Assembly (NCBI RefSeq): GCF_000024025.1
Contig: NC_013131.1
Location: forward strand, 7,978,229-8,042,228
Length of the DNA stretch: 64,000 nt
Direction of reading: 5' to 3'
From: Catenulispora acidiphila DSM 44928
GTDB taxonomy: Bacteria; Actinomycetota; Actinomycetes; Streptomycetales; Catenulisporaceae
The position numbers and the translations under genes are program-made. The notes under the pieces are model-generated. The model saw only the letters and a list, made by a program, of their open reading frames with translations, was not told where the DNA came from and searched no databases. Of this stretch, positions 1-64,000 are shown piece by piece (position 1 is the stretch's first letter; every line of letters starts with the position of its first letter).

Positions 1-42
1 AGGATTTGCTGCTTTTCCAGCGCTTGTCGCCGGCGGGCTGTA

Positions 43-1488
43 TTACTGGCGCGCCCACTTCTGATTGCTGCCGCCGTTGCAGGTCCACAGCTCGATCGCT
101 GTGCCGTTAGAGGTTCCGCCCTTGGTGACGTCGAGGCAGAGACCGGACTGAACAGCGGTGACAGTGCCGTTGCTATTCATCGTCCACTGTTGGTTCGTGC
201 CGCCGTTGCAGTCCCAGATGATGACCGGTGTGCCGGGCGCAGTACCAGCGTTGGCGGCATCGAGGCACTTGTTGCCGTAGACGACAAGGGACTTGGCAGA
301 ATTCAACGTCCAGGACTGGTTGCTGCCGCCGTTGCAGTCCCAGATCTCAGTTTGAGTGCCGTTGGTGGTGGAGGCGTTCGGCACATCCAGGCACCGGTTG
401 GATGCGGTTGCTCGAAGCACCGCGGTACTGACGGCGCCGGAGTTTCCGCCTCCCCATCCGTACTGGATCCTGTCGAGACCAGACCGGTTGGTCACGCTCA
501 GCGAGAGGTTCGTTCCGCTCCCGCTGACCGAGGTGATCGCGCAGGATGCGTTCTCGCACGGCCCTGGACCCACGCTCTGGTCGGCCTGCTTCACGCCCGT
601 CCAGAGGATGGATCCTATGCCCAGCTTGCGGACCGTATCGGTGATCCCGTACAGGTAGGAGACATCATTGTTGCCGTCTCTGGCACCGTCGTAATAGGCG
701 CCGGTGTTCATCGCCACTCCGAACTCCGTCAGCACAGCGCGACTCGCGTAGCCGCACATGTTGTTCTCGAAGTTCGTGACCCAAGCAGCCTCGGTCGTGT
801 GCGAGTTCCCGAACATGCCGTAGATGTGGATGGACAGCAAGGTCCCCGCGAGTCGGGAATCAGCTCCTTCAGCACACAGGGACTCGTCGTCCCAAGTGCC
901 CGGGACTATCACGCGGCCCCGCGGCAGATTGGGGTAGTGCGCAAGCCAGTCAGCCTCGAAGTTGGTCAGGTCGGTGGCGCTGTACGCGTAGGGCTCGTTC
1001 ATGATGTCGAAGTAGAAGTTGCTCTTCGACCCGTACTTGTTGATGACCGTGTTCCACATGGCGTAGAACGACGCCGTGTCGCTGACCTTGCCGTTCTGGA
1101 GCCACGGAGCGATGACGACGTTCATACCCAAGTCGCTTGCGGCGTCCAGGGCCGCCGTGTAGCTGTTCCACCATGATCCGGAGGTCGTCGCGGCGTTGAT
1201 CCCCATGCGCACCGTGTTGGCCCCGATGGCCTGGAAGCCCTTGAGGATCGCCGTGGACTTCGCGTACACGGTCGCGTAGTTGTCCGACGCCGACAGCCCG
1301 ACTGGGATGTTCGGGCCGGTGATGAAGTTGTCGTCCGGATCGGCCCAGTTCACCCCATGGAACTGCGACGTGGTGGCGTAGGCGGGGGAAGCGGCCATGG
1401 AGGTCAGGCCAACCGACCCGATCAACAGGGCGAAGGCTAGCGCGATCGTCATCGGCAGCCTCCGCCGGCGAGGCGCGTTTGTGTCCAA
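43..1488 (-). CDS. Secreted GH5-type glycoside hydrolase with C-terminal ricin-type lectin domain
   Basis: About 481 aa. I chose the TTG at 1488 because GGAGGA lies 6 nt upstream; a TTG at 1521 and an ATG at 1452 are alternatives. An N-terminal RRRR run followed by a hydrophobic stretch and an AxA site before TTSQFHGVNW indicates a secreted protein. The catalytic domain carries the family-5 acid/base motif DIMNEPYAY and a nucleophile motif VLTEFGVA, typical of (beta/alpha)8 endoglucanases and related beta-glycanases. The last roughly 125 residues hold three beta-trefoil units, each with CLD and NQxW signatures (SNQSW, TNQQW, SNQKW), the CBM13/ricin fold that binds polysaccharide. Likely extracellular degradation of plant or fungal polysaccharide. 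The exact substrate cannot be fixed from sequence. Confidence 0.9.
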   Translation of the reverse strand: MDTNAPRRRRLPMTIALAFALLIGSVGLTSMAASPAYATTSQFHGVNWADPDDNFITGPNIPVGLSASDNYATVYAKSTAILKGFQAIGANTVRMGINAATTSGSWWNSYTAALDAASDLGMNVVIAPWLQNGKVSDTASFYAMWNTVINKYGSKSNFYFDIMNEPYAYSATDLTNFEADWLAHYPNLPRGRVIVPGTWDDESLCAEGADSRLAGTLLSIHIYGMFGNSHTTEAAWVTNFENNMCGYASRAVLTEFGVAMNTGAYYDGARDGNNDVSYLYGITDTVRKLGIGSILWTGVKQADQSVGPGPCENASCAITSVSGSGTNLSLSVTNRSGLDRIQYGWGGGNSGAVSTAVLRATASNRCLDVPNASTTNGTQTEIWDCNGGSNQSWTLNSAKSLVVYGNKCLDAANAGTAPGTPVIIWDCNGGTNQQWTMNSNGTVTAVQSGLCLDVTKGGTSNGTAIELWTCNGGSNQKWARQ

Positions 1489-2638
1489 CTTCTTCCTCCA
1501 GTCGAGACAGGCGCCCGCCAACAGGCGGGCTGCATGCGGGAGTCGACCAGCCAGGCGTGGAGATCGTGGATGGGCTCGTTGGCCGTAAGCGGCGGCGAGG
1601 GCATCAGCTTGGCTGGCTTGCAGTCGGCGACTCTAGGAGCCCTCTGATTGGTAGTCAAGGATTTTGTGCGAATCAGTGTTTGATCTAGTCCCTTTTAGTT
1701 GGCATCCACGCCTATCCCAGGTGCGGGGGAAGCCTCCTCTCCCCGCGTCCGAGCCCAGGGACACACGGCCAGAGCCGGCGGAGTCGCCTTTGGTGGTTAC
1801 GGAGGGTCGAACACGGCCACGAACTCCGAGGCAGGCGCCACTGGTGTCGGCTTCCACGACGATGTATCCAACCGCTCTAGATGATCGATAGGTTTCGATC
1901 CGACAATCCCTCTCGTTCATCGCTTGTTACGGGCTCTTCACAGCTGCGCTCCCCGGTGCTACCGTTCCGGATCAACCAATCCATCGATTCGAATCGATCA
2001 CAAAAGCGAGACGCGGCCCCAAGCAACAGCCCGACAGCACCAGCGACAACGCGTCGCGCTCGGTATCCGCCCACCGAAACGCATCCGCGAAGGCTCCAAA
2101 CGTCAAGGCCCTGCTGGATCAAAGCTCTTAGTTAATGGTCGCAGATACGACCCCTGTTGATTTGTGTTTCCTTGCACTGCGCTCGTCACCTATCGCGAGC
2201 GCTGTCCGTCGGCTGCGACCAAACAGCTCACGGCAGCCACGCCCGAACCTCATCGCGTACAACGCCCATAGGCTCTGAGCACCGCTCCCACACAATCGCT
2301 CCACCTCCGCAGCGCGGACAGCACGCAACCGCAGCCTCATGTTCGGCAGTCGTATGCGCTCCACCTCCACAGCGCGAAGAGCACAGATCAGCGACAGATG
2401 AACTTCCGGTGTCCGCCAGCCCTGACATCACACGACCGCCCACCTGGGGATCTTCATAGCCGTTGACAGCCATCGGCCCTTTGGCCGCAGTTGCGGATAC
2501 AGATTGATCGTGATCAACCCCGAGACGGGACAGGACCTGCCGCCGCCCCGTGACTTCACCTGCGCGGTCCCGGGTGTGCTGCTCGGCGCTCCGCAGGGCA
2601 AGAGGCACCGTCGGTGCGTTGACCTGTACCTTGCCTTC
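1489..2638. other. About 1.1 kb without a convincing gene
   Basis: Short open frames occur on both strands, but none has a recognisable protein, good ribosome site and actinomycete codon bias together. The only structure seen is the 60-bp-period direct repeat at 2297-2384. The stretch separates the divergently transcribed glycosidase and lipoprotein genes and probably holds their promoters. Confidence 0.5.
2297..2384. repeat. Two 28-bp degenerate direct repeats, period 60 bp
   Basis: Copy one is 2297-2324 and copy two is 2357-2384. Both begin CGCTCCACCTCC and end AGCAC, with 4 mismatches between them and a 32-nt interval. The size and period resemble a type I-E CRISPR unit read on the minus strand (reverse complement starts GTGCT), as in the array at 19.1 kb. 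The central palindrome is poor and there are only two copies, so this may be a relic or chance. Confidence 0.3.
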
Positions 2639-3433
2639 GTGAAAATTATGGGGGTGCGCTGCCTGCTCGCCATGGCAGCTGTCGGGGTCGTAGCCGGGTG
2701 CGGTACTTCGGGGTCTCATCCGACGGACGGGTCGGCGGGCAAAGCCGCCGCCATCATCGGCCAGCCGACGAGCCCGGCCGCCGTGAAAGCGCCGACGTCC
2801 CCGTCCTATTCGGAGTCGGCCGCGGTCCAGACCAATGGTGGGCGCGGCTACTCCGCGACGCTGTCCGCACGCCTGCTGAACGTGGGCTCGGCACCGACCG
2901 GGTTCTCCGTGAGGATCTCAACGACCGAGGTGAAGGATCCGGAGACCCCGAGCCCGAGCGCCACGGTGCCGTGTTCGGACGCCATCATCCCGCTGCTGTC
3001 AGTGCGACAGGTCGTCGGGAAGCCACCGTCGGCCATGGCCTCGGCCACGCTCAGCAATGACACGGACCCCGACCACTTCTGGGTAGGCGGCGAAGTACTC
3101 AGGACGTACAACGACGGCACCGCCTCACAGGTCATGACCGAGGTAAGAGCCCTCATCGGCCACTGCCCAATCGTCAACACGTCGGGCATCGGCGGCGACA
3201 AGGAGGTCTTCCGCTACGCGGTGGCTCCGGGTCCGCGGCTGGGCGACGACAGTGCACACGTCAGTTGCAGCATGACGACCGCCTCTGATGTGCTGGAGTG
3301 CGACACCGTGCTGGTCAGGATCGGGACGGGTTTGGTGGCCGTCTTCGAGGAGGGCAGCGATCCCGGCGGCAGCCGCTACCTTCCGCAACTCGCCGCGGCC
3401 GCGCTGCAGAAGTATCAAGCGGCAGGCTCCTAA
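2639..3433 (+). CDS. Putative lipoprotein with extracytoplasmic sensor-like domain
   Basis: 264 aa from the GTG at 2639. An ATG at 2648 gives nearly the same signal peptide, and neither start has a strong ribosome site. The N-terminus has K and R, a hydrophobic run, and the lipobox VVAGC (Cys 21), so it should be a diacylated membrane-anchored lipoprotein. A Ser/Pro/Thr-rich linker follows. The C-terminal about 170 residues contain four cysteines (around PCSD, GHCP, SCSM and ECDT) that could form two disulfides. This layout resembles the sensor-like lipoproteins common in actinomycetes. No enzymatic motif was seen. It ends 4 nt before the next gene, so the two are probably co-transcribed. Confidence 0.65.
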   Translation: MKIMGVRCLLAMAAVGVVAGCGTSGSHPTDGSAGKAAAIIGQPTSPAAVKAPTSPSYSESAAVQTNGGRGYSATLSARLLNVGSAPTGFSVRISTTEVKDPETPSPSATVPCSDAIIPLLSVRQVVGKPPSAMASATLSNDTDPDHFWVGGEVLRTYNDGTASQVMTEVRALIGHCPIVNTSGIGGDKEVFRYAVAPGPRLGDDSAHVSCSMTTASDVLECDTVLVRIGTGLVAVFEEGSDPGGSRYLPQLAAAALQKYQAAGS

Positions 3434-3437
3434 TCCG

Positions 3438-3947
3438 TTGTACTTCGAGGACCTGACCGCCTACGGCTACCGCGACGGACCCGACGTCGTGTCCCTGCAC
3501 GACCGCATTGACCGCTCCAGCCCGCCGTTCCCAGTGGTCGAGCCCACCGCGTCGCGAGTCAGCGTCGGCTGGTTGGGCGGACATCGCCGCTTCGTCCGCA
3601 GGACGCGGTTTCCCACCGGCCAGAGCTCCCACGACGTCATCGACGCGCTCATCGACGTGATCGCGGCACAGGCGGTAAACGTCACGCGCGGCTTCCACCG
3701 CTGCGAGTACTGCCCGGCCAAGAAAGCCGACGCGCAGCTCGAGTTCGTTCATCGTGGCCGCACGATCCCGCTGGGCAGCAGCGAGATCCGCGTCCCCGCC
3801 GCCGACGCGTCGGTCTTCGCCGCTCCCACGCTCATCGCGCACTACGTCCGCGACCACCGCTACTGTCCGCCGCCGGCCTTCACCGATGTGCTCATGGCCT
3901 TCCGGCACAGTACCGCCGATCTCGCGCGCGGCTGGTTCGCGGCCTGA
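3438..3947 (+). CDS. DUF7919-like protein of unknown function
   Basis: 169 aa from the TTG at 3438, chosen because the protein begins LYFEDLTAYGY, the usual start of a family of actinomycete proteins (DUF7919-like) that open with a [YF]xDL[ST]xY motif. Conserved-looking segments include VGWL and the paired cysteines in HRCEYCPA, which could bind a metal. No signal peptide or membrane segment. Only 4 nt separate it from the lipoprotein gene, so the two are probably translated from one message. Function unknown; the family assignment rests on remembered motif similarity. Confidence 0.65.
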   Translation: MYFEDLTAYGYRDGPDVVSLHDRIDRSSPPFPVVEPTASRVSVGWLGGHRRFVRRTRFPTGQSSHDVIDALIDVIAAQAVNVTRGFHRCEYCPAKKADAQLEFVHRGRTIPLGSSEIRVPAADASVFAAPTLIAHYVRDHRYCPPPAFTDVLMAFRHSTADLARGWFAA

Positions 3948-4022
3948 GCAGCTTGTCCCCAGCGCCCACTGTGGTGGGCGCCATGAGCATGAACCGTACT
4001 GGGATGGTGCCATGCTCTTCCG

Positions 4023-4063
4023 TTTGACAGCCAGGTCAGGGCATCCCTGACCTGGCTGTCAAA
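4023..4063. terminator. Perfect 19-bp inverted repeat, probable bidirectional terminator
   Basis: Arms 4023-4041 and 4045-4063 are perfectly complementary around a CAT loop (TTTGACAGCC...GGCTGTCAAA). It lies 76 nt downstream of the DUF7919-like gene and beside an SsuD-like remnant. There is no long T tract, as is usual for GC-rich actinomycete terminators. Confidence 0.7.
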
Positions 4064-4069
4064 GCCGTC

Positions 4070-4375
4070 GCCATGGTCTGAACCCGGGGCGCTTCAATGC
4101 GCTCGTAACGCCGGTCGTGGCCCAGCCGGCGGCCGTACCGGCGCTGCTCCTGCTCGTCGCTGCCGGTAACGATGTTCAGGACCAGCCAGCCGCCGGACTG
4201 GCGTTGGAAGGTCGCGGCCATCTGCACGGCCAGCGTCGGCGCCAGGGAGTCCGGCCGCAGGGCGACGATGAACGCCAGAGTGCTGGTCTGGGCGGCAGTG
4301 GTGATCCACGCCTCCTCGCACCAGATCCCGGTCGGTGTCAGGACCGACCTCAACCAGATCCAATAACGCAATGGC
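4070..4375 (-). pseudogene. Remnant of an alkanesulfonate monooxygenase-like (luciferase family) gene
   Basis: In one minus-strand frame the translation runs VLTPTGIWCEEAW, then VALRPDSLAPTLAVQMAATF, then SGGWLVLNIVTGSDEQ and GHDRRYERI. This is the core of SsuD-type flavin-dependent monooxygenases, where LLPTGxxCEDxW, VALRPGxxxPTLAARMAATxDR, SGGRLLLNVVTG and HDERYERT are typical. Only about 90 residues remain. The barrel N-terminus and C-terminal half are missing and no start fits, so it is a decayed fragment ending near the 4023-4063 hairpin. It points to a deletion or insertion event beside the Gabija genes. Confidence 0.65.
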
Positions 4376-4773
4376 CCCCGCGGCCGCGCATCGCAGCACT
4401 CCGATGCAGAGAACGTCCAGGGGTTGGCCACCTGCCTGACAGTGGAGTTGTCGTTGCTGAGGTCAAAGACACCGCGACCACACGCAGACAGGCGAACCAG
4501 CCGATACCAAAGGGCTGTCATATGCTTTTGGCCATTGCCTGCGTCTGGTACGAGACATTGTGCGTCAGCGTCTCGGCCGCTCAGTCGGCATCCTGCCCGA
4601 TGAGCCGACAACGCGGACAACGTCTCGGAGTTGTGCGCGCTGACTACGCCATCAGGCCCTCCATGTTTTCCCTCTATTTGCCAACGCATCTCCACCGGAG
4701 AGCCCGATACTGGCTCGCGGACCAAAATGGTTCAGGGATCATCGACGGCGATTCACCATGGAGCGTGCGACGT

Positions 4774-6783
4774 ATGCGTCTAACCAGCATCAAGATCAAA
4801 AACTTTCGGCTCCTGGAGGATATCGAGGTCGGAATCGATGAGATCGCGACGCTGATTGTCGGGCGCAACAACAGCGGCAAGACGTCTCTCGTCAACGTGT
4901 TCGACAAGTTCTTCGGGGACGAGGACTGCACCTTCGTGCTCGAAGACTTTCCAGCCGCGCGGATCGCGGACATCAAGCAGGCACACGAATGGTGGGCGAA
5001 GGCCGAACACGAAGAGCCGGCGGATGGTATCGACCCGGAATCCGATCTGCACGCCGCAGCCGTGGGCCTGCTGCCGCAGATGACGCTGCAGCTGACTGTC
5101 ACATACGACGAGAAGGAGAACCTGGCCGCCCTGTCTGGGATGATTCTCGATCTCGACGAAGAGTGCCGCGACGTCGTCATTGAAGCCGTGTTGGAGGCAG
5201 ATCAGCCCGAGAACTTCCTCGCGGAGTACCATACGGCCGCCAGCCACCAGGAATTATTCGTTGAACACCGGTGGCTTCGCTCCAACTTCCTCAAATTCTT
5301 CAAGACGTCCTTTTACGCCGTCTCAGTGCGAGGGAACCCGCCGGCACGAAGGCCGATCAAGAAGTCGGTGATCGACAACGTTCTATCTGTGCAGTTCATC
5401 TACGCACAGAACAAACTCGACGACTCCGGCACGGACCGCACCAGGAATCTTTCCAAGAGCTTCGAAGACTTTCACAGGGCCCACAGCGAGGACGCGGAGA
5501 GGAACCACAACATCGATGGGATCGATGCAGCCCTGCTGACCGCCTCGCAACGGGTGGACAAGAGTTTCGCAGCGCTCTTCACACCCATATTCGACGACTT
5601 GAACCGGTTCGGCGTCGGAAACATCGAGCCGGTCCGAGTACCCAAAGTTGTCACCAAGTTTGACGCCACCTCGGTCTTCCGGGGCAGCACCCGCATCGAG
5701 TACCCCGCCGAGACTGGCGACATGGCGCTGCCCGAGGGCCACCATGGCCTCGGCTACAGCAAGCTGATTTTCACGATCGTGCGGATCGTCGACTTCTACG
5801 AGACTCACCGACGCGCGGTGCCGCGGCCGGCGATTCAACTGCTCTTCATCGAGGAGCCGGAGGCCCATCTTCATCCCCAGATGCAAGAGGCGTTCATCGC
5901 GAACATCCGAGACTTCCTCAGGACCAAAGACGGCTGGAACGTCCAGGTAATCGTCACCACTCATTCACCGCACATCATGATGAAGAGCGGTTTCGAGTGC
6001 GTGAGGTATTTCGATCGATGGGATCCAGGCGCACGAGTACGGGACTTGCAGACGTTTCAGCAGCTCGCCGGAGCCACGACTGACGGCCAGGACGCGCTTC
6101 GATTCCTTCAGCAGTACATGGAGCTTCGCCCGTGCGACATGTTCTTCGCAGACAAGATCATCCTCGTCGAAGGAACCGTCGAACGTCTACTGCTGCCCGA
6201 GATGATCAAACGATGCGCACCCACGCTCGCCCACAAATACCTCTCGGTCATCGAGGTCGGCGGCGCCTACGCACTCAAGTTCAGAGAGCTTCTGAGCTTC
6301 CTCTCGGTCCAGACACTCGTCATCACGGATCTGGACTCGGGAACCCTGGAAGGCCATCACAAAGCATGCGAGCCCAGCACCGCAGGAGCAGTCACGACCA
6401 ACGCGACGTTGAAGAGTTGGCTTCCCGCAGAAAGGGACATCGCCACACTTCTCGAAATCGACGACGCCGCCAAGACTAAAGGACACGTCCGAGTGGCCTA
6501 CCAGGTGCCGGAGCAAAGCGGTGGTCCGGTCGGTCGCAGCTTCGAAGATGCCTTCATCCTCGCCAACGCACACATCTTGGCTGCCGAACTCGCCGGCCTG
6601 TCCACGCGCAAGGCCTTCATCGCAGACACAGACTCCCCCTCGGCGGAGATGATCGCCGAAAGCGCCTACAAGATCGCCGACGGGCTTCACGGCGAGAAGA
6701 CTGGTTTCGCGTTCGACGTCCTCCGCCTCGACGGCTGGAGCGTTCCGCGATACATCGACGAAGGATTGCGGTGGCTGGAGTAG
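4774..6783 (+). CDS. gajA: Gabija protein GajA: OLD-family ATPase/TOPRIM endonuclease
   Basis: 669 aa from the ATG at 4774 (MRLTSIKIKNFRLLEDIEVG), which places the Walker A motif GRNNSGKT at residues 30-37 as expected for an OLD/RecF-type ATPase. Walker B and adjacent residues are LFIEEPEAHLHP (357-367) and the switch histidine is in TTHSPH (395-400). The C-terminal TOPRIM domain keeps its catalytic acids: ILVEGTVE (E466, E470) and VITDLDSG (D519, D521). In Gabija, GajA is a nucleotide-regulated DNA nickase or endonuclease that assembles with the helicase GajB and restricts phage. The next gene overlaps by 13 nt and is a UvrD-like helicase, which makes this a Gabija locus and not a lone OLD gene. 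It is somewhat longer than the roughly 580-aa Bacillus GajA. The upstream 400 bp hold only debris. Confidence 0.92.
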   Translation: MRLTSIKIKNFRLLEDIEVGIDEIATLIVGRNNSGKTSLVNVFDKFFGDEDCTFVLEDFPAARIADIKQAHEWWAKAEHEEPADGIDPESDLHAAAVGLLPQMTLQLTVTYDEKENLAALSGMILDLDEECRDVVIEAVLEADQPENFLAEYHTAASHQELFVEHRWLRSNFLKFFKTSFYAVSVRGNPPARRPIKKSVIDNVLSVQFIYAQNKLDDSGTDRTRNLSKSFEDFHRAHSEDAERNHNIDGIDAALLTASQRVDKSFAALFTPIFDDLNRFGVGNIEPVRVPKVVTKFDATSVFRGSTRIEYPAETGDMALPEGHHGLGYSKLIFTIVRIVDFYETHRRAVPRPAIQLLFIEEPEAHLHPQMQEAFIANIRDFLRTKDGWNVQVIVTTHSPHIMMKSGFECVRYFDRWDPGARVRDLQTFQQLAGATTDGQDALRFLQQYMELRPCDMFFADKIILVEGTVERLLLPEMIKRCAPTLAHKYLSVIEVGGAYALKFRELLSFLSVQTLVITDLDSGTLEGHHKACEPSTAGAVTTNATLKSWLPAERDIATLLEIDDAAKTKGHVRVAYQVPEQSGGPVGRSFEDAFILANAHILAAELAGLSTRKAFIADTDSPSAEMIAESAYKIADGLHGEKTGFAFDVLRLDGWSVPRYIDEGLRWLE

Positions 6784-8412
6784 ACACGCTGGATCAGCTG
6801 ATTGAGAGTCTGGATGCCCGGCGGAGCTTCAAACTGGAGGCGGGCGCCGGGTCCGGGAAGACCTACTCACTCGTCTACGCGCTTCGGCATCTTCTCAGTA
6901 CACAGCGGCGTGAACTCGAGCAGTCAGGTCGCTCGATCGCCTGCATCACCTACACCAACGCCGCCAAAAACGAGATACATCGCCGCGTAGCCCAAGATCC
7001 GCTTGTCCATGTCAGCACGATTCACGAGTTTCTGTGGTCGGTCGTCCGGCCGTATCAGGCTCAGCTACGCCAGGCCCTGATCGACTACAACCGAAGGGCG
7101 AGAGTCCCCGTAGACGGACTCGAGGACGCTCTCACCGCCGATGTGGAGATCACCTACGGTGACAGAGGACGTAGATACAGCGAGGGCGTCATCACCCACC
7201 AAGATGTGATCGAGCTCTCGCATCAGCTGATCTCCTCGCATCCGAGGCTCGCACGAATCATCACCGACCAGTACCCATACATCTTCGTCGACGAGTACCA
7301 GGACACCTTCCCTGAGACAGTCCAGGTGTTGCTTGAGCATCTTCTGGCCCGGACGCGAGGGCAAGTTTGTGGTCGGCCTATTCGGCGACTCGATGCAAAA
7401 GATCTTCCAGGCCGGGATCGGCACTGTCGTCACCGAAAGGCTCGAAACTATCACCAAGCACGAGAACTTCCGCAGCTCCCACGCGGTAGTAGCGCTCCTC
7501 AACAAGATCCGCCCGGAACTGCCCCAGATAGTGGCCGGCCCAGAGCGGGAGGGGGAAGCATGGCTGTTCGCAGAAACCCGCTTCTCGGGCCCGAATGAGC
7601 GCCTTGCTGCCGCCCACCGGATGCTCACAAACCGCGGCTGGCAGATAGACAGCACCAAACATCTGTACCTGACACACCGCCTGATCGCCGGTTCTTTGGG
7701 CTATCCGGACCTCGACAAGCTCTACGCCAACCGTGGCCGCAGTGGCCGCGACGACCTCCTCGAAGGTAGCGAGCCCTATGCCCAACTGCTTCAGAGAATC
7801 GATGCGGTCCGGCGAGCCCACGAGGCTGACGACCAGGCAGCGTTGTTGGAACACCTGGGTGACGGCGACGTCCTCATCACTCGTCACCGTCAGAAGCGCG
7901 AAATCACGCATGGGCTTCAAAAGCTAGCAGAGCTGTGCGCAGGCGGAAGCATCGGAGAGGTCGCCGATTGCGCGCACGGCCGCCGCCTCGTCTTCAAGAC
8001 GCCGAAAGTGCGCGAACTGGAATCGCTCATCGGCCGTACCGAGCTCGGCGAGCGAGACCAGAGGCACGCGACCTTCTGCGAGGCACTGCGCGCTGTTCCG
8101 TACCAGCAGTGGGCCAACTTTGCGCAGTTCCGCGAAGACCAGACGCCCTACTCCACCCAGCACTCGGTCAAGGGCGCCGAGTTCGACGATGTCCTCGTGG
8201 TCGTCGACGACACCGCCTGGAACCAGTTCAACATGGGCAAAATGATCGCCGGCATCGACAAACCCGAGCGTACCGAACGGTCACGGAACATGTTCTACGT
8301 CTGCTGCTCGCGCGCCCGCAATCGACTCGCCGTCGTGTTCCTAGGCGATCTCCCCGAAGGGGCGGAGCCCGTCGTCCAAGACTGGTTCGGCGAGGATCGC
8401 GTTCTACTTTGA
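6771..8412 (+). pseudogene. gajB: Gabija protein GajB: UvrD/Rep-like helicase, apparent frameshift
   Basis: Starts at the GTG at 6771, overlapping gajA by 13 nt (translational coupling). The first frame carries Walker A GAGSGKT (residues 25-31), motif Ia CITYTNAA and the DExx motif FVDEYQDT (172-179). That frame is lost near 7359-7361, where GajB-like sequence continues in the +1 frame: GKFVVGLFGDSMQKIF (motif III), then HSVKGAEFDDVLVV (motif V) and MFYVCCSRARN (motif VI). Removing one G from the GGG at 7359-7361 joins the frames as ARTRGKFVVGL, so a single-base insertion or sequencing error explains the break. All superfamily-1 helicase motifs are present across the two frames. If the shift is genuine, the helicase is truncated after the DExx box and the system is probably inactive. 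Confidence 0.85.
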
Positions 8413-8455
8413 ATCGGCGCAGCTGCACCCGGTTGAAGCCCGGGCTCGTCACCGC

Positions 8456-8692
8456 ATGACTGTTCGCTTGAATGAGACGATGGCATTCTACGAACCAGAA
8501 CTCGGATTCGTGGAGGCCGTTATCATGCGGGCGCAGCCATGGGGTTGGTGGACAGGGCACAAGCTTGAGATCCCTGAGGACTATCTGCAGGCCTTCACAA
8601 CGGCCGACAAGAAGGCCGACGCCCTCATCTACCTCGATCTCTTCGCTGGCTGGCCGACGAACAAGGACGCCGCACCGGCGAGTCGGCCATAG
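8456..8692 (+). pseudogene. N-terminal fragment resembling a three-Cys-motif partner (TcmP) protein
   Basis: A 78-aa frame reads WWTGHKLEIPEDYLQAFT and then IYLDLFAGWPTNKD. TcmP-family proteins typically begin with W..xKLxxxxxYLxAFTT followed by a YxDLFAGxG methyltransferase-like motif, so this looks like the first 70 or so residues of one, cut off immediately after the DLFAG motif. It may be translated, but it cannot be a complete enzyme. It follows gajB by about 40 nt and marks a break in the ancestral gene order. Confidence 0.45.
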
Positions 8693-8841
8693 GGCCGACC
8701 AAACACACCGACCTACGCGCCTACGTTGGGTCGAGCACGAGCCGCTGACCGGTGGATTCCGACAGGCCAGGCCTCGGCCCGGCCTGTCGGTCGTCAGGCC
8801 CGGACAGTGCCGCGACGGTCACGCAGGGACATCAGAGCAGT

Positions 8842-9183
8842 TCAGAGCACCGACAAGCGCCCCAGCGCGCCGGTGGCGCACGATGGCACGGCGTTATCCG
8901 GCGACACCTGCGGCGCAGACCCCCGCACACGATCGTCGCCGTCACGACGCCCATCCACCAGGCCGGCCAGCGCCACCAGATCCTCAAGCCGGTACGGGCA
9001 CCGCCCCGCCGCAGCCGCCGCGAACGGGCCATCCGGCACCACATCCGTCCAGCCAGCCGGAATCGACCAGCGACGGCCCTGCTCATCGAGCCAGTACACG
9101 ACGTCACCGCGCCAGCAGTTCATCCGCGCCACGAACACCAGCGCCTGCCCGAACAACGGATGGAACGGGTGCGTCACCCGCAC
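8842..9183 (-). CDS. DUF5372-like small protein associated with mobile elements
   Basis: About 113 aa from a GTG at 9183. It begins VRVTHPFHPLFGQALVFVAR and contains VVYWLDEQGRRWSIPAGWTDV, the hallmark of the DUF5372 family. Members are small, often sit beside transposases or recombinases in actinomycetes, and have no known activity. The C-terminus (YRLEDLVALAGLVD) also fits. IS3 debris lies immediately upstream on the opposite strand, in line with that association. The gene may be a passenger left behind by an element. Confidence 0.55.
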   Translation of the reverse strand: MRVTHPFHPLFGQALVFVARMNCWRGDVVYWLDEQGRRWSIPAGWTDVVPDGPFAAAAAGRCPYRLEDLVALAGLVDGRRDGDDRVRGSAPQVSPDNAVPSCATGALGRLSVL

Positions 9184-9239
9184 ACATCCACCTTCAGCAG
9201 CGGAAACCGTCGTAGTCGACGACACGGAACAACGCACTC

Positions 9240-9445
9240 CCGGAGAGCATGTGGAGCGTCATCAAAACCGAGCGGATCTGCCGCCGTGAGCTGCCCACCC
9301 GGGCCGACGCCGACTGCGAGCTGTTCGCATATACATCGACAGCTTCGACAGCACCCGCCGCATCCAGAAACGACTCGGCTAGCAATCCCCGGACGAGTAC
9401 GAAGCCGCCTACTGGAACGCCGAAGACCTCACCGGCCGGCCACCA
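9240..9445 (+). pseudogene. C-terminal remnant of an IS3-family transposase (OrfB)
   Basis: The frame starting MWSVIKTE continues CRRELPTRADADCELF, the end of the DDE domain of IS150/IS3-type transposases. After a 2-nt shift the neighbouring frame gives YIDSFDSTRRIQKRLG, then a stop and SPDEYEAAYW. IS3 OrfB proteins normally read AYIDSFYNxxRRxxxLGYxSPxEYE at this point. The fragment therefore carries at least one frameshift and one in-frame stop and is non-functional. Confidence 0.7.
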
Positions 9446-9611
9446 AAACCCCGCTGGCCGCTCACGCGGCCCCGACCCCGCCACCCATTCAACCCACCCG
9501 AATACACCGAGCCCTGACAACGATCAGCACCCCCTGACCAGGAGCTCAACCCCTCCGGACGACAGAGGGAAATTCCATCTACCCCGGGGTAACGTGTGCC
9601 ATTGACCAAAG

Positions 9612-9671
9612 CCCCTAGACATCACGCGCCCGGCCCCAGGAATCTGGGGCCGGGCGCGTGATGTCTAGGGG
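9612..9671. terminator. Perfect 27-bp inverted repeat, strong terminator
   Basis: Arms 9612-9638 and 9645-9671 are fully complementary with a 6-nt loop (CCCCTAGACATC...GATGTCTAGGGG). It sits 54 nt downstream of the minus-strand secreted-protein gene, so it most likely terminates that transcript. Confidence 0.8.
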
Positions 9672-9724
9672 GAGCCGCGTGGGCGTTCCCTACCGGCGGT
9701 GCGCGCTGCCGGGGGACGTCGTCA

Positions 9725-10051
9725 TCAACGTGCGCAGCGCCACGAGTAGGCGTTGTGCACGTCGAGCGCGATGGAGAAGGCGCCGCCGCCGTACTGGTTG
9801 ATGCATGCGCTGTCCAGGTTGACGCCGTACTGGTAGCCGCTGTACGCACAGCGCCACGAGTATGGGTTGCCGCTGTCGAGGACGATGGCGGACGATGATG
9901 GGCCGTACTGCGCCCGGCACTGCGCTGAGATGTTGATCGGCCCGATGACGGTGGCGGCCTGCGCCGGCCCTGCGGCGACCAGCAGTCCGCCGGCCAGGGC
10001 CGCGACGCCCGTGCCTCGGATCAGGCGTTGACGGGTCTTGGTGCTCTTCAT
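9725..10051 (-). CDS. Small secreted protein with two C...YSWRC repeats
   Basis: 108 aa from the ATG at 10051, preceded by GAGAGGGGACAGAAC, a good ribosome site. Residues 1-33 form a signal peptide (K/R-rich start, AALAGGLLVAAGPAQA cleavage region). The mature part has two copies of a roughly 35-residue unit: CRAQYG...NPYSWRCAY and CINQYGGG...NAYSWRCAR. The unit ends in YSWRC and has two cysteines, suggesting a small disulfide-stabilised, lectin-like or wall-binding protein. Similar short secreted proteins are common in actinomycetes but their function is unknown. A strong hairpin follows the gene. Confidence 0.75.
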   Translation of the reverse strand: MKSTKTRQRLIRGTGVAALAGGLLVAAGPAQAATVIGPINISAQCRAQYGPSSSAIVLDSGNPYSWRCAYSGYQYGVNLDSACINQYGGGAFSIALDVHNAYSWRCAR

Positions 10052-10206
10052 GTTCTGTCCCCTCTCGATCGGTGTGGGCTGGGGACCGGCTCCCCTCCAT
10101 CCGGCCGGGCCCCTGCGAAATGAATACGGCCTCAGATACCGACTCAAGAAGGGGTTGCGCGACACCCGGACAACGCCGGACAGTGAGGCGAGGAGGCCGC
10201 TGGAAA

Positions 10207-10224
10207 GTCGTACAAGTCCGGACA
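10207..10224 (+). promoter_or_regulatory. 18-bp element shared with the paralogous nSTAND gene promoter
   Basis: GTCGTACAAGTCCGGACA lies 39 nt before the pseudogene start. The same 18 bp with one mismatch lies on the minus strand at 15471-15488, 41 nt before the intact paralogue. The conserved sequence and spacing suggest a promoter or an autoregulatory site bound by the proteins' own XRE-type HTH domain. Confidence 0.5.
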
Positions 10225-10262
10225 GTGCATCGTGCTAGGTCAGGACCGTTCGGGGGAGCCAG

Positions 10263-11405
10263 ATGGCCGGGCAGCCGGACCCGCGTGGAATCAGGACGCG
10301 TCAGGGGTTCGGCGCGCAGCTGACTCTGTTGCGCGAAGCCGCCGGGTTGACAGTGCGCGACGTCGCGAAAGAACTGAAGCTCCCGATCAGCACCGTCGGC
10401 GGCTACCTGGTCGGACGGCACCTGCCGTCGCTCCGGTTTCCCGACCTGCTGCCGGATCTGGTGCGGGCCTGCGGCGTCACCGACCGCGACGAGATCGACC
10501 GATGGGTGCAAGCCCTGTGGCGGGTTCCGGCGGGGAGTCTCTGCCCGCCGCGCAGACACCGACGAGGCCCCGTACCGCGGGCTGGCCACCTTCGAGCTCA
10601 AATACGCCGCGTGGTTCCACAGCCGGGAGGCGGTCGCCGCCGCGCCGGTTCAGCGGCTGGTCACGACCGGCACGGTGATCGTGGTCGGACCGTCCGTGTT
10701 GCGGGCCAGCGTCGTCCCCGCTGGCCGGCTCCGCGGCCAACGAGGACCAGGACACATGGACGCCGATCGTGATGGCCCCAGGCAGCGAACCCCTGGCCGC
10801 GCTGGCATCCCGCTGTCCAGAACCGACTGCCGACGGTGTGCTGCTCATCGTGGATCAGCTGGAGGAGCTGGAGTAGCTGGAGGAGCTGTCACACTATGCA
10901 CGGATCCGGTCGAGCGAACGAGGTTCCTGGAGGCGACGTCCTCGCACGGGCGCCTTGTGCCTCAGAGCGGATTTCTACTCCGATGCCCTGGACCACCCAC
11001 CCCTGGCCCACCTGCTCCAGCACAACCAGATCGTGTTGGCCCCAATGACCCGCGACGAGCTGCGCCGGGCGATCGTGGAGCCGGCCCGGTCAGCCGGCGT
11101 CGCCTTCGAGGACGGCCTGGTGGACCTCCTCCTCCGCGACGCCGCCCCGTCCTCGACCGGTCCCGAGGGAGTCGCCCACGATGCTGGAGGCCTCCCGCTG
11201 ATCGAATACGCGCTGCTCGCTACCTGGGCGCGCCGACGCCACGGCCTGCGGAGCGTGGAGGCCTACCGCAAGACCGGCGGCATCCGGGCCGCAGTCTCCC
11301 ACCAGCACCGAAAACGTCTACAACCGCCTGACCACCCCGCGCCAGCAGGCGGCGCGGCAGGTGTTCCTGCGCGCAGTGCAGGCCGCGCCAGCGGAGCTTG
11401 AGCGG
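10263..11405 (+). pseudogene. Decayed paralogue of the HTH-nSTAND-WD40 protein
   Basis: The first 90 codons are intact and closely match the N-terminus of the protein encoded at 11426-15430: LTLLREAAGLTVRDVAKELK, ISTVGGYLVGRHLPS and RFPDLLPDLVRACGV. The frame is then lost. Pieces continue in other frames: PYRGLATFELKYAAWFHSRE near 10570, a Walker B relic LLIVDQLEELE followed by a stop near 10876, and APMTRDELRRAIVEPARSAG near 11040. The Walker A segment is gone and the C-terminal WD40 half is absent. It is a copy of the neighbouring gene in convergent orientation that has accumulated frameshifts and deletions. Confidence 0.85.
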
Positions 11406-11425
11406 GCAGTGAAAGGCTACGGCTC

Positions 11426-14400
11426 TCACCGGCAAGGCGGAGCGTATGGCGTGTCGGGGACGTAGCGGTTCCACTCGGCGATGCTGATGGGGTCTCCCAC
11501 CGTGGCGCAGATATCATTAATTGTCTGATTTACATCGGTGTTCCAGATTTTGATGGTGTTCTTCGTCCTGCTGCCGGCGACGAGGATCGTGCTTTCGGGA
11601 TCCAGGTCGGCTCCGAAGATCGGGCCGTTGAGCTCGGCGAGGGTCTCCAGGAAGCGGGGTCGGCGGGGATCGGTGACGTCCCACAACCATACGGTGCCCT
11701 CACCCGTGGACGCGGCCAACAGGCCGCCGCCGGAGCCGAAGGCGGCCGCGTAGGTTCCGCTGTTGGGACCGGTCAGAGCGGGGCCGAGTGCGACCGGCTT
11801 GGCCGGGTCGGTGACGTCCCACAGTTGGACGGTCTCATCCGCGCTGCTCGCGGCGAGCACGCGGCCGTTCGGACTGAAGACGACGGCATAAACGTAGTTC
11901 GTGTGCGTGGCCAATGCCGGGCCCAGGGAGACGGCCCGGGCCGGGTCGCTGACGTCCCACAGACGGACGTCGTAGTCGGCGCTGCCGGCGGCCAGCACCC
12001 GGCCGTTGGGGCTGAACGCGAGGGAGAAGACGTAGTTGGTCGGGCCGGTGATGGATGGCAGAGCTATGGGATTTCGCAGATCGGTGATGTTCCAGAGGTG
12101 GATGGTCGCCTCATCGGCGCCGACGGTGATGATGTGTCCGTCGGGGCTGAAGGCGATGGTCTCCACCGGAGTGCTAAGGCCGTTGAGAACAGCTGGTAGG
12201 AGAATGGGATGTCGCGGATCGGTGATGTCCCACAGCCGGACCGTGCCGTCGTTGCTGCCAATGGCAATGGTGTTCCCGTCAGGGCTGGTCTGCACGGTGC
12301 CGGAGAAGGCGGCTTTCCCGGTGGGCGAGGTGATCGCCGGCCCGCGGAGCTTCGGGGTCCGGGGCGTGGACAGGTCCCATAGGGACGCCGTGGCCGTGGA
12401 TCCGACGGCGAGAGTATGGTGCGGGCCCATCACGGTCGAGTAGATCGTGCCCGGGATCGGCTCGATGGTGGGTCCGGGCAGTCGCCACAGGCGGGCGATC
12501 CCGTCGATGTCCCCGGTCGCCAGCGTCGAATTGTCCCGAAGGTAGAACACTGAAGTGACCGCGGCGGGATGCGGCAGTTTGGTGACGAGTTGCCGGGTTC
12601 CCGCGTCCCATAGCCAAACCTGGTCGTCGGAGTCGGCGGCAGCGAGCCGCGTCCCGTCCGGGCTGAAGACCAGGGAGTTGACCCAGCTCCCAGGTCCGGT
12701 CAGCGGCTGGCCTGACGTTGTGGGCCGCGTCGGATCGTTGAGGTTCCACAACTGCACGACTCCGTCGGAACTGCCAACGGCCAAGGTCTGACCGTCCGGA
12801 CCGAAGGCGAGCGAGTACACGACGTGAGCCGTGTCGGTCAGCGGGCCGCCGAGCTCCGTTGGTGAGGTCGGTCCGGTCACCTGCCACAGGCGTACGGTGC
12901 CGTCCCTGCTGCCGGCGGCCAGGACGCGGCCGTTCGGGCTGAAGGCTACCGCCTGCGCGGACTTGCCGAAGCTAACGAGCGGCGGCCCGATCGCCTCTGG
13001 ACGGCTCGGGTCGGCCATGTTCCACAATCGGACGGAGCCGTCGGAGCCAGCGGCGACCAGCAGCCGGCCGTCGGGGCTGAACGCGAGGGAGTAGACGGTG
13101 GCGGTCGTGCCGGTCAGTGGCGGAGGCAGGGCGACGGGCCTGGCCGGATCCGTTGTGTTCCACACCCGGATCACGCCTTGCGCGCCGCCCACGGCCAGGG
13201 TGCGACCGTCCGGACTGAACGCGAGCGAGAACATCGTATACGTGTGGCCAGTCGGCAGATCAACGAGCGGTTTCGGACGGCCCGGATCAGTCAGTCCCCA
13301 CAGCTGCACCAGGCCGCCGGCGCCGGAGGTGGCCATCGTACGCGCGTCGCTGGTGACCGCGACCGATTGCACGACGCTGGCCTTGGTGAAGACGCGTGTC
13401 GCGGCCGGCGTCGACCAGGAGTCGAGCAGGGCGCCGCGGGCGTCGGGCGTCGGCGATATCCGGAAGGCGGCGATGGCCAGCTGTTCGGCGAGCGTGACGT
13501 CGGTGCTCCGCACCTTGCTCGCCTCGATGGCCACCTGGCGAGAGATGGCGGAGTCGCGTTGCCTGGTCGCCTCCGCCTGTTGCTTCGCGGCGACGTTCCT
13601 CTGCTGGAAGGCATAACCGGCGAGCAGCCCGGCTACCGCGACCAACACTGTCAAAGTCGCGACCAGCCTGCGCAGCCGCAGGGTACTGCGACGACGAGCC
13701 TGCCGTTCGGCCTGTTCGGCCCGAACAGCCCTGTCGAGGAAGTCGAGTTCCAACGGATAGAGGTCCAGACGGTGCGTCAGGTCGTCAGCCCACTCCTTCG
13801 CGGCGGCGAGGGCTACGCCGCGGTAGAGCATGTGCGGGTCCCGATCGGCGTCACGCCAGGCCGCCGCCGCGTCTCCGAGTTGCCGGTGAACCCGCAGGCC
13901 GGCCCGGTCGGCGTCGATCCACGCCCGCAGCCGCGGCCAGGCAACCAGCAGTGCCTCGTGCGCGATCTCAACCGTGTCCCGCGAAGAGGTGATCAGCCGG
14001 TTCTCGACGAACGCGTCGAGGACCGGTTGGAGTCCCTCGGCGTCGATCTCGGTGTCCGGGGAGCCGGGCAGCAGGTCGTGCCGTGCGACGCGACGGCGCG
14101 TATCAGCTACCTGATCGGCGACGTGGACGAGGCGCAGAAACAGTTGCCGAGCCAGCGACTGCTGCGCCGGGCTAAGACGTGTGAAGACGTCCTCGGCGCT
14201 TCGCGCGACGGCCCCATGGATGCCGCCGGTCGCACGATACTCATCGGCGGTAAGGAGTCCGTGCCGACGGCGTTCCCAAGTCGCCAGTAACGCGTGACCC
14301 AACAACGGCAGCGCACCGGAGTCGTGCGCGATCACGGACGGATCGGCACCTGGCGGGGCAATCTCCGTGAGGATGAGTTCGACCAGACCCGGTTCGAACG

Positions 14401-15430
14401 CCACACCGGCCGATCTGGCCGGCTCGATGATCGCTCGGCGCAGGTCCTCGCGGGACATCGGAGCAACCACGATTTGCGCTTCTTGCAGAGCCGTGGCCAG
14501 CTGGGAGTGGCGAAGAACCTGCGGATAGAAGTCAGCCCGCAACCCCACCACGACCTGGACTCTGCCGGCCGCCGCCGGTATCGCGCCCTCGTCGTCGACA
14601 GAATGGTTCCGTGCCGCCGAACAAAGCGCGGCGATGAACGCCTCACGCTCGCTCTCGTCGGAGCACGAGGTGAAGACCTCCTCGAACTGGTCGACCACGA
14701 TGACCAGTCCGGGGCCGTCCAGCTCGTCCGTGACAGCACGGGCGAGGCCTCGACACGTCCCAGGATCGGTACGTAGAGCCGCGACGGTATCGGCACCACT
14801 CGTCGCCGACAAGTTCGTGAGGCTCTGAGCCAGCGCGGTCAACGGCCGGTCCCCAGGGGTGAGCAAAACCACCTTCCAGGCGTCATGCTCGTCGTCGGAA
14901 AACGCGCCTCCGGTCAGCGCCGGGATCAGCCCGGCCCGGATCAACGAGGACTTGCCCGAGCCGGACGCGCCGACGACGAGCACCGGGCCGTCGGGCGGCT
15001 CGTCGGCCAGGATCCGGCCGATCAGCAGGTCGGTCAGCGACTCGCGGCCGTAGAACCAGGCGGCGTGCTCGGGTTGGAAGCCAGCCAGTCCGCGATAGGG
15101 GGACTGTGAGCCAGCCGTCGCCCGTTGCCCACTGGCCCGACGTATTCGCCAGAGCGCCCGAACCCACTCCTCGATCTCCGACGGGTCCGAGACACCGCAC
15201 ATCCGGAGAAAATCGGGCAGGAGATCCGGGAACCGCACCGGCGGCAGGTGGCGGCCCGTGAGGTAGCCGCCGATCGTACTGGACGGCAGACCCAATCCCT
15301 TGGCGGCGTCACGGATGGTCAGGCCCGCCGCCTCACGCAGCTCCGTCAGCGCCCGACCGAACTCGGCTCGCGTGGAAATACTCTCCGGCCCGATTTCCCT
15401 CTTACCGGAAATCGCAGTTCCGTCGGACAT
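11426..15430 (-). CDS. HTH-nSTAND NTPase with C-terminal WD40 beta-propellers
   Basis: 1334 aa. Residues 22-75 are an XRE-like HTH (LTELREAAGLTIRDAAKGLG, STIGGYLTGRHLPP). An nSTAND ATPase follows, with Walker A GASGSGKS (154-161) and Walker B LVIVVDQFEEVF near 245, then winged-helix and helical regions. A hydrophobic segment (VATLTVLVAVAGLLAGYAF, near 610) looks membrane-spanning and is followed by a short coiled coil. From about 690 to the end there are around 13-14 WD40 repeats, recognisable as SLAFSPDGRxLAxGSxDGTVRLWD, enough for two propellers. STAND proteins are NTP-driven switches in which the repeat domain senses and the N-terminus signals, and many act in defence or development. A degenerate copy faces it. 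Confidence 0.9.
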   Translation of the reverse strand: MSDGTAISGKREIGPESISTRAEFGRALTELREAAGLTIRDAAKGLGLPSSTIGGYLTGRHLPPVRFPDLLPDFLRMCGVSDPSEIEEWVRALWRIRRASGQRATAGSQSPYRGLAGFQPEHAAWFYGRESLTDLLIGRILADEPPDGPVLVVGASGSGKSSLIRAGLIPALTGGAFSDDEHDAWKVVLLTPGDRPLTALAQSLTNLSATSGADTVAALRTDPGTCRGLARAVTDELDGPGLVIVVDQFEEVFTSCSDESEREAFIAALCSAARNHSVDDEGAIPAAAGRVQVVVGLRADFYPQVLRHSQLATALQEAQIVVAPMSREDLRRAIIEPARSAGVAFEPGLVELILTEIAPPGADPSVIAHDSGALPLLGHALLATWERRRHGLLTADEYRATGGIHGAVARSAEDVFTRLSPAQQSLARQLFLRLVHVADQVADTRRRVARHDLLPGSPDTEIDAEGLQPVLDAFVENRLITSSRDTVEIAHEALLVAWPRLRAWIDADRAGLRVHRQLGDAAAAWRDADRDPHMLYRGVALAAAKEWADDLTHRLDLYPLELDFLDRAVRAEQAERQARRRSTLRLRRLVATLTVLVAVAGLLAGYAFQQRNVAAKQQAEATRQRDSAISRQVAIEASKVRSTDVTLAEQLAIAAFRISPTPDARGALLDSWSTPAATRVFTKASVVQSVAVTSDARTMATSGAGGLVQLWGLTDPGRPKPLVDLPTGHTYTMFSLAFSPDGRTLAVGGAQGVIRVWNTTDPARPVALPPPLTGTTATVYSLAFSPDGRLLVAAGSDGSVRLWNMADPSRPEAIGPPLVSFGKSAQAVAFSPNGRVLAAGSRDGTVRLWQVTGPTSPTELGGPLTDTAHVVYSLAFGPDGQTLAVGSSDGVVQLWNLNDPTRPTTSGQPLTGPGSWVNSLVFSPDGTRLAAADSDDQVWLWDAGTRQLVTKLPHPAAVTSVFYLRDNSTLATGDIDGIARLWRLPGPTIEPIPGTIYSTVMGPHHTLAVGSTATASLWDLSTPRTPKLRGPAITSPTGKAAFSGTVQTSPDGNTIAIGSNDGTVRLWDITDPRHPILLPAVLNGLSTPVETIAFSPDGHIITVGADEATIHLWNITDLRNPIALPSITGPTNYVFSLAFSPNGRVLAAGSADYDVRLWDVSDPARAVSLGPALATHTNYVYAVVFSPNGRVLAASSADETVQLWDVTDPAKPVALGPALTGPNSGTYAAAFGSGGGLLAASTGEGTVWLWDVTDPRRPRFLETLAELNGPIFGADLDPESTILVAGSRTKNTIKIWNTDVNQTINDICATVGDPISIAEWNRYVPDTPYAPPCR

Positions 15431-15470
15431 TCACCCACCCCTCGCGCCATCTCGGAACGGCGAATTTCCG

Positions 15471-15488
15471 TGTCCGAACTTGTACGAC
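15471..15488 (-). promoter_or_regulatory. 18-bp upstream element of the nSTAND gene
   Basis: Reads GTCGTACAAGTTCGGACA on the minus strand, 41 nt before the start at 15430. It matches the element at 10207-10224 at 17 of 18 positions. A related GGTCGGACAGTG lies further upstream, near 15510. Probable promoter or operator. Confidence 0.5.
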
Positions 15489-15629
15489 CCCTTACTGGTG
15501 GGCCGCCCACCACTGTCCGACCTTGAACGGGTGCTCCGCAAGCCCTTTTCCGCGCTTTTCAAAGCCGCTTTCCTTTGATTTTGCAAGGTCGTTCACCCGC
15601 CGGAAAAACCTTTACAAAGGGGCAAGGCC

Positions 15630-16355
15630 ATGAATGTTCCGATCCTGAGCTGCGGACTTGAACCCGCGGCCCCGGAGGACTCGCAATCGGCAGACAGGAA
15701 GCTGAGACACCCCCGAACATCTGCCATCGTCGCGGCGTTCAACGAAGCCGCCACCATCCACAGCGTCGTCATCGCGCTGCTCGGCTGCCGGATGATCGAC
15801 GAGGTGATCGTCGTCGACGACGGCTCGACCGACGGGACATCCGAACGGCTGCCTCCGGCCGTCCGGTGCATCCGCAACAGCGTCCGGGGCGGCAAGGGCG
15901 AGGCAATGGAACTCGCTGTCAGGAGCGCACGGGGCGACATCCTCTGCTTCGCGGACGCCGACCTCGTCGGACTCACCCCGCAGGCCGTGACGTCGCTGGT
16001 AGCGCCAGTACTAGCCGGCGACGCCGACATGATGGTCGGGCTGCGCTGGCTACCTCGATACCGCATCAGGCCCCTGCGAGCGGTGGTCGCCAAGCTCAGC
16101 GGGGAGCGCGTGCTCACCCGATCACTGTGGAACAGCGTCCCGGACCGGTTCCGCAGCGGATTCCAGATCGAGGCGGCTCTCAACATGACCGCGCGCAGGG
16201 CTGGCCTGAAGGTGGGGAACCAGCTGCTTCCCGGAGTGAAGCAGATCGTCAAGGAACGCAAGCGCGGCCTGCTGCCAGGGCTCGGGGCGCGCTTCTGGAT
16301 GTCTATGGAAGTCGCGCTGACCTACGTCCGCCTCATCGTCACGGGACGGGCCTAG
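15630..16355 (+). CDS. Family 2 glycosyltransferase (polyprenyl-phosphate sugar transferase-like)
   Basis: 241 aa with GGGGCAAGG a few nt before the ATG. It has the GT-A fold markers of GT2 enzymes: SAIVAAFNEAATIHSVV, the nucleotide-binding acid cluster VIVVDDGSTDGT, GKGEAMELAV, and the metal-binding DADLVGL motif. GFQIEAALN resembles the FxxExxL region of dolichol-phosphate mannosyltransferase-like enzymes. No transmembrane helices are evident, so it is a soluble or peripheral enzyme. It probably transfers a sugar from an NDP donor to a lipid carrier or small acceptor. The following hydrolase gene starts 35 nt downstream and may be in the same operon. Confidence 0.85.
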   Translation: MNVPILSCGLEPAAPEDSQSADRKLRHPRTSAIVAAFNEAATIHSVVIALLGCRMIDEVIVVDDGSTDGTSERLPPAVRCIRNSVRGGKGEAMELAVRSARGDILCFADADLVGLTPQAVTSLVAPVLAGDADMMVGLRWLPRYRIRPLRAVVAKLSGERVLTRSLWNSVPDRFRSGFQIEAALNMTARRAGLKVGNQLLPGVKQIVKERKRGLLPGLGARFWMSMEVALTYVRLIVTGRA

Positions 16356-16390
16356 CCCGACTCGCGGATCCGAACATTGGAGACGTACCC

Positions 16391-17161
16391 ATGGCCCGGA
16401 TCATCGGAATCTGCGGCGTCGGCAACGACCCGCGCACCCATGCGTTCCGCAGCGTGGAGAAGGAATGGATCGGCGCCCTGCTTCGCGGAATGAGATGCAC
16501 TGGAACGACGGAAGATCCGGTGCTCGATTTCGAGTGCTTGTGTTTCGCGGACTTGCTAGATCCGGCTGATCCGTTCGGCGGTGGCGTCCAACAGGACTTC
16601 ATCTGTCGTTTTGGCGGGCGGCGGGTCAACAGGACCCGGGATTTCCTGACCCACGTGTCCGCCTATCTCGCCGACCAACGTGTCCGGGAGAAGGTCCAGC
16701 AACGGATCGCCGACCGCGTCGGGCCCGACACCCGGGTCTTGATAGGGCATTCACTCGGATCGGTGGCAGCCTACGAAACCTTGTGCCGGGCCTCAGCTCA
16801 GGGCGTTCAGACACTGATCAGCCTGGGATCGCCGCTCGGCTTCCACCGTTCGGTCCTGCGCACCCGGACTGCGCCGAACGCGGCGGGTCGCTATCCCTGG
16901 CCGGTCGGTCTGCGCCGCTGGGTCAACGTTTATGACTGGAAGGACCCGTTCGCGGCCAAGGTGAGGCTACGGCCGCTGTTCGGCGACGGCCGTCAGGTAG
17001 AGGACTGCCGGGTGTGGAATTGGGCATGGCCACATGCCGCCACCGCCTACCTGATGGCTCGGCCCACGGCACAGGCCGTCACCGACGCCCTGCTCTCGGC
17101 GTCGGACTTTCTGCTCTGTAAAAGTGTGCAAGCAGACGCGGTCGGTGTGCGCCAACCATGA
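16391..17161 (+). CDS. Alpha/beta-hydrolase-like serine esterase, C-terminus altered
   Basis: 256 aa from the ATG at 16391, with GGAG 8 nt upstream. The nucleophile elbow GHSLGS (near residue 120) and following helix AAYETL are typical of lipase/esterase-type alpha/beta hydrolases. A glycine-containing N-terminal strand (IIGICGVGND) may provide the oxyanion hole, and a late WPHAATAYL could carry the catalytic His. The final dozen or so codons run antisense over the end of a decayed phage terminase fragment (17128-17338), so the native C-terminus was probably replaced at a junction near 17120-17130. It may still be functional because the core is complete. Confidence 0.75.
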   Translation: MARIIGICGVGNDPRTHAFRSVEKEWIGALLRGMRCTGTTEDPVLDFECLCFADLLDPADPFGGGVQQDFICRFGGRRVNRTRDFLTHVSAYLADQRVREKVQQRIADRVGPDTRVLIGHSLGSVAAYETLCRASAQGVQTLISLGSPLGFHRSVLRTRTAPNAAGRYPWPVGLRRWVNVYDWKDPFAAKVRLRPLFGDGRQVEDCRVWNWAWPHAATAYLMARPTAQAVTDALLSASDFLLCKSVQADAVGVRQP

Positions 17162-17338
17162 GCATTCCGCGGCGAGCAGCATCCACGCGGCGCGGCCCGC
17201 GTCGCCGAGATGATCGGGCGCATCGAGGGCGAGCGTGGGCAGCGGCGGCGAGTGGGCGGCGTTCGGGAGCGCGCGCTCGCCGGGATTGCCGGTCCGGCGC
17301 TTGCACTCGGTCGGTGTCGGCGGGCGTCCGGTGGTCAT
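17128..17338 (-). pseudogene. Truncated phage terminase small subunit (P27-like)
   Basis: Begins MTTGRPPTPTECKRRTGNPG and continues LGDAGRAAWMLL and WLAHTDRVCLHTF, the start of P27-family phage terminase small subunits (GRPPxPTxxKxxxGNPGxR, then an AAWxxL helix). Homology stops after about 70 residues, where sequence antisense to the hydrolase gene begins. With the HNH gene just upstream, this is a prophage packaging-module relic, since HNH nuclease and terminase are adjacent in many phages. Confidence 0.7.
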
Positions 17339-17446
17339 GATCGGCTCAGACCCCCGGTCGGACTTTCGCGGCGATGTGTCTGGGGTTGGGGGGGCCGGGT
17401 CCTGCGCACGTATACCAGCCGAGATATACCCGCCCTCGGTATACGG

Positions 17447-17797
17447 CTAGGCCGTGTCAACGTGCGTGTGCTTCGTCGAATTGCACACCCGGCACAGCAC
17501 TTGAAGGTTGCTGCGCTCGTCGCTACCGCCGGCGGCACGCGGGATGATGTGGTCGACGGTGAGAACCTTTGCGCGGTGTGGCTCGCGCATCCAGCCCGGA
17601 CACAGGTTGCCGTAGACCGCGCGATGCTCGGCCAGGACGCGCGCGGTGAGCCGTCGCCAGCGGTAGCCGTAACCGCGAGCCGAAGCCGCGCCGCGGAACT
17701 CGTCACGGGAGCGTTCGTAGTGACTCTGGCAGACCGGGCAACGCGACGGGTAGAGGTGAAGAGTTCCGCAGTCAAGGCACGGGCGAAGGCGAGGCAT
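17447..17797 (-). CDS. Phage-type HNH endonuclease
   Basis: 116 aa. Two zinc knuckles frame the protein: CLDCGTLHLYPSRCPVC at the N-terminus and LCPGW...VLCRVCN towards the C-terminus. The HNH core is TVDHIIPRAAGGSDERSN (DH...N) followed by LCRVCNSTK. Such small HNH proteins sit next to terminase genes in siphophages and are needed for genome packaging and cleavage. The order here (HNH then terminase small subunit, same strand) matches. The gene looks intact, but the downstream terminase is truncated, so it is a prophage remnant. Confidence 0.85.
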   Translation of the reverse strand: MPRLRPCLDCGTLHLYPSRCPVCQSHYERSRDEFRGAASARGYGYRWRRLTARVLAEHRAVYGNLCPGWMREPHRAKVLTVDHIIPRAAGGSDERSNLQVLCRVCNSTKHTHVDTA

Positions 17798-17855
17798 AGC
17801 GCACCGCCGCGTCTCAGGATCCTGCGACCTCGGCGCCGCGACGCGAAGGCACGAA

Positions 17856-17884
17856 AACCCCGAGCGCCTACGGCGTCCGGGGTT
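17856..17884. terminator. Hairpin between the HNH gene and the Cys-rich gene
   Basis: AACCCCGAGCGCC (17856-17868) pairs with GGCGTCCGGGGTT (17872-17884) at 11 of 13 positions around TAC. It is 88 nt downstream of the minus-strand gene ending at 17972 and probably terminates it. Confidence 0.5.
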
Positions 17885-17971
17885 GAGTTATACGGGCAGG
17901 CTGAAGCAGCCGCGGATCTAGGTTGCCCTGTGGATAACTGGCAGTCAACGCGCCTGCCCGGCAGGTCCGGG

Positions 17972-18733
17972 TCAGTGCACCGAAGGTGCTCTACTGATAG
18001 CGCTGTTCAAAACCCAAGTGATCTCATGTGGACCGAGCGACGACTTGTCGACCAGGTCCTTGAAGCACTGACAGTCAAGGAGACGGAGACCGCGGACCGC
18101 GCAGATTGCGATACCAGCAGTGCGGAGGGTGAGCACTGATTGTTGTACATACTGGACAAGCGGGTTCAAGGGTTGCAGGAGCGTGCTGATGGCCGGAATC
18201 TTCTGATCGATCTCGTCAACCCTGCCGAAAGCGGCGTAGCGGGCTTCGATCTCGGCTGCGACGTGGGCGAACTTCTTGCATCGGTTGGCACGCCACCGTG
18301 CTTCAAGTGTCGACCATGCCTTGTCGCCCATCTTCTCGATGAAGTACTCGCGCGCTTGATCGCGCCATCCGGCAGACACGAACGCCTGAACGTGAGCAGC
18401 GGCTTGGGCTGTCGCCACCGTCCGCTGAGCGGCCGCCTGCGCAGCCTTGAAGGCCGGTTCTGCCCGCTGCGATGACGCGGTAGCCTGGCGGGACGAAGCT
18501 GACGACGGGGGCCGCGGCACATACAGCAACGTGGATGGCGCCACATAATGCGAACAGCGCCGGCCTGCGCCGCCATGCTCGTCGCAGCAGAAGCACGCTC
18601 CCCTGACATCGTTCTTGCAGCGGCGGTTTTCCTTCGTCCTGCCCTCGCATTGAAAAACACCCGCACGTATCTCGCGGTGCACGTAGCCGGGTGAGGTGCA
18701 GGTGCGGTTGGACCTCGAATTGCTTGCCATCAT
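17972..18733 (-). CDS. Hypothetical protein with N-terminal Cys/His cluster and Ala-rich helix
   Basis: 253 aa from an ATG at 18733 with AGGA just upstream; the frame stays open to 18844. The N-terminal 70 residues contain a Cys/His-rich patch (FQCEGRTKENRRC, ACFCCDEHGGAGRRCSHY) that could bind zinc. An Ala/Gln-rich helical segment follows (AAQAAAQRTVATAQAAAH) and then a mixed alpha region. No family was recognised and there is no signal peptide. It lies between prophage debris and the CRISPR remnant, so it may be a phage or element cargo gene. Confidence 0.5.
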   Translation of the reverse strand: MMASNSRSNRTCTSPGYVHREIRAGVFQCEGRTKENRRCKNDVRGACFCCDEHGGAGRRCSHYVAPSTLLYVPRPPSSASSRQATASSQRAEPAFKAAQAAAQRTVATAQAAAHVQAFVSAGWRDQAREYFIEKMGDKAWSTLEARWRANRCKKFAHVAAEIEARYAAFGRVDEIDQKIPAISTLLQPLNPLVQYVQQSVLTLRTAGIAICAVRGLRLLDCQCFKDLVDKSSLGPHEITWVLNSAISRAPSVH

Positions 18734-19020
18734 CGTGTCCTGACTCATCCACGGCTGACGTTGAGTGATCAAGAGAGTAGACGAATTGGACTTCTTGCGC
18801 CAATCGATCAATTGACGCAAAAGATATTGCAAAACTGGTGACACGAAGATGAGCCCTAATCTCGACGTGGTTAGGGTCGATGATGCCGCGAGTTACACAG
18901 CCTGAATGATCATTGGCGCGGATACTCCGAGCTTGCGCCGGATCTGGCGCACATACTGACGTTCAAAGGGCGATGTCGTAGAGGGCTGACAGACCTCGGC
19001 TTCAGCAGTACGTCTATGAC

Positions 19021-19118
19021 GTGAGGTATCCGCAAGGAGGTGGGCTGACGCCTGAGCGGCAGGCGTTCCGGGAGCAGATCCGGATGGTGGCGGCTGAGCG
19101 GTTCGCTGCTGGGGAGTC
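19021..19118 (+). pseudogene. N-terminal scrap of an IS630-type transposase
   Basis: From a GTG at 19021 the frame reads VRYPQGGGLTPERQAFREQI and then RMVAAERFAAGES. IS630-family transposases of actinomycetes commonly start MRYPQGGGLTAERQxFRExxRxxAxxRF. Homology stops after about 33 codons, some 20 nt before the first CRISPR-like repeat, so the element was deleted or interrupted there. Confidence 0.6.
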
Positions 19119-19139
19119 GAACGGGCCGATCCAGTTCGT

Positions 19140-19289
19140 GTGCTCCCCGCGTGTGCGGGGCTGGTCCCACGATGCTGGTTGATGAAAATCGACCCGGAAG
19201 GTGCTCCCCGCGTGTGCGGGGGCATCCCGCGGTTACCGCGAATGCTTGGACGCGCGAAAAGTGCTCGCCGCGTGGCGCGGCAAATGCGC
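19140..19289 (+). CRISPR. Remnant type I-E-like CRISPR array, three repeats, no cas genes
   Basis: Repeats of 29 nt begin at 19140, 19201 and 19261. The first two start GTGCTCCCCGCGTGTGCGGG, the classic type I-E repeat with its GC-rich palindrome. The third is degenerate (GTGCTCGCCGCGTGGCGCGG). Spacers are 19169-19200 (32 nt) and 19230-19260 (31 nt). The repeat 3' ends also differ (CTGGTCCC versus GCATCCCG). No cas1, cas2 or cascade gene is present in the window, so this is an orphan relic or a distant satellite of an array elsewhere. Confidence 0.75.
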
Positions 19290-19458
19290 GGCACAGCGCC
19301 TCCGCGAAACCGCCTGCATGACAGCTTAGTCGCTGGTCAGAGCCGATAGGAGAGGGCGAAATACAAGGGACTCATAATCCCTTGGTCGTCCGTCCGAGAA
19401 ACCTCACCTAGCCGCTTCCGGCTTGTGCTTCGATCCCGACGACGCTGGCACCCTAACT

Positions 19459-19480
19459 CCCGGCGCGAGGCCGCGCCGGG
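19459..19480. terminator. GC-rich hairpin downstream of the CBASS operon
   Basis: CCCGGCGCG (19459-19467) and CGCGCCGGG (19472-19480) pair perfectly around AGGC. It lies about 90 nt beyond the last minus-strand frame of the CBASS locus and could terminate that transcript. Confidence 0.5.
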
Positions 19481-19567
19481 CACCGTAGGCATCCAAAACG
19501 CTCAGCGGTAACCCGGTGGTCAGCCTGCGGCGCTCAGCCTCTGCTCCGCATGGCCGAGTTCAGAGGT

Positions 19568-19789
19568 CTACCGCCGCTCGGGCGGAGGCTGCACCGCCGT
19601 CTCCCGTGGAATGTCGTCGCTTTTCTTCACGTAGCCGATCAGGCTGGAGTCGAAGAACGTGTCAGTGTAGGTGGGCCGCACCGTGGAGGCTGGCGCCAGC
19701 GCGGGTGCCTGCGCCGCCGAGGGTTGTGACTGGGCTGGTGGCTGTGACTGGGCTGGCGACGGCGGGGGCGGTCCTGCGGAGTTGGTCAT
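19568..19789 (-). CDS. Possible small Pro/Gln-rich protein overlapping the membrane protein gene
   Basis: 73 aa from an ATG at 19789, in a different frame from the membrane-protein gene it overlaps. The translation has a Pro/Ala/Gln-rich N-terminus (GPPPPSPAQSQPPAQSQPSA) and a more ordered tail, TYTDTFFDSSLIGYVKKSDD. Two readings are possible: a separate coupled gene, or the true C-terminus of the upstream membrane protein reached by a frameshift. The composition is more protein-like here than in the overlapping frame, which becomes low-complexity (ASPVTATSPVTTLGGAGT). I favour the frameshift or fusion reading but cannot decide. Confidence 0.4.
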   Translation of the reverse strand: MTNSAGPPPPSPAQSQPPAQSQPSAAQAPALAPASTVRPTYTDTFFDSSLIGYVKKSDDIPRETAVQPPPERR

Positions 19790-20279
19790 GTGTACCAGCA
19801 TCCACGATGGCGGTGACAGAAAAGACCAAGCCCGCCACGGTCGCCGTCAGGCTGCACCACCACCACGCCGACTTCGCCTCGTGCTTCTTGTCGTTGGCCT
19901 CGTAGATGTTCACCCGCAGGCTGCACAGCGCCAGCAACGTCCGGGTTTTCGTCTTGTCCGCGTACCCGTCGTACAGTGCCCGTGGATTTAGCTCCTGGTA
20001 CGGGCGAATTACCAAGGCCGGGATGCCCAGAGCGAATGCCAGCGCGTAGCAGGTGAATGCCAGTACTCCCAACTCTGGCTGCAGGTGCCGGCTGGCCAGA
20101 AACTGCGTCGCAGTCGCGATAAACCCCAGCAGGAATGCGACCTTGGTATCGACCTTAGAGTTGGCGTCCTCTTGGCGCGCGACCCGACCGGCCAACTCGG
20201 TGTTGAGCAGCTCGAGATTGGCAAGGTCGTCAGCTGCAGCGGCCAGCGCGTCGCGGTGTTCGTCATCTTCGGGGTTCAC
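19662..20279 (-). CDS. Coiled-coil membrane protein, candidate auxiliary effector of the CBASS locus
   Basis: 205 aa from a GTG at 20279 (a TTG at 20306 is also possible). It starts with an acidic helical region (EHRDALAAAADDLANLELL) likely to form a coiled coil. Three hydrophobic segments follow: FLLGFIATATQFLA, LGVLAFTCYALAFALGIPAL and a late CSLTATVAGLVFSVTAIV. A soluble stretch with LCSLRVNIYEAND and KKHEAKSAWWW lies between. The arrangement recalls SLATT/PycTM-type membrane effectors associated with nucleotide-signalling defence systems, but no definite family match can be claimed. It lies 81 nt after the PIN gene, on the same strand, as the last gene of the CBASS run. Confidence 0.6.
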   Translation of the reverse strand: MNPEDDEHRDALAAAADDLANLELLNTELAGRVARQEDANSKVDTKVAFLLGFIATATQFLASRHLQPELGVLAFTCYALAFALGIPALVIRPYQELNPRALYDGYADKTKTRTLLALCSLRVNIYEANDKKHEAKSAWWWCSLTATVAGLVFSVTAIVDAGTHDQLRRTAPAVASPVTATSPVTTLGGAGTRAGASLHGAAHLH

Positions 20280-20360
20280 ATCGGCGAGCCTAGCCAGCGG
20301 CGCCAACCGATCAGTTGCGCTGCGCTGGCATCCTGCACCGGGTCGCCACCCGTGACCCTG

Positions 20361-21266
20361 CTAGGGCAACTCGACGTAGGGGAGGCCGACCTGCGAAAGT
20401 TTCGTCTGAAGGTTGATATCGCTGGTCGCCACGAACAGCGTCGACCCGGGGTGGTCCGACTGCACCAGCAGGCTGGAGGCAACGAACCGGTCGTCGGGCA
20501 CATCCAAGTCGAGCCAGGACGGCAACTGGTCGCCCCTGGGCTCGACAACCTCGAACAGAGCATGCACGTCGCCTGCGACCTTGACCCCGAGCAGGACGTC
20601 GCCGTTGGAGCGCAGGTGCTTGAGCCGACGGTCGGCCCGAGCCGCACCGTCGCGCAGGAGCTCGGTGCGTCCGGCGCGCTTGAGGCCGTCGATCTCCCGC
20701 AGCACCACGGGCAGCAGGTGGACCATGTACCGCGGGCCCAACGTCGCAGTGTGCACAGCGACGTCGGGGTTATCGATGAGCGTGTTGGTGTCCACCGTGA
20801 GCCGCACGGCGAACGCGTCGGGCGGCAGCACCTTAACGAGAGCCAGCAGCTCCTCCACGGAGGCATCGATCGCTTGTGCCGCAGCGGTGAGGCTGCCGGG
20901 GATCTTGTCGCGCTTTGGACGGATGAGCCAGCGCGTCAACCGTCCGATGTGTACATCGAGCCGTTCGGCCACCTCTGGCGTGGGGTGCGGGAACAGCAGT
21001 CGGAAGCGTGGCTCCCAGTCGCGCACCTTGCGCAACAGCGCCATCCGCTCCCGGTCGAGGTCCGGATCGCTGCCCGCCCACGCCCACACCACCGGGTTCA
21101 TGAACACGACGAGGCCACTGCTGCGGCCGCGGTTGGGATCAACATTGATGATCTTCGAGGCTGACAATACCTCGCGGTAGTCGGCGTGGATCGCGCCGAG
21201 CTCGGCGCAGAGCCGTTCGATGTATGACGGCGGAGCCGTCGTCGCTTTGGACACTGGATTCTCCAT
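20361..21266 (-). CDS. PIN-domain ribonuclease-like protein linked to CBASS
   Basis: 301 aa from an ATG at 21266 (MENPVSKATT). The N-terminal half is helical with no recognised fold. The C-terminal half is a PIN-like nuclease domain: first acid in RLTVDTNTLIDNPD, second in LPVVLREIDGLKR, third in DVPDDRFVASSLL and fourth in LFVATSDINLQTK. This is the D...E...D...D pattern of Mg-dependent PIN ribonucleases. No antitoxin-sized partner is adjacent; instead it lies about 100 nt after the S-4TM effector gene. It could be a second, RNA-cleaving arm of the CBASS response or an independent toxin. Confidence 0.75.
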   Translation of the reverse strand: MENPVSKATTAPPSYIERLCAELGAIHADYREVLSASKIINVDPNRGRSSGLVVFMNPVVWAWAGSDPDLDRERMALLRKVRDWEPRFRLLFPHPTPEVAERLDVHIGRLTRWLIRPKRDKIPGSLTAAAQAIDASVEELLALVKVLPPDAFAVRLTVDTNTLIDNPDVAVHTATLGPRYMVHLLPVVLREIDGLKRAGRTELLRDGAARADRRLKHLRSNGDVLLGVKVAGDVHALFEVVEPRGDQLPSWLDLDVPDDRFVASSLLVQSDHPGSTLFVATSDINLQTKLSQVGLPYVELP

Positions 21267-21370
21267 CGTCAGCCGAACCGGTCCCCGGTCCAACAAAAAG
21301 CAAACAGTTCGGGTATTCTGGCCCGCCCGGGCGAACGGCGCCGGCTCCACGCTGGCTGCCTGAGCAGACC

Positions 21371-22291
21371 TCAAGGGCTGTTTTCAGGACAGATGAGTTC
21401 GGCAGTCGCTGTAACGGTGGCGTGCTGGGAGGAGCTGCGGCGAAGCCGGTAGTAGAAGGTTGGCACTCGTGGCCCGGTGCGACGCAGTTGAAACGCGGAG
21501 TCCTGGATCCGACGGGTCTCACCGACCGGGAGATTATCCGGAGCGAGTCGGTACGTATTCCACAACTCGCGGATGTCGTTCTCGGTCTGTTCGCGGGCGA
21601 TGGAGTGCTGGCGGTGCTCGTGGGCCAGTTCGGAGGTGTCCAGGAACGCTGGCGCGCAAGGCAGGAAGATCTTGATCAGATAGTCGGACAGCGACAGGTC
21701 TTTGACCACGGCCAGGACGAGGCCGGCGGTGAACCACCCTAGACCTGCGGCCAGGACCGCGTTGCCGTAGGCGCGGTGGTCACTGCGACTCCAGACCATG
21801 CTCTGTCGTTGGCATAGCAGCACGTCGCCGGGCCATGCGACGCCGGTCAGGTCGATGCTGTACCAGTCGTGGTAGCGCTCGTGGTCGGGAACGCGCTCGG
21901 CCGCCCGGACGATGTCGTCCGGGGACGGCGGACTACCGGCCAGGGATTGGTTCCACGGCAGGTGGAACAGCTTGGTGTCGTACAGCTCGTGCGCGCGCAC
22001 GGCGTCGCCGCGGGCGTGCTGCTCCAGCCGGGTCAGCACGGTGCGACCGATGACCAGCCACCCCGCGCCGACCGCAGCGAGAGTGTCGGTCGAGGACGGC
22101 ACGAACACCGCGACCACTGGGGCAATCAAAGCCAGGGCCAACGTGCCGGCCGCCCGCAGTCGTCGCCACATCTGCGCCGAGTTGTACATGTGGCTGTAGG
22201 CGCGCAGCCGACGAAGGTGTTCGATTTCGTCCTGACGGGTCCTGATATCGGCCCCGGCCCCGACGGGCACGGGGCGGTGCGGGCCGGTCAT
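21371..22291 (-). CDS. S-4TM family membrane effector of CBASS
   Basis: 306 aa from the ATG at 22291, whose ATGA overlaps the CD-NTase stop by 4 nt. The N-terminal stretch RQDEIEHLRRLRAYSHMYNS precedes two hydrophobic helices (about 48-65 and 70-83). The S-4TM signature AHELYDTKLFHLPWN follows (100-114), then a cytosolic segment with WYSIDLTGVAW, and two more helices (about 180-199 and 206-225). A charged C-terminal domain has ENDIRELWNTYR. S-4TM proteins are predicted pore-forming effectors in CBASS: second-messenger binding is thought to open or disrupt the membrane and kill the infected cell. Direct coupling to the CD-NTase supports that role. Confidence 0.85.
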   Translation of the reverse strand: MTGPHRPVPVGAGADIRTRQDEIEHLRRLRAYSHMYNSAQMWRRLRAAGTLALALIAPVVAVFVPSSTDTLAAVGAGWLVIGRTVLTRLEQHARGDAVRAHELYDTKLFHLPWNQSLAGSPPSPDDIVRAAERVPDHERYHDWYSIDLTGVAWPGDVLLCQRQSMVWSRSDHRAYGNAVLAAGLGWFTAGLVLAVVKDLSLSDYLIKIFLPCAPAFLDTSELAHEHRQHSIAREQTENDIRELWNTYRLAPDNLPVGETRRIQDSAFQLRRTGPRVPTFYYRLRRSSSQHATVTATAELICPENSP

Positions 22292-23169
22292 GACTTCGCG
22301 AACAACGAGCCGAAGAGGCGCTGCCACTCGGCCAGTGCCTCGCCGGTGCGGCCAGCCTGGTCATGCTTGATCGCGCGGGTACACGCGGCCTCGGCCTCGC
22401 CGAGCGCCCGGCGAGACACGGCCATCGCCGCCGGATCGTTGTCAAGGACGTCGGAGACGTCCGGGCCCAGCCCGGCCGGGTCCGGCCAGCCCTCGTCGAT
22501 GCGGTCGGCGGCGGTGGCGAAGAAGCCGCGCAGCTCGTACGGATGGCGCCCGGTCCACGGGCCCGAAAGGATGTCGAGGGCCATGACCTCCAACAAAAAG
22601 CCGGGCTGCACCGGCGACCCGCTCTCCTGATTCCACTTCTTGATCATCTTGATGAGCGGCTTCCACTGGTCGGCGAAGTCCTTGTTCGCACGGGTCGCCA
22701 GCTCGGCGTGGATCCGCGGATTTGTGGAGATCCACTCCCCCAGGATGTCATCAGGGATCAGGTAATTGTCGCCGTCGGCGAAGGCGGGGACCACGTCGAA
22801 GGAGATGATCTCGTCGTCCAGGTCTGTGACTCTAGCGACACCGAAGTCGACGCGCACCGCGCGGCGGTCGCTGACCACACGGCCCGGGTAGTAGGGCTCG
22901 AGGATCTGCACGACCTCCTTCAGGATCGCGGCGGGATCGCGGTTTAGGAAGTTCGTGTCCCGGAGGACCACCATGATGTCGATGTCGCGCAGCGGCTTGG
23001 TCTTGGTCTGACGCCGGTAGGAACCGGTCAGGAAGTCCTCGGCGATCTCCAGGTCGCTGGCGAGTTGCTCCCGGATGCGCTGCTGGCGGGCGCTGGCGGT
23101 GGCGTTCTCGCGGTCGGTGGTCTCCAGGCGGGTTCGGAACTTGCCGAACGCGTCCTCGATGCTCATCAT
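22288..23169 (-). CDS. CD-NTase (SMODS domain), CBASS signal synthase
   Basis: 293 aa from the ATG at 23169 (second ATG at 23166), with AGGA 7 nt upstream and overlapping the HORMA stop codon (TGATG). The nucleotidyltransferase active site is complete: FLTGSYRRQTKTKP (G49, S50), DIDIMVVL (D62, D64) and a third acid in ISFDVVPAF (D125). The C-terminal helical domain includes LIKMIKKWNQ and PGFLLEVMAL, typical of OAS-like CD-NTases. The enzyme makes a cyclic di- or trinucleotide on phage infection. Clade and product cannot be told from reading alone. In HORMA/TRIP13 operons this enzyme is switched on by HORMA binding and off by TRIP13. Confidence 0.93.
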   Translation of the reverse strand: MMSIEDAFGKFRTRLETTDRENATASARQQRIREQLASDLEIAEDFLTGSYRRQTKTKPLRDIDIMVVLRDTNFLNRDPAAILKEVVQILEPYYPGRVVSDRRAVRVDFGVARVTDLDDEIISFDVVPAFADGDNYLIPDDILGEWISTNPRIHAELATRANKDFADQWKPLIKMIKKWNQESGSPVQPGFLLEVMALDILSGPWTGRHPYELRGFFATAADRIDEGWPDPAGLGPDVSDVLDNDPAAMAVSRRALGEAEAACTRAIKHDQAGRTGEALAEWQRLFGSLFAKS

Positions 23170-23687
23170 CAGCTGTTCCTGGTGTAGTAGGAGATGCTGG
23201 CGCCGATCGTGCCGCCCGTGATCGCCGTGCCGGCAGTGCGCCGGGTGAGGTGATCGCTGGACCGCAACTGTCCCTTGCCCCAGCCGGGCACAGCAGGCCG
23301 GCCGGGCTTGTTCACGACGGTGAAGTCGTACTCGCACTGCGAGGGGTAGGCCCCGTTCTTGCGGATGACGTAGTCGATCACGTCCGGGTCTAGCCACAGG
23401 TCGCCGTCGGAGTCGGCGCCGTAGTCATATTCGATGGTGAAGTCGAACCGCCCGACCAGGCTCGTCACAGTGCGGTCGCTCGGATCGAACACCTCCATAA
23501 CCAGGGTGGTCAGGTGACCGGACTGCAGCCATGTGCTAACCCCGGACTCCAGGAGCGCCCACTGGCCGAGCAGGCCGGCGGGGTCCAGGCCAGCGGCGCG
23601 GATGATCTGCTTCAGGCTGCGGATCATGTTCGTGGCCACGTGTGTAGCGGCATGCGTGGTCGTGTTAACGCGGACGCTGGTCGCCAT
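23169..23687 (-). CDS. cap7: Bacterial HORMA-domain protein (Cap7-like), CBASS sensor
   Basis: 172 aa. Bacterial HORMA features seen include an N-terminal helix THVATNMIRSLKQIIRAAGL, then WLQSGHLTTLVMEVFDP, DFTIEYDYG, VIDYVIRKNGAYPSQCEYDF and the safety-belt-like tail LTRRTAGTAITGGTIGASIS. In type III CBASS, HORMA proteins bind a closure peptide from a foreign protein, change to the closed state and activate the CD-NTase. Its stop codon overlaps the CD-NTase start, in keeping with complex formation. The gene is 2 nt after the 154-aa unknown gene. Confidence 0.85.
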   Translation of the reverse strand: MATSVRVNTTTHAATHVATNMIRSLKQIIRAAGLDPAGLLGQWALLESGVSTWLQSGHLTTLVMEVFDPSDRTVTSLVGRFDFTIEYDYGADSDGDLWLDPDVIDYVIRKNGAYPSQCEYDFTVVNKPGRPAVPGWGKGQLRSSDHLTRRTAGTAITGGTIGASISYYTRNS

Positions 23688-23689
23688 GG

Positions 23690-24154
23690 CTAGGAAAGCT
23701 CCTCAAGGTTGACGGTCAGCGATCCGCGGACCTGCGGTTCCGCGAACTTGTCGATCTCCGCGACGGCGGTGAGGTCCCGAAGCGAGATCCGCCCGTCCCC
23801 GGCCAGCACACGGCCGAAGTCGTCGATGTCGTCGACACCGCAGGGCACGGACAGCGTCCACTGCGGGTCGGCCAGCGGCTGCACCGACAGCGGCGTCTCG
23901 TCCTGCAGCACCTCTAGGGCGTCTTCGCCGTGCACCGTGTAGATGCGGATCTGCGGGCCGGATGCTGGGCGGATGATGATCGGGGCGTCGCGTGTGTACT
24001 CCTCGGAGATGATTGCCGCGCACACCCCCGTCGCCGCCGACAGCACAGAACGGGCGGGCCCCTGCAGAGGGGCGACCAGGTCGATGATGGCGTGCCAGGT
24101 CGCAGTCGAGGTCCTAGCCGGGACGGAGGCAACGCGCCGGGCTGTCACACTCAC
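23690..24154 (-). CDS. Unknown CBASS-embedded protein, possible divergent HORMA partner
   Basis: 154 aa from a GTG at 24154 that overlaps the TRIP13 stop codon (GTGA), so it is translationally coupled. It does not match a family I can name with certainty. The first 55 residues are helical (TATWHAIIDLVAPLQGPARS, GVCAAIISEEY). The rest alternates strands (IIIRPASGPQIRIYTVHG, TLSVPCGVDDIDDFG, GSLTVNLEEL). Some HORMA/TRIP13 operons encode two HORMA-like proteins, and this position and size would suit a divergent second HORMA or an adaptor that supplies a closure peptide. That role is inference. Confidence 0.6.
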   Translation of the reverse strand: MSVTARRVASVPARTSTATWHAIIDLVAPLQGPARSVLSAATGVCAAIISEEYTRDAPIIIRPASGPQIRIYTVHGEDALEVLQDETPLSVQPLADPQWTLSVPCGVDDIDDFGRVLAGDGRISLRDLTAVAEIDKFAEPQVRGSLTVNLEELS

Positions 24155-25065
24155 CGCTCCACCCGCATCGCCTGCAGCGCGGCGAGCAGGTCCTCGCCGG
24201 TGACGTTCTCCGGATCGCCGAGCGCCTCGGGCCGCCAGGCGCAGGCCGAAGCCACCGCCTTGCGCAACCTGCGCCCGTCAATCCCCTCCGACAACTGCGC
24301 GGCCGCGTCCAGCACGGTCGGATCGCACAAGGACTGCGCCCCGGGAAAGGCCGCCGCCACCGCCGCGGCCGTACTCTCCAAGATCCGCCGCCGCAGGACA
24401 GCGTCCGGAAGCGGAATCTGAAAGACCGCGTCGGCACGGGAGGTCAGAGCCGGATCGATCCCCCCTGGGAAGTTGCTGGTCGCGATGACCAACACATCGG
24501 GGTGCTGCTGGGCCAGCCGGTCGATCCCGACCAGCGCGGCATCGACCGCACGGTGGACGTCGATCGGGTTGGCCTCCATCGACAGCGCGGAGCGGTCAGC
24601 CGCCAAGGTCTCGACCTCGTCCAGCAGCACCACCAGCGGCCCGTCCGCAGCAGCCTCGGACAGCGTCTGCCCGAACAACTGCTCCACCGCGCGCTGGCTG
24701 CGGCCCAGCGCGGAGCCGGCCAGCGCGTGCGGGTCGACCTCGATGAATGCCCAGTCGCCGATGCCGTGCAGCGTCCGGGCCGTCTTGTCCGCCAGGCCGC
24801 GGGCGACCGTCGTCTTGCCCACCCCCGGCACCCCGGTCAACAACACCACGCCGTGCAGCGGCATCGTCTCGAACGGCACCGTCCGGCGCAGCCGGAACTT
24901 GGCGATCACCGTACGCAGCAGGCGCTCCTTCACACCTTCCGGAAACTCGATGCTCGCCCACGCATCGGCGAACTGCCGGTCCGGAAGCGTCCGGGCGTCG
25001 GCGACACCCGGCAACGCGACGTCGGGCAGCGCCCGGCTCGACGCGGAAGATGTGCGGCTGGTCAT
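24151..25065 (-). CDS. cap6: TRIP13/Pch2-like AAA+ ATPase (Cap6-like) of CBASS
   Basis: 304 aa. AAA+ motifs are complete: Walker A GVPGVGKT (78-85), Walker B VVLLDE (145-150), sensor 1 in IATSNF (N198) and an arginine finger in LTSRADAVF (R210). The small domain ends IDGRRLRKAVASA, the sensor-2 region. It has the size and layout of bacterial TRIP13, which unfolds the N-terminus of closed HORMA proteins, resetting the sensor and damping CBASS. AAGGTG lies 5 nt before the ATG. It is the first gene of the operon and is transcribed divergently from the XRE regulator. Confidence 0.9.
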   Translation of the reverse strand: MTSRTSSASSRALPDVALPGVADARTLPDRQFADAWASIEFPEGVKERLLRTVIAKFRLRRTVPFETMPLHGVVLLTGVPGVGKTTVARGLADKTARTLHGIGDWAFIEVDPHALAGSALGRSQRAVEQLFGQTLSEAAADGPLVVLLDEVETLAADRSALSMEANPIDVHRAVDAALVGIDRLAQQHPDVLVIATSNFPGGIDPALTSRADAVFQIPLPDAVLRRRILESTAAAVAAAFPGAQSLCDPTVLDAAAQLSEGIDGRRLRKAVASACAWRPEALGDPENVTGEDLLAALQAMRVER

Positions 25066-25161
25066 GCGTTCACCTTACGAGAGCGATAACAAAAACTTGG
25101 GGCCTCAAGAAGCACAGGTAGAGACCATGATTCCGAGGATTGCGTTCCCGAGCGTAGGGCA

Positions 25162-25221
25162 TGTACCGGCAGAGGTACAAGAGCTTTCCCGGTGCCAGAA
25201 CGATCACTCTCCGTGATCACG
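25162..25221. promoter_or_regulatory. Candidate operators between the CBASS operon and its regulator
   Basis: The 203-bp divergent spacer holds TGTACC-N6-GGTACA (25162-25179), a perfect 6-bp dyad of the size bound by XRE repressors, and the palindrome CGTGATCACG (25212-25221). Either could be the site through which the XRE protein represses both promoters. Sequence alone does not prove binding. Confidence 0.45.
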
Positions 25222-25268
25222 ATACGGTTCGGTACTGAGCGGTATGACAATGAAGGGAGACCAGACCA

Positions 25269-25751
25269 GTGGACGACCCAGTGGACATCTCAGCGCTGCA
25301 GCGGCTCGTACAGCGCCATCGTGCTGAGCGCGGACTGAGTCTCCGCGCAGCGGCCGAAGAATCCGAAGTGCCTTTCAACACGCTCGCCCGCGTCGAGAAG
25401 GGACACTTGCCCGACCTCGCCAACTTCCGACGCATCGTCGAGTGGTTGGGCCTGCCCCCGGAGCGGTTCTTCGAGCCGCCGCGCGTACGTACCGAGAGCA
25501 CTCCGGAGCTCATCGCTTACCACCTCGCGCGCGACCCGAATCTCTCCGACGCCGCCGCGGGACGGATCGCGGCCCTTGTGCGCGACCTTTACGACACCAT
25601 GGCCGAGCCGGCTGGCGCCGTCCAGGTTCACCTGCGAGCGGCCAGTACCTTCACCCCGCAGGCCGCTCGCGCGCTGGGCGAGCTGCTGGAAACCATCCAA
25701 GCCAAACTCGAGTCACGCTCTGGCGGCGCCCCTTCGGCCGAGGACAGGTAG
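25269..25751 (+). CDS. XRE-family regulator (CapH-like), partner of the ImmA/IrrE protease
   Basis: 160 aa from a GTG at 25269 with AAGGGAGA upstream. Residues about 9-62 are an XRE HTH: LVQRHRAERGLSLRAAAEES then TLARVEKGHLPDLANFRRIV. A helical C-terminal region with VRDLYDTMAE may form a dimer or be the cleavage target. It is divergent from a CBASS operon and directly followed by a metallopeptidase gene, exactly the arrangement of CapH/CapP, where the HTH protein represses CBASS and is cleaved by the protease after DNA damage. By that analogy it would be the CBASS repressor. Confidence 0.8.
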   Translation: MDDPVDISALQRLVQRHRAERGLSLRAAAEESEVPFNTLARVEKGHLPDLANFRRIVEWLGLPPERFFEPPRVRTESTPELIAYHLARDPNLSDAAAGRIAALVRDLYDTMAEPAGAVQVHLRAASTFTPQAARALGELLETIQAKLESRSGGAPSAEDR

Positions 25752-25759
25752 GACCGACC

Positions 25760-26323
25760 GTGCGAAGAGGTTTCAAAACCGAGGCCGAGCGCCTGGCCGA
25801 ACGGCAGCGCGCACAGCTTGGCCTCCAGCCCGTCGATCCCCTGAAGATCTTCGATCTTGCTGAGAACCTCGGAGTCCGGGTGTACAGCGCCAGCGACCTA
25901 GTGGATCGCTCAGCCCTGGAAGAACTTGAACGACTCCAACCAGGAGCATTCTCCGCAGCCACCTTCAACATGCCCGACGGCGACACCGTCGCCGTATACA
26001 ACCCCCTCAGCGAGCCGGGACGCACCAACAGCGACATCGCTCACGAACTCGCCCACATCCTCCTCGGCCACCGACTGCGCGACCTCCAAAAAATCGGAGG
26101 AAACACCTTCTTCGCATGCGATCCCGAGCAGGAGGAGGAAGCGAACTGGCTTGCCGGCTGTCTGCTCCTACCTCGGCCACTATTACTTCGCGAGGCTTAC
26201 GCCAAGGCAACCCCAGAAGCCATTGCCCACAAGTATCACGTAAGCATTTCAATGGCTCGCTTCAGGCTCAATGCCAGCGGCGTCATGATGCAAGCACGCA
26301 GATCCCCGCAAAGGCGCCCATAG
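25760..26323 (+). CDS. ImmA/IrrE-type metallopeptidase (CapP-like)
   Basis: 187 aa from a GTG at 25760, 8 nt after the regulator stop. The zinc-binding motif is HELAH (95-99) within SDIAHELAHILLGH. A third ligand is likely in EQEEEANWLAGCLLLP, the ExxxN segment of ImmA/IrrE peptidases. These enzymes cleave an adjacent XRE repressor to derepress target genes; in CapP the activity responds to single-stranded DNA. The strict pairing with the XRE gene and the position beside CBASS support that function. A strong hairpin lies 70 nt downstream. Confidence 0.88.
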   Translation: MRRGFKTEAERLAERQRAQLGLQPVDPLKIFDLAENLGVRVYSASDLVDRSALEELERLQPGAFSAATFNMPDGDTVAVYNPLSEPGRTNSDIAHELAHILLGHRLRDLQKIGGNTFFACDPEQEEEANWLAGCLLLPRPLLLREAYAKATPEAIAHKYHVSISMARFRLNASGVMMQARRSPQRRP

Positions 26324-26393
26324 CATATATATGTATTCTCAACCCTGCAGTCGTCTCGCGCTCGGCCATCGCAACTGAGACTGAACCGGCGTC

Positions 26394-26451
26394 CTGGTGC
26401 ACCCATGCAGGTCGTGAGACCTAACATGCCCAGCCTGCATGGGTGCACCAG
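26394..26451. terminator. Perfect 18-bp inverted repeat after the CapP-like gene
   Basis: Arms 26394-26411 and 26434-26451 (CTGGTGCACCCATGCAGG and its complement) are separated by 22 nt. It probably ends the regulator transcript. The long loop and lack of a T tract leave an attachment-site or operator role open. Confidence 0.6.
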
Positions 26452-26802
26452 CTCTGGCTCATCGACAACACTCAGCCAATCAACCCCGTTTTGAAGACTT
26501 CAGCCTTCGACACTTATCAGACACCAGCTTCAGTAGCACCTATGCCGGGCAGTGTCAGTGCGGGCACCGGCTGGCAGCGCTGCTGCTTCCGCGCCGTACT
26601 AGCCCGACAATCGACGAGCAGTCGGCGCCACCGTCCGGTACGCGAATAGCCATTTCTGCGTTAACTAGCCATGGCGGCTCAGGTGCGGGCACTAAGAAGA
26701 CATCACGGCCAGCCGATAAGCAACCTGCCAGTGCCGGAAAAGCAGACCATGTACCTCTTCGTCCAGGTCTCAACGTCTACGCATTCTGGGAGCGACCGCT
26801 TC

Positions 26803-27162
26803 ATGACTACCCGGCCCACCACCGATACCACGTTTTGCACGTACGAGATGAACCTGTATCGCCGATACTTCGACATGGTCGCCTCCGGCCGCAAGACCAT
26901 CGAGGTCCGCGTCCATTACCCCAAGTTGCGCAGCCTGACCACAGGTGACCACATCCGCTTTATTTACGACACAGACAGCGTTCTAACGCGCGTTAAGCGC
27001 GTGGCCCGCTACACCTCGTTCGAGCAAATGCTCGACGCCGAGGACGCCGCGCGGGTCAATCCTGACAGTCCACATGAGCAGCAACTCGTCGACATGCGCC
27101 GGATCTACAGCCCGGAGAAGGAAGCCCTCGGCGTCCTGGCTATCGAAATCGAACTCGCCTGA
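26803..27162 (+). CDS. ASCH-domain protein
   Basis: 119 aa from the ATG at 26803 (GGGAG about 11 nt upstream). The sequence YEMNLYRRYFDMVASGRKTI followed by EVRVHYPKLRSLTTGDHIRF is the typical ASCH/PUA-like beta-barrel start (LxLxxxYFxxIxxGxKTxExR). It ends YSPEKEALGVLAIEIEL, also usual for the family. ASCH proteins are thought to bind RNA or modified nucleotides; some hydrolyse N4-acetylcytidine. The upstream 350 bp hold no gene beyond the 26394 hairpin. It is probably monocistronic. Confidence 0.75.
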   Translation: MTTRPTTDTTFCTYEMNLYRRYFDMVASGRKTIEVRVHYPKLRSLTTGDHIRFIYDTDSVLTRVKRVARYTSFEQMLDAEDAARVNPDSPHEQQLVDMRRIYSPEKEALGVLAIEIELA

Positions 27163-28077
27163 TCAGGCTTACAACACCCTCACTCAAAGGCTCAGTCAGC
27201 GCTCGCTGGCCCCGCAGACCACGTCTTGTCCCATCCGTGTCCCACATGTCTTGAAGCCGCACGATTGGGAAGCATAACGGCAGCTCAGGGCCTTGATCAC
27301 AGACGGTGGAACCGGGCCCCTCACGCCCCACTTCATAACAGAGTGGCCTGGCCCTAAGCAGCTGGTGCAGCGCTTAAGGGCCAGGTCATTGCTGGTTTTT
27401 CGGGGTCGGATCATGGCAGCCGATGTCTCACTGTGGCTCGCTGTGGATCATTGCCAGTCGCTGTTTGTGCCCCATGTGTGTCCCCGTTTCCGCAAGCAAC
27501 CCCCTGGTCCGCGGGTCCAGCTGCCGAACCCAGCGCCACGTCGATGCGCCGCCGGGCCAGCTCATCTTGGTCCGGCCCATTGTCTGTTGCGGAAGTGGCC
27601 CGGGTGTGGCGGCTTGAAGCGGCCGCGGGTCTGCCCGCGGCCGGGTTCCGATCGGTGTGGCCCGGGCTCGGCCGGCAACGGTGACGACGGCAGCCGCACT
27701 GACGGGGCTGCCGGCACCCATGGCGATGACGGTTGTGGCGGAGGGCAAGGGCCGACTCCCTCAAACGGCTTCCACCGGTCTGGCTCGGGCCACACGATGT
27801 CCGCCTTGCCCGTCAGCCAGGCCGGGTGGGCCAGTCCAGACCGCCTCCAGGGAAAACACCCACGAGCGCAACTGGCCCAGGGCCGCTTCAAACCGCCACG
27901 CCCGGGCCACTTCAAACCGCTACAGACAGATCCCGCATTACGAGCTGATCGCCCGCGGAGCCAAACCTGCGGCAATCATGCCAAACGGGTGCGGGCGAAG
28001 TCCGAGACCGGATAGCTTTGCGCTGCCCGGGGGGAGTTCGAGCCCTGCGACGGGCTCGAGGGCGGGGAGGTGCTGGG
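27163..28077. other. About 0.9 kb without a convincing gene, hairpin-rich
   Basis: No frame shows family similarity plus a ribosome site. The stretch holds an imperfect hairpin near 27345-27390 (CCTGGCCCTAAGC against GCTTAAGGGCCAGG), a tight hairpin GGCCGCGGG/CCCGCGGCC near 27621-27642, and the long inverted repeat at 27593-27912. It looks like mobile-element or recombination debris between the ASCH gene and the amyloid-motif pair. Confidence 0.4.
27593..27912. repeat. 32-bp inverted repeat bounding a 320-bp segment
   Basis: Arms 27593-27624 and 27881-27912 match at 30 of 32 positions when inverted (each contains AAGTGGCCCGGG). Outside the right arm a further GCGGTTTGAAG-type unit repeats part of the arm (at 27885-27890 and 27911-27921). 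The size and non-coding interior suit a MITE-like element, but no target duplication was seen. Confidence 0.45.
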
Positions 28078-28452
28078 GTGGATCCGGCGACGTTGGTGGT
28101 GCAGGCGCTGGTCACCGGTGCCAGTGCGGGCTTGGGGGACACTGCCACGGCTGCGGTGTCCGACGGGTACAGCGCGCTGAAGCACGTGCTCGTTCGGCGG
28201 CTGTCCGGTCGGCGCGAAGCGCTGGCGCAGCTCCAGGCGATCGAGGGCGGCAGTGGCGGTTCCACCGATGAGTTGGTGCACGAGCTTGTCGTGGCCGGCG
28301 CTGTCGACGAGCGGCTGCTAGCCGACGCGCGGCGCCTGCTGGCTCTGACCGATCCGGAGGGCAGCACGTCCGGCAAGTATCAGCTCGATCTGCGCGAAGC
28401 ACGCGGCGTGCAGATCGGCGACGGAAATACGCAGCACAACACATTCCATTAG
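28078..28452 (+). CDS. Small protein ending in a RHIM-like amyloid motif
   Basis: 124 aa from a GTG at 28078 with GGGGAGG upstream. The body is helical (VVQALVTGASAGLGDTATAA, then YSALKHVLVRRLSG and DERLLADARRLLAL), resembling a small effector-associated or death-like domain. The last 15 residues are ARGVQIGDGNTQHNTFH. This fits the RHIM core [IV]-Q-[IVL]-G-x-x-N found in animal necroptosis proteins and in bacterial amyloid signalling sequences. The next gene, 47 nt away, encodes a protein starting with almost the same motif. Paired amyloid motifs in adjacent genes usually mean that the first protein nucleates assembly of the second. That functional link is inferred. Confidence 0.75.
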   Translation: MDPATLVVQALVTGASAGLGDTATAAVSDGYSALKHVLVRRLSGRREALAQLQAIEGGSGGSTDELVHELVVAGAVDERLLADARRLLALTDPEGSTSGKYQLDLREARGVQIGDGNTQHNTFH

Positions 28453-28499
28453 GGGCCCGCCGAGGGGACGGCGAGCCGGGGGGAAGGCGAGAGTCAGCC

Positions 28500-29171
28500 A
28501 TGAAGATCGGTCAGGCCAAAGGCGCGCAAGTTGGCGACGGCAACACTCAGCACAACACCTACCTGCCTCCGCAGAAAAGCGGACGCCACAGCGCGCGGGA
28601 CTCATCGCCGGTGACTGTCACTGCCGGCGACAACTCGACCGTCAACACCACGCAGAAGAACACCAATCTGAAGTTCTCCATCCCGATCATCGGCCCACTG
28701 TTCACCTTCGCCTCGGTGCACCCGGTCATCGCCGTGACGACTGCCGCGGCCGTCCTCGGCGGCACGGGAGCGGTGGCGAGCGGGGCGATGTCGAGCTCGA
28801 AGTCGGGTGTGTCCACCCAGCTGGTGCGGGGGTTTCATCTCACCGAAGCGGAAACCGGCGCACAACCGATCGGATACGACTTCTCGCGCACACCACCGGT
28901 GCTAGCCGGACCGAACACAGAAGCCATCTACATCCAGGGCGGATTCGTCTACTCCAGCTCCGGGAAGCTGGCGGAATGGACGGGGGCCACGAACCCCACG
29001 GCGGCCCAGTGCAGCGATGCGGTCGCCAAGCAGCCGGTACGCGAGGTTGTCATCAGCGTCGGCTCGATGACGTGCTACCTGGACTTGAACGGCAACACCG
29101 GCTATTTCACCATCACCTCCAGCCCGATGACTGGCAACTACATCACCATCGACACCGCGCATCTGGGCTGA
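28500..29171 (+). CDS. Membrane protein with N-terminal RHIM-like motif, candidate effector
   Basis: 223 aa. It begins MKIGQAKGAQVGDGNTQHNT, sharing QxGDGNTQHNT with the C-terminus of the preceding protein. A second Asn/Thr-rich stretch follows (VTVTAGDNSTVNTTQKNTNL), also amyloid-like. One clear membrane helix lies at about residues 80-101 (PVIAVTTAAAVLGGTGAVAS). The C-terminal 120 residues look extracytoplasmic and hold two cysteines (AAQCSD, MTCYL) and beta-rich segments. By analogy with amyloid-controlled systems, polymerisation of the N-terminal motif could cluster or open this protein at the membrane. A 14-bp hairpin follows. Confidence 0.75.
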   Translation: MKIGQAKGAQVGDGNTQHNTYLPPQKSGRHSARDSSPVTVTAGDNSTVNTTQKNTNLKFSIPIIGPLFTFASVHPVIAVTTAAAVLGGTGAVASGAMSSSKSGVSTQLVRGFHLTEAETGAQPIGYDFSRTPPVLAGPNTEAIYIQGGFVYSSSGKLAEWTGATNPTAAQCSDAVAKQPVREVVISVGSMTCYLDLNGNTGYFTITSSPMTGNYITIDTAHLG

Positions 29172-29187
29172 GCCGGATAGCGCAGTA

Positions 29188-29234
29188 GCTCGACACGCTA
29201 CGCGGCGGCGGCGGAGCCGTGTAGCGTGTCGAGC
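29188..29234. terminator. Hairpin after the amyloid-motif pair
   Basis: GCTCGACACGCTAC (29188-29201) and its perfect complement (29221-29234) flank a GC-rich loop, 17 nt after the preceding stop codon. Probable terminator. Confidence 0.65.
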
Positions 29235-29421
29235 ACGCAGACAACCTGAACAAGATCACCGCTGGCGGATGCTGACGATCTTTGATGCCGGTGCAGGCGG
29301 CTCGCCTTCTGCCGGAACGACATCTGTAGCGACGCCGATAGCCGGGAGCGACGGGCACCACATACAGCACCCAACGCTTCGCGCGGTCACCACGAGCAGC
29401 AACGACACCGCCGACAGACGC

Positions 29422-29910
29422 TCAGCCCCGCCGCGGCCACCAGAGCCCGCCCGCCGAAGCCTCCGCGAACGGCCCCTCCACCTGCGCCTGAGGCCGGTCC
29501 AGGTACGGCTGCAGCGCCCGCATGAATTGCTGCCGGTCGGTGGAGCGGAACCCGTTGAGCCGGATGACCATCCGGCGCCCCCGGGCATCGCGCAGCCGCA
29601 TCTCCCACCAGGAGTTACCGCGCCCAGCGGCGTGGAACAGCCGGGCCTCAGTCAGCAGCGCCAGGTCGAAGTCCTTGAAGCGGATCACAGAGCGCTGCGA
29701 AAGGGTGGCGCTGCGGACCCTCAGGCAGTTCCGCATGACCGCCGTTCCCATGAGGACGAACGCGACCGCGATGAACCACCAGATGCCGCCGTCGTGCCGA
29801 ACCAGGATCGCCGGCCCCAGCGCCGCCAAGGCCGGGATGCCGGTGAAGAGGCCGACCCAGAACGGCGACGGACCGATCTGTACGTCGTCGGTGTACGGGG
29901 ATCGGCGCAT
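29422..29910 (-). CDS. Membrane protein with two helices and a PH-like cytosolic domain
   Basis: 162 aa from the ATG at 29910 (MRRSPYTDD). Two hydrophobic helices are near residues 17-37 (WVGLFTGIPALAALGPAILV) and 43-60 (WWFIAVAFVLMGTAVM). The remainder is a beta-rich domain (RSVIRFKDFDLALLTEARLF, SWWEMRLRDARGRRMVIRL) and a final helix with RQQFMRALQPYL. This is the layout of small bacterial PH-like membrane proteins. No catalytic motif and no known function. It converges on the amyloid-motif pair. Confidence 0.6.
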   Translation of the reverse strand: MRRSPYTDDVQIGPSPFWVGLFTGIPALAALGPAILVRHDGGIWWFIAVAFVLMGTAVMRNCLRVRSATLSQRSVIRFKDFDLALLTEARLFHAAGRGNSWWEMRLRDARGRRMVIRLNGFRSTDRQQFMRALQPYLDRPQAQVEGPFAEASAGGLWWPRRG

Positions 29911-30065
29911 AGTGCTCAGCCTACTGAGAGGTGTGCCACGGTTCGGCACACAAGCCTCACGCTAATCGCACTTATGCAGGGTGATGACACTTCCACCAGC
30001 AAGATCAATTTTGGCCGCCGATCGGGTACGGTGCGTATGAAATACCGCCCGATAAAGGAAAAAAC

Positions 30066-30524
30066 ATGCAACGTACCCTCAAAGCCGCCATCGGCGCACT
30101 CGCCGCTGTCGCGATGATCGCCCTCACCGCTGTGCCAGCGTCCGCCGCCTCGGCCTCGCGCGCAAAGGACAGCGACGCGGCGTACTTCGTCATGACTGAC
30201 GTCACCCACGAGCAGTTTGTCGTGAGGCTGGACGATCCCACCGAGATCGAGCACGCACGGGACCTGCTGTCAGGCAGAACAACGGACCGGCCGCACGTTA
30301 TCGGACGCATCACGTCCCGCACGGCGCCATACAACCCTCGTTGGAGCTACCACCTCACGCCGAGCACCGTCCACTTCTTCGACTTCGCCATCGAGGTCTG
30401 CGACGCCACGATCCCCTATGTCGAGGAACACCTCGACGAAGCCGGCGGAGCTTTCCTTCCCGGATACGTCTGGTGCGACTGGTCTTCGCGCCTGGTCAAG
30501 GAAATCTCGGCGGTGCAGCCGTAA
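30066..30524 (+). CDS. Secreted protein of the calmodulin-binding/DUF7482-like family
   Basis: 152 aa with AAAGGAAAAAAC just before the ATG. It has a clear Sec signal peptide (MQRTLKAAIGALAAVAMIAL, cleavage after ASA). The mature protein has RPHVIGRITSRTAPYNPRWS, then FFDFAIEVCDATIPYVEEHL and GGAFLPGYVWCDWSSRLV. These motifs define a family of secreted Streptomyces proteins often annotated as calmodulin-binding. Two conserved cysteines (VCD, WCD) could form a disulfide. No enzymatic role is known. Confidence 0.8.
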   Translation: MQRTLKAAIGALAAVAMIALTAVPASAASASRAKDSDAAYFVMTDVTHEQFVVRLDDPTEIEHARDLLSGRTTDRPHVIGRITSRTAPYNPRWSYHLTPSTVHFFDFAIEVCDATIPYVEEHLDEAGGAFLPGYVWCDWSSRLVKEISAVQP

Positions 30525-30538
30525 GCCTCAACGTGCCC

Positions 30539-30577
30539 AGCGTGTCCGGGCCCTGTAATACAGGGCCCGAACACGCT
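30539..30577. terminator. Bidirectional terminator hairpin
   Basis: Arms 30539-30556 and 30560-30577 match at 17 of 18 positions around AAT (AGCGTGTCCGGGCCCTGT). It is placed between the convergent stops at 30524 and 30586. Confidence 0.8.
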
Positions 30578-30585
30578 TTGAAGCG

Positions 30586-32100
30586 TTAGCTGAGGGCGAT
30601 CGATGTGTCGTCGAGGACGAACGACGTTTGGTATTCGTAGTCTTCAGCGCCGGTGAACTTCAGCGTCACGGTCTGCCCGGCGTACGCCGACAGGTCGTAG
30701 GTGTGCTGGACGTAGCCGGTGGAGGCGTTCAGGTTGGAGAGCGTGGCCAGTGTGGCCAGGACGGTGCCGGAGCTGTTGAGGACCTGGACCTTCAGGGTGT
30801 CGTAGGCCTTGGTGGTGCTGGTCTCGGCGGTGTCGGTGTGCAGCCAGAAGCCGAACCGGTAGCTGCTGCAGCCGGTCGGCAGGGTCACGGTTTGGGCGAG
30901 GGTGTCGGTGTGCGCGGAGCCGTTGCCGTCGAGCCAGGCGTTCCATGAGCCGGTGTGGGCCGGTTCGCTGGTGGTGTCGTTGTTGATGATGCCGGAGGTC
31001 GCGGTCCACGGGGTGGCGGTGCCGGTTTCGAAGCCGGGGTTGCCCAGGATTTGGGCTGTGGTGCAGGACGAGGGTGCTGAGGAGCTGCTGGAGGGCGGGG
31101 TGCTGGGCGTGCTGCTCGATGAGGACGGGGGCGGTGTGGTTCCGCTGCCGGCGAGCCAGGCGGTGGCGTTCAGGGCCAGCTGGGCGTCGGTGCCCTTGGG
31201 GTCGTTCCAGCCGTCGAACAGCGAGTTGCCGGACTGGCCGGTGCCGTCGTCGATCGTGGAGGAGTCGCCCCAGATCGCGACCCGGCCGGCGCCGAAGGTG
31301 CTGGTAGTGAAGAACGCGCCGATGGTGCTGCCGGCGGTGGAGCCGGTGGCGTAAAGCAGACCCTTGACGTTCGGGTTGTCGGCGGGCTTGAGCGTCTCGG
31401 TGGTGCCGTTGTAGATGACGCTGCCGGTGACGGTGCCGAACGTGCCGTGCAGGACCGGGTTCGAGGAGTCGCTGATGGCCTTGGGGGTGTCGCTGACGAT
31501 GTTCTTCAGGTCCACGCTGAACCCGAACGGGTCGGTCTTGTCGACCGAGTTGTTGGTCATCAGGTCATTGATGATCGCGGGCGAGTCCCAGCCGTCGTTG
31601 TTCCGGTCGCTGCCGGTGTGGTCGGAGATGAGGAACAGACCGCCGCCGTTCTGCACGAACTTCATCAGCGCGGTCTTCTCCGCGGTGCTGAGCACGATGT
31701 TCGGCTCCGGGAGCACGAACTCGTCGAAGTTGGCCAGGTCGGTCGCCGACGAGGTGCCGTAGGTGATGGCCGAGCCGGAGGGCAGCGTGTCGAGCTGGTA
31801 GTCGCCGGTCTTCTGCAGGGCCACGCCCCAGGAGGAGATCGCCCCGGTCCAGTCGGTCTCCGCCGACGGTGACGGGTTCTGCTTAGTCGGATCCGGTATC
31901 GAGGTGCTGATGATCCAGTCGGCGTTCCCGGCGGTCTCGCCGTGGGCGTCGTCGAACAGCACCCGGTGCTTGGCGGTGGCGGCGTGCGCGTGGCCGCCGG
32001 AGACGACGACGAGCGCGCCGGCGCACACCAGCGCCGCAGCGGTCGCCGCTGCCACGATCGATGCGCCGTATCTGGATTTGAGCAGGGCCGAGTCGATCAT
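30586..32100 (-). CDS. Secreted two-domain protein: GATase-like hydrolase fold plus carbohydrate-binding-like module
   Basis: 504 aa from the ATG at 32100, with AAGGAGAG upstream. The signal peptide ends HAHA after a hydrophobic run. Domain 1 (about 45-320) begins [19 protein letters not shown] and contains [36 protein letters not shown] and [16 protein letters not shown], a Rossmann-like layout like DUF4350/ThuA-type secreted proteins. A Ser/Pro/Thr linker ([15 protein letters not shown]) leads to a C-terminal beta-sandwich of about 140 residues (NPGFETG...[27 protein letters not shown]) typical of carbohydrate-binding or proprotein-type modules. Probably acts on or binds an extracellular polymer. 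Confidence 0.75.
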
Positions 32101-32354
32101 TGTCTTGATCTCTCCTTGATGACGTGGGGGGTCATCATTGAGTTTGAGATCAGAACCTTGATCTGTTAAGAGGTACATAAGTGATGATTAGGTAAACTCT
32201 GCTTATCGCGAACGACTTCGGGTGGCTTCCGCGAGGGCAGCCTTCCAGGATCGGGGACGTGACCTAAGGGTGTCAAGGGGCAGGATCACACCTGCCCGGC
32301 GGCGTCGACGCGTACGAGTCGCTGGCCGCGGCAGACCCGGATGCGGATGCGTCC

Positions 32355-33911
32355 TCAGGCGTCCAGTCCTGCTTCGCGGCGGTCGAGGTCGGCTTGCAAG
32401 CGGCGGCGCATGCCGTCAGAGATCTGCTCTTGCGCGGACAGTCGGCGCAGCTCTTCGGATTGCACGCTGAGGACGTCCCGTCGCAGCGCAGCTAAGTCGT
32501 CCAGGAGTCCGGCGTCGGTCTGGGGGTCCAGGCGCTCGGCGTAGCGCTGCCGGAGTCGTTCGACCGCCACTGCGTTCACTGCGCCGACTGCTGCGAGCTC
32601 GTCTAGATATGCCACTGCGGCCTCGTTCATTGCTGCCAGTGCTGCCTGCTCCTTGGCTGCGGCATGCTCTGTGGCGACGGCCAGGCCCGAGGTTTTCACC
32701 ATGCCGGCCAGACTCAGGCCCTGCACGGTCAGCGTGGCCGCTACCACCGCCGTGGTCAGTACGAGCACCAGTCCCCGGCCTGGCAGCGGTGTGCCGTCGG
32801 CGGCGACCAGGGGGATCGACAGCGCTGCGGCCAGCGGCATCACGCCCCGGGTTCCGGACCAGGTCACCACGCGGACCAGCGGCCAGGTCGGGTACCGGCG
32901 GGTCGGGCCGGCCCAGGCCGTCGTCGGCCATACCCACAGCATCCTGATTCCGATCAGTGCCGCTGCCAGCACTGCCGCCTGCCCCGGCCACCAGGAGTTC
33001 CCCGGTCCCAGATCCCGTACCAGTGTCGGCAACTCCAGGCCGATCAGCGCGAACACCACGGATTCCAGCCCGAAGACCACCACGGCGTACACGGTCTGCA
33101 CATGCAGCCGGGTGCGGGCATCGGAGACCCGGTGTCCGAGGCTTCCGGCCGCGACCCCGGCCACCACCACCGCCGTCACCCCCGACACGTCGACCGACTC
33201 GGCCAGCAGGTACGCGGCGTAGGGGGCGACCAGGGCGATCACCGTGTCCAGCACCGGATCGGTGGTGCGCGTACGCACCAGCGCCACCGACGCGGCCAGC
33301 GCCAGACCCACCGCGATACCGCCACCGGCCAGGAGCAGGAAGCGTCCCGCCGCCCCGGCGAGGCTCACCGACCCGCCGGCCACGACCGCCGCGACCGCCA
33401 CCTTGAACAGCACCAGCGAGGTAGCGTCGTTGAACAGGCTCTCGGACTGCACCAGCACCTGGATCCGCGCCGGCAGCGACAGCCGACGGCCCAGTGCGGT
33501 GACCGCCACCGGATCGGTGGAGGCCAGCACCGCTCCCAGCACGAACGCCATCGCCCCGGACAGCGCCGTCAGCGCCAGGGCCAGCGAAGCGATCACCGCG
33601 GCCGTCGCCAGCACCAGACCCAGCGCCAGCACGGTCACCGGCACCCACACCCGGCGCAGATCCCGCGCCGAGATCTCCTCGGCCGAGGCGTACAACAGCG
33701 GCGGCAACACCACCAGCGCGATCACATCCGGGGCCACATGGATCGCCGGCACCCCGGGAACCAGCGCCACGACGATCCCGGCGAGCACCAGCAGCGACGG
33801 CGCCGGAATCCCCCACCGCCCCGCGAACGTGGCCACGGCGGTGCCGAGCACCACCAGCATCACCACGATCCCCACGGCGTGCACCATCAACCAAACCTCG
33901 ATGCGGCTCAT
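32355..33911 (-). CDS. CPA1-family Na+(K+)/H+ antiporter
   Basis: 518 aa from the ATG at 33911 (another at 33887 is possible). About 12 membrane helices, with the CPA1 core: VLPPLLYASAEE, LGAVLASTDPVAVTAL, the ion-binding region SESLFNDATSLVLF (ND motif), and GTRGVMPLAAALSIP. The last about 110 residues are a charged cytosolic tail (EHAAAKEQAALAAMNEAAVA...) likely to be regulatory. The family exchanges protons for Na+ or K+ across the cytoplasmic membrane for pH and salt homeostasis. Monocistronic, with no obvious link to the defence genes. Confidence 0.92.
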   Translation of the reverse strand: MSRIEVWLMVHAVGIVVMLVVLGTAVATFAGRWGIPAPSLLVLAGIVVALVPGVPAIHVAPDVIALVVLPPLLYASAEEISARDLRRVWVPVTVLALGLVLATAAVIASLALALTALSGAMAFVLGAVLASTDPVAVTALGRRLSLPARIQVLVQSESLFNDATSLVLFKVAVAAVVAGGSVSLAGAAGRFLLLAGGGIAVGLALAASVALVRTRTTDPVLDTVIALVAPYAAYLLAESVDVSGVTAVVVAGVAAGSLGHRVSDARTRLHVQTVYAVVVFGLESVVFALIGLELPTLVRDLGPGNSWWPGQAAVLAAALIGIRMLWVWPTTAWAGPTRRYPTWPLVRVVTWSGTRGVMPLAAALSIPLVAADGTPLPGRGLVLVLTTAVVAATLTVQGLSLAGMVKTSGLAVATEHAAAKEQAALAAMNEAAVAYLDELAAVGAVNAVAVERLRQRYAERLDPQTDAGLLDDLAALRRDVLSVQSEELRRLSAQEQISDGMRRRLQADLDRREAGLDA

Positions 33912-34296
33912 CGGGGACCGGCACCTTGGACCGGCACCGGAGACAATCCCCGAGCCGACCAGACTTCCCGGCACACCTAAACCTAGAGCCTAACGATCAG
34001 CACACACGCCCGCTACAAGGGTCACACGCGCCGCCGGAATCGCATCGGTTCGGGGACAGCGTCCAGAAACGGGAGCCTGTATTCCGATGATGCCGGGCTC
34101 ACTGACGCCTGTGGCTCAGGGCCTTCCCCGCGCGAACAGAGCAGGACGGCCGCTGATGGGCCAGTGAACCTGAAACGGACATTCCTCGCGGGAGCACGGC
34201 GCGGGATACGGCTGAACTGGCGGGCACGCCTGGGCACGGCAAGCCGAAAGTCCCGTCTGCGCCGAGCCCTTCGCGTCTTCGTGTGGCGCGGGACTA
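33912..34296. other. Non-coding stretch between the antiporter gene and an IS630 element
   Basis: No convincing gene. It probably holds the antiporter promoter. It ends at the TA target site (34295-34296) of the IS element. Confidence 0.4.
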
Positions 34297-35339
34297 GTGA
34301 ACTGGTTCGGAGATGCGAGAGCAGTAGCGGCAGATCCGGTCGGTGATTTGGTCTGCGGTCTTGGTCCAGATGAAGGATCTGGCTTCCTTGTTCCAGATTT
34401 CGATCCAGACTTCCACGGTTGTGGTGAGAGCTTGCAGTGAGCAGAACACTTCATGTTCCGGGCACCGGCGTAGCAGCTCGGCGAACCATCGCTCGGCCTG
34501 GTTGATCCAGGAGGAGTAGGTGGGGGCGAAGTGCAGTTGGAAGCGTGGACGGCCCGATGGCCCAGCAGCCAGCAGTGCACCACCGGCGCCTTGTGGGGAG
34601 AGAGGTTGTCGCAGATGACGTGGATGTCGGGTGCGACCTGGCGGGCGATGCCGTTCAGGAAGTCCCGGAAGTCAATTGCGCAGCGTCGGGAGTGAGAGTT
34701 TGCCGATGACCTGGCCGGTGGCGGTGTTTAGGGCGGCGAACAGATCGAGGGTGCCGTGCCGGCCGTAGTCGAAGCTGCGCCGCTCGGAGGTGCCGGGCAG
34801 CATCGGTAATACCTGGGCGGTGCGTTGCAGGGCTTGGATCTGGGGCTTCTCGTCGACGGCGAACACCGCGGCGTTGGCCAGCGGGGCCAGATACAGTCCT
34901 ACGATGTCCCGGATCTTGTCGATGAGCAGCGGGTCCAGGGAGATCTTGAAGACCTCGGTGCGCCACGGTTGCGGCCCGAAGACGTGCCAGATCCGCAGCA
35001 CCGACGACGGCGAGATCCGCACCCGGACGGCCAGCTCTCGTTTCGACCAGTGGGTCCCGCCCTCGGGCGCCTGCTCCCAGGTGCGCTGCACCCCCGGACG
35101 CGGCTCGTCAACCAGCCCGTCCAGACGATCGGCCCGGAACCGGGTCCGCCACCGCCGCACCGTGGAGTGGGCGACCTTCACGCCGCAACCTGCGTGTTGT
35201 TCTCACCGACGGCGCAGGCCAAGACGAACCGCGCCCGCAGCGCTAGACCTTGCGCGGTCGAGCGGCGAGACTCCCCGCCAGCCAACGTCCGCCGTTCGGC
35301 CTCGGACAGGATCAGTGGCGCCAATCTCGGATCAGGCAT
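34294..35339 (-). pseudogene. IS630 transposase, frameshifted
   Basis: Starts MPDPRLAPLILSEAERRTLA and continues ALRARFVLACAVGENNTQVA, then shifts frame near 35180 to GVKVAHSTVRRWRTRF. The HTH, winged region and first catalytic acid (AVFAVDEKPQIQAL) follow. Near 34675 the frame shifts again to HVICDNLSPHKAP (second acid), and later PTYSSWINQAERWFAELLRR (third acid, E). It ends EPVH at the element tip. All DDE residues survive, but at least two or three frame changes make the gene non-functional unless they are recoded or sequencing errors. Confidence 0.8.
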
Positions 35340-35423
35340 GTCATCAGCACACCGTCACACCGGAATCTATCGCGATCAAACCACCCAAACGCCAGCTCGC
35401 TCGCAATCTCCGAACCAGCGCAC
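34297..35423 (-). mobile_element. IS630-family insertion sequence with TA target duplication
   Basis: A 1127-bp element. The left end (34297 on) reads GTGAACTGGTTCGGAGATGC and the right end (to 35423), inverted, reads GTGCGCTGGTTCGGAGATTG, imperfect terminal repeats. Both ends are flanked by TA (34295-34296 and 35424-35425), the target duplication of IS630/Tc1 elements. The interior carries one frameshifted transposase gene on the minus strand. The right TA is part of the stop codon of the gene at 35423-35887. Confidence 0.8.
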
Positions 35424-35887
35424 TAGGTGGGCATGGGCAGCGCGACAGGGGTGTTTTGACCGTCCCAGGTGACCCAGATCTCATCCGGCAAAGGGCGGCC
35501 CAGCGATCCAAGCAAGATCATTTTTGCGGACTCCTGTGGACGCAATGCTATCCCTGCGGGAGTTTTACCGGTCTCGGGCGCCAGGTTCCGCCGGTCGATT
35601 GTGACTCCGATAGCGATAGCGCTACCTATGTTGCGCAACAGATAGGCCTCACCGGTGCCCCGCTGTAGAACGAGCTGAGGCCAAGGCTGCTCGGCATCCG
35701 ATAAACTCTGACGGGTTTCAGCGGCGGCCTGACGCTGGTCCGAGATCTCGCGTTCAGCGACAGCGGCAGGTCTCTGTGCCGCGTCGTTTGTTTTTCTCTG
35801 CGCTCTTATGGTGACAACTATCCCGACAGTGGCTGCTGCTCCTGTGGCCCATGTGGCCACATCACCCCATGCGATGGGAAGCGACAT
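35423..35887 (-). CDS. Single-pass membrane protein of unknown function, stop supplied by IS630 end
   Basis: 154 aa. The N-terminus has one membrane helix (DVATWATGAAATVGIVVTIR), followed by a charged coiled-coil-like segment (QRPAAVAEREISDQRQAAAE) and a small beta domain (PWPQLVLQRGTGEAYLLRNI, DEIWVTWDGQNTPVALPMP). Similar short membrane-anchored proteins occur widely in actinomycetes with no known role. Its stop codon lies in the TA target at the right end of the IS630 element, so a few native C-terminal residues may have been lost. Confidence 0.6.
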   Translation of the reverse strand: MSLPIAWGDVATWATGAAATVGIVVTIRAQRKTNDAAQRPAAVAEREISDQRQAAAETRQSLSDAEQPWPQLVLQRGTGEAYLLRNIGSAIAIGVTIDRRNLAPETGKTPAGIALRPQESAKMILLGSLGRPLPDEIWVTWDGQNTPVALPMPT

Positions 35888-35987
35888 GCCACGAAGCTAC
35901 ACCGTAGCGGAAGGCGTTCCAGGCTCAATGGAGATAATCAGCTCCAAGTGCCACGGTCGAAGTTCGCCTCATCGAAGTTAGGAGGCT

Positions 35988-36273
35988 GTGAGTGCCGCGC
36001 CGCCCGGAATCATTTCCTTGACGGCCATGCGCAGCGACGGGACGGTAATTACCGCCACGATCCGGTTCGACCTGGTCGACAGAACGCTCACCGACCCCGC
36101 GGTCGTCATCGACGGCACCGGCCAGGCCGCCCTTCGCCTAAGGACCGCCGTCGGCGCCGCTGGCATCACGGTGCAGGCTGGCGACGACCCGACCGCTGCC
36201 GACCTGGCGTCCTGCGGCGCAGTGAAGTCGGCGACATCGCCGCCCGCGCCTTGCAGACCGACGAGTCGCCGTG
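35988..36273 (+). pseudogene. Small unknown gene, probable frameshift near its 3' end
   Basis: From a GTG at 35988 with AGGAGG directly upstream: MSAAPPGIISLTAMRSDGTV, then ITATIRFDLVDRTLTDPAVV and RLRTAVGAAGITVQAGDDPT. This is clean codon-biased coding for about 75 residues. After ASCGA the frame becomes Arg-rich nonsense to 36458, whereas the neighbouring frame gives SEVGDIAARALQTDESP and a stop that overlaps the next gene start (GTGA). I therefore infer a one-base shift near 36215. Family not recognised. Confidence 0.45.
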
Positions 36274-36438
36274 AGCGTGGTCCGCGTACAGACCGCAGCG
36301 GCCGGCCTCGACGCCGCGCTTGGTGCCGCGCCGGCACCTGGCAATCTGTCACTGGCGTGGGCCAACAGCGACGCCACCGTGAGCATCGGACCGGGCTGGA
36401 CCGCCAGACCGAGCGTCATCGATGGGCGCGGCGTCTAA
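36271..36438 (+). CDS. Small hypothetical protein coupled to the preceding gene
   Basis: 55 aa from a GTG at 36271 whose GTGA overlaps the proposed stop of the upstream gene. Reads MSVVRVQTAAAGLDAALGAA and then PGNLSLAWANSDATVSIGPG. No family recognised. Small size and position before transposase debris suggest that it is the remaining piece of a longer operon. Confidence 0.35.
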   Translation: MSVVRVQTAAAGLDAALGAAPAPGNLSLAWANSDATVSIGPGWTARPSVIDGRGV

Positions 36439-36499
36439 ACCGTCGCAAGATCGTCTAGGTCGATGAACCGACAGCGTGACAGCTCCCCCGGCTAATCAA

Positions 36500-36716
36500 G
36501 GCCGGCGCGTGGCCAACGTGCCCCGGGATCGTCATCTGGGACGATGCACGTACCCGCGGAATGGCCGGGATTATCGAATTCACCGCCGAACACGACGGGC
36601 TGACCCTGGTGGCATTGCCCAAATATACGCTGGAGATCAACCCGACCAGGGCATCTGGTCGCTGATCAAGCGGAGCCGGCTGCCTCGCCGAAACCGGCCT
36701 GGTCATCCATTCGCCC
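36500..36716 (+). pseudogene. C-terminal fragment of a second IS630-type transposase
   Basis: One frame reads IVIWDDARTRGMAGIIEFTA then LTLVALPKYTLEINPT. After a shift the next frame gives QGIWSLIKRS. IS630 transposases end with a D...(N)P..E.IWSxLK pattern of this kind. It is unrelated in detail to the element at 34.3 kb. The start and most of the catalytic domain are absent. Confidence 0.6.
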
Positions 36717-36823
36717 TGACCCGCGACGACATCACACATTCAAAGTCAGGAGCACCCTGAGACCCACGAACCTGCCAAATCTTGCAACGCTAGACCCGAT
36801 TGCTGTCAGCCGGAGTGCCGCGA

Positions 36824-39742
36824 TCAGCGCTCTGATTTTCGCAGTCGTACTTTCAGCGCGAGGACGGCCAAGATGACACAGAGGACGGAGAAAAGGCCGA
36901 GCATCGTCAATCCGACCAGCCAATGACCTTGCGTGTGAGCCCACATTCGGTCGGAATGCCCGCTCATCTGGGCCGCGGTGCCGGCGGGCGGCCGGGCGAG
37001 GCTGTTGAGGTTCGTACTCGAGGCGAGCGCCGCCATGCCCCAGCGCGAGGGGGCGATGTAGCCGATCCAGTTCGTCGGCCCTTTCAGGCCGATCGTCACC
37101 CCGTTGAGCGCCACTTGGATGAGGGCGACCCCTGTGGCCAGCCCGACGGCTTGCTCGAGCCGGGCCGCACGGGCCGAGACCAGCAGACCCACCGAGACCG
37201 CTGCGACGGCCATGGCGGCCAGGCCGATGAAGAGGTCCGCGGTTCCTCCCACCGCGACCGAAGACACCGGAGCCCCGCGCCACAGAACGAAGACAAGGGT
37301 CACCAACGCGGCCTGGACGGCGGCCATGAGCGAGAACACGAGCCACTTGGCGAGGATCACGCTCACGGGACGGCATCCCGTCCGGCACTCCCGCCTGATC
37401 ACCCCTACCTCGGAGACGATGTCGCTGTAGGTCAGGGCCTGGCCGGTCAGAACGCACACCGTCACCAGGAAGCTCAGTGCGGCGGTGGGTGAGCCTCCGC
37501 TTGCGGAATACGACCGGAGGCCCCCCTTCCCCGCGGCCAAGGCAGCCAAGACCGCCCCCGCGCCGGCGATGAGGAAAGGCGCGAGAAGCTGCAGCAACGC
37601 CTTGAAGCGCTCGGTGAGCCTTGCGTCTAGCTCTGTACGGCCCCGGGCAAGGAGGAGGGATGCTTGTCGATGGACGAGCACCGCGGTCTCGGCCCACAGG
37701 TTCCGGCCGCGAGGGAGCGCCGCGCGCTGCCCGGCGTCCCGGATCAGACGGCTGACCCCGGCGCCCAACCGGTCCAGCGCGGATCCCCTACCACGCGTCT
37801 CGGCGTTCCCACCTCCGAGAGGTCCGGATCCGGGCCCCCCGGCGCGGATGTGCCGATTCTGCTGCGCCATCGCGTGGCGGGCTTCGTCACGCGCCTCCTT
37901 CGCCGCAGGGCTGTCCGCGTAGGCACTCGCGGCCATGGCGAGGTCCCCGGTTCGCAGCCAGTTCATCAGGCCGCTGTAACCCTCTTCTTCGAACCCGAGC
38001 GTTCCCAGCACGTCCGCCGGAGGCCCGAAGAACACGACCCGCCCTTCAGGCCCGACCACCAGGACGTTGTCCGCGGCGTCAAGATGCTCGACGGCGTGAG
38101 TCGTCACCGCGACGGTGCAGCCGGTTCCTGCCACATCCGCCAGGATCTCCATGACCTCGCCGTCCAGACCGGTGTCCAGGCCCGATGTCGGCTCGTCGAG
38201 CATGATGAGGCGGGGATGCTTGATCAGCTCGAGCGCGATCGACAGCCGCTTCCTCTCCCCGCCTGAGAGCGTCTGGATACGTTTGTGCTGTCTTTCCTCC
38301 AAGTGCAAGCGCTCACAGATGCCGAGGACACGGCCGGCGCGGCTGGCCCGCGCGCCGGGAGAGGAGTTCCGGAGCCGATCAGCGAAGGTCAGCGCCTGGT
38401 CGACCGTGAGTGCCGGATGGAAGTCCTCGCTTTGCGGCACGAATCCCATCAAGTGGCGGATCTCCTCGGTCCGCCCGATGACCGGCCGGTCGTCGAAGAC
38501 GATGGATCCCTTGGCCGTCTCGCCGAGCTCGCCGAGAATCGCGCTGAACAACGAAGTCTTGCCCGCGCCGGAGGGACCGATGACAGCGGTGACCGTCCCG
38601 CCCGGTTGAGCGAAGGAGACGTTCGTGAGCAGGCTCTTGCCGTCACGGCGCACATGGTTCAGGTCGCCGACGACCAGGCGCCCCTTGTCGGTGACGCGCT
38701 CCACGCGCCCGTCGGGCAGCAGCTGCAGGCTGGTGCCGGCCAGGCCGATCGTGGCGCCGGGCCGCAACGGCAGCGTGCGGGAGGTGACCGCGCGCCCCTC
38801 CACGTACGGACCGATGTCGGCCTTCTCCAGCACGTGCAGCACGTAGCCGGCGTCGCCCTGCCAGTGAAGGGCGAAGAAGCGTCCGGGGACGGCCGGGTCC
38901 GCGAGCAGGCCGGGGCCCGACGCCGCCGAACCGAAGGTCAGTGCGCTTCCCGGCAGCGCCGCGAGATCCATGACCGCCACGTCGCGCAGAGCGCCCGGTC
39001 GCCGCGAAGCCGTTCTCGCACCGGCCACCGGCCTCCGGACGGCACGGCTCGGCGCCGGCGATGCCGGCGGGAGCCAGCCGGGCAGATCCGGCGGCACAGC
39101 GTCGATGACTACACTCGCCCAGCCTGTTTCCGGGTGGTATCGCAGCAGCGTGCGGCGGTAGGCGGACAGTCGCTGCGAGCAGTGTTCTCGCAACCGGGTC
39201 ACGCGGGCCCGGGCCACCGCCGCGCGCCGCGCGAGATCGTCCTCGAGCCGGGCGCGGTGCGCCTCCAACGCCTCGGCCTCAGCGACCACGGCCGCTATCG
39301 CCGCCTGGGCCTGCCGGTTCCGCCACGCCTGCTCGGCCCGCCGCCGGCCCTTGACGACCCGCGGGTCCGTCACCCACTCGCCGGCGCGCCGGCCGAGCCG
39401 GCCGGCATCCTCCAGCACATTCCGCTGCTGCTCGGCCCGTACGGTCGTGACCCGCTCGCGAGTCTGCCGGATCCTGATGGAGGTCGAGGCCAACTCCTCG
39501 GCCACGCGTGCCCGGTCGCGCTCGTACCACAGGTATTCGTGCTCGTACGCGTCACGGGTCCGCTCGGCGAGGTAGTCCCGGGTCGGGGTCGACCGCTCCA
39601 CCAGTTCCGGATCCGGGAGCGGCGCCCGCCCGTCCCGCCGACCGTGGTACCAGTCGGCGAAACGGGCGAACGGACCGTAGTAGACCGCTCCGACCGGCGT
39701 GTACGGCCGAGTCGCGCGGCTGCGGAGACGCCAGTGGACCAT
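36824..39742 (-). CDS. Large ABC exporter fusion: coiled coil, FHA-like domain, ABCG-type ATPase and permease
   Basis: 972 aa from the ATG at 39742, overlapping the OmpA-lipoprotein stop (TGATG). Residues 12-45 contain a short module (PVGAVYYGPFARFADWYHGR) also found in the 241-aa protein of this operon. Residues about 55-230 form a charged coiled coil. An FHA-like segment (around 275-345; YVEGRAVTSRTLPLRPGATI) follows. The ATPase has Walker A GPSGAGKTS (389-397), signature LSGGE (492-496) and Walker B with D-loop RLIMLDEPTSGLD. The C-terminal about 300 residues hold 6 membrane helices of the ABC-2 type. The order ATPase-permease matches ABCG/white-type half transporters and FHA-ABC proteins such as mycobacterial Rv1747. 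The FHA-like part suggests recognition of a phosphorylated partner, perhaps linked to the nearby kinase-like gene. Confidence 0.85.
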   Translation of the reverse strand: MVHWRLRSRATRPYTPVGAVYYGPFARFADWYHGRRDGRAPLPDPELVERSTPTRDYLAERTRDAYEHEYLWYERDRARVAEELASTSIRIRQTRERVTTVRAEQQRNVLEDAGRLGRRAGEWVTDPRVVKGRRRAEQAWRNRQAQAAIAAVVAEAEALEAHRARLEDDLARRAAVARARVTRLREHCSQRLSAYRRTLLRYHPETGWASVVIDAVPPDLPGWLPPASPAPSRAVRRPVAGARTASRRPGALRDVAVMDLAALPGSALTFGSAASGPGLLADPAVPGRFFALHWQGDAGYVLHVLEKADIGPYVEGRAVTSRTLPLRPGATIGLAGTSLQLLPDGRVERVTDKGRLVVGDLNHVRRDGKSLLTNVSFAQPGGTVTAVIGPSGAGKTSLFSAILGELGETAKGSIVFDDRPVIGRTEEIRHLMGFVPQSEDFHPALTVDQALTFADRLRNSSPGARASRAGRVLGICERLHLEERQHKRIQTLSGGERKRLSIALELIKHPRLIMLDEPTSGLDTGLDGEVMEILADVAGTGCTVAVTTHAVEHLDAADNVLVVGPEGRVVFFGPPADVLGTLGFEEEGYSGLMNWLRTGDLAMAASAYADSPAAKEARDEARHAMAQQNRHIRAGGPGSGPLGGGNAETRGRGSALDRLGAGVSRLIRDAGQRAALPRGRNLWAETAVLVHRQASLLLARGRTELDARLTERFKALLQLLAPFLIAGAGAVLAALAAGKGGLRSYSASGGSPTAALSFLVTVCVLTGQALTYSDIVSEVGVIRRECRTGCRPVSVILAKWLVFSLMAAVQAALVTLVFVLWRGAPVSSVAVGGTADLFIGLAAMAVAAVSVGLLVSARAARLEQAVGLATGVALIQVALNGVTIGLKGPTNWIGYIAPSRWGMAALASSTNLNSLARPPAGTAAQMSGHSDRMWAHTQGHWLVGLTMLGLFSVLCVILAVLALKVRLRKSER

Positions 39743-41004
39743 CAGGAGGCCGAGCCGCCGCAGTGGCCCACGAGCACGACCGACCGGTTCTGCTCGGCGA
39801 GCACCGGGTTCAGGCCGTTCTTGGTGACGTCGTCGACGTGCGTCGACCAGTGGGTCCCGACGCCCTCGGGCTTCAGGTTGGCGCGCGGGATACCGAGCGT
39901 CACCAGTTCGTCGACGACGGCCTGGGCCCGTTCGGCCGACAGCTTCAGCCGACCGGCTTCGTCTCCCCACGTCGCGGTGGTCCCGACGACCTCTATGGTG
40001 GCGCCGGGAAGATACGGTTTGACCGTCGCCGCATAGTTCGCGAGCGTGGTGTGCGCTGCCGCGGGGTCGCGGAACTGCGTCGTGTCCGGTTCGAAACCGA
40101 CGGTCCCGCTGTCCGCGAAGACGGTCGTGCCGCAGAATGGCCCGGGCTTCGGCGGGGCGGGCAACGGGACGAGACCGACGGCTGGGTAACCCGCCGTCGA
40201 GCTGTCCGCCAGGCTCGCGTCCGGCTCGAAGGAGACGTCGCACGCGCCGGCCTTCACCAGAAGCGTCTGCCAGATGTGTTTCAGGTTCGTGATCAGCGGT
40301 TGACCGATGTCCGGCTGAGGGGTCACCGTCTGGCCGACGCCGACGAAGACCACTCGTATCCCGTGCAGATCGGGCAGCTCACCGCTGTTCGACAAGGACG
40401 TCGCGATCTCTGCGGGAGTGGCTTCCAGCAACCCCGGGGTCCGGAAGTCCAGCGGCGCGGACGTCTGGAGTCCGGAGTCGGCCACGATCAGGGTTCCCCG
40501 GTGCTTCATCTGATCGGTCGTCTTGCGGATCGCCATCAGGTCGTCGGCCTGCGGCTGCGAGGGTTTCAAGGACGACGCGACCGTGTTCACGTAGGACACG
40601 TACTGGTCACGCTCCGTTTTGATCCCGATGCTGCCCTTCGCGGTCGTGGCGAAGGGTTCGTCGTACGCCAGATGGGGAACCCCGTCGAGTTCGGTGACCA
40701 CCACGGGCGCCGCCGGCTTGGCCTTCGCCGCCGCGGTGATCAGCGCGGTGACCTGATCGGCGAAGTCACCGGGGAGCACCGGTTTCGGGCTGTTGGCACG
40801 CAGCCCGAGGACCAAACCCACCGGGGCGCCGCTCTCCGCGGCCCCACACGCGCTCGACGGCTGGGAAGCCTGCGCGACGGAGTGCTTCTTCGACCCGCCC
40901 CCGCACCCGGCGCACAGCACCGCCGCCGCCATGCACAGGGCCATGGCGCGCGGGAACATCGGGGACCGGCGGTCCCGGACAGACTCGGAGACGATTTCAT
41001 TCAT
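39742..41004 (-). CDS. Lipoprotein with OmpA-like C-terminal domain
   Basis: 420 aa from the ATG at 41004; its ATGAATGA overlaps the end of the 4-TM gene. A signal sequence (FPRAMALCMAAAVLCAGC, Cys 34) suggests lipidation. The middle 250 residues are unassigned but well ordered (GLVLGLRANSPKPVLPGDFA, GTLIVADSGLQTS, IRVVFVGVGQT). The C-terminal about 110 residues are OmpA-like: FEPDTTQFRD, ATIEVVGTTATWGDEAGRLK, LSAERAQAVVDELVTLGI and EQNRSVVLVG, the peptidoglycan-binding fold. It should sit outside the membrane, attached to lipid and wall, as the extracytoplasmic part of this operon's complex. Confidence 0.82.
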   Translation of the reverse strand: MNEIVSESVRDRRSPMFPRAMALCMAAAVLCAGCGGGSKKHSVAQASQPSSACGAAESGAPVGLVLGLRANSPKPVLPGDFADQVTALITAAAKAKPAAPVVVTELDGVPHLAYDEPFATTAKGSIGIKTERDQYVSYVNTVASSLKPSQPQADDLMAIRKTTDQMKHRGTLIVADSGLQTSAPLDFRTPGLLEATPAEIATSLSNSGELPDLHGIRVVFVGVGQTVTPQPDIGQPLITNLKHIWQTLLVKAGACDVSFEPDASLADSSTAGYPAVGLVPLPAPPKPGPFCGTTVFADSGTVGFEPDTTQFRDPAAAHTTLANYAATVKPYLPGATIEVVGTTATWGDEAGRLKLSAERAQAVVDELVTLGIPRANLKPEGVGTHWSTHVDDVTKNGLNPVLAEQNRSVVLVGHCGGSAS

Positions 41005-41899
41005 GGTCTGGATCGTCCTTAAAGGGAGAATCGAAGTCGTCGGATCCGGAGCCACGAGACTTGGCCTTGTCCGAGACGGCGGACGGGGGCGGGAACAGGC
41101 CGTCGGTGGCGGCCGGATCCTGGAGCCGGACGGCGATGCACTGCCGCACGAGCTCTTCGAGTTCGGCGGCGAACGCCTTCAGAGCGGTGCCCTGGGCCTT
41201 GTACCGCGTCTTGTCGTGCTCTTCGCGCCCGATCGCGCGGTCCAGGGCGCCGACGGCGAGGGCATGCGCGGAGTTGTTGCGGTGGCTCCGCCACTGTGCC
41301 TTGATCAACCGGCTGCGGGCTCTGCGATAGTCGGTACGGGCTGCGTCATGCTCGACGTACGCGGTGACGATAGTGAGGGCGCCGGTGGCGAGGTACAGCG
41401 CCAGGAACAGCAGGGCGACCACCAGCGGGCTCGCCCCGCCGCTGTGATCGGCGGCCGGTGCCGCCTGCCCCAGGACGCTACCGCCGTTGGATGCCGTCGC
41501 GGGCTTGCGCCAGCGGATCACGAAAGCCATGACGCCGAGGCCGGCCCAACAGAGGATGACACAAGCCGCGATCACACCCCGTCCCCTGCCGATGTTGTCC
41601 GACCGGTCGCGCAGCGCGACCCCGCCCTGGTGTGCCAGAGCCAGGGCGATGCCGATAATTCCCGACACCAAAGACCGCACCTGCCAGTCGCCGAGATCCC
41701 TCATCTGGGTCCCGATCGCCTGCTCGAAGGCGATGTAGTCGGCGATCGCCCCCAGGAGGAGAATGATCACGACGGCCGTCACGCCTCTGCGGTCCACCGC
41801 CAGCCGGGGCGGCTTGTGGAACGTCATGACCGCGGCGGTATCGTGCCGTCCCCACAGCGACTCGGTTGCCAGCCGCAACCGCTGTGTGAAGGTCGCCAT
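40997..41899 (-). CDS. Four-helix membrane protein with coiled-coil tail
   Basis: 300 aa from the ATG at 41899, overlapping the previous stop (TGATG). Hydrophobic helices lie near residues 41-57 (TAVVIILLLGAIADYIA), 77-90, 109-128 (VIAACVILCWAGLGVMAFVI) and 155-175 (PLVVALLFLALYLATGALTI). A cytosolic helical tail follows (RTDYRRARSRLIKAQWRSH, KAFAAELEELVRQCIAVRL) with an acidic end (SDDFDSPFKDDPD). No known family. It is sandwiched by overlaps between the coiled-coil and OmpA-lipoprotein genes, so it probably forms the membrane core of one complex. Confidence 0.7.
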   Translation of the reverse strand: MATFTQRLRLATESLWGRHDTAAVMTFHKPPRLAVDRRGVTAVVIILLLGAIADYIAFEQAIGTQMRDLGDWQVRSLVSGIIGIALALAHQGGVALRDRSDNIGRGRGVIAACVILCWAGLGVMAFVIRWRKPATASNGGSVLGQAAPAADHSGGASPLVVALLFLALYLATGALTIVTAYVEHDAARTDYRRARSRLIKAQWRSHRNNSAHALAVGALDRAIGREEHDKTRYKAQGTALKAFAAELEELVRQCIAVRLQDPAATDGLFPPPSAVSDKAKSRGSGSDDFDSPFKDDPDHE

Positions 41900-42318
41900 C
41901 ACAGTCCCCCTGCTTCCCGAGCGCGCCGCCGGGCGGGAGCCAGGCTTCGGATCCGCTGACGTGCCTCCTCCAGGGCCGTCGTGGCGTCCTCGATCTCCGA
42001 GGCGTCGGTGCGCAGCGCCATGACGAGCGGTTCGACTCGAGCCCGCGCGCGGTCGACCTCCAGTTCGGCGGTCTCCCGCCGGCCCTCGTAGTCGCGCTCC
42101 GCGGCCGACAGCCAGCCGCACAGCCAGGCCTTGACGGTCCCGTCCAGGACGTGGCCGGTGCCGAAGTCAACCCCGCTGCCGAGCTGGTCCACGCGGCGCC
42201 TCACTTCGCGGTCGTAGTACTCCGTGAAGGACGCGGACAGGACCCGAGCCGGATCGGCCCACTCCGGTATTGCGTCTAGGCCGGGGATCCGGCCCGGCCA
42301 CCGTCGATTGACGATCAT
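41899..42318 (-). CDS. Small coiled-coil protein of the same operon
   Basis: 139 aa from the ATG at 42318, overlapping the 241-aa gene by ATGA. It has a globular N-terminus (PEWADPARVLSASFTEYYDR, HVLDGTVKAWLCGWLSAAER) and a long helix (TAELEVDRARARVEPLVMAL, IEDATTALEEARQRIRSLAP). No family recognised. The continuous one- to eight-base overlaps across five genes (43040 to 36824) argue for stoichiometric assembly. Confidence 0.7.
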   Translation of the reverse strand: MIVNRRWPGRIPGLDAIPEWADPARVLSASFTEYYDREVRRRVDQLGSGVDFGTGHVLDGTVKAWLCGWLSAAERDYEGRRETAELEVDRARARVEPLVMALRTDASEIEDATTALEEARQRIRSLAPARRRAREAGGL

Positions 42319-43040
42319 TTCGTACTCCCCTCAGGGTTCTGATGACGGCGAGCCAGCTCGTCAAGGACCTCCGGCCCGTTGCGGTGCGACCGGATCAGAC
42401 TTCGCATGTAGGACACACTCCGCCGGTCGCCATGCCGGTCGATCAGCCGCTTGCGGGTTTCCAGCACGTTCTGCTCCAGGTCGACCCCGGCCTGGAACCG
42501 TTCAAGATCCGCCCGGGCCGCGGCAGCCTCCTCGGCTGCCTTCTGGTACTCGGACTCGGCGCGGCGGCGCCTGGCCGCGTGCTCGGCCGTCCGGCGGCTG
42601 GCGACGACCGCCTCGCTGGTCCTCGCCTCGCTGGTCCCCACCTCCCCGGACCGGCGGCTCCGCAGCGCGGCGGCCGGCAGCTCGACCTCGATGGCGTTGA
42701 ATTCCTGAAGCTTGGCGTCGCGCCGCTCCTCGGCTTCCTTCACTTGCAGCCTCAAGCTGTCCAGACCTCTCTTGTGCCCGCGCTGGGCGCGCCACTTAGC
42801 GAACTTCAGGTCCTCGCGCCCTTTCTGGACCTCGCCGCGCGCACGCAGCAGGCGCTCCGACGGGGTGTGCGCCGGGCCGCCCTCCCGGGCGTCGCGGATG
42901 TCGGGCAGGCCGCCCTCGGCGTCACGGCGTCCGTTGAGCCAGTCGGAGAGCCGGGCGAGCACCCCGTACAGCACGGGGGCGGCGGGCCTGGCCGTCCAGC
43001 GCCGGTATTGCGGATGTTCCTCTTGCTGGTCCCCGGCCAT
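42315..43040 (-). CDS. Coiled-coil scaffold protein sharing an N-terminal module with the ABC fusion
   Basis: 241 aa from the ATG at 43040 with GGGGAGG upstream; first gene of the five-gene operon. Residues 20-45 read APVLYGVLARLSDWLNGRRD and then GGLPD, clearly related to PVGAVYYGPFARFADWYHGR...PLPD in the ABC protein. A long charged coiled coil follows (ERLLRARGEVQKGREDLKFA, LQVKEAEERRDAKLQEFNAI, RRRAESEYQKAAEEAAAARA). No catalytic motif. The shared module could be a docking site that places both proteins on a common partner. Confidence 0.7.
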   Translation of the reverse strand: MAGDQQEEHPQYRRWTARPAAPVLYGVLARLSDWLNGRRDAEGGLPDIRDAREGGPAHTPSERLLRARGEVQKGREDLKFAKWRAQRGHKRGLDSLRLQVKEAEERRDAKLQEFNAIEVELPAAALRSRRSGEVGTSEARTSEAVVASRRTAEHAARRRRAESEYQKAAEEAAAARADLERFQAGVDLEQNVLETRKRLIDRHGDRRSVSYMRSLIRSHRNGPEVLDELARRHQNPEGSTK

Positions 43041-43092
43041 CGGCGATCCTCCCCGGGCGTGTAATTCCTGTGAATGAATCAGCGCCAAGGGT

Positions 43093-43171
43093 CTGACGGA
43101 CCGCTCGCAACTCACCCGGATCCACATGTCCCGCCGCCCCGAAGTCGCATCTTCTGGAATTCGTCCGTCAG
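43093..43171. promoter_or_regulatory. Divergent copies of the cluster-wide GTCCGTCAG element
   Basis: GGTCCGTCAG on the minus strand (43102-43093) lies about 53 nt before the start at 43040, and GTCCGTCAG on the plus strand (43163-43171) about 150 nt before the start at 43321. Each is followed by CTGATTC at 10 and 14 nt. The same octamer recurs before the units starting at 49597, 51330, 53945 and 59512, suggesting a shared promoter or operator. Confidence 0.5.
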
Positions 43172-43320
43172 AGACCTTCAGGCCGCTGATTCGCACCCGG
43201 CGCGGCTGTCGGCGGCACAGAATCCCGCACGGGGAATCCCTATTCGGCGCCGTAGCCGCCGGAGCGGACAGCGGCGCCGGAATCCCGCGTACGTCGAGAG
43301 CACCCAGCAGGAGGGGCACA

Positions 43321-44919
43321 GTGCCACAGGTATGGGAATCGACCGCGAGACCGGTCGCGGTGGTCGGGCAGATCGCCGCGGTGACCGGTCTGACCGACGC
43401 CGGCATGGCGGCCGTCGACGCGCTGCTCGGGTATGTGCGCGACGGGACCGCCGGCGCGGACACCGGCATGAGGCTCGGCGCGATCTTCGGCGTGGTGATC
43501 GGGCTGTTCATCGCCGCCATGCGGATGCGCGCCGGGGTCATGGACGCCCCGCGCCGGGTGCCCCGGGTCGGCGACTTCGTCGGCGGGTGGCAGGTGCTCG
43601 GCATGACCGCGCGCGGCGGATACCGGTTCGAGGTGCGCGACGCCCTCGGCCGGCACGGCACGCTGCGGCTGATCGACCAGCGCAGCGATTTCGGCGCCGG
43701 CGTCGCCATCCAGCGGCTTCAATACGAGGCGAGCGTCCTGAAGTCGATCGACTCCGAGTATGTGGGGAAGGTTCTGGCCGACGGACGCATACGGAACCTG
43801 TATTACCTGGTCACCGAGTACTTCGCGGGCACGACCCTCCTCCGGCGGGTCGCACCGCATGGAGAAGGAGTCCTGCCGTTGCGGGATTACGAGCTCTTCC
43901 AGGCCGCTCGGGGAACCGTCGCTGCGCTCGCGGAGATCCACGGTCGGCACGCTGTTCACGAAGCCGTCTGTCCGGAGACCGTCATTCTCCGCGACCACGG
44001 GATCGGCGGGATCGCCGAACTGGGGCATCGCACGCCGTTCGAGCTGCGGAACGGAAGCACGGTGGACTCCAAGGGCTATGCCGCGCCGGAAGGCTGCGGA
44101 TCCGCAGCCGCCGACATCTACGGGTGGGCCGCGAGCATGGTCTTCGCAGCGACCGGGCGGCATCCGATGCCCGCCGTCGCCGGCGGACCCGGGGCACCGG
44201 ATCTGTCGGAATGTCCGGAGTGGATCCGTCCGCTTCTGGCCGAGGCGTTGGACGGCGACCCGGACCGCCGGCCGGAGGCCGACGCCCTGGCGACCCGGCT
44301 CGATGCCATCGGCGAGCGTCTAAAGATGTCGCTGAAGATTCCAGAACCGGCTCACCCGGCACGTTCGGACATGATCCTGCCGCGGTGGCTGGCCGGCACG
44401 CTCGTTCTGGCGCTGGCCGATCTCCTCATCACCGCGGCCACACTGCCGACTCCGGCTCGGCCTGTCACGGTACCCCCACCGGCCGCCTCGACCTCGGCGG
44501 CACCCACGACCGCCACGACAGCGTCCGCCACGCCCACGCTCCAACCCGCGACGCCCACGCCGACGCCGACGCCGACGCCGTCGCCCATCCCGACGCCCAC
44601 ACCGACGCAGCCCACGACGACTGCTCCGGTCGCAGAGTTGACGACGTCCCTCGGACCTGATCGGTGGCCGACCGATGCCCAGGACGGGTCACCCGCGATG
44701 TATGCGTATTTCGGCGCCTCGTTCTATTGGCCGCAGTGGACATCGTGTGACGATCGCGTCTGCATCACAAGTGATGGCGGCCCTAAGGTCGATGTTTACA
44801 CTGTGCACCCGATCAAGCAGATCGCGAAATTCAGTTCCCAGGTATCGAGTCCGTATCAGCAGTTGCTCGCTCAGGGGTTCAAGCCCGCTGAGGCGAAGGA
44901 TTTGCTGAAGATGGATTAG
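43321..44919 (+). CDS. Membrane pseudokinase with extracytoplasmic domain
   Basis: 532 aa from the GTG at 43321, preceded by AGGAGGGG. A membrane helix lies near residues 52-67 (LGAIFGVVIGLFIAAM), then a protein-kinase-like domain (about 85-330). Kinase landmarks are degenerate: the VAIK lysine position reads TLRLID, the HRD loop is VHEAVCPETVIL, and DFG is AELGH. The activation-segment GYAAPEG and the alpha-F DIYGWA are kept. It is therefore likely catalytically dead but folded, like other pseudokinases that act as scaffolds. A second helix (WLAGTLVLALADLLITAATL) and a Pro/Thr linker (TPTPTPTPTPSPIPTPTPT) lead to a small C-terminal domain with two Cys (WTSCDDRVCITSD). It is divergent from the ABC operon and convergent with the CHAT-like gene. 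Confidence 0.82.
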   Translation: MPQVWESTARPVAVVGQIAAVTGLTDAGMAAVDALLGYVRDGTAGADTGMRLGAIFGVVIGLFIAAMRMRAGVMDAPRRVPRVGDFVGGWQVLGMTARGGYRFEVRDALGRHGTLRLIDQRSDFGAGVAIQRLQYEASVLKSIDSEYVGKVLADGRIRNLYYLVTEYFAGTTLLRRVAPHGEGVLPLRDYELFQAARGTVAALAEIHGRHAVHEAVCPETVILRDHGIGGIAELGHRTPFELRNGSTVDSKGYAAPEGCGSAAADIYGWAASMVFAATGRHPMPAVAGGPGAPDLSECPEWIRPLLAEALDGDPDRRPEADALATRLDAIGERLKMSLKIPEPAHPARSDMILPRWLAGTLVLALADLLITAATLPTPARPVTVPPPAASTSAAPTTATTASATPTLQPATPTPTPTPTPSPIPTPTPTQPTTTAPVAELTTSLGPDRWPTDAQDGSPAMYAYFGASFYWPQWTSCDDRVCITSDGGPKVDVYTVHPIKQIAKFSSQVSSPYQQLLAQGFKPAEAKDLLKMD

Positions 44920-46857
44920 GGACGCGCCGGGACGACCACGGGCCGGATCGCCAGATCCGGCCCGTTCGGCGCGGCGGCGATCAGCGGAGGCAGGGGACCC
45001 GGATCGAGGTCGCGCAGACGGCACCGAACCTCGTGGACAGCCTCGCCCGTGCTGCGCCCGGCGTCGAGCTCCGCGTGGACCGGGTAGCCGGCGACCGCCG
45101 GCCAGAGATTCGGGGACCGGGCGGCGCCAGCCGACGACGCCGGTAAACCCGGCGGACAGCAGGCGATCCGCCAACGGCATGAGGTGGTCCGGCTGCAGGA
45201 TTGCCAGGCCGCCTGAGACGGCGATGCCGTCGTCCCAGGCGAGCCGCTCGCCGCTGGCGATTTCCAGCAGGCCCTCCGGCCGCGGGCCACTTCCGGTCGC
45301 ACCGGGGGTTCACGACGAAGACGGGCGGTTTCCAGGAGTGTGCGGCTCGCGATGAGCCAGGCTTCTGAGTTGTGACAATGACGCAACATGGGCGACGCGG
45401 ATCTCGAGACCGTCATCGGCTTGGTCGGAGACCGACGGCTTCGCGGGATTCTGCGAGATCTCGTCCGTCCCGTCGAGGAGGACAGCGGAGCCAGCCGGCA
45501 TCCAGCCACCCGATGCCTCGAACCGGCCCTCCACGGCGTTCCACCACAGCCCGCGCACGGGCTCGGCGAACCGCAACGCACTGGCACCCACCGCCCGCAG
45601 ATCCTCGGACAGCGGCGCCAGCCGGGATCCCAGCTCCGCAAGCGTGCCCTCCGGAGACAGGGTTGCGGTGTAGACGAGCGCCGGAACACCGTCGGGGTCC
45701 TCGCTCACGATATCTTCGGCCGCGGCCAGCAAATGCCGGACCGACGCCTGTACGTCACCGTCGGGGGTACCGCCCGGCGCGTCCTTCTCGACACCGTCCC
45801 ATCCGCCGTCGTCCCACCGGCCGCGGAGGTGCAGGGCGACCGCGAGGAGGAACCGATCGAGGCCGGACGGCGCTTCGGCGCTATGCACCACTGCCGCCGC
45901 AGCCGCTACGAAGCGATCAACCCATGCGGGCGGTTCCTCGGCTTGCAGGAAACCCACCGCCGTCGCATAAGGATCGTCATCGACATGGGGATCGCGGCCG
46001 GCGCCGATCAAGTAACGGACGTTGCGACGCAGCACGTCGACGTCGACCGCGAGCACAGGACGGACGTGCGCGACATGCGGACGTGTTTCCGGCTCTCCCT
46101 GAAAAAGCTCGACAGGCCAGGGAATTCGGGGGTCGGTGGTCCACTCCGTATCCTCGACACGGACGTCGCCGAGCCGTATCCCCACCAGATCGATCTGCTT
46201 GAGGTCTTTCAAGATCCGCGTCAGCTCCGGCATCATCTCGGCGGGGGTTGTCGGGTCCGGCGAGCCGAGCACGGCCAAAAGCCGCCGCAGCGCGCCAACG
46301 GCGGTGCGCATCCCGGCCGCGCCCGCGGCAAGTTGCGCCTGGCTCCGGGCCGCAGACAGCTCACTCAGGCGGGAGTCAGCCCGGTCGAGGTGTTCGGCGA
46401 GATCAGTCGGCGTGCCGTGCCCGAGCAGCGCCGCAAGTCTGTCCGGCTCCTGAAGAACGAACTGGACTCGGCGCAAGGCCGCAAAACTCACCGCGACCCG
46501 GGCCACCGCGGACAGACCGGACAGCGTCGCGGCGCCGTCGAGCTCCGCCTCGAGCAGAGCTGTACCACTGTCCGCATCGGCGGTCGCACCGTCGTGAAAG
46601 GCGAAGCTCAGGCACTGGCCTATCCCGAGCAGGACGGTGGCCCGGTGCCGTACCGGGTCGTCCGGCTCGAAGTGGCAGCGCGCCTCCTCCATGGCCTCGA
46701 CGATCTCCGTCAGGAAGGGATGCGCGGCTGTGGAACCCACGCCCGTCCGGACGTAGTCGGCCCACAGCCGCTCTCCGAGATCGACCAGCGGCATCGCCCT
46801 GGCCCGGCCTTCGAGCCCGAGCAGCACTGCCCTGATACGTTCCGTTTCCGGGCTCAT
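44916..46857 (-). pseudogene. Degenerate CHAT-like protein with in-frame stop and frameshift
   Basis: The intact part runs from the ATG at 46857 (AAGGGGACTGAG upstream, 10 nt after the CHAT gene) to a TGA at 45310, 515 aa, mostly helical (TPR-like) with no motif. Past the TGA the same frame continues sensibly: LLEIASGERLAWDDGIAVSG, then LADRLLSAGFTGVVGWRRPV. A one-base shift near 45115 then joins YPVHAELDAGRSTGEAVHEV to the terminal stop at 44916. This tail resembles the C-terminal CHAT segment of the neighbouring 909-aa protein (GGVRSVLSTLWAVPDG). It may be a paralogue losing its C-terminus, or a truncated but still expressed TPR protein. Its last codon overlaps the stop of the convergent pseudokinase gene. 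Confidence 0.6.
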
Positions 46858-46867
46858 CTCAGTCCCC

Positions 46868-49597
46868 TTACTGTCCTCCGTGGACAAATCCGGCCCAGGC
46901 CCGCACATCCGGGATGTCGACTGCCTCGACCTCGCCGCGCAAGGCGCGCGGCATGGTGTCCGGGATCTCGCGCCCCGGATCCAACAGCCACAGCTGCGCC
47001 CGCCGCAGCGCGTCCCACGGCGCGAGCCCCTGCGTCCGCAGGTAGTGGTGGACCATGAACATCAGGACCGACGTCGTCCCGTCCGGCACGGCCCACAGCG
47101 TCGACAGCACCGATCGCACTCCGCCGGCGAGGAAAGCGGTACCGAGGCTGTACGACTCGTCGTAGCCGTGGATCGACCACGCCGTACGGCAAGCAGCCAG
47201 GACTGCGAGGCTGATTCCGCAGTCGGTGGTGAGAGCCAGAAGGTCCAGCACTTCCCGCGCCGACATCCGGCTGCCGCCGGCGAGAAGCAGGTACGAAGTG
47301 CTCCCGGTCGCGTCCCCTCGGGTGATGTTGTGGCACGCCAAGTGCAAGAGTTCGCCAGGGTGCGCGGCGCAAAGCCAGTCGCCGAGTTCGGCGACCGTCC
47401 CGGCTCCGGCCCGGCACACCGTCCCGTCGGTGCGTCGGCCGACATGGAGCCCTTCGCGGTAGAAGGTCCGGTGGACGGCCTCGGCCTCCGCCCGGGCCGC
47501 GACCAGCGGCACGCCGATGTCGCCGGTGTCCGGGTCGCCGACCACCAGGCCGACGGGGATCGGCTGCACCGGCGCGAACGCCGCGGACCGGTACAGCATG
47601 CGGGCCGACGCGGTCTGCGACACGGCGACGTGTTCAAGCGCGTAGCCGCCGGTGTCCCCCCGGGCCGCCGCCCACGGGATCAGCGCGAGCTCACCCATCG
47701 CCACCAGGAAGATCCGGTGCGGCCGACCGGCCGGCGGCTGCGGCAAGGTCGGCAGGTACTGCCCGATCAGCGGTCCCATCGCCGCACTCCATGCCCAGTC
47801 GCAGGTAGCGTCGACGAGGCTGGCCGTCGGACCGGCTCCGTCCGGGAAGACGTTGCGGTCGCCGCGCTCCTGCCCGGCGCTCGCCGCGAAGGTTCGTCCC
47901 GAAACCGTCCCAAGGAACCGCTGTACGGCGTTCTCCCCTTCCAGGCGCAGCTTCGGGAGCATCAGGGAGCCGGGCCGGCCGTCGGCCGAGACCGTCACCG
48001 CCCATCCCGCCGGCTCGCGGCCGGCGGCCACGAGGTAGACCAGGGCGTCGGCGTCCAGCGCGGTCAGCGCCTCGGCGATCTCCCCCAGATCCGGCGGGTC
48101 CAGGAGCCCGGGAGCCTCGGCCAGGGCGCCGAGCACCTCGCGCCGCAGACCGGCGAGCATGCTCCCGACTCCGCCCGGCCGGGTCGGGGAGGTGGCCGCT
48201 CGCCACTGCTCGGCGAGCCCGGCGTGGCCGAGCTCCGCCAGGCGTGGCGCGACGTCGCGGAACTCGGTGGCGGCGAAGAGCATCAGAGCACGGCCGCCTT
48301 CCAGCGCTCGGACCGCGTCGGCGGGATCGTGCTCGACGAGCGCCTGCATCGCCGCGGCGACGGCCGTGCCGGCCGCGTCCCGCACCACGCGTTGCGCGGC
48401 CTCGACGCCGTCCTGGAGCAGGACCTGCCACGCAGTGCTGCGCAAGGAGTCCAGGGCGAAGCGTCTAGCTCCGGTGTCCCCGCGGCGCCGTTCGATGCGG
48501 GCGAGCTGATCGTTCACCGTCGACCAGAGAGGATCTCCATGGTCGCCGATCAGGTCCCGCGCGGCGCGCGAGATCTGGGCGGCTTCGTCGAGATCGGCCA
48601 TGGTCGTGGTCAGGGCACTGCGGGCTTCCAGAAGGCGTGCGAGCTCGATGAGACTCAGGATCCGTACCATCTTCGTGGGCGCATCGGCCCGCACCGCCGC
48701 GCGGAGGTGCTCGATAGCCTCGGAGACCTTGCGGATATCGCTCGCACCGTCCTGCTTCAAGCCGAGCATTATGTGGTGCAGCATGGCCAGGTCGTCGTCG
48801 GGTTCGGGACCGCTGCCGGGAGCCGGTGAAAGAGGCGGCATCTCCGTCGGATCGCCGACATCGCCTTCCAGCATGCCGAGCAGCGGACCGATGAGCGCGG
48901 CCGCCTCGCCGCCGGCACGGCGCAATGCGTGACCTTCCGGGAGCCGGGCAGCGGCGGCGCGAAGGTCCGTGAGTGCGATACGCATGGCGACCGGATCTCG
49001 CTGCGCCGCGGCCAGCTTCCCAAATGCGGCCAAGAACGCTGCGACCGCACCGGCGTCCGGTCCTTCCATCGGCAGAATCCCGATGAGCTGCTCGACCATC
49101 GCCGACATCTGCGCGGGGTGCGACCCGTCGCCGTCGTGGAACGCGCGGCTCTGGGCAACGAACGTGCGGACGACGGCGATTCTGCGCGACGCGGCGGCGT
49201 CGTCGCCGAATTCCCGGTCCAGATCATCCAGCTCGCTGTGAACCCGCGTCGCTTCCGCGGAGCCCCCGCTCACCGCCCTGGCCATCAGAACGCAGAGCAC
49301 CGCCCCGAGACGTGCGCGCGGCCAGTCCAGGTCGCGCAGCGCGTCGGGATCGGCGATCGCCAGCAACAGCTCGTAGCGGATGGCCATGCGGTTCGCGCGC
49401 CCGAGGAAGGATTCACCGGTGTCCTGGCCGCCGTCGGCCACTAGGAAGCCCAGAACGGACGCGGCGAGCGCGCCGCGTCCCGGGGTCGCGGCAGACAGGG
49501 CGAGCACGGCGTCGGCCACCGCCTCCAGACCGCTGCCGTCAGGGATCCCGGGCATCGGGCTGGTATGAGCGTCGCGCTCTCCGGGTTCCTCAGACAT
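46868..49597 (-). CDS. CHAT-domain protease with N-terminal helical repeats
   Basis: 909 aa from the ATG at 49597 with GAGGAG upstream. The first about 520 residues are alpha-helical, TPR-like. The C-terminal about 370 residues form a CHAT (caspase-like) domain with the catalytic pair H756 in ELLHLACHN and C803 in LAVLAACRTA. Typical CHAT landmarks surround them: IFLVAMGELALIPWAAA, SYLLLAGGSRMSAREVLDL and LGTAFLAGGVRSVLSTLWAV. CHAT proteases of this kind are cysteine endopeptidases released or activated by partner proteins in conflict systems (for example the Craspase TPR-CHAT). The neighbouring metacaspase and 345-aa-class helical protein suggest a proteolytic cascade. Confidence 0.88.
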   Translation of the reverse strand: MSEEPGERDAHTSPMPGIPDGSGLEAVADAVLALSAATPGRGALAASVLGFLVADGGQDTGESFLGRANRMAIRYELLLAIADPDALRDLDWPRARLGAVLCVLMARAVSGGSAEATRVHSELDDLDREFGDDAAASRRIAVVRTFVAQSRAFHDGDGSHPAQMSAMVEQLIGILPMEGPDAGAVAAFLAAFGKLAAAQRDPVAMRIALTDLRAAAARLPEGHALRRAGGEAAALIGPLLGMLEGDVGDPTEMPPLSPAPGSGPEPDDDLAMLHHIMLGLKQDGASDIRKVSEAIEHLRAAVRADAPTKMVRILSLIELARLLEARSALTTTMADLDEAAQISRAARDLIGDHGDPLWSTVNDQLARIERRRGDTGARRFALDSLRSTAWQVLLQDGVEAAQRVVRDAAGTAVAAAMQALVEHDPADAVRALEGGRALMLFAATEFRDVAPRLAELGHAGLAEQWRAATSPTRPGGVGSMLAGLRREVLGALAEAPGLLDPPDLGEIAEALTALDADALVYLVAAGREPAGWAVTVSADGRPGSLMLPKLRLEGENAVQRFLGTVSGRTFAASAGQERGDRNVFPDGAGPTASLVDATCDWAWSAAMGPLIGQYLPTLPQPPAGRPHRIFLVAMGELALIPWAAARGDTGGYALEHVAVSQTASARMLYRSAAFAPVQPIPVGLVVGDPDTGDIGVPLVAARAEAEAVHRTFYREGLHVGRRTDGTVCRAGAGTVAELGDWLCAAHPGELLHLACHNITRGDATGSTSYLLLAGGSRMSAREVLDLLALTTDCGISLAVLAACRTAWSIHGYDESYSLGTAFLAGGVRSVLSTLWAVPDGTTSVLMFMVHHYLRTQGLAPWDALRRAQLWLLDPGREIPDTMPRALRGEVEAVDIPDVRAWAGFVHGGQ

Positions 49598-49652
49598 AGC
49601 GGCTCCTCGCCGGTCATGGCCGTCAGCCGTGCGCCATCGGCTACACCTGGTG

Positions 49653-49661
49653 CTGACGGAC
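49653..49661 (-). promoter_or_regulatory. GTCCGTCAG element upstream of the CHAT gene
   Basis: The element (minus strand, GGTCCGTCAG context) is about 56 nt before the CHAT start and lies within the 73-nt spacer following the 49670-50680 gene. It is the same octamer as at 43093-43171 and 54052-54060. Confidence 0.45.
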
Positions 49662-49669
49662 CGTTCCGC

Positions 49670-50680
49670 TCAGTCGCTCGAGCCGTCCTCCGGCGCCTCC
49701 ACGATGGCGAGGAAGACCGCGGCGATCCGGTCCACGGCAGCCGGATCGTCCAGCAGCCGCGCCACGAAGTCCGCCTCGGCGTCCGCCACGCGGTCCGAAC
49801 CTGTGCCGAGGCTTCCGGCTCCGCCGAAGACCCCAGTGAGGACCTCCACGACCGCTGTCCGGAGTTCGACTCCGGCAGCGGCCCTGGCCCGGACCGCATC
49901 GATCGCGAGAGCGGCCAGCTCGTCCAGCAGGTCGTCGGCGGCGAGCTCGGGCCGGCCCAGCTCCAGATGGTCGGGCTCACGGTCCTCGCCGACCCACGCC
50001 GCCGGAACCAGAGGCGGCTGCTTGCGGCCCAACGGGGTCTCGACGTACCGCTCGTACCACGAGGGACGGGTGCGCATCGCGGCCAGCACCTGCTCCACCT
50101 CGGGGACGACCCCGAGCTCGCCGGCCTCGCCCCACCGGCCCAGAACCTCGGCGCGCCGGTCGGCCCAGGCACCCAGCGGCCACAGACCGGTGTTCAGCGC
50201 CAGGGGAACCCCGACCCAGACGAGGATCTCCCTGGCCAGCTCTGTGAGCCACGGGTCCGCGTCGAGCGCGACGACCAGCCACGCGGGCAGGCGGGGGCGC
50301 TGGAGGGCTCCGCGCTCGCCGCGCCGGCGCCGGTGCGCATCGACCGTGACCGGCGTCAGACGGGGTACGAGCCAGCCGCAGAGGTTCGCGATCTGAACGC
50401 CGGCGTGCCGCAGCACGTCCGCGTGCACGGCCTCGACGTTGTCCTGGTGCCGGTCGTGGCACTCGGCCGTGAGCTTGCTCCGGGAGGCGGCGCAGAGCAG
50501 GTGCCCGCGCCGGCGCTCGATCTTGCGCGTGAGCTGTTCGTAGACGACGTCGTCCACTATTCGGTAAAGGATCGCGCCGCCGCTCGGATCTCTCTCCAGG
50601 AATTCTTCCATCCGGCCTTCGCCGACCGCACGCAAGAATTCGGATTCCGCACTCGACTCGCGGAAGTCTTCGCCGATCAC
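49670..50680 (-). CDS. Unknown helical protein preceding the CHAT gene
   Basis: 336 aa from a GTG at 50680 with GAGAGGGG 6 nt upstream; a GTG at 50707 is also open. The sequence is helical, with ILYRIVDDVVYEQLTRKIER, an interesting HLLCAASRSKLTAECHDRHQ (Cys/His-rich) and DVLRHAGVQIANLCGWLVPR. The C-terminus is Ala-rich and acidic. No domain recognised and no membrane segments. Position and strand imply co-regulation with the CHAT protease; it may be its regulator, substrate or adaptor. That is inference from context. Confidence 0.6.
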   Translation of the reverse strand: MIGEDFRESSAESEFLRAVGEGRMEEFLERDPSGGAILYRIVDDVVYEQLTRKIERRRGHLLCAASRSKLTAECHDRHQDNVEAVHADVLRHAGVQIANLCGWLVPRLTPVTVDAHRRRRGERGALQRPRLPAWLVVALDADPWLTELAREILVWVGVPLALNTGLWPLGAWADRRAEVLGRWGEAGELGVVPEVEQVLAAMRTRPSWYERYVETPLGRKQPPLVPAAWVGEDREPDHLELGRPELAADDLLDELAALAIDAVRARAAAGVELRTAVVEVLTGVFGGAGSLGTGSDRVADAEADFVARLLDDPAAVDRIAAVFLAIVEAPEDGSSD

Positions 50681-51054
50681 GCCATGCCCCTCTCCACGCC
50701 ATCTCACCCCGGGGCACGCGTTTCAGGCATGGCGACACCCACGCGCTACTGGAAGACAATGCGCGGATATACCTGGAGACGGCCCGGAGGGCGAATTCTG
50801 ATCGCCCGTTTCGGAAGATGCGACCACGGTATTCCGGGCTTCGAAGTGCGATCCATAATGGGCGCGGAAGACGAGCATAAATGGGGGGGTCGACGCGCCG
50901 TCGTCGTCGCAGCCGTCGCGCCTGGCATATGAACGGCGACAGAGTGTTGAGAAAACGAGGGGTGGTCGGCCATGTATGACGGCCGGCTCAACGACCGTGG
51001 TCCGGCCCCTACACATTTCCATGATGCGAGCGGCCGGCGCGGGCGCCCGAACAC
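50681..51054. other. Spacer between the CHAT unit and the metacaspase unit
   Basis: No convincing gene. It probably holds the promoter for the minus-strand gene starting at 50680 and is bounded by the terminator at 51055-51092. Confidence 0.4.
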
Positions 51055-51092
51055 GCCGAAGCCCGGCCGTCAGGCGACGGCCGGGCTTCGGC
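51055..51092. terminator. Perfect 17-bp terminator hairpin
   Basis: GCCGAAGCCCGGCCGTC (51055-51071) pairs with its complement (51076-51092) around AGGC, 8 nt beyond the minus-strand stop at 51100. It closes the metacaspase transcription unit. Confidence 0.85.
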
Positions 51093-51099
51093 GGGACGG

Positions 51100-51330
51100 T
51101 CAGCCGGTCATCTCGGTGGGAGCCGGGTTCATATCCAGATCGACGGCCACGGTCTGGACCGTCCGGCCGTTGACGATGACGGTGAAGCGGCGCCGGGCGG
51201 TGTCCAGCAACGGCAGCGACACGACGGTGCCGTTCTGCATCGCGTCCTGGATCGTGCCGACCAGTTTGGCGGCGTCGGGCTCCTCCGAGATCCACTGCGT
51301 GGAATCGATGATGACTTTCCTGGTGTGCAT
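51100..51330 (-). CDS. Small conserved-type partner of the metacaspase (76 aa)
   Basis: 76 aa from the ATG at 51330, with AGAGGCC upstream. It begins MHTRKVIIDSTQWISEEPDA and continues AAKLVGTIQDAMQNGTVVSL then RRFTVIVNGRTVQTVAVDLD. It is a small beta-alpha protein with no Cys and no signal peptide. It ends just before the terminator and lies 62 nt after the metacaspase gene, with its own GTCCGTCA element. Small proteins of this type commonly accompany proteases in actinomycete conflict loci; it could be an inhibitor, substrate or pro-effector. Confidence 0.6.
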   Translation of the reverse strand: MHTRKVIIDSTQWISEEPDAAKLVGTIQDAMQNGTVVSLPLLDTARRRFTVIVNGRTVQTVAVDLDMNPAPTEMTG

Positions 51331-51392
51331 CTTGCTTGGCCTCTCGTCGGGCGAACGGTGAACCCCTGCGTCAGAGGTGTGACGGACAACCC

Positions 51393-53945
51393 TCACCCGA
51401 GGAGTTCGACGCGGTATGCGAAGGAGAAGTCCTGCACCCGGCGCAGCCCGGCCACCGGGTGCCGCCCCGCGCCGTAGCCCTCCTGGGCGAGCATGGAGCC
51501 GCGGTAGAGCCCGATGACGTCGCTGAGGGAAGCGCGCAGCAACCGGTAGGCGGCCTCCACGACGACGGCGCCCGCCTCCGGCACGACCGCCGTCGCCGCG
51601 GCGTGCGGCACACCGGCCACGGCCTCTCCGAGGCCGAAAAGCGCCTCGGCCGCCGGGAGCCCGGGTGGTTCGGCCGCCAGCAGGTCGGCGAGATCGGGCC
51701 GGTCCGTCATGTCTCGCGAGACCCAGACGGCGACGTCCAAATAGTCCACGGCCGGCCCGTGGTACACGAGCATCCGGTCCAGGGGCAGCGCCTCACCGCC
51801 GCGGATCCGGGAGAAGCGCTCAGTGCGGGCGACGTGGACAGGCGTGTTGGAGTTTTCCCCGTCGGGGCCGCCGCCGGACGGCCCGGTCGCCACGACGATG
51901 TCCACACGGACATCCGCGCCGAGCCACGCCCGGCTCCGGTGGACGACGAGGTCCTCGATCCGCACGGCCAGCTTCGCCGGCGCCGCCGCCCGTGCCGCGG
52001 CCGCCTCGCGGGAGACCGCCGCCCTCGCGGGCCCTTCCTCTATCAGAAACCGGGGCCCGGCGGACCCCGCGCTGAGATCGAATTCCAGGGCCCGGACATC
52101 GTAGACGGCCGCCCGGCCGCCGGCGGGCGAGACGTTCCGGTCCTCCCCGGTGCCGATCTGCGCGACCAGCGCCCACAGCGGCGAGCCGGCCGTGTCCGCG
52201 TCGCGGAGGGCGAAGACACCGCCTCGCTGGTCGAGGCCGCCGAAGGGATGAGGATCCTGCGTCACCATCACCAGTATCGTCTCCGGTCTGGCGCGCAGGG
52301 GGTCGAGCTCCGGCGGCCAGTACACCGGCTGGCCCGTGAGGGCGCCGGTGAAGCCGTCGAGTCCGAACACGTACTCCCGGTCGGGCGCCAAGGCGATGCC
52401 GGAGGGCGCGAAGTCTGTCAAGAGCGTCACAGCCCCGTCCACGCCGATGTTGACCAGGGACACATGGACCGTTCGCTTGTCGTCGTTCCGGATGCGGATG
52501 TACATCGGGTCGCCGGCCTGGAGCGCGGCACCGGCGGACGGAAGCGGATGACGTTCGCCGTCGCGGACCAGTCCCCACTCCACCATGAGCTCCGCCCCCA
52601 TGGCCCAGGCGGCGTCGGCGGTCAGGCCTCGCAGGGCGGTCGCCCGCGCAATGCGGACCAACGCGCGGACCGCCTGGCCGATCCCGCCAGGCCCGGCGTC
52701 GTAAGGGCCGTGGAGCGGGCCGATCCGGTCACCGACTGTCAGGCGGCCGTCGGGATCGAGCACCACCTGGGCGGCCCAGGGTTCGTCGTCGCCGGCCACG
52801 GTCAGCAGCGGCGAGGCACCGACGGCTCCCTCCAGCTCCGCGGCGCCACCGCTCGGCACCCGCACCGGCAGGGCCGGGGCGGCAGTCGACGTCCGATGAG
52901 CGTGCGCCCCCACCGGGAGCCCGTCGACGCCCGGAGCGAGCAGGAGCGGGCCCTGGGCGGCCAGCGGTCCCACGACGTCGATGGCCAGGGTGCCGACGCG
53001 GTCGTCCTCGGCGGACCGGACCTCGAAGGTGTCGCCGTGCCGCACGCCCAGCAGGGGCGCGCAGTCCAGGCGCACCCGGCCCGAGCCGATGTCGACGGTG
53101 TACAGCGCGTCCAGCGGGTCGTCCTCCTTGGTGCCGAACAGCAACCGCCGAGACGGTCCCTCGGCTTCGGGCCGCTGGCCCGGCGCCAGCAATTGGACCC
53201 GCCGCCGCACCGCGTCCAGCAGGCTCGCCCAGCTGACGGGCCGCGTGCCCGCCGACCTCAGGGCCAGGACCAGCGCCTCGGTGAAGACGCCGATCTGCCC
53301 GCCGTCGATCCCCTGGTACTCGAAAGCCGACTGGTCGGGGGCACAGGCCACCAGGCGGACGGCCTCCGGGTTGCCCGGCGAGGGCCGGAGCTCGGTCCGC
53401 AGACCGGCAACACGGCGCTGGAGCTCGATGTGCTCGCGGAGCCGCTCGTAGGGCGTGCCGCGTGCCGTCGTGCGCACCCGCAGACCGGGGTCGCGCGACA
53501 TCTGCCCGGAGTGGCAGCAGTCGAGCACGACCACGACGTTGTCGGTCTTCGCGGTCAGGCGAGCCTGCAGCACCGACAGCTCGACCGAGGAGATGCCCCG
53601 GAAGTCTCCGGGCTTGGAGTCGTGGAAGTCGACGGGGACGATGAACTGGAGATCGGCCAGACCGGGGCGGGGACCGTGCGATGGTGCCACGGCGAGTCCG
53701 CCGTGGCCGCTGTAGTGGACGACGGCCAGGTCGCCAGGCTCGACCGCGGCGATCAGGCGCTCGTAGGCGTCCAGGATCGCGGCCCTGGTCGCGCCGGGCC
53801 CGGTGAGCTGCTCGACCTCGACCGACCGGTCCGACAGCACCTCCGCCACAGCCTTGACGTCCTGGTCCACCCCGGTCAAGCCGTCGACCGCGCAGCCGAT
53901 CAGCAGGGCCCTGCCGCGCAGGGGCCCGGAGGCTTGTTCTGACAT
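51393..53945 (-). CDS. Metacaspase-family (C14) protease with large C-terminal region
   Basis: 850 aa from the ATG at 53945, with GAGGAG upstream. The N-terminal caspase domain (about 8-260) begins GRALLIGCAVDGLTGVDQDV and carries the catalytic dyad H81 in VVHYSGHGG and C144 in VLDCCHSG. QSAFEYQGIDGGQIGVFTEA is the usual later segment. The remaining 590 residues are beta-rich, without membrane helices, and include VHVSLVNIGVDGAVTLLTDF, like the DUF4384-type domain often fused to bacterial caspases. C14 proteases cleave after Arg/Lys or Asp and are used in bacterial programmed-death and conflict systems. It is paired with a 76-aa gene and preceded by an AAA-LuxR regulator gene. Confidence 0.9.
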   Translation of the reverse strand: MSEQASGPLRGRALLIGCAVDGLTGVDQDVKAVAEVLSDRSVEVEQLTGPGATRAAILDAYERLIAAVEPGDLAVVHYSGHGGLAVAPSHGPRPGLADLQFIVPVDFHDSKPGDFRGISSVELSVLQARLTAKTDNVVVVLDCCHSGQMSRDPGLRVRTTARGTPYERLREHIELQRRVAGLRTELRPSPGNPEAVRLVACAPDQSAFEYQGIDGGQIGVFTEALVLALRSAGTRPVSWASLLDAVRRRVQLLAPGQRPEAEGPSRRLLFGTKEDDPLDALYTVDIGSGRVRLDCAPLLGVRHGDTFEVRSAEDDRVGTLAIDVVGPLAAQGPLLLAPGVDGLPVGAHAHRTSTAAPALPVRVPSGGAAELEGAVGASPLLTVAGDDEPWAAQVVLDPDGRLTVGDRIGPLHGPYDAGPGGIGQAVRALVRIARATALRGLTADAAWAMGAELMVEWGLVRDGERHPLPSAGAALQAGDPMYIRIRNDDKRTVHVSLVNIGVDGAVTLLTDFAPSGIALAPDREYVFGLDGFTGALTGQPVYWPPELDPLRARPETILVMVTQDPHPFGGLDQRGGVFALRDADTAGSPLWALVAQIGTGEDRNVSPAGGRAAVYDVRALEFDLSAGSAGPRFLIEEGPARAAVSREAAAARAAAPAKLAVRIEDLVVHRSRAWLGADVRVDIVVATGPSGGGPDGENSNTPVHVARTERFSRIRGGEALPLDRMLVYHGPAVDYLDVAVWVSRDMTDRPDLADLLAAEPPGLPAAEALFGLGEAVAGVPHAAATAVVPEAGAVVVEAAYRLLRASLSDVIGLYRGSMLAQEGYGAGRHPVAGLRRVQDFSFAYRVELLG

Positions 53946-54051
53946 GGGTCTCCTCTTTCAGGAGCCGGCGCGGCGGCATGGGACGCGAAGCGCGCCGCCG
54001 GCCGGCACGGTCGGCCGCGGGGATGCCCGGCGGCCGGTTGCTGTAAGAGGG

Positions 54052-54060
54052 CTGACGGAC
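54052..54060 (-). promoter_or_regulatory. GTCCGTCAG element upstream of the metacaspase gene
   Basis: Minus-strand GTCCGTCAG about 107 nt before the metacaspase start and just after the LuxR gene stop. A GC-rich leader with several hairpins lies between (53946-54040). It implies a separate metacaspase promoter. Confidence 0.45.
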
Positions 54061-54066
54061 CGCGCC

Positions 54067-57000
54067 TCAGGAACGGTCCTCACCAGCGGAGACGCCACCA
54101 TTCTGGACCGGGAAACCCACCCTGAGCGCCAGAGTCGCCAACTCGACGCGGCTGCGCAGTTCGAGCTTGCCGAGGATCTTGCTCACATGTGCCGCGACGG
54201 TACCCTCAGCCAGGAAGAGGTCGACGGCTATCTCGCGGTTCTTGCTGCCGCGCACGATGCCGGCGCAGATCTCGCGCTCCCGGGCAGTCAGCGCGTCGAA
54301 GGGCGCCGGGATTCCCGACACGCCGGGGCGGGCAGCCTTCTTCTTGGTGACGGGGCCGTCGGCGACACCGAGCCAGCGCCGAACGACGACGCCCAGCGGA
54401 GCCGCGGTCAACGTCGCGGCGGCGTCCGCGGCGGCACCGGCCACCCGGAGCGCCTCCGCCAGGTCGCCCGCCGCCAGTGCGGCCGCCGCCTGACGCCAAT
54501 GCGCGTATGCCGCGGGGTAGGGCCGACCCAGGCCGTCCCAGTCCTCGGCGACGCCAGCCCAGACCGCGGCCGTGTCCCGACCCGCCGCCCGGTCGCGCTC
54601 GGCGTCGCACAGCCGGCACAGAACCCTGGTCTCGGGAGTCGTGACGCGTGCGGCCAGGCGCGGCAAGACTTCGGCGGTCCAACCCGACAGCAGTGCCTCG
54701 GCTGCTGCGGTCACCGCCGGGTCGTCTCCGTCCGCACTGAACTCGCTGGCCCCGATCGTGACGATGTCGGCCGCCGCACGCAGACCCACGGCGTGGAGCC
54801 GCAGGACATCCGTGACGTCCTCGGCCACGCCGAACGTGGTCAGCCCGCGTGTGACCGAGGCCAGAGCGTCGTCCGGCCGTCCCTGCCAATAGTCGGCCTC
54901 GGCCTGGCACACCTGCAGCGCCGCCGCCAGCCGCGGGTCGTCGCCCCGTTTGCCGCGGACGTCCTCGATCAGCCGCCGGGCCTCGGCGAACCGGCCGCGC
55001 GCCACGTCGACCTCGGCCAGGGTCAGCCGCTCGTAGACGCTCTCCCCGACCGGGGGCCGGTCCCGCAGGGTGTCCTCCAACAGCGCCGTGGCCTCGTCCC
55101 ACCGCCCCAGCAAAGTGAGGGCGACGGCGGCGGCGTTCGCGACCACCCGGGCCGGGCGGGTTCCCTGCAGGCCGAACCGGTCCGCGTCCTTCAACCCGGC
55201 TTCGGCGATCCGGAGGGTGCCGGCCGCGTCACCGATGCCTTCCAGGGCAACGCAGATGTTTCCGTAGACCCGGAAGAGATCCTCCAACTGCTCGGTGCGC
55301 TTGGCGCTGTCCAGAGCACGCCGAAGCAGGGATATGCCTTCCTCAGTCTGTCCGAGCCTGGTGAGCGCCAAGCCTGCCGCGTTGAGCGCGCGACCCTCGG
55401 CGGCCAGGTCGCCGGCCGTCTCGGCGACCTTCGCGGCATGGCGGGCCCGCCTCAGTCCCTCGTCGTAGGAGTAGGCCCGGACCTCGGCCATGGCCAGTCC
55501 GGTCAGAGCCCTGGCGTAGACGGCTTCCCCGGGCGCGGAACCGGCCAGCAGATGTTCGGCCCGGGCGTAAGCCTCGTGGGTCTGTTTGCTCGCCCCGGCC
55601 TCCCAGAAGTAGCTGCCCAGACGTTCATACAACTCACCGAGTCTTCTGGCGTCCCGAACCGGGTCGATCAGCGCGATGGCCTCCTCGATGAACTCCACCG
55701 CGCGCCAGCCGTGTCCGGCCCACCGGGCGGCGTCCGCGGCGGACTCCAGAACGCGCAGGCGGGTCGTTCCGGCCTCGCCTTCGGGATCCGAGACCCGGCT
55801 CCACAGGTCCAACGCCCGCTTGTACTGCCGCTCTGCTTCGTGGAACGCGCGCGTACCGATGGTCAGCTCGCCCGCACGCACTGCGGCGGCGAGCGCCTGG
55901 GGGAAGATCCGCGCGGAGAACCAGTGGTGCGCCAGCTCGACCGCGGCGCTCCGGCCGTCCGCCAGGGAAAGGGTGGGGTCGGCGGTCAGCGCCTCGGCCA
56001 TAGCAGTGTGCAGCCGTATCCGTTCTCGGGGAGACATCCGCTCGTAGATGGCCTCCCGCATCAGGGCGTGCCGCACGGCGTAGACGTCGTCCATCGGATC
56101 GGCGGCGAGCGTGTCTGCGTCCAGGCACTCGCGCAGGGCCTGGTCCAGCGACTCGTCGTCGAGCCCGCACACCGCGGCGATCAGATCGCCGCTCACCCGG
56201 CGCGCGGCGGTCGCGACGACCCGCATGACGCGGTCGGCGTCAGTGCTCAGCGTTCCGAGGCGCGCCAGCATCAGCTCCTTGACGGAGACGGGAAGGTGTC
56301 CGGCCGCCTGATCGGTGAGCGCGCCGGACTCGTAGAGCTGCTGGGCGAAGAACGCGTTGCCCTCGGACCGCTCGAAGCACGCGCGCGCCATGTCCGCGTC
56401 GACGTCGCCGCCCAGGGACTCCAGGAAGCGGAGGAGCTCGGGTTCTGTGAAGGGCGGCACGGCCACGCGGCGGACCCGGCGGCCGAAGTCCGGCTCGGCG
56501 AGCAGGATCCGCGTCGGATGGCCGGCCGGCATGCCCGCGCGGTGGCTGCACACCAGCAGGACACGCTCGTCCGACATGGCCCGGGACAGGAAGGAGACCA
56601 AGTCGAGGGTGGACTGGTCGGCCCAGTGGATGTCCTCGAACACGAGCACCACGGGCGCCGCGGCGCCCAGCTGGTCCAGCATGCGAAGCAGCGCGGCGTA
56701 GACGGGCTGCACCCCGAACCTTTCGGTGCGGCCGCCACCCCCGGCGCCGGTGAAGCCGTTGATCAAGCCGGACAACTCGTCCCAGACCGGGCCGGCCGCC
56801 GCGCGCGTGTGCGCCCCGCTCTGCTGCCTCGCCTTCAGCCGCAATGCCTCGACCAGAGGGAGGTAGGGGATGTCGCCGCGGCCCAGATCCAGACACGCTC
56901 CGCGCAGCACGATGGCGCCCTTCTCGCGTGCCCGGCCCGCGAACTCCTCGATGACGCGGCTCTTGCCGACCCCCGGTTCCCCGGACACCAGGACGATGCG

Positions 57001-57381
57001 CGGCCTTTGGGCCGACGCGGCGTCCACGAGCGCGCACAATTCGCCGAGTTCCCGCTCTCGCCCGACGAGCTTTCCCGCCTCCATGGCTTCATTCTCACGC
57101 AGAGGCACTGCACGACGACCCGGGTGACGGAAATTCGCCAAGCGCGGACCTCTGCTTCCGGCAATGCCCGATCGAGCTTCTCCGGGTTCTGGCACAGCGG
57201 CTTGCGAACCCCCCGCGAGGCTGACCAGCCGGGACTCCCACAATGCGGCGACAAGCCGCGGGTCAGCCCCCGCGGCCACCGCGCGGCCCCGAGCCGCGTC
57301 CAGTTCTTCCGCGAGCATCGCGATTAACCGCGCTCGCACCGTCTCCGGGAAGGTGTCATCGTCCCAGCCCGGCCTTGTCAC
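54067..57381 (-). CDS. Large AAA-TPR-LuxR (LAL-type) transcriptional regulator
   Basis: 1104 aa from a GTG at 57381, with AGGAG 7 nt upstream. An N-terminal segment of about 100 residues is unusual (FPETVRARLIAMLAEELDAA). The STAND ATPase then begins MEAGKLVGRERELGELCALV, with Walker A SGEPGVGKS (133-141) and Walker B PVVLVFEDIHWAD. A long TPR region (about 500-980) follows, and the C-terminus is a LuxR HTH: FDALTAREREICAGIVRGSK and GTVAAHVSKILGKLELRSRV. LAL regulators integrate a ligand via the repeats and activate neighbouring operons. It is the best candidate for switching on this CHAT/metacaspase cluster. Confidence 0.9.
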   Translation of the reverse strand: MTRPGWDDDTFPETVRARLIAMLAEELDAARGRAVAAGADPRLVAALWESRLVSLAGGSQAAVPEPGEARSGIAGSRGPRLANFRHPGRRAVPLRENEAMEAGKLVGRERELGELCALVDAASAQRPRIVLVSGEPGVGKSRVIEEFAGRAREKGAIVLRGACLDLGRGDIPYLPLVEALRLKARQQSGAHTRAAAGPVWDELSGLINGFTGAGGGGRTERFGVQPVYAALLRMLDQLGAAAPVVLVFEDIHWADQSTLDLVSFLSRAMSDERVLLVCSHRAGMPAGHPTRILLAEPDFGRRVRRVAVPPFTEPELLRFLESLGGDVDADMARACFERSEGNAFFAQQLYESGALTDQAAGHLPVSVKELMLARLGTLSTDADRVMRVVATAARRVSGDLIAAVCGLDDESLDQALRECLDADTLAADPMDDVYAVRHALMREAIYERMSPRERIRLHTAMAEALTADPTLSLADGRSAAVELAHHWFSARIFPQALAAAVRAGELTIGTRAFHEAERQYKRALDLWSRVSDPEGEAGTTRLRVLESAADAARWAGHGWRAVEFIEEAIALIDPVRDARRLGELYERLGSYFWEAGASKQTHEAYARAEHLLAGSAPGEAVYARALTGLAMAEVRAYSYDEGLRRARHAAKVAETAGDLAAEGRALNAAGLALTRLGQTEEGISLLRRALDSAKRTEQLEDLFRVYGNICVALEGIGDAAGTLRIAEAGLKDADRFGLQGTRPARVVANAAAVALTLLGRWDEATALLEDTLRDRPPVGESVYERLTLAEVDVARGRFAEARRLIEDVRGKRGDDPRLAAALQVCQAEADYWQGRPDDALASVTRGLTTFGVAEDVTDVLRLHAVGLRAAADIVTIGASEFSADGDDPAVTAAAEALLSGWTAEVLPRLAARVTTPETRVLCRLCDAERDRAAGRDTAAVWAGVAEDWDGLGRPYPAAYAHWRQAAAALAAGDLAEALRVAGAAADAAATLTAAPLGVVVRRWLGVADGPVTKKKAARPGVSGIPAPFDALTAREREICAGIVRGSKNREIAVDLFLAEGTVAAHVSKILGKLELRSRVELATLALRVGFPVQNGGVSAGEDRS

Positions 57382-57439
57382 AACGTTCTCCTGTCTTTCA
57401 GACGCGTTCGAAGGTCGATCCGTGCCGGGTGCGGGCGAA

Positions 57440-58129
57440 TCAAAGCCCAGAGCTGCCTGAGCGCCAACTGACGCTCCGGAACGCCAAACCTGTCGACCGC
57501 ACAGCGCGGTCCACACGGGCGAGCGCTCCGCGCGGCGGAATACCCGCGAACCAGACGCCCGTCCCGTCCACCCGCATCTGCCAGGGAGGCCGGGCTGCCC
57601 GCCGGTCCTCCCACTCCGCATAGCGCCGCCGTCCCGAGTCGCTGCGGATCAGCAGCGATTGGTTCGCCGATCCCCGCCAGAGCGGGTCGGTAGGACTGGC
57701 AGCGTCATAGCAGCCCATGATCACCGCGTCGGCGAGATCCACCGCTTCCACCCGGTCCGCATCGATTTCTCCGAGTTTGTATCCGGTGGAGATCAGGACG
57801 TCGAGATCCCCGCCGAACTCGGAACCCACCCGGCGCACGCTCTTCAGGAACCTGCGAAACGCCCCAGCCTGGGCCAGCAGCTCGCCACCGCTCACCGTCA
57901 GACCAGTCGCGCCGCGGTCCATGGTGTCGCGCCAGCGGCGCTCCAGGTCGGCGGCGCCCACCTCGACGCCGCCGTCGGGATCCCGCGTGCCTCGGGGCAT
58001 GCACCCGCTGCACGCCAGCGGGCATCCCTGCCCCCAGACACCGAGCCGCAAGCCAGGGCCGAGGGCGGTGACCGGGAAATGGCTGCGGCTGATCCGCAGA
58101 CGCGCGTCGTTCACGAGCGGCCTGCCCAT
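57440..58129 (-). CDS. Radical-SAM/4Fe-4S protein (activase-like)
   Basis: 229 aa from the ATG at 58129 (other starts up to 58414 are open). The cluster-binding motif CPLACSGC is C-x3-C-x2-C, as in radical-SAM proteins; GLRLGVWGQG precedes it and GATGLTVSGGELLAQ follows (the GGE SAM-binding motif). LDVLISTGYKLGEID is the next strand. The small size and GVWxQGC context match pyruvate-formate-lyase/NrdG-type activating enzymes. No glycyl-radical enzyme is nearby; a 46-aa gene lies just upstream, so a peptide-modifying role is possible. Confidence 0.8.
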   Translation of the reverse strand: MGRPLVNDARLRISRSHFPVTALGPGLRLGVWGQGCPLACSGCMPRGTRDPDGGVEVGAADLERRWRDTMDRGATGLTVSGGELLAQAGAFRRFLKSVRRVGSEFGGDLDVLISTGYKLGEIDADRVEAVDLADAVIMGCYDAASPTDPLWRGSANQSLLIRSDSGRRRYAEWEDRRAARPPWQMRVDGTGVWFAGIPPRGALARVDRAVRSTGLAFRSVSWRSGSSGL

Positions 58130-58367
58130 CGTGAGCGCCCCGACGATCGACGCGGGCTGCGGTCCTGCCCGCCGACTCGAGTCGTCGGCGACGAGTCGGG
58201 CCAAGAACCCGCACAGCGGGGCAGGACTACGGCGTTCGACGCGCGATGCGCCTCCGGATCGGGTCGTGACCATGGCGGATACGGCTCCAGGATGCTGACG
58301 TGGTCGTGGAAGATCGAAGGGGCCGGCACCGATCGGCCGACCCTCCGGAGCATGGCTGTACGAACCG

Positions 58368-58508
58368 CTATGCGTCGGTACGGCTCCTGCGCGCCCGGCT
58401 CCGGACAGGCTCAAAGTGCTTCCGGTCCGGCGGGACGTACGTATCGTCTACGACCGCTTCGGCACACAGCAGGCGGCCCAGAACGCCGACGTCCAGGTTG
58501 AACTTCAC
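58368..58508 (-). CDS. 46-aa peptide gene coupled to its upstream neighbour
   Basis: GTG at 58508 overlaps the preceding stop (GTGA). It encodes MKFNLDVGVLGRLLCAEAVV followed by DDTYVPPDRKHFEPVRSRAR and six more residues. It uses actinomycete codons and ends at the TAG at 58368-58370. One cysteine (C15) lies in a hydrophobic N-terminal half; the C-terminal half is basic. Located between the 335-aa gene and a radical-SAM gene, it could be a modified peptide, a pro-effector or a small regulatory subunit. Its coding status rests on the overlap and codon pattern only. Confidence 0.5.
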   Translation of the reverse strand: MKFNLDVGVLGRLLCAEAVVDDTYVPPDRKHFEPVRSRARRSRTDA

Positions 58509-59512
58509 GCAACGGCTCGCTCGCGGAGGGCAGCCTCACCGTGCACCGCCGTCTCGTGGGCCAGCCGGCCGTACAGCATTCCCCTGCGGTCCATCCAGAT
58601 CTCCGCCGAGTGCTCGCCGTTCCACTCCGGGCGCGACAGGCCCACGTCAGCCGAGACTTCCACGTGGAAGTCGCCGTCCGGGTGATAGCCGAGCTCAGCC
58701 ATGCAAGCGCGCATCGTCTCGGCGATGAAGCACTGGTGGATTTTGTCGCCGGCCCACGCAACCGCCTCGGAGCTCAGCGACCGCAGCGCAGGCTTCAGTC
58801 GCGCCCTGCCGGCGGCGATGTCGCGCAGCGCCACGACGACGTCGGTGAACAGCGATGGCGATCGCCCGCCGGCCACTGCCGAATCCCCCAGTACGGGCCA
58901 TCGCTGCGCGGCCAGCCGATGGTCGGCGACCGCGACGTTCACTGTCGCGGCCAGTCGGCGCAAGGCCCGCAGCTGGACATCCGCCTCCTGCGTCTCTCTG
59001 GCGGTGACGGTACGGGCCGCTTCCAGCACGGAAAGCAACGCTTGCTCGTCGGCGTCCGGATTCAGGCCTTGGACGGCCGCCACCGCCTCCGGGCTCGCAT
59101 CCTCGGCCCGAAACCAGGCCCGCGCGATCCGGACCTCGGCGTCGAGCAGCCGTTCGCTCTCCCGGCACCATCGCGCAGCCTCCGCCGCCGTGCGGCCGGT
59201 CAGGCTCAAAGGCTTCGGCAGGACGGCGGCGGTGCTCGCGCCGGACGTCCGGTCAGCCACCATCATGATCCTGGCGTTGAGCCCTACGACGTCAACGGCT
59301 ACGTCCTCCCAGATCACCTCCGAATTGTGCACGGCCGACCGCCCGGCGACTTCCTCTTCGCCTCCCCCTCCCGACCCCTCGACGGCACGCACGGCCAGCA
59401 CATCCGCCGCCCAGACCGTCAGAACGCCGGCGGCCGCGGCGGTCAGCTCGGCGATCGCGGCCGACGCGGCGACGGTGGCCCCCGGGGGGATCACGATTCC
59501 CGCAGAACTCAT
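58505..59512 (-). CDS. Unknown 335-aa protein heading the radical-SAM/LuxR unit
   Basis: 335 aa from the ATG at 59512, preceded by GAGGAGGAAG, and GTCCGTCA 23 nt further upstream. The N-terminus is Ala-rich (VAASAAIAELTAAAAGVLTV), then VHNSEVIWEDVAVDVVGLNA, a helical middle (RETQEADVQLRALRRLAATV), and a C-terminal part with FIAETMRACMAELGYHPDGD and LSRPEWNGEHSAEIWMDRRG. No signal peptide or catalytic motif was identified. It is the first gene of a run that continues with the 46-aa peptide and the radical-SAM gene. Confidence 0.65.
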   Translation of the reverse strand: MSSAGIVIPPGATVAASAAIAELTAAAAGVLTVWAADVLAVRAVEGSGGGGEEEVAGRSAVHNSEVIWEDVAVDVVGLNARIMMVADRTSGASTAAVLPKPLSLTGRTAAEAARWCRESERLLDAEVRIARAWFRAEDASPEAVAAVQGLNPDADEQALLSVLEAARTVTARETQEADVQLRALRRLAATVNVAVADHRLAAQRWPVLGDSAVAGGRSPSLFTDVVVALRDIAAGRARLKPALRSLSSEAVAWAGDKIHQCFIAETMRACMAELGYHPDGDFHVEVSADVGLSRPEWNGEHSAEIWMDRRGMLYGRLAHETAVHGEAALRERAVA

Positions 59513-59542
59513 GGTCTTCCTCCTCATCAGGGGATGACGGAC

Positions 59543-60346
59543 AGCACTCAAGAGGGAGGGTCTGTAGCACTCCGCCAAGGACTGCTTTGCGACGGATCTG
59601 CGCCGCCGGGAACGGGAACGGGACAGAGTTCGAGTCGCCGAACGCGGAAGTCATCAAGATCCGTCACAGTCTCAGACACCGACAACAAGGATGCCGCCTG
59701 GCAGAATTCCGCTTGCCAAGTAATTCACCCGCGCAGGTCAAGGGCACTAGAAGAGGGTGCAGGGCTGATGACCCTGAGGTCTCGGCTCGCTGCGTCATTG
59801 CTGCGATGCCCAACGTCAACTGCTATTCCTTCAGACGGTCCCAGCAAAGCCGGAGAAGGCCACGGTCCATCCATCATCTGTGTCGCGCCAGCGGGCCCTG
59901 ACAAGGGGAAGTTCCGGTCCCAAAAGCGCAGTCAGACTGCCAGGTTGGCCGACAGGACAGGCTGGGTCCGCGCAACAACGACCAACCGAGCGCCCCGAAT
60001 TTTCGGTCAGCAGCGAATGCGGCGACCTACCAATCACACGGCGCGGGCTGGCAGGCCGTCACGCCCAAAGGCGGCTCGTCGATCGACAAGAATCTTTTGA
60101 TTGGCACTCACAGTGGCACGACTATCACCTTAAACGGAGTCAGACGACGATAAAAGGTCCGCTACCTGCCGTTTACGGCGTCGATAGGCAGTCCGGTCTA
60201 AGCAGCCTCGACATGCATTTCGACGGATGATTGCAATGAGCGCGGGACCGCAGTTCACTCTTGGATCCCTCGCCCAGCCCGCAAGTGCGGTCGGTCACCA
60301 GCCAGCGGCTAGTTCTTCACCGGAACGAGTGCGGCCATCTTTAGCG
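59543..60346. other. About 0.8 kb without a convincing gene
   Basis: Only short, biased-composition frames. It lies between the immunity-gene stop (60347) and the start region of the 335-aa gene and includes the latter's GTCCGTCA element at the edge (59535-59542). Nothing else is recognisable. Confidence 0.4.
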
Positions 60347-60820
60347 CTACTCATCGTCGTCGGCGTAGTCCCCAATGCTGACGTCCATGAGCAGCGACTG
60401 CCAGAACCCGGTTTCGTCTCGCAGTGCGCTCGGGTCGAGCGTCTCGAGTTCGACGCGCAGCCGAGCGGCGATCTCCTCGGCCTCGTCTTGGGAGGATCCG
60501 GCGGTCGCCTCTTCGAATATGGCGACGCTTTCACCGAACTGACGGGGCGAGGCGTTCACATAGACGAGATTCCCGAGCTCTCCGTCCCACAGCATGATCT
60601 CGCCTGAGTCGCGGTCGATGAAGTACGATCCGCCGTTTTCGGCATCACTCACCTGCAACAGATCGCGACCGCCCGCGGACAGTTCGCCGCCCTCGGCGGC
60701 GACAAAGATCGAGGACTGTTCGGGCAGCCCGGTCGTCACCAAGTAGTCGCGGGCATCCGCAGCACGGACTGTAGCGACGTATTCCTGGGGGTAACGGTGC
60801 ATTCCGATCACGGCGCTCAT
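60347..60820 (-). CDS. SUKH-like immunity protein for the RHS toxin
   Basis: 157 aa from the ATG at 60820, 1 nt after the RHS stop. The sequence (TTGLPEQSSIFVAAEGGELS, GSYFIDRDSGEIMLWDGELG and VYVNASPRQFGESVAIFEEA) follows the SUKH-4-like layout: a G-L-P-x start, a strand with xIxxxDGxxG and an FxxSVxxF helix. Such proteins neutralise a toxin encoded just upstream. The acidic C-terminus (DYADDDE) also fits a toxin-binding immunity protein. Position immediately after a toxin-bearing RHS gene makes this role likely. Confidence 0.8.
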   Translation of the reverse strand: MSAVIGMHRYPQEYVATVRAADARDYLVTTGLPEQSSIFVAAEGGELSAGGRDLLQVSDAENGGSYFIDRDSGEIMLWDGELGNLVYVNASPRQFGESVAIFEEATAGSSQDEAEEIAARLRVELETLDPSALRDETGFWQSLLMDVSIGDYADDDE

Positions 60821-60821
60821 T

Positions 60822-63800
60822 CTAGTCTGCCCATGGCGCCGCCCAGTTTCCTGCCTCAGCGTCATCGAAGATCTGGTCCACGTATGCCTTACGTGCAGCG
60901 TTGGCTGCTACGCCGTCCTTCGAGAGCGTCCACGCCCACGAGTAGGTGTACTTGATACCCATATCGCCCAGAGTCTTTCGGCACTGGTTCGTTCCGATGC
61001 AGGGCTCAAACTCGGAATACACCTCGGTGATCTTGTCACCATACTGGCGCACCAGCTTACGCTCGGCATGCATGAACTGGCCCTTTGACGAGGCAGCGAC
61101 CGCTATTTGCTCCACTCCGTTGTCATCGATGTAGCGTGCGGCGGCGAAGTTGTTGCCCTTCTTGCCCAGTCGCAATCGCTCCTGGATGACCGCTTGGCTC
61201 AGATCGGTGCTTCCGGGCTCGGTGGTCCCGGTGCAGGCCAGACCATACGGGTCGGCCCACGTCAGCGGGTTCGGAACGTACGCCCGGTCGTTGGCCGCCG
61301 GAGCCAGACCGAGCGGGTCCGGTGTGAGGTAAGCAGCGGTCTCAGGGTCGTAATAGCGGAAACGGTTGTAATGGAGACCGGTCTCGGCGTCGTAGTACTG
61401 GCCAGGGAAGCGCAGGGGGCAATCGACTCCGTCATCGGCTGATACGGCGGTCTGTGTACCCCACAGACTCGTCGTGGTGTGCCAGACGATTCGGCCACCC
61501 TGATCGACCAGTTCGGACGGCGTGCCGAGTTGGTCCGTGACGATCGCGTGGAAGATCTCGTCGACAACCTCCTGAGAAGCGTCGTCAACCCAGTGACGAC
61601 GGCGCTGCGCGGTCGGCCGGAAAGTATCGGGATCGTAGTCCCACGTCCACACCTCCCGACCACCATCGCCGCCGGAAGAGTACTGTTCGACCAGCTGGCT
61701 GCCGTCCCACGCAAAACGAACGGTCTCCACGACCACACCGGCCGCTACATGCTCCTTAGCCGTCCGACGACCCAGCGGGTCATAGCGGTAGCGCCACGCC
61801 GTGCCGTCCGGCAGACCCACCTGGACCAACTGGTCATCAGCGTTCCAGGAATACGTCCATTCCTTGCGCCGACCGTCGAGTGTGCGCCGGAGGGCGCGTA
61901 CCAGGCGGCCCGCGACGTCGTACTCATAAGACGTGCGCCCAGCTTGCCGAATCAGCGTTCGGTCGGTGGTCCGAGCCCCGGAAGTGTCCGTGTCAGTCGG
62001 CACGTCGGCCTGGGCGACGTTGCCGAAGGCGTCGTACGCGTACGACTCCGACCAGCCTTCCGCTCTGACTCCCGTCACCCGGCCAGCCGGGTCCAAGTCA
62101 TAACGACGGACGCCTCGCAAGCTGTCGGTCACGACTGCGGGTGTACCGTCTGGCCGATATCCAATATCGCGACCCAGCGCCGGCTGCCCGCCCACGATAG
62201 GCCGTTCCTCACTCCACAGCCGCTGCGCAACCAGCCGTCCGACTGCATCCACGCCCTGCTCGAGCCGGGCCTGCGGACCGAACACGACGCCCGTGAGACG
62301 GCTTGCCGCGTCGTACTGGAAGTCGAGCTTCCCTGCGCCCGCCGCCAACGCGGCTGGGCGGCCCGCAGCATCGAACGTCCACGCCGAGACCGCTCCCGAA
62401 GAGCTGGTGCGACGGATTCGACGCCCCGCAGAGTCGTACTCAGAGACGACCTCGTGGCCATCCACCGTTTCGGACACCACCCGACCCGCAGCGTCATAAA
62501 CGAAGATGACAGCGGCGCCGGAAGGTCCAGTCGTGCGGGTCAGGCGGCCCATCGCGTCGCGCTCGTAAGCGAATTCTCCATCGCTCGTCCGGCGGACAAC
62601 GACCCGACCCGCGGCATCTCTGGTGAACTCCGAACGGTTCCCGAGTCCGTCGATGCGAGCCGTCAGCTGCCCAGCCGCGTCATGCTCATAGGCGAGAGTG
62701 CGGCCGATGAAGTCCGTCTCGGACACCAGTTGACCGGCCGCGTCGTGCACGTACCGCCACGTCGCGCCGGCACTGTTCGTCACCGACGTCTGACGCAACT
62801 CGCTATCGAGCGCGAACTCGTGACGCTCACCGGTCGGATCCACGCGCGCAACCATCGAGCCGAATGGCCCGAGCTCGAACACTGTCCGACTGCCCAGAGG
62901 GTCGAGCACCCCGACCTGGCGCCCCTCCGCGTCATAGGACCATTCCCAACGTGCCCCGTCAGGCGCGGCATACCAGGCAGGATATCCTTCGACGGTCCAG
63001 CCGTATTCAGCGCGACCGCCAACGGGATCAACGATCGTCGTGATGCGGCCGAAGGTGTCGCGGACTACCTGAGTGACCTCGCCTAGCGGGCCGATCGTGG
63101 CAACTGGCAGGCCAGCGCCGTCGGTTTCGACACGAGTTGTGGCGCCGAGGGCATCGGTGAGTTCGTGCAAGGCTCCGTCGTCGCCGTAGGCGAAACGGTT
63201 CTCGATGCCCAGCGGATCAACGGCAACGATCAGGTTCCCACGCTGGTCATAACGCTGCTGCCGGAGCACTCCGTCTGGCGCACGTGCGGCGACGATGTGA
63301 TGGTGCTCGTCGTAGTCCAACTCGGTGACCGCGCCGTCTGGACCGATCTGGCGGACCACATCACCGTGTTCGCCGAGTTCGTAGACCGTCCGACGGCCCA
63401 AGGCATCAGTGCGAGACAGCGGCCGACCGTACCGGTCGAACTCGGCGCGAGTCTGGTTGCCAAGCGGATCGGTAACAGAGATCAGGTGGCCCAGCTCGTC
63501 ATAGACGTACGTGATCGAGTCGCCGAGAGAGTTCGTGAAGACGGTGGTCTGGTGCTCGTCATCGTAAACGAAGGACCCGGACAGGTAACCGCCGTCACCT
63601 TGAGTGCGTACGACCCGCGAACCCTCGTCGTACTCGTAGGCGTAGCGATAGCCGACCCGGTCGACCCAGGCGACGATCCGGTCCGCATCGTCGTACTCGT
63701 AGTTGTACGGCAGGTTAGAGGAGTCGAGGACACCTACCAAGCGACCGCGATCGTCGTAGTGGAATCGTTTGACGGTGACGCCATCCGGAGATCCGTCGAG

Positions 63801-64000
63801 CAGGCGCAGGCCCGTGACGCGGACGCCGGCGGCCGTATTGGACGCTTCCACGGCGACGCGGTAACCAGGGTGCTCGATAGCGACCGGCGTCCCGCGTTCG
63901 TCTCGCACGAAGCTAATCCGGTTGCCGTTCCGGTCAGATATCGCGGTCAGGTCCCTGATCTGCGCAGCGTTCTCGTTGTGGTGAACGACGGCGAAATGGC
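60822..64000 (-). CDS. RHS-repeat polymorphic toxin, C-terminal deaminase-like domain (5' end outside window)
   Basis: At least 1058 aa visible; the frame is open to the window edge, so the N-terminus is missing. Dozens of YD repeats (YDAAGRLVxE, YEYDxxGR) form the RHS shell. The RHS core ends RFPGQYYDAETGLHYNRFRY then YLTPDPLGL and PNPLTWADPYGLAC. After it, about 140 residues form the toxin tip: a zinc-dependent deaminase-like pattern with HAE (MHAERKLV) and PC...C (FEPCIGTNQCRKTLGDMGI). Cytidine/adenosine deaminase-fold toxins mutate nucleic acids in target cells. A SUKH-like immunity gene follows immediately. No stop codon or frameshift is seen in the visible part. Confidence 0.88.
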   Translation of the reverse strand, partial: HFAVVHHNENAAQIRDLTAISDRNGNRISFVRDERGTPVAIEHPGYRVAVEASNTAAGVRVTGLRLLDGSPDGVTVKRFHYDDRGRLVGVLDSSNLPYNYEYDDADRIVAWVDRVGYRYAYEYDEGSRVVRTQGDGGYLSGSFVYDDEHQTTVFTNSLGDSITYVYDELGHLISVTDPLGNQTRAEFDRYGRPLSRTDALGRRTVYELGEHGDVVRQIGPDGAVTELDYDEHHHIVAARAPDGVLRQQRYDQRGNLIVAVDPLGIENRFAYGDDGALHELTDALGATTRVETDGAGLPVATIGPLGEVTQVVRDTFGRITTIVDPVGGRAEYGWTVEGYPAWYAAPDGARWEWSYDAEGRQVGVLDPLGSRTVFELGPFGSMVARVDPTGERHEFALDSELRQTSVTNSAGATWRYVHDAAGQLVSETDFIGRTLAYEHDAAGQLTARIDGLGNRSEFTRDAAGRVVVRRTSDGEFAYERDAMGRLTRTTGPSGAAVIFVYDAAGRVVSETVDGHEVVSEYDSAGRRIRRTSSSGAVSAWTFDAAGRPAALAAGAGKLDFQYDAASRLTGVVFGPQARLEQGVDAVGRLVAQRLWSEERPIVGGQPALGRDIGYRPDGTPAVVTDSLRGVRRYDLDPAGRVTGVRAEGWSESYAYDAFGNVAQADVPTDTDTSGARTTDRTLIRQAGRTSYEYDVAGRLVRALRRTLDGRRKEWTYSWNADDQLVQVGLPDGTAWRYRYDPLGRRTAKEHVAAGVVVETVRFAWDGSQLVEQYSSGGDGGREVWTWDYDPDTFRPTAQRRRHWVDDASQEVVDEIFHAIVTDQLGTPSELVDQGGRIVWHTTTSLWGTQTAVSADDGVDCPLRFPGQYYDAETGLHYNRFRYYDPETAAYLTPDPLGLAPAANDRAYVPNPLTWADPYGLACTGTTEPGSTDLSQAVIQERLRLGKKGNNFAAARYIDDNGVEQIAVAASSKGQFMHAERKLVRQYGDKITEVYSEFEPCIGTNQCRKTLGDMGIKYTYSWAWTLSKDGVAANAARKAYVDQIFDDAEAGNWAAPWAD

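What the first reader, a model, noticed from the sequence alone, without database searches (positions are those of the whole stretch)
23690..24154. Unrecognised 154-aa protein translationally coupled between TRIP13 and HORMA
Its GTGA overlap with TRIP13 and 2-nt gap to HORMA indicate stoichiometric expression, yet the sequence shows no clear known fold. It could be a second, divergent HORMA, a closure-peptide donor or a sensor adaptor.
Basis: inference. Interest (0 to 1): 0.65.

Follow-up and report, generated by a model that had tools for sequence, protein, structure and literature searches.

The report
Second HORMA protein of a CBASS
The unrecognised small protein is a known kind: the second, divergent HORMA protein of a bacterial anti-phage alarm system, and it carries a conserved tail that its neighbouring HORMA protein probably grips.

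Summary
The ORF is real: 23690-24154, minus strand, 154 aa, GTG start inside a GTGA overlap with TRIP13, 2 nt before the next HORMA gene. It is not an unknown fold. It matches the solved Pseudomonas aeruginosa ATCC 27853 HORMA protein 6P8P (phmmer E=1.6e-15; family profile 2.9e-63) and PADLOC HORMA model PDLC00881 (1.4e-28). No Pfam or NCBIfam model hits it. Around it lies a complete type III, two-HORMA CBASS: TRIP13, this protein ("HORMA3"), HORMA2 (PF18173), CD-NTase and an S_4TM membrane effector, with a divergent HTH plus M78-peptidase pair resembling CapH/CapP. All 18 other loci examined hold TRIP13, HORMA2 and CD-NTase. Among 394 genomes of its class, HORMA3 and HORMA2 occur in the same 4, its own included. 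The C-terminus is a variable linker, then a short motif, [ILV][ND]xxx[ILVFM], in 19 of 19 members. That fits a built-in closure motif for HORMA2; function is inferred, not shown. New member of a known kind; low interest.

The parts
23690..24154 (-). HORMA3 (second HORMA protein), 154 aa, GTG start; HORMA core about residues 1-130, variable linker 131-144, C-terminal motif region 145-154 (VNLEEL); boundaries drawn by eye from the alignment
   Evidence: 6p8p_A E=1.6e-15, 6p8s_C 2.4e-15; family profile 2.9e-63; PDLC00881 1.4e-28; tail conservation
23169..23687 (-). HORMA2, 172 aa
   Evidence: PF18173 bacHORMA_2 E=6.5e-80; 6p8r_A 6.2e-33 and 6p8s_A 9.5e-33; PDLC00882 2.3e-66
24151..25065 (-). TRIP13/Pch2-like AAA+ ATPase, 304 aa; Walker A GVPGVGKTT and Walker B VVLLDE readable in the sequence
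   Evidence: PDLC00915 TRIP13 E=1.8e-120; PF00004 3.2e-20; best PDB hit 4xgu putative pachytene checkpoint protein 2, 1.4e-24
22288..23169 (-). CD-NTase (CBASS oligonucleotide cyclase), 293 aa; GSYRR...DID nucleotidyltransferase signature readable in the sequence
   Evidence: NF041117 E=2.2e-95, over cut-off; 6p8u_A 7.2e-74 and 6p82_A 2e-73; PF18144 1e-19; PDLC00809 6.4e-119
21371..22291 (-). S_4TM membrane effector, 306 aa
   Evidence: PF18159 E=1.7e-94; PDLC00722 4TM effector 4.9e-58
25269..25751 (+). HTH regulator, divergent from the operon, CapH-like by position
   Evidence: PF01381 HTH_3 E=3.1e-6; homologues in the same place in L002 and L003
25760..26323 (+). ImmA/IrrE (M78) metallopeptidase with HELAH, CapP-like; start at 25760 inferred from where homology begins
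   Evidence: PF06114 E=8e-17; 64.5% and 66.5% identical homologues in L002 and L003

Best explanation
The protein is the second HORMA protein (by my inference the HORMA3 of a review, and 'HORMA1' in the PDB titles of the P. aeruginosa structures) of a type III, two-HORMA CBASS anti-phage operon. Shown by homology here: the protein family and the complete operon. Inferred: a HORMA core followed by a flexible linker and a C-terminal closure motif that HORMA2 wraps; closed HORMA2 activates the CD-NTase, whose cyclic oligonucleotide triggers the S_4TM membrane effector and abortive infection; TRIP13 takes the HORMA2 complex apart and switches it off. The divergent HTH/M78-peptidase pair probably represses the operon until DNA damage. 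The confidence given is for identity and system; for the closure-motif step alone it is about 0.7.
For: Sequence and profile match to 6P8P and 6P8S chain C; Foldseek finds the same entries first, although on a low-confidence model. 6P8S is titled a 'HORMA1:HORMA2:Peptide 1 complex', and the 6p8s_A HORMA sequence also occurs in entry 6p8u, whose chain A is the nucleotidyltransferase closest to the window's CD-NTase: relatives of three of the five proteins have been solved together. PADLOC HORMA, TRIP13, cyclase and 4TM effector models hit all five operon genes. The same neighbours in 18 of 18 other loci. HORMA3 and HORMA2 in the same 4 of 394 genomes, the window's own included. Tail motif in 19 of 19, in each of the 7 groups that the first 17 form at 50% identity, against about 7% per shuffled tail and 3 of 17 cores having it anywhere. 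Mean residue-class entropy 1.05 core, 1.91 linker, 1.09 tail. 'Type III (2-HORMA)' is a published category (legend passage of PMC9122588).
Against: No binding, activation or phage test. The HORMA3 and HORMA2 profiles do not align to each other (hhalign E=0.68), so HORMA ancestry rests on the solved relatives. The model has mean pLDDT 47. The motif is short and was chosen after seeing the first 17 tails and the DNA of L018; the only tail not seen beforehand was L019. Nine of the 17 fall in one group. The motif also occurs in 4 of 17 HORMA2 tails, all of that same group, more than shuffles give (mean 0.3, maximum 3), so it is not unique to HORMA3. An earlier, different motif matched 14 of 17. 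I could not read the primary paper.
Confidence: 0.95

Rival explanations
1. HORMA3 is mainly a p31comet-like adaptor: it presents HORMA2 to TRIP13 for disassembly, and the tail is a tether rather than an activating closure motif.
For: TRIP13, HORMA3 and HORMA2 are consecutive and tightly packed here, and all three lie in each of the 18 other loci. In eukaryotes p31comet mediates TRIP13-dependent disassembly of Mad2- and Rev7-containing complexes (start of the abstract of PMC10721328, listing) and mimics the shape of Mad2 (start of the abstract of PMC13299185, listing).
Against: No TRIP13-binding evidence here. This role and the closure-motif role do not exclude each other.
Confidence: 0.3
2. 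The HORMA3 tail is an inhibitory or decoy closure motif that occupies HORMA2 until a phage peptide displaces it.
For: A built-in, co-encoded motif could keep HORMA2 occupied in uninfected cells; motif in 19 of 19. A review says systems with HORMA2 and HORMA3 differ from HORMA1 ones in not needing dsDNA (passage, PMC10419184).
Against: Nothing here separates an activating from an inhibitory motif.
Confidence: 0.25
3. An unrelated small protein that only happens to sit in the operon, an uncharacterised sensor of no HORMA ancestry.
For: No Pfam or NCBIfam match; no profile match to HORMA2.
Against: Nearly full-length profile match to 6P8P at E=2.9e-63 and a PADLOC HORMA match over residues 1-153.
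Confidence: 0.01

Closest known systems
P. aeruginosa ATCC 27853 HORMA protein of PDB 6P8P and 6P8S ('HORMA1' in the PDB titles; by my inference the HORMA3 of the review)
   Same: Homologous over residues 3-129 and over nearly the whole profile including the tail. The neighbouring genes also find their relatives of the same set: HORMA2 finds 6p8r_A and 6p8s_A, the CD-NTase finds 6p8u_A, and the 6p8s_A sequence is itself in 6p8u.
   Different: 31-32% identical in the Foldseek alignments. Here the effector is S_4TM, whereas the P. aeruginosa system uses the endonuclease NucC (recalled).
Two-HORMA type III CBASS on plasmids of Alphaproteobacteria and Polaromonas (L007-L017)
   Same: AAA ATPase, HORMA3, HORMA2, cyclase and one more gene in the same order in the 9 annotated records of 11; L010 and L016 have no annotation but hold the four shared genes by tblastn.
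   Different: The gene after the cyclase is annotated as DUF6602 in 7 and SAVED in 2 of those 9, instead of S_4TM.
Micromonosporaceae loci L002 and L003; Rhodococcus opacus plasmid locus L019
   Same: L002 and L003 are the closest relatives found (50% and 45%) and have the same HTH/M78 pair; L003 and L019 also have an S_4TM effector.
   Different: L003 has a second CD-NTase downstream; the L002 contig ends inside the cyclase; L019 has no match to the window's HTH/M78 pair.
Eukaryotic HORMA proteins with TRIP13 (Mad2, p31comet, meiotic HORMADs)
   Same: HORMA plus TRIP13 remodelling logic (established knowledge).
   Different: No match of HORMA3 to them among PDB chains at E up to 10 or to Pfam HORMA PF02301 at E up to 1.

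Membership tests
Type III two-HORMA CBASS | CD-NTase cyclase in the operon | tested here: met
   NF041117 over cut-off and 6p8u E=7.2e-74
Type III two-HORMA CBASS | TRIP13-like AAA+ ATPase | tested here: met
   PDLC00915 E=1.8e-120; Walker A and B readable in the sequence. Pfam AAA_lid_TRIP13_C is only weak, E=0.12, below cut-off
Type III two-HORMA CBASS | Two HORMA proteins | tested here: met
   HORMA2 PF18173 6.5e-80; HORMA3 PDLC00881 1.4e-28 and 6p8p
Type III two-HORMA CBASS | Effector gene | tested here: met
   S_4TM PF18159 1.7e-94, PADLOC 4TM effector
Type III two-HORMA CBASS | HORMA-dependent cyclase activation, TRIP13 shut-off, phage protection | not testable with these tools
   needs biochemistry and plaque assays
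HORMA3 (6P8P-like) family | Sequence homology to the solved member over the HORMA core | tested here: met
HORMA3 (6P8P-like) family | HORMA fold in this protein itself | tested here: inconclusive
   own model has mean pLDDT 47; Foldseek still ranks 6p8s_C and three 6p8p chains first at E 3.8e-7 to 1.7e-6, TM about 0.55, a score that uses sequence too
HORMA3 (6P8P-like) family | C-terminal closure motif bound by HORMA2 | tested here: inconclusive
   motif in 19 of 19, but also in 4 of 17 HORMA2 tails; binding not tested; that this defines the family is inference
bacHORMA_2 (PF18173) or HORMA (PF02301) | Pfam model match of the 154-aa protein | tested here: not met
   0 Pfam families at E up to 1
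CapH/CapP regulator pair (divergent genes) | HTH repressor plus peptidase next to a CBASS promoter | tested here: met
   HTH and M78 domains, divergent from the operon; CapH/CapP described in passages of PMC13373217; that CapP is an M78 peptidase is recalled
CapH/CapP regulator pair (divergent genes) | ssDNA-activated cleavage of the HTH repressor | not testable with these tools
   needs biochemistry

The most novel reading that the evidence does not exclude
HORMA3 is a dedicated bacterial p31comet-like partner: its tail serves as HORMA2's resident closure motif and its core docks TRIP13, so that infection is sensed when a phage peptide or loss of TRIP13 activity shifts HORMA2 from HORMA3 to the CD-NTase.
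Probability: 0.2. Interest if true: 0.45.

Novelty: new member of a known kind. Interest (0 to 1): 0.2.

Why it matters
It settles a 'no known fold' protein as a known CBASS part and shows an annotation gap: the 10 annotated relatives in plasmid records are all called hypothetical proteins, and neither Pfam nor NCBIfam matches the window protein. The conserved C-terminal motif gives a simple, testable handle on why type III systems with two HORMAs need the second one.

Tried and rejected
Rejected: an unrelated or housekeeping fold; a core gene inherited within the genus (the PADLOC profile finds it in 1 of 99 relatives searched, the window's own genome, and not in 9 other same-genus and 4 same-family genomes, some of them incomplete). 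No sign of phage carriage: 0 matches in 50,697 phage records and no relative in viral contigs with two queries, the latter a scan for short exact peptides that misses distant relatives. Led nowhere: profile alignment of HORMA3 against HORMA2; structure prediction from 3 sequences (mean pLDDT 47); a search with the 17-row profile gave one extra borderline genome, G353, at E=0.001 over profile positions 34-123, with no bacHORMA_2 match in that genome, probably chance. First motif tried, [ILVFAM]x[ILVFA][ND] in the last 18 residues, matched 14 of 17 tails (shuffles: mean 3.9, maximum 10) and 1 of 17 HORMA2 tails (shuffle mean 1.1); I then used [ILV][ND]xxx[ILVFM] in the last 22 residues. That motif also appears in 81 of 2092 core stretches of 22 residues and in 4 of 17 HORMA2 tails, all from one group of close relatives. 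Not run: a HORMA2-HORMA3 or TRIP13 complex prediction, because the tool takes one chain.

Papers: Ye 2020 (Mol Cell) and Burroughs 2015 (NAR) are not held; what I say of NucC, and that the PDB 'HORMA1' is the HORMA3 of the review, is recall or inference. Of PMC9122588, PMC10419184 and PMC13373217 I saw passages only; of PMC10721328 and PMC13299185 only the start of the abstract in a listing.

Full report
Observation. The junctions are as described: the GTG start overlaps the TGA stop of the upstream TRIP13 gene in GTGA, and TAG-CC-ATG leaves 2 nt before the next gene. Homologues in L002 and L003 start with M at the same aligned residue, which supports the GTG start.

Identity. A single-sequence search of PDB chains gives 6p8p_A (E=1.6e-15) and 6p8s_C (2.4e-15, molecule name HORMA1); the third and last hit is noise at 1.5. 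A profile of 17 relatives gives 6p8p_A at 2.9e-63, covering profile positions 2-155 of 156, tail included. PADLOC calls it HORMA (PDLC00881, 1.4e-28, residues 1-153). Pfam and NCBIfam give no family at E up to 1, which may be why it looks unrecognised. A structure prediction from three sequences has low confidence (mean pLDDT 47), yet Foldseek ranks 6p8s_C and three 6p8p chains first (E 3.8e-7 to 1.7e-6, TM-score about 0.55), and the next hit has E=0.81. I rest the identity on the sequence searches, not on that model.

Operon. Order on the minus strand: TRIP13-like ATPase 24151-25065, HORMA3 23690-24154, HORMA2 23169-23687 (PF18173, 6.5e-80), CD-NTase 22288-23169 (NF041117 over cut-off; 6p8u 7.2e-74), S_4TM effector 21371-22291 (PF18159, 1.7e-94). 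Divergent from it lie an HTH protein (25269-25751) and an M78 peptidase with HELAH (25760-26323; PF06114 8e-17). They resemble CapH+CapP, described as a repressor and an ssDNA-activated protease that cleaves it (passages of PMC13373217). 'Type III (2-HORMA)' is a category in a published figure legend (passage of PMC9122588); a review mentions CBASS operons with HORMA2 and HORMA3 (passage of PMC10419184).

Conservation. I examined 18 loci besides the window's own (L002-L019); L020-L027 were fetched later and not used in these counts. TRIP13 and CD-NTase matches lie in all 18. HORMA2 was found in 16 of 16 by phmmer (L002-L017) and in L018 and L019 by tblastn. By tblastn with the window's own HORMA3 as query, 14 of the 18 give a match; L004, L005, L006 and L019 do not. 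L004-L006 came from the PADLOC profile and match the window protein weakly by phmmer (E 2.9e-7 to 2.5e-4); L019 came from a search with a relative. The 10 plasmid records with annotation (9, one) all show an AAA ATPase, a 'hypothetical protein' in the HORMA3 place, the second HORMA (named so in some records, hypothetical in others), the CBASS cyclase, and then a gene annotated as DUF6602 (7), SAVED (2) or S-4TM (1). In 394 genomes of the window's class, HORMA3 (PDLC00881) and HORMA2 (PF18173) occur in the same 4, the window's own and three others, at adjacent positions. The 17-row profile adds one weak hit (G353, E=0.001). In 396 genomes drawn from the phylum it finds the window's own and one other, L018. 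The system is accessory: 1 of 99 relatives, the window's own genome, has a match.

Tail. In the 17 tails the mean residue-class entropy is 1.05 in the core (1-130), 1.91 in the linker (131-144) and 1.09 in the tail (145-154); I set these bounds after seeing the alignment. Positions 146, 148, 149 and 153 never leave their residue class. The motif [ILV][ND]xxx[ILVFM] is found in the last 22 residues of 19 of 19 members, and shuffled tails have it in 7.2% of cases. The motif was chosen after I had seen 17 tails and the DNA of L018, so only L019 was unseen. Relatedness makes the 19 not independent: the first 17 form 7 groups at 50% identity, one of them with nine members, and the motif is in all 7. 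Three of 17 HORMA3 cores have it anywhere. Against specificity: 4 of 17 HORMA2 tails have it too, all from that large group (shuffle mean 0.3, maximum 3). With the first, different pattern HORMA2 tails showed no excess (1 of 17, shuffle mean 1.1). The aligned 6p8p tail also fits, but it is close to L016. The library copies of 6p8p hold 130-132 residues of a 156-residue chain, and the 6p8s_C construct is 133 residues long, as expected if the tail is flexible when unbound; that reading is inference.

Mechanism. Best reading: HORMA3 is a HORMA core with a tethered closure motif for HORMA2. HORMA-peptide binding regulates the CD-NTase, and TRIP13 takes the active complex apart (general type III model, passages). 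The title of 6P8S, 'HORMA1:HORMA2:Peptide 1 complex', shows that the P. aeruginosa pair has been solved as a complex, and the HORMA sequence of 6p8s_A recurs in 6p8u beside the nucleotidyltransferase. Whether the tail activates, inhibits or recruits TRIP13 is open; the rivals are listed with tests. The confidence of 0.95 applies to the identity and the system; for the closure-motif step I would say 0.7.

Verdict. A new member of a known kind, probably in an actinomycete: no call names the genome, but the closest relatives are Micromonosporaceae, and its 10,467,782 bases in one contig agree with my recollection of the size of Catenulispora acidiphila.

Noticed in passing
L003:6251-7240: A second CD-NTase, 32% identical to the window's, directly follows the S_4TM effector in this Micromonosporaceae locus: a two-cyclase CBASS arrangement.
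   Followed up: partly
window 25269-26323 (+): Divergent HTH plus M78 (HELAH) peptidase pair, CapH/CapP-like, 64-70% identical in L002 and L003.
   Followed up: yes
window 20361-21266 (-): PIN-domain protein (PF13638, 6.4e-9) 104 nt downstream of the effector gene; no tblastn match in L001-L019, several of which are too short to reach that far. Two records annotate other PIN proteins nearby (L015; L019).
   Followed up: partly
window 11426-15430 (-): 1334-aa protein with nSTAND1 NTPase and WD40 repeats, a possible signalling or defence protein in the same region.
   Followed up: no
window 17972-18844 (-): 290-aa ORF with no Pfam match at E up to 0.1.
   Followed up: no
L019:6001-6483: In Rhodococcus opacus pLPS8 the HORMA3 gene is annotated from 6181, but the open frame with homology starts at 6001: probably a wrong start in the record.
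   Followed up: partly
window 23169-23687 (-) and relatives in L010, L013, L015, L017: The HORMA3 tail motif also occurs in the last 22 residues of HORMA2 in these four related loci, not in the window's HORMA2; cause not examined.
   Followed up: no
G353:C5:171446-171730 (L027): Borderline HORMA3-profile match (E=0.001) in a genome without a bacHORMA_2 match; probably chance.
   Followed up: no
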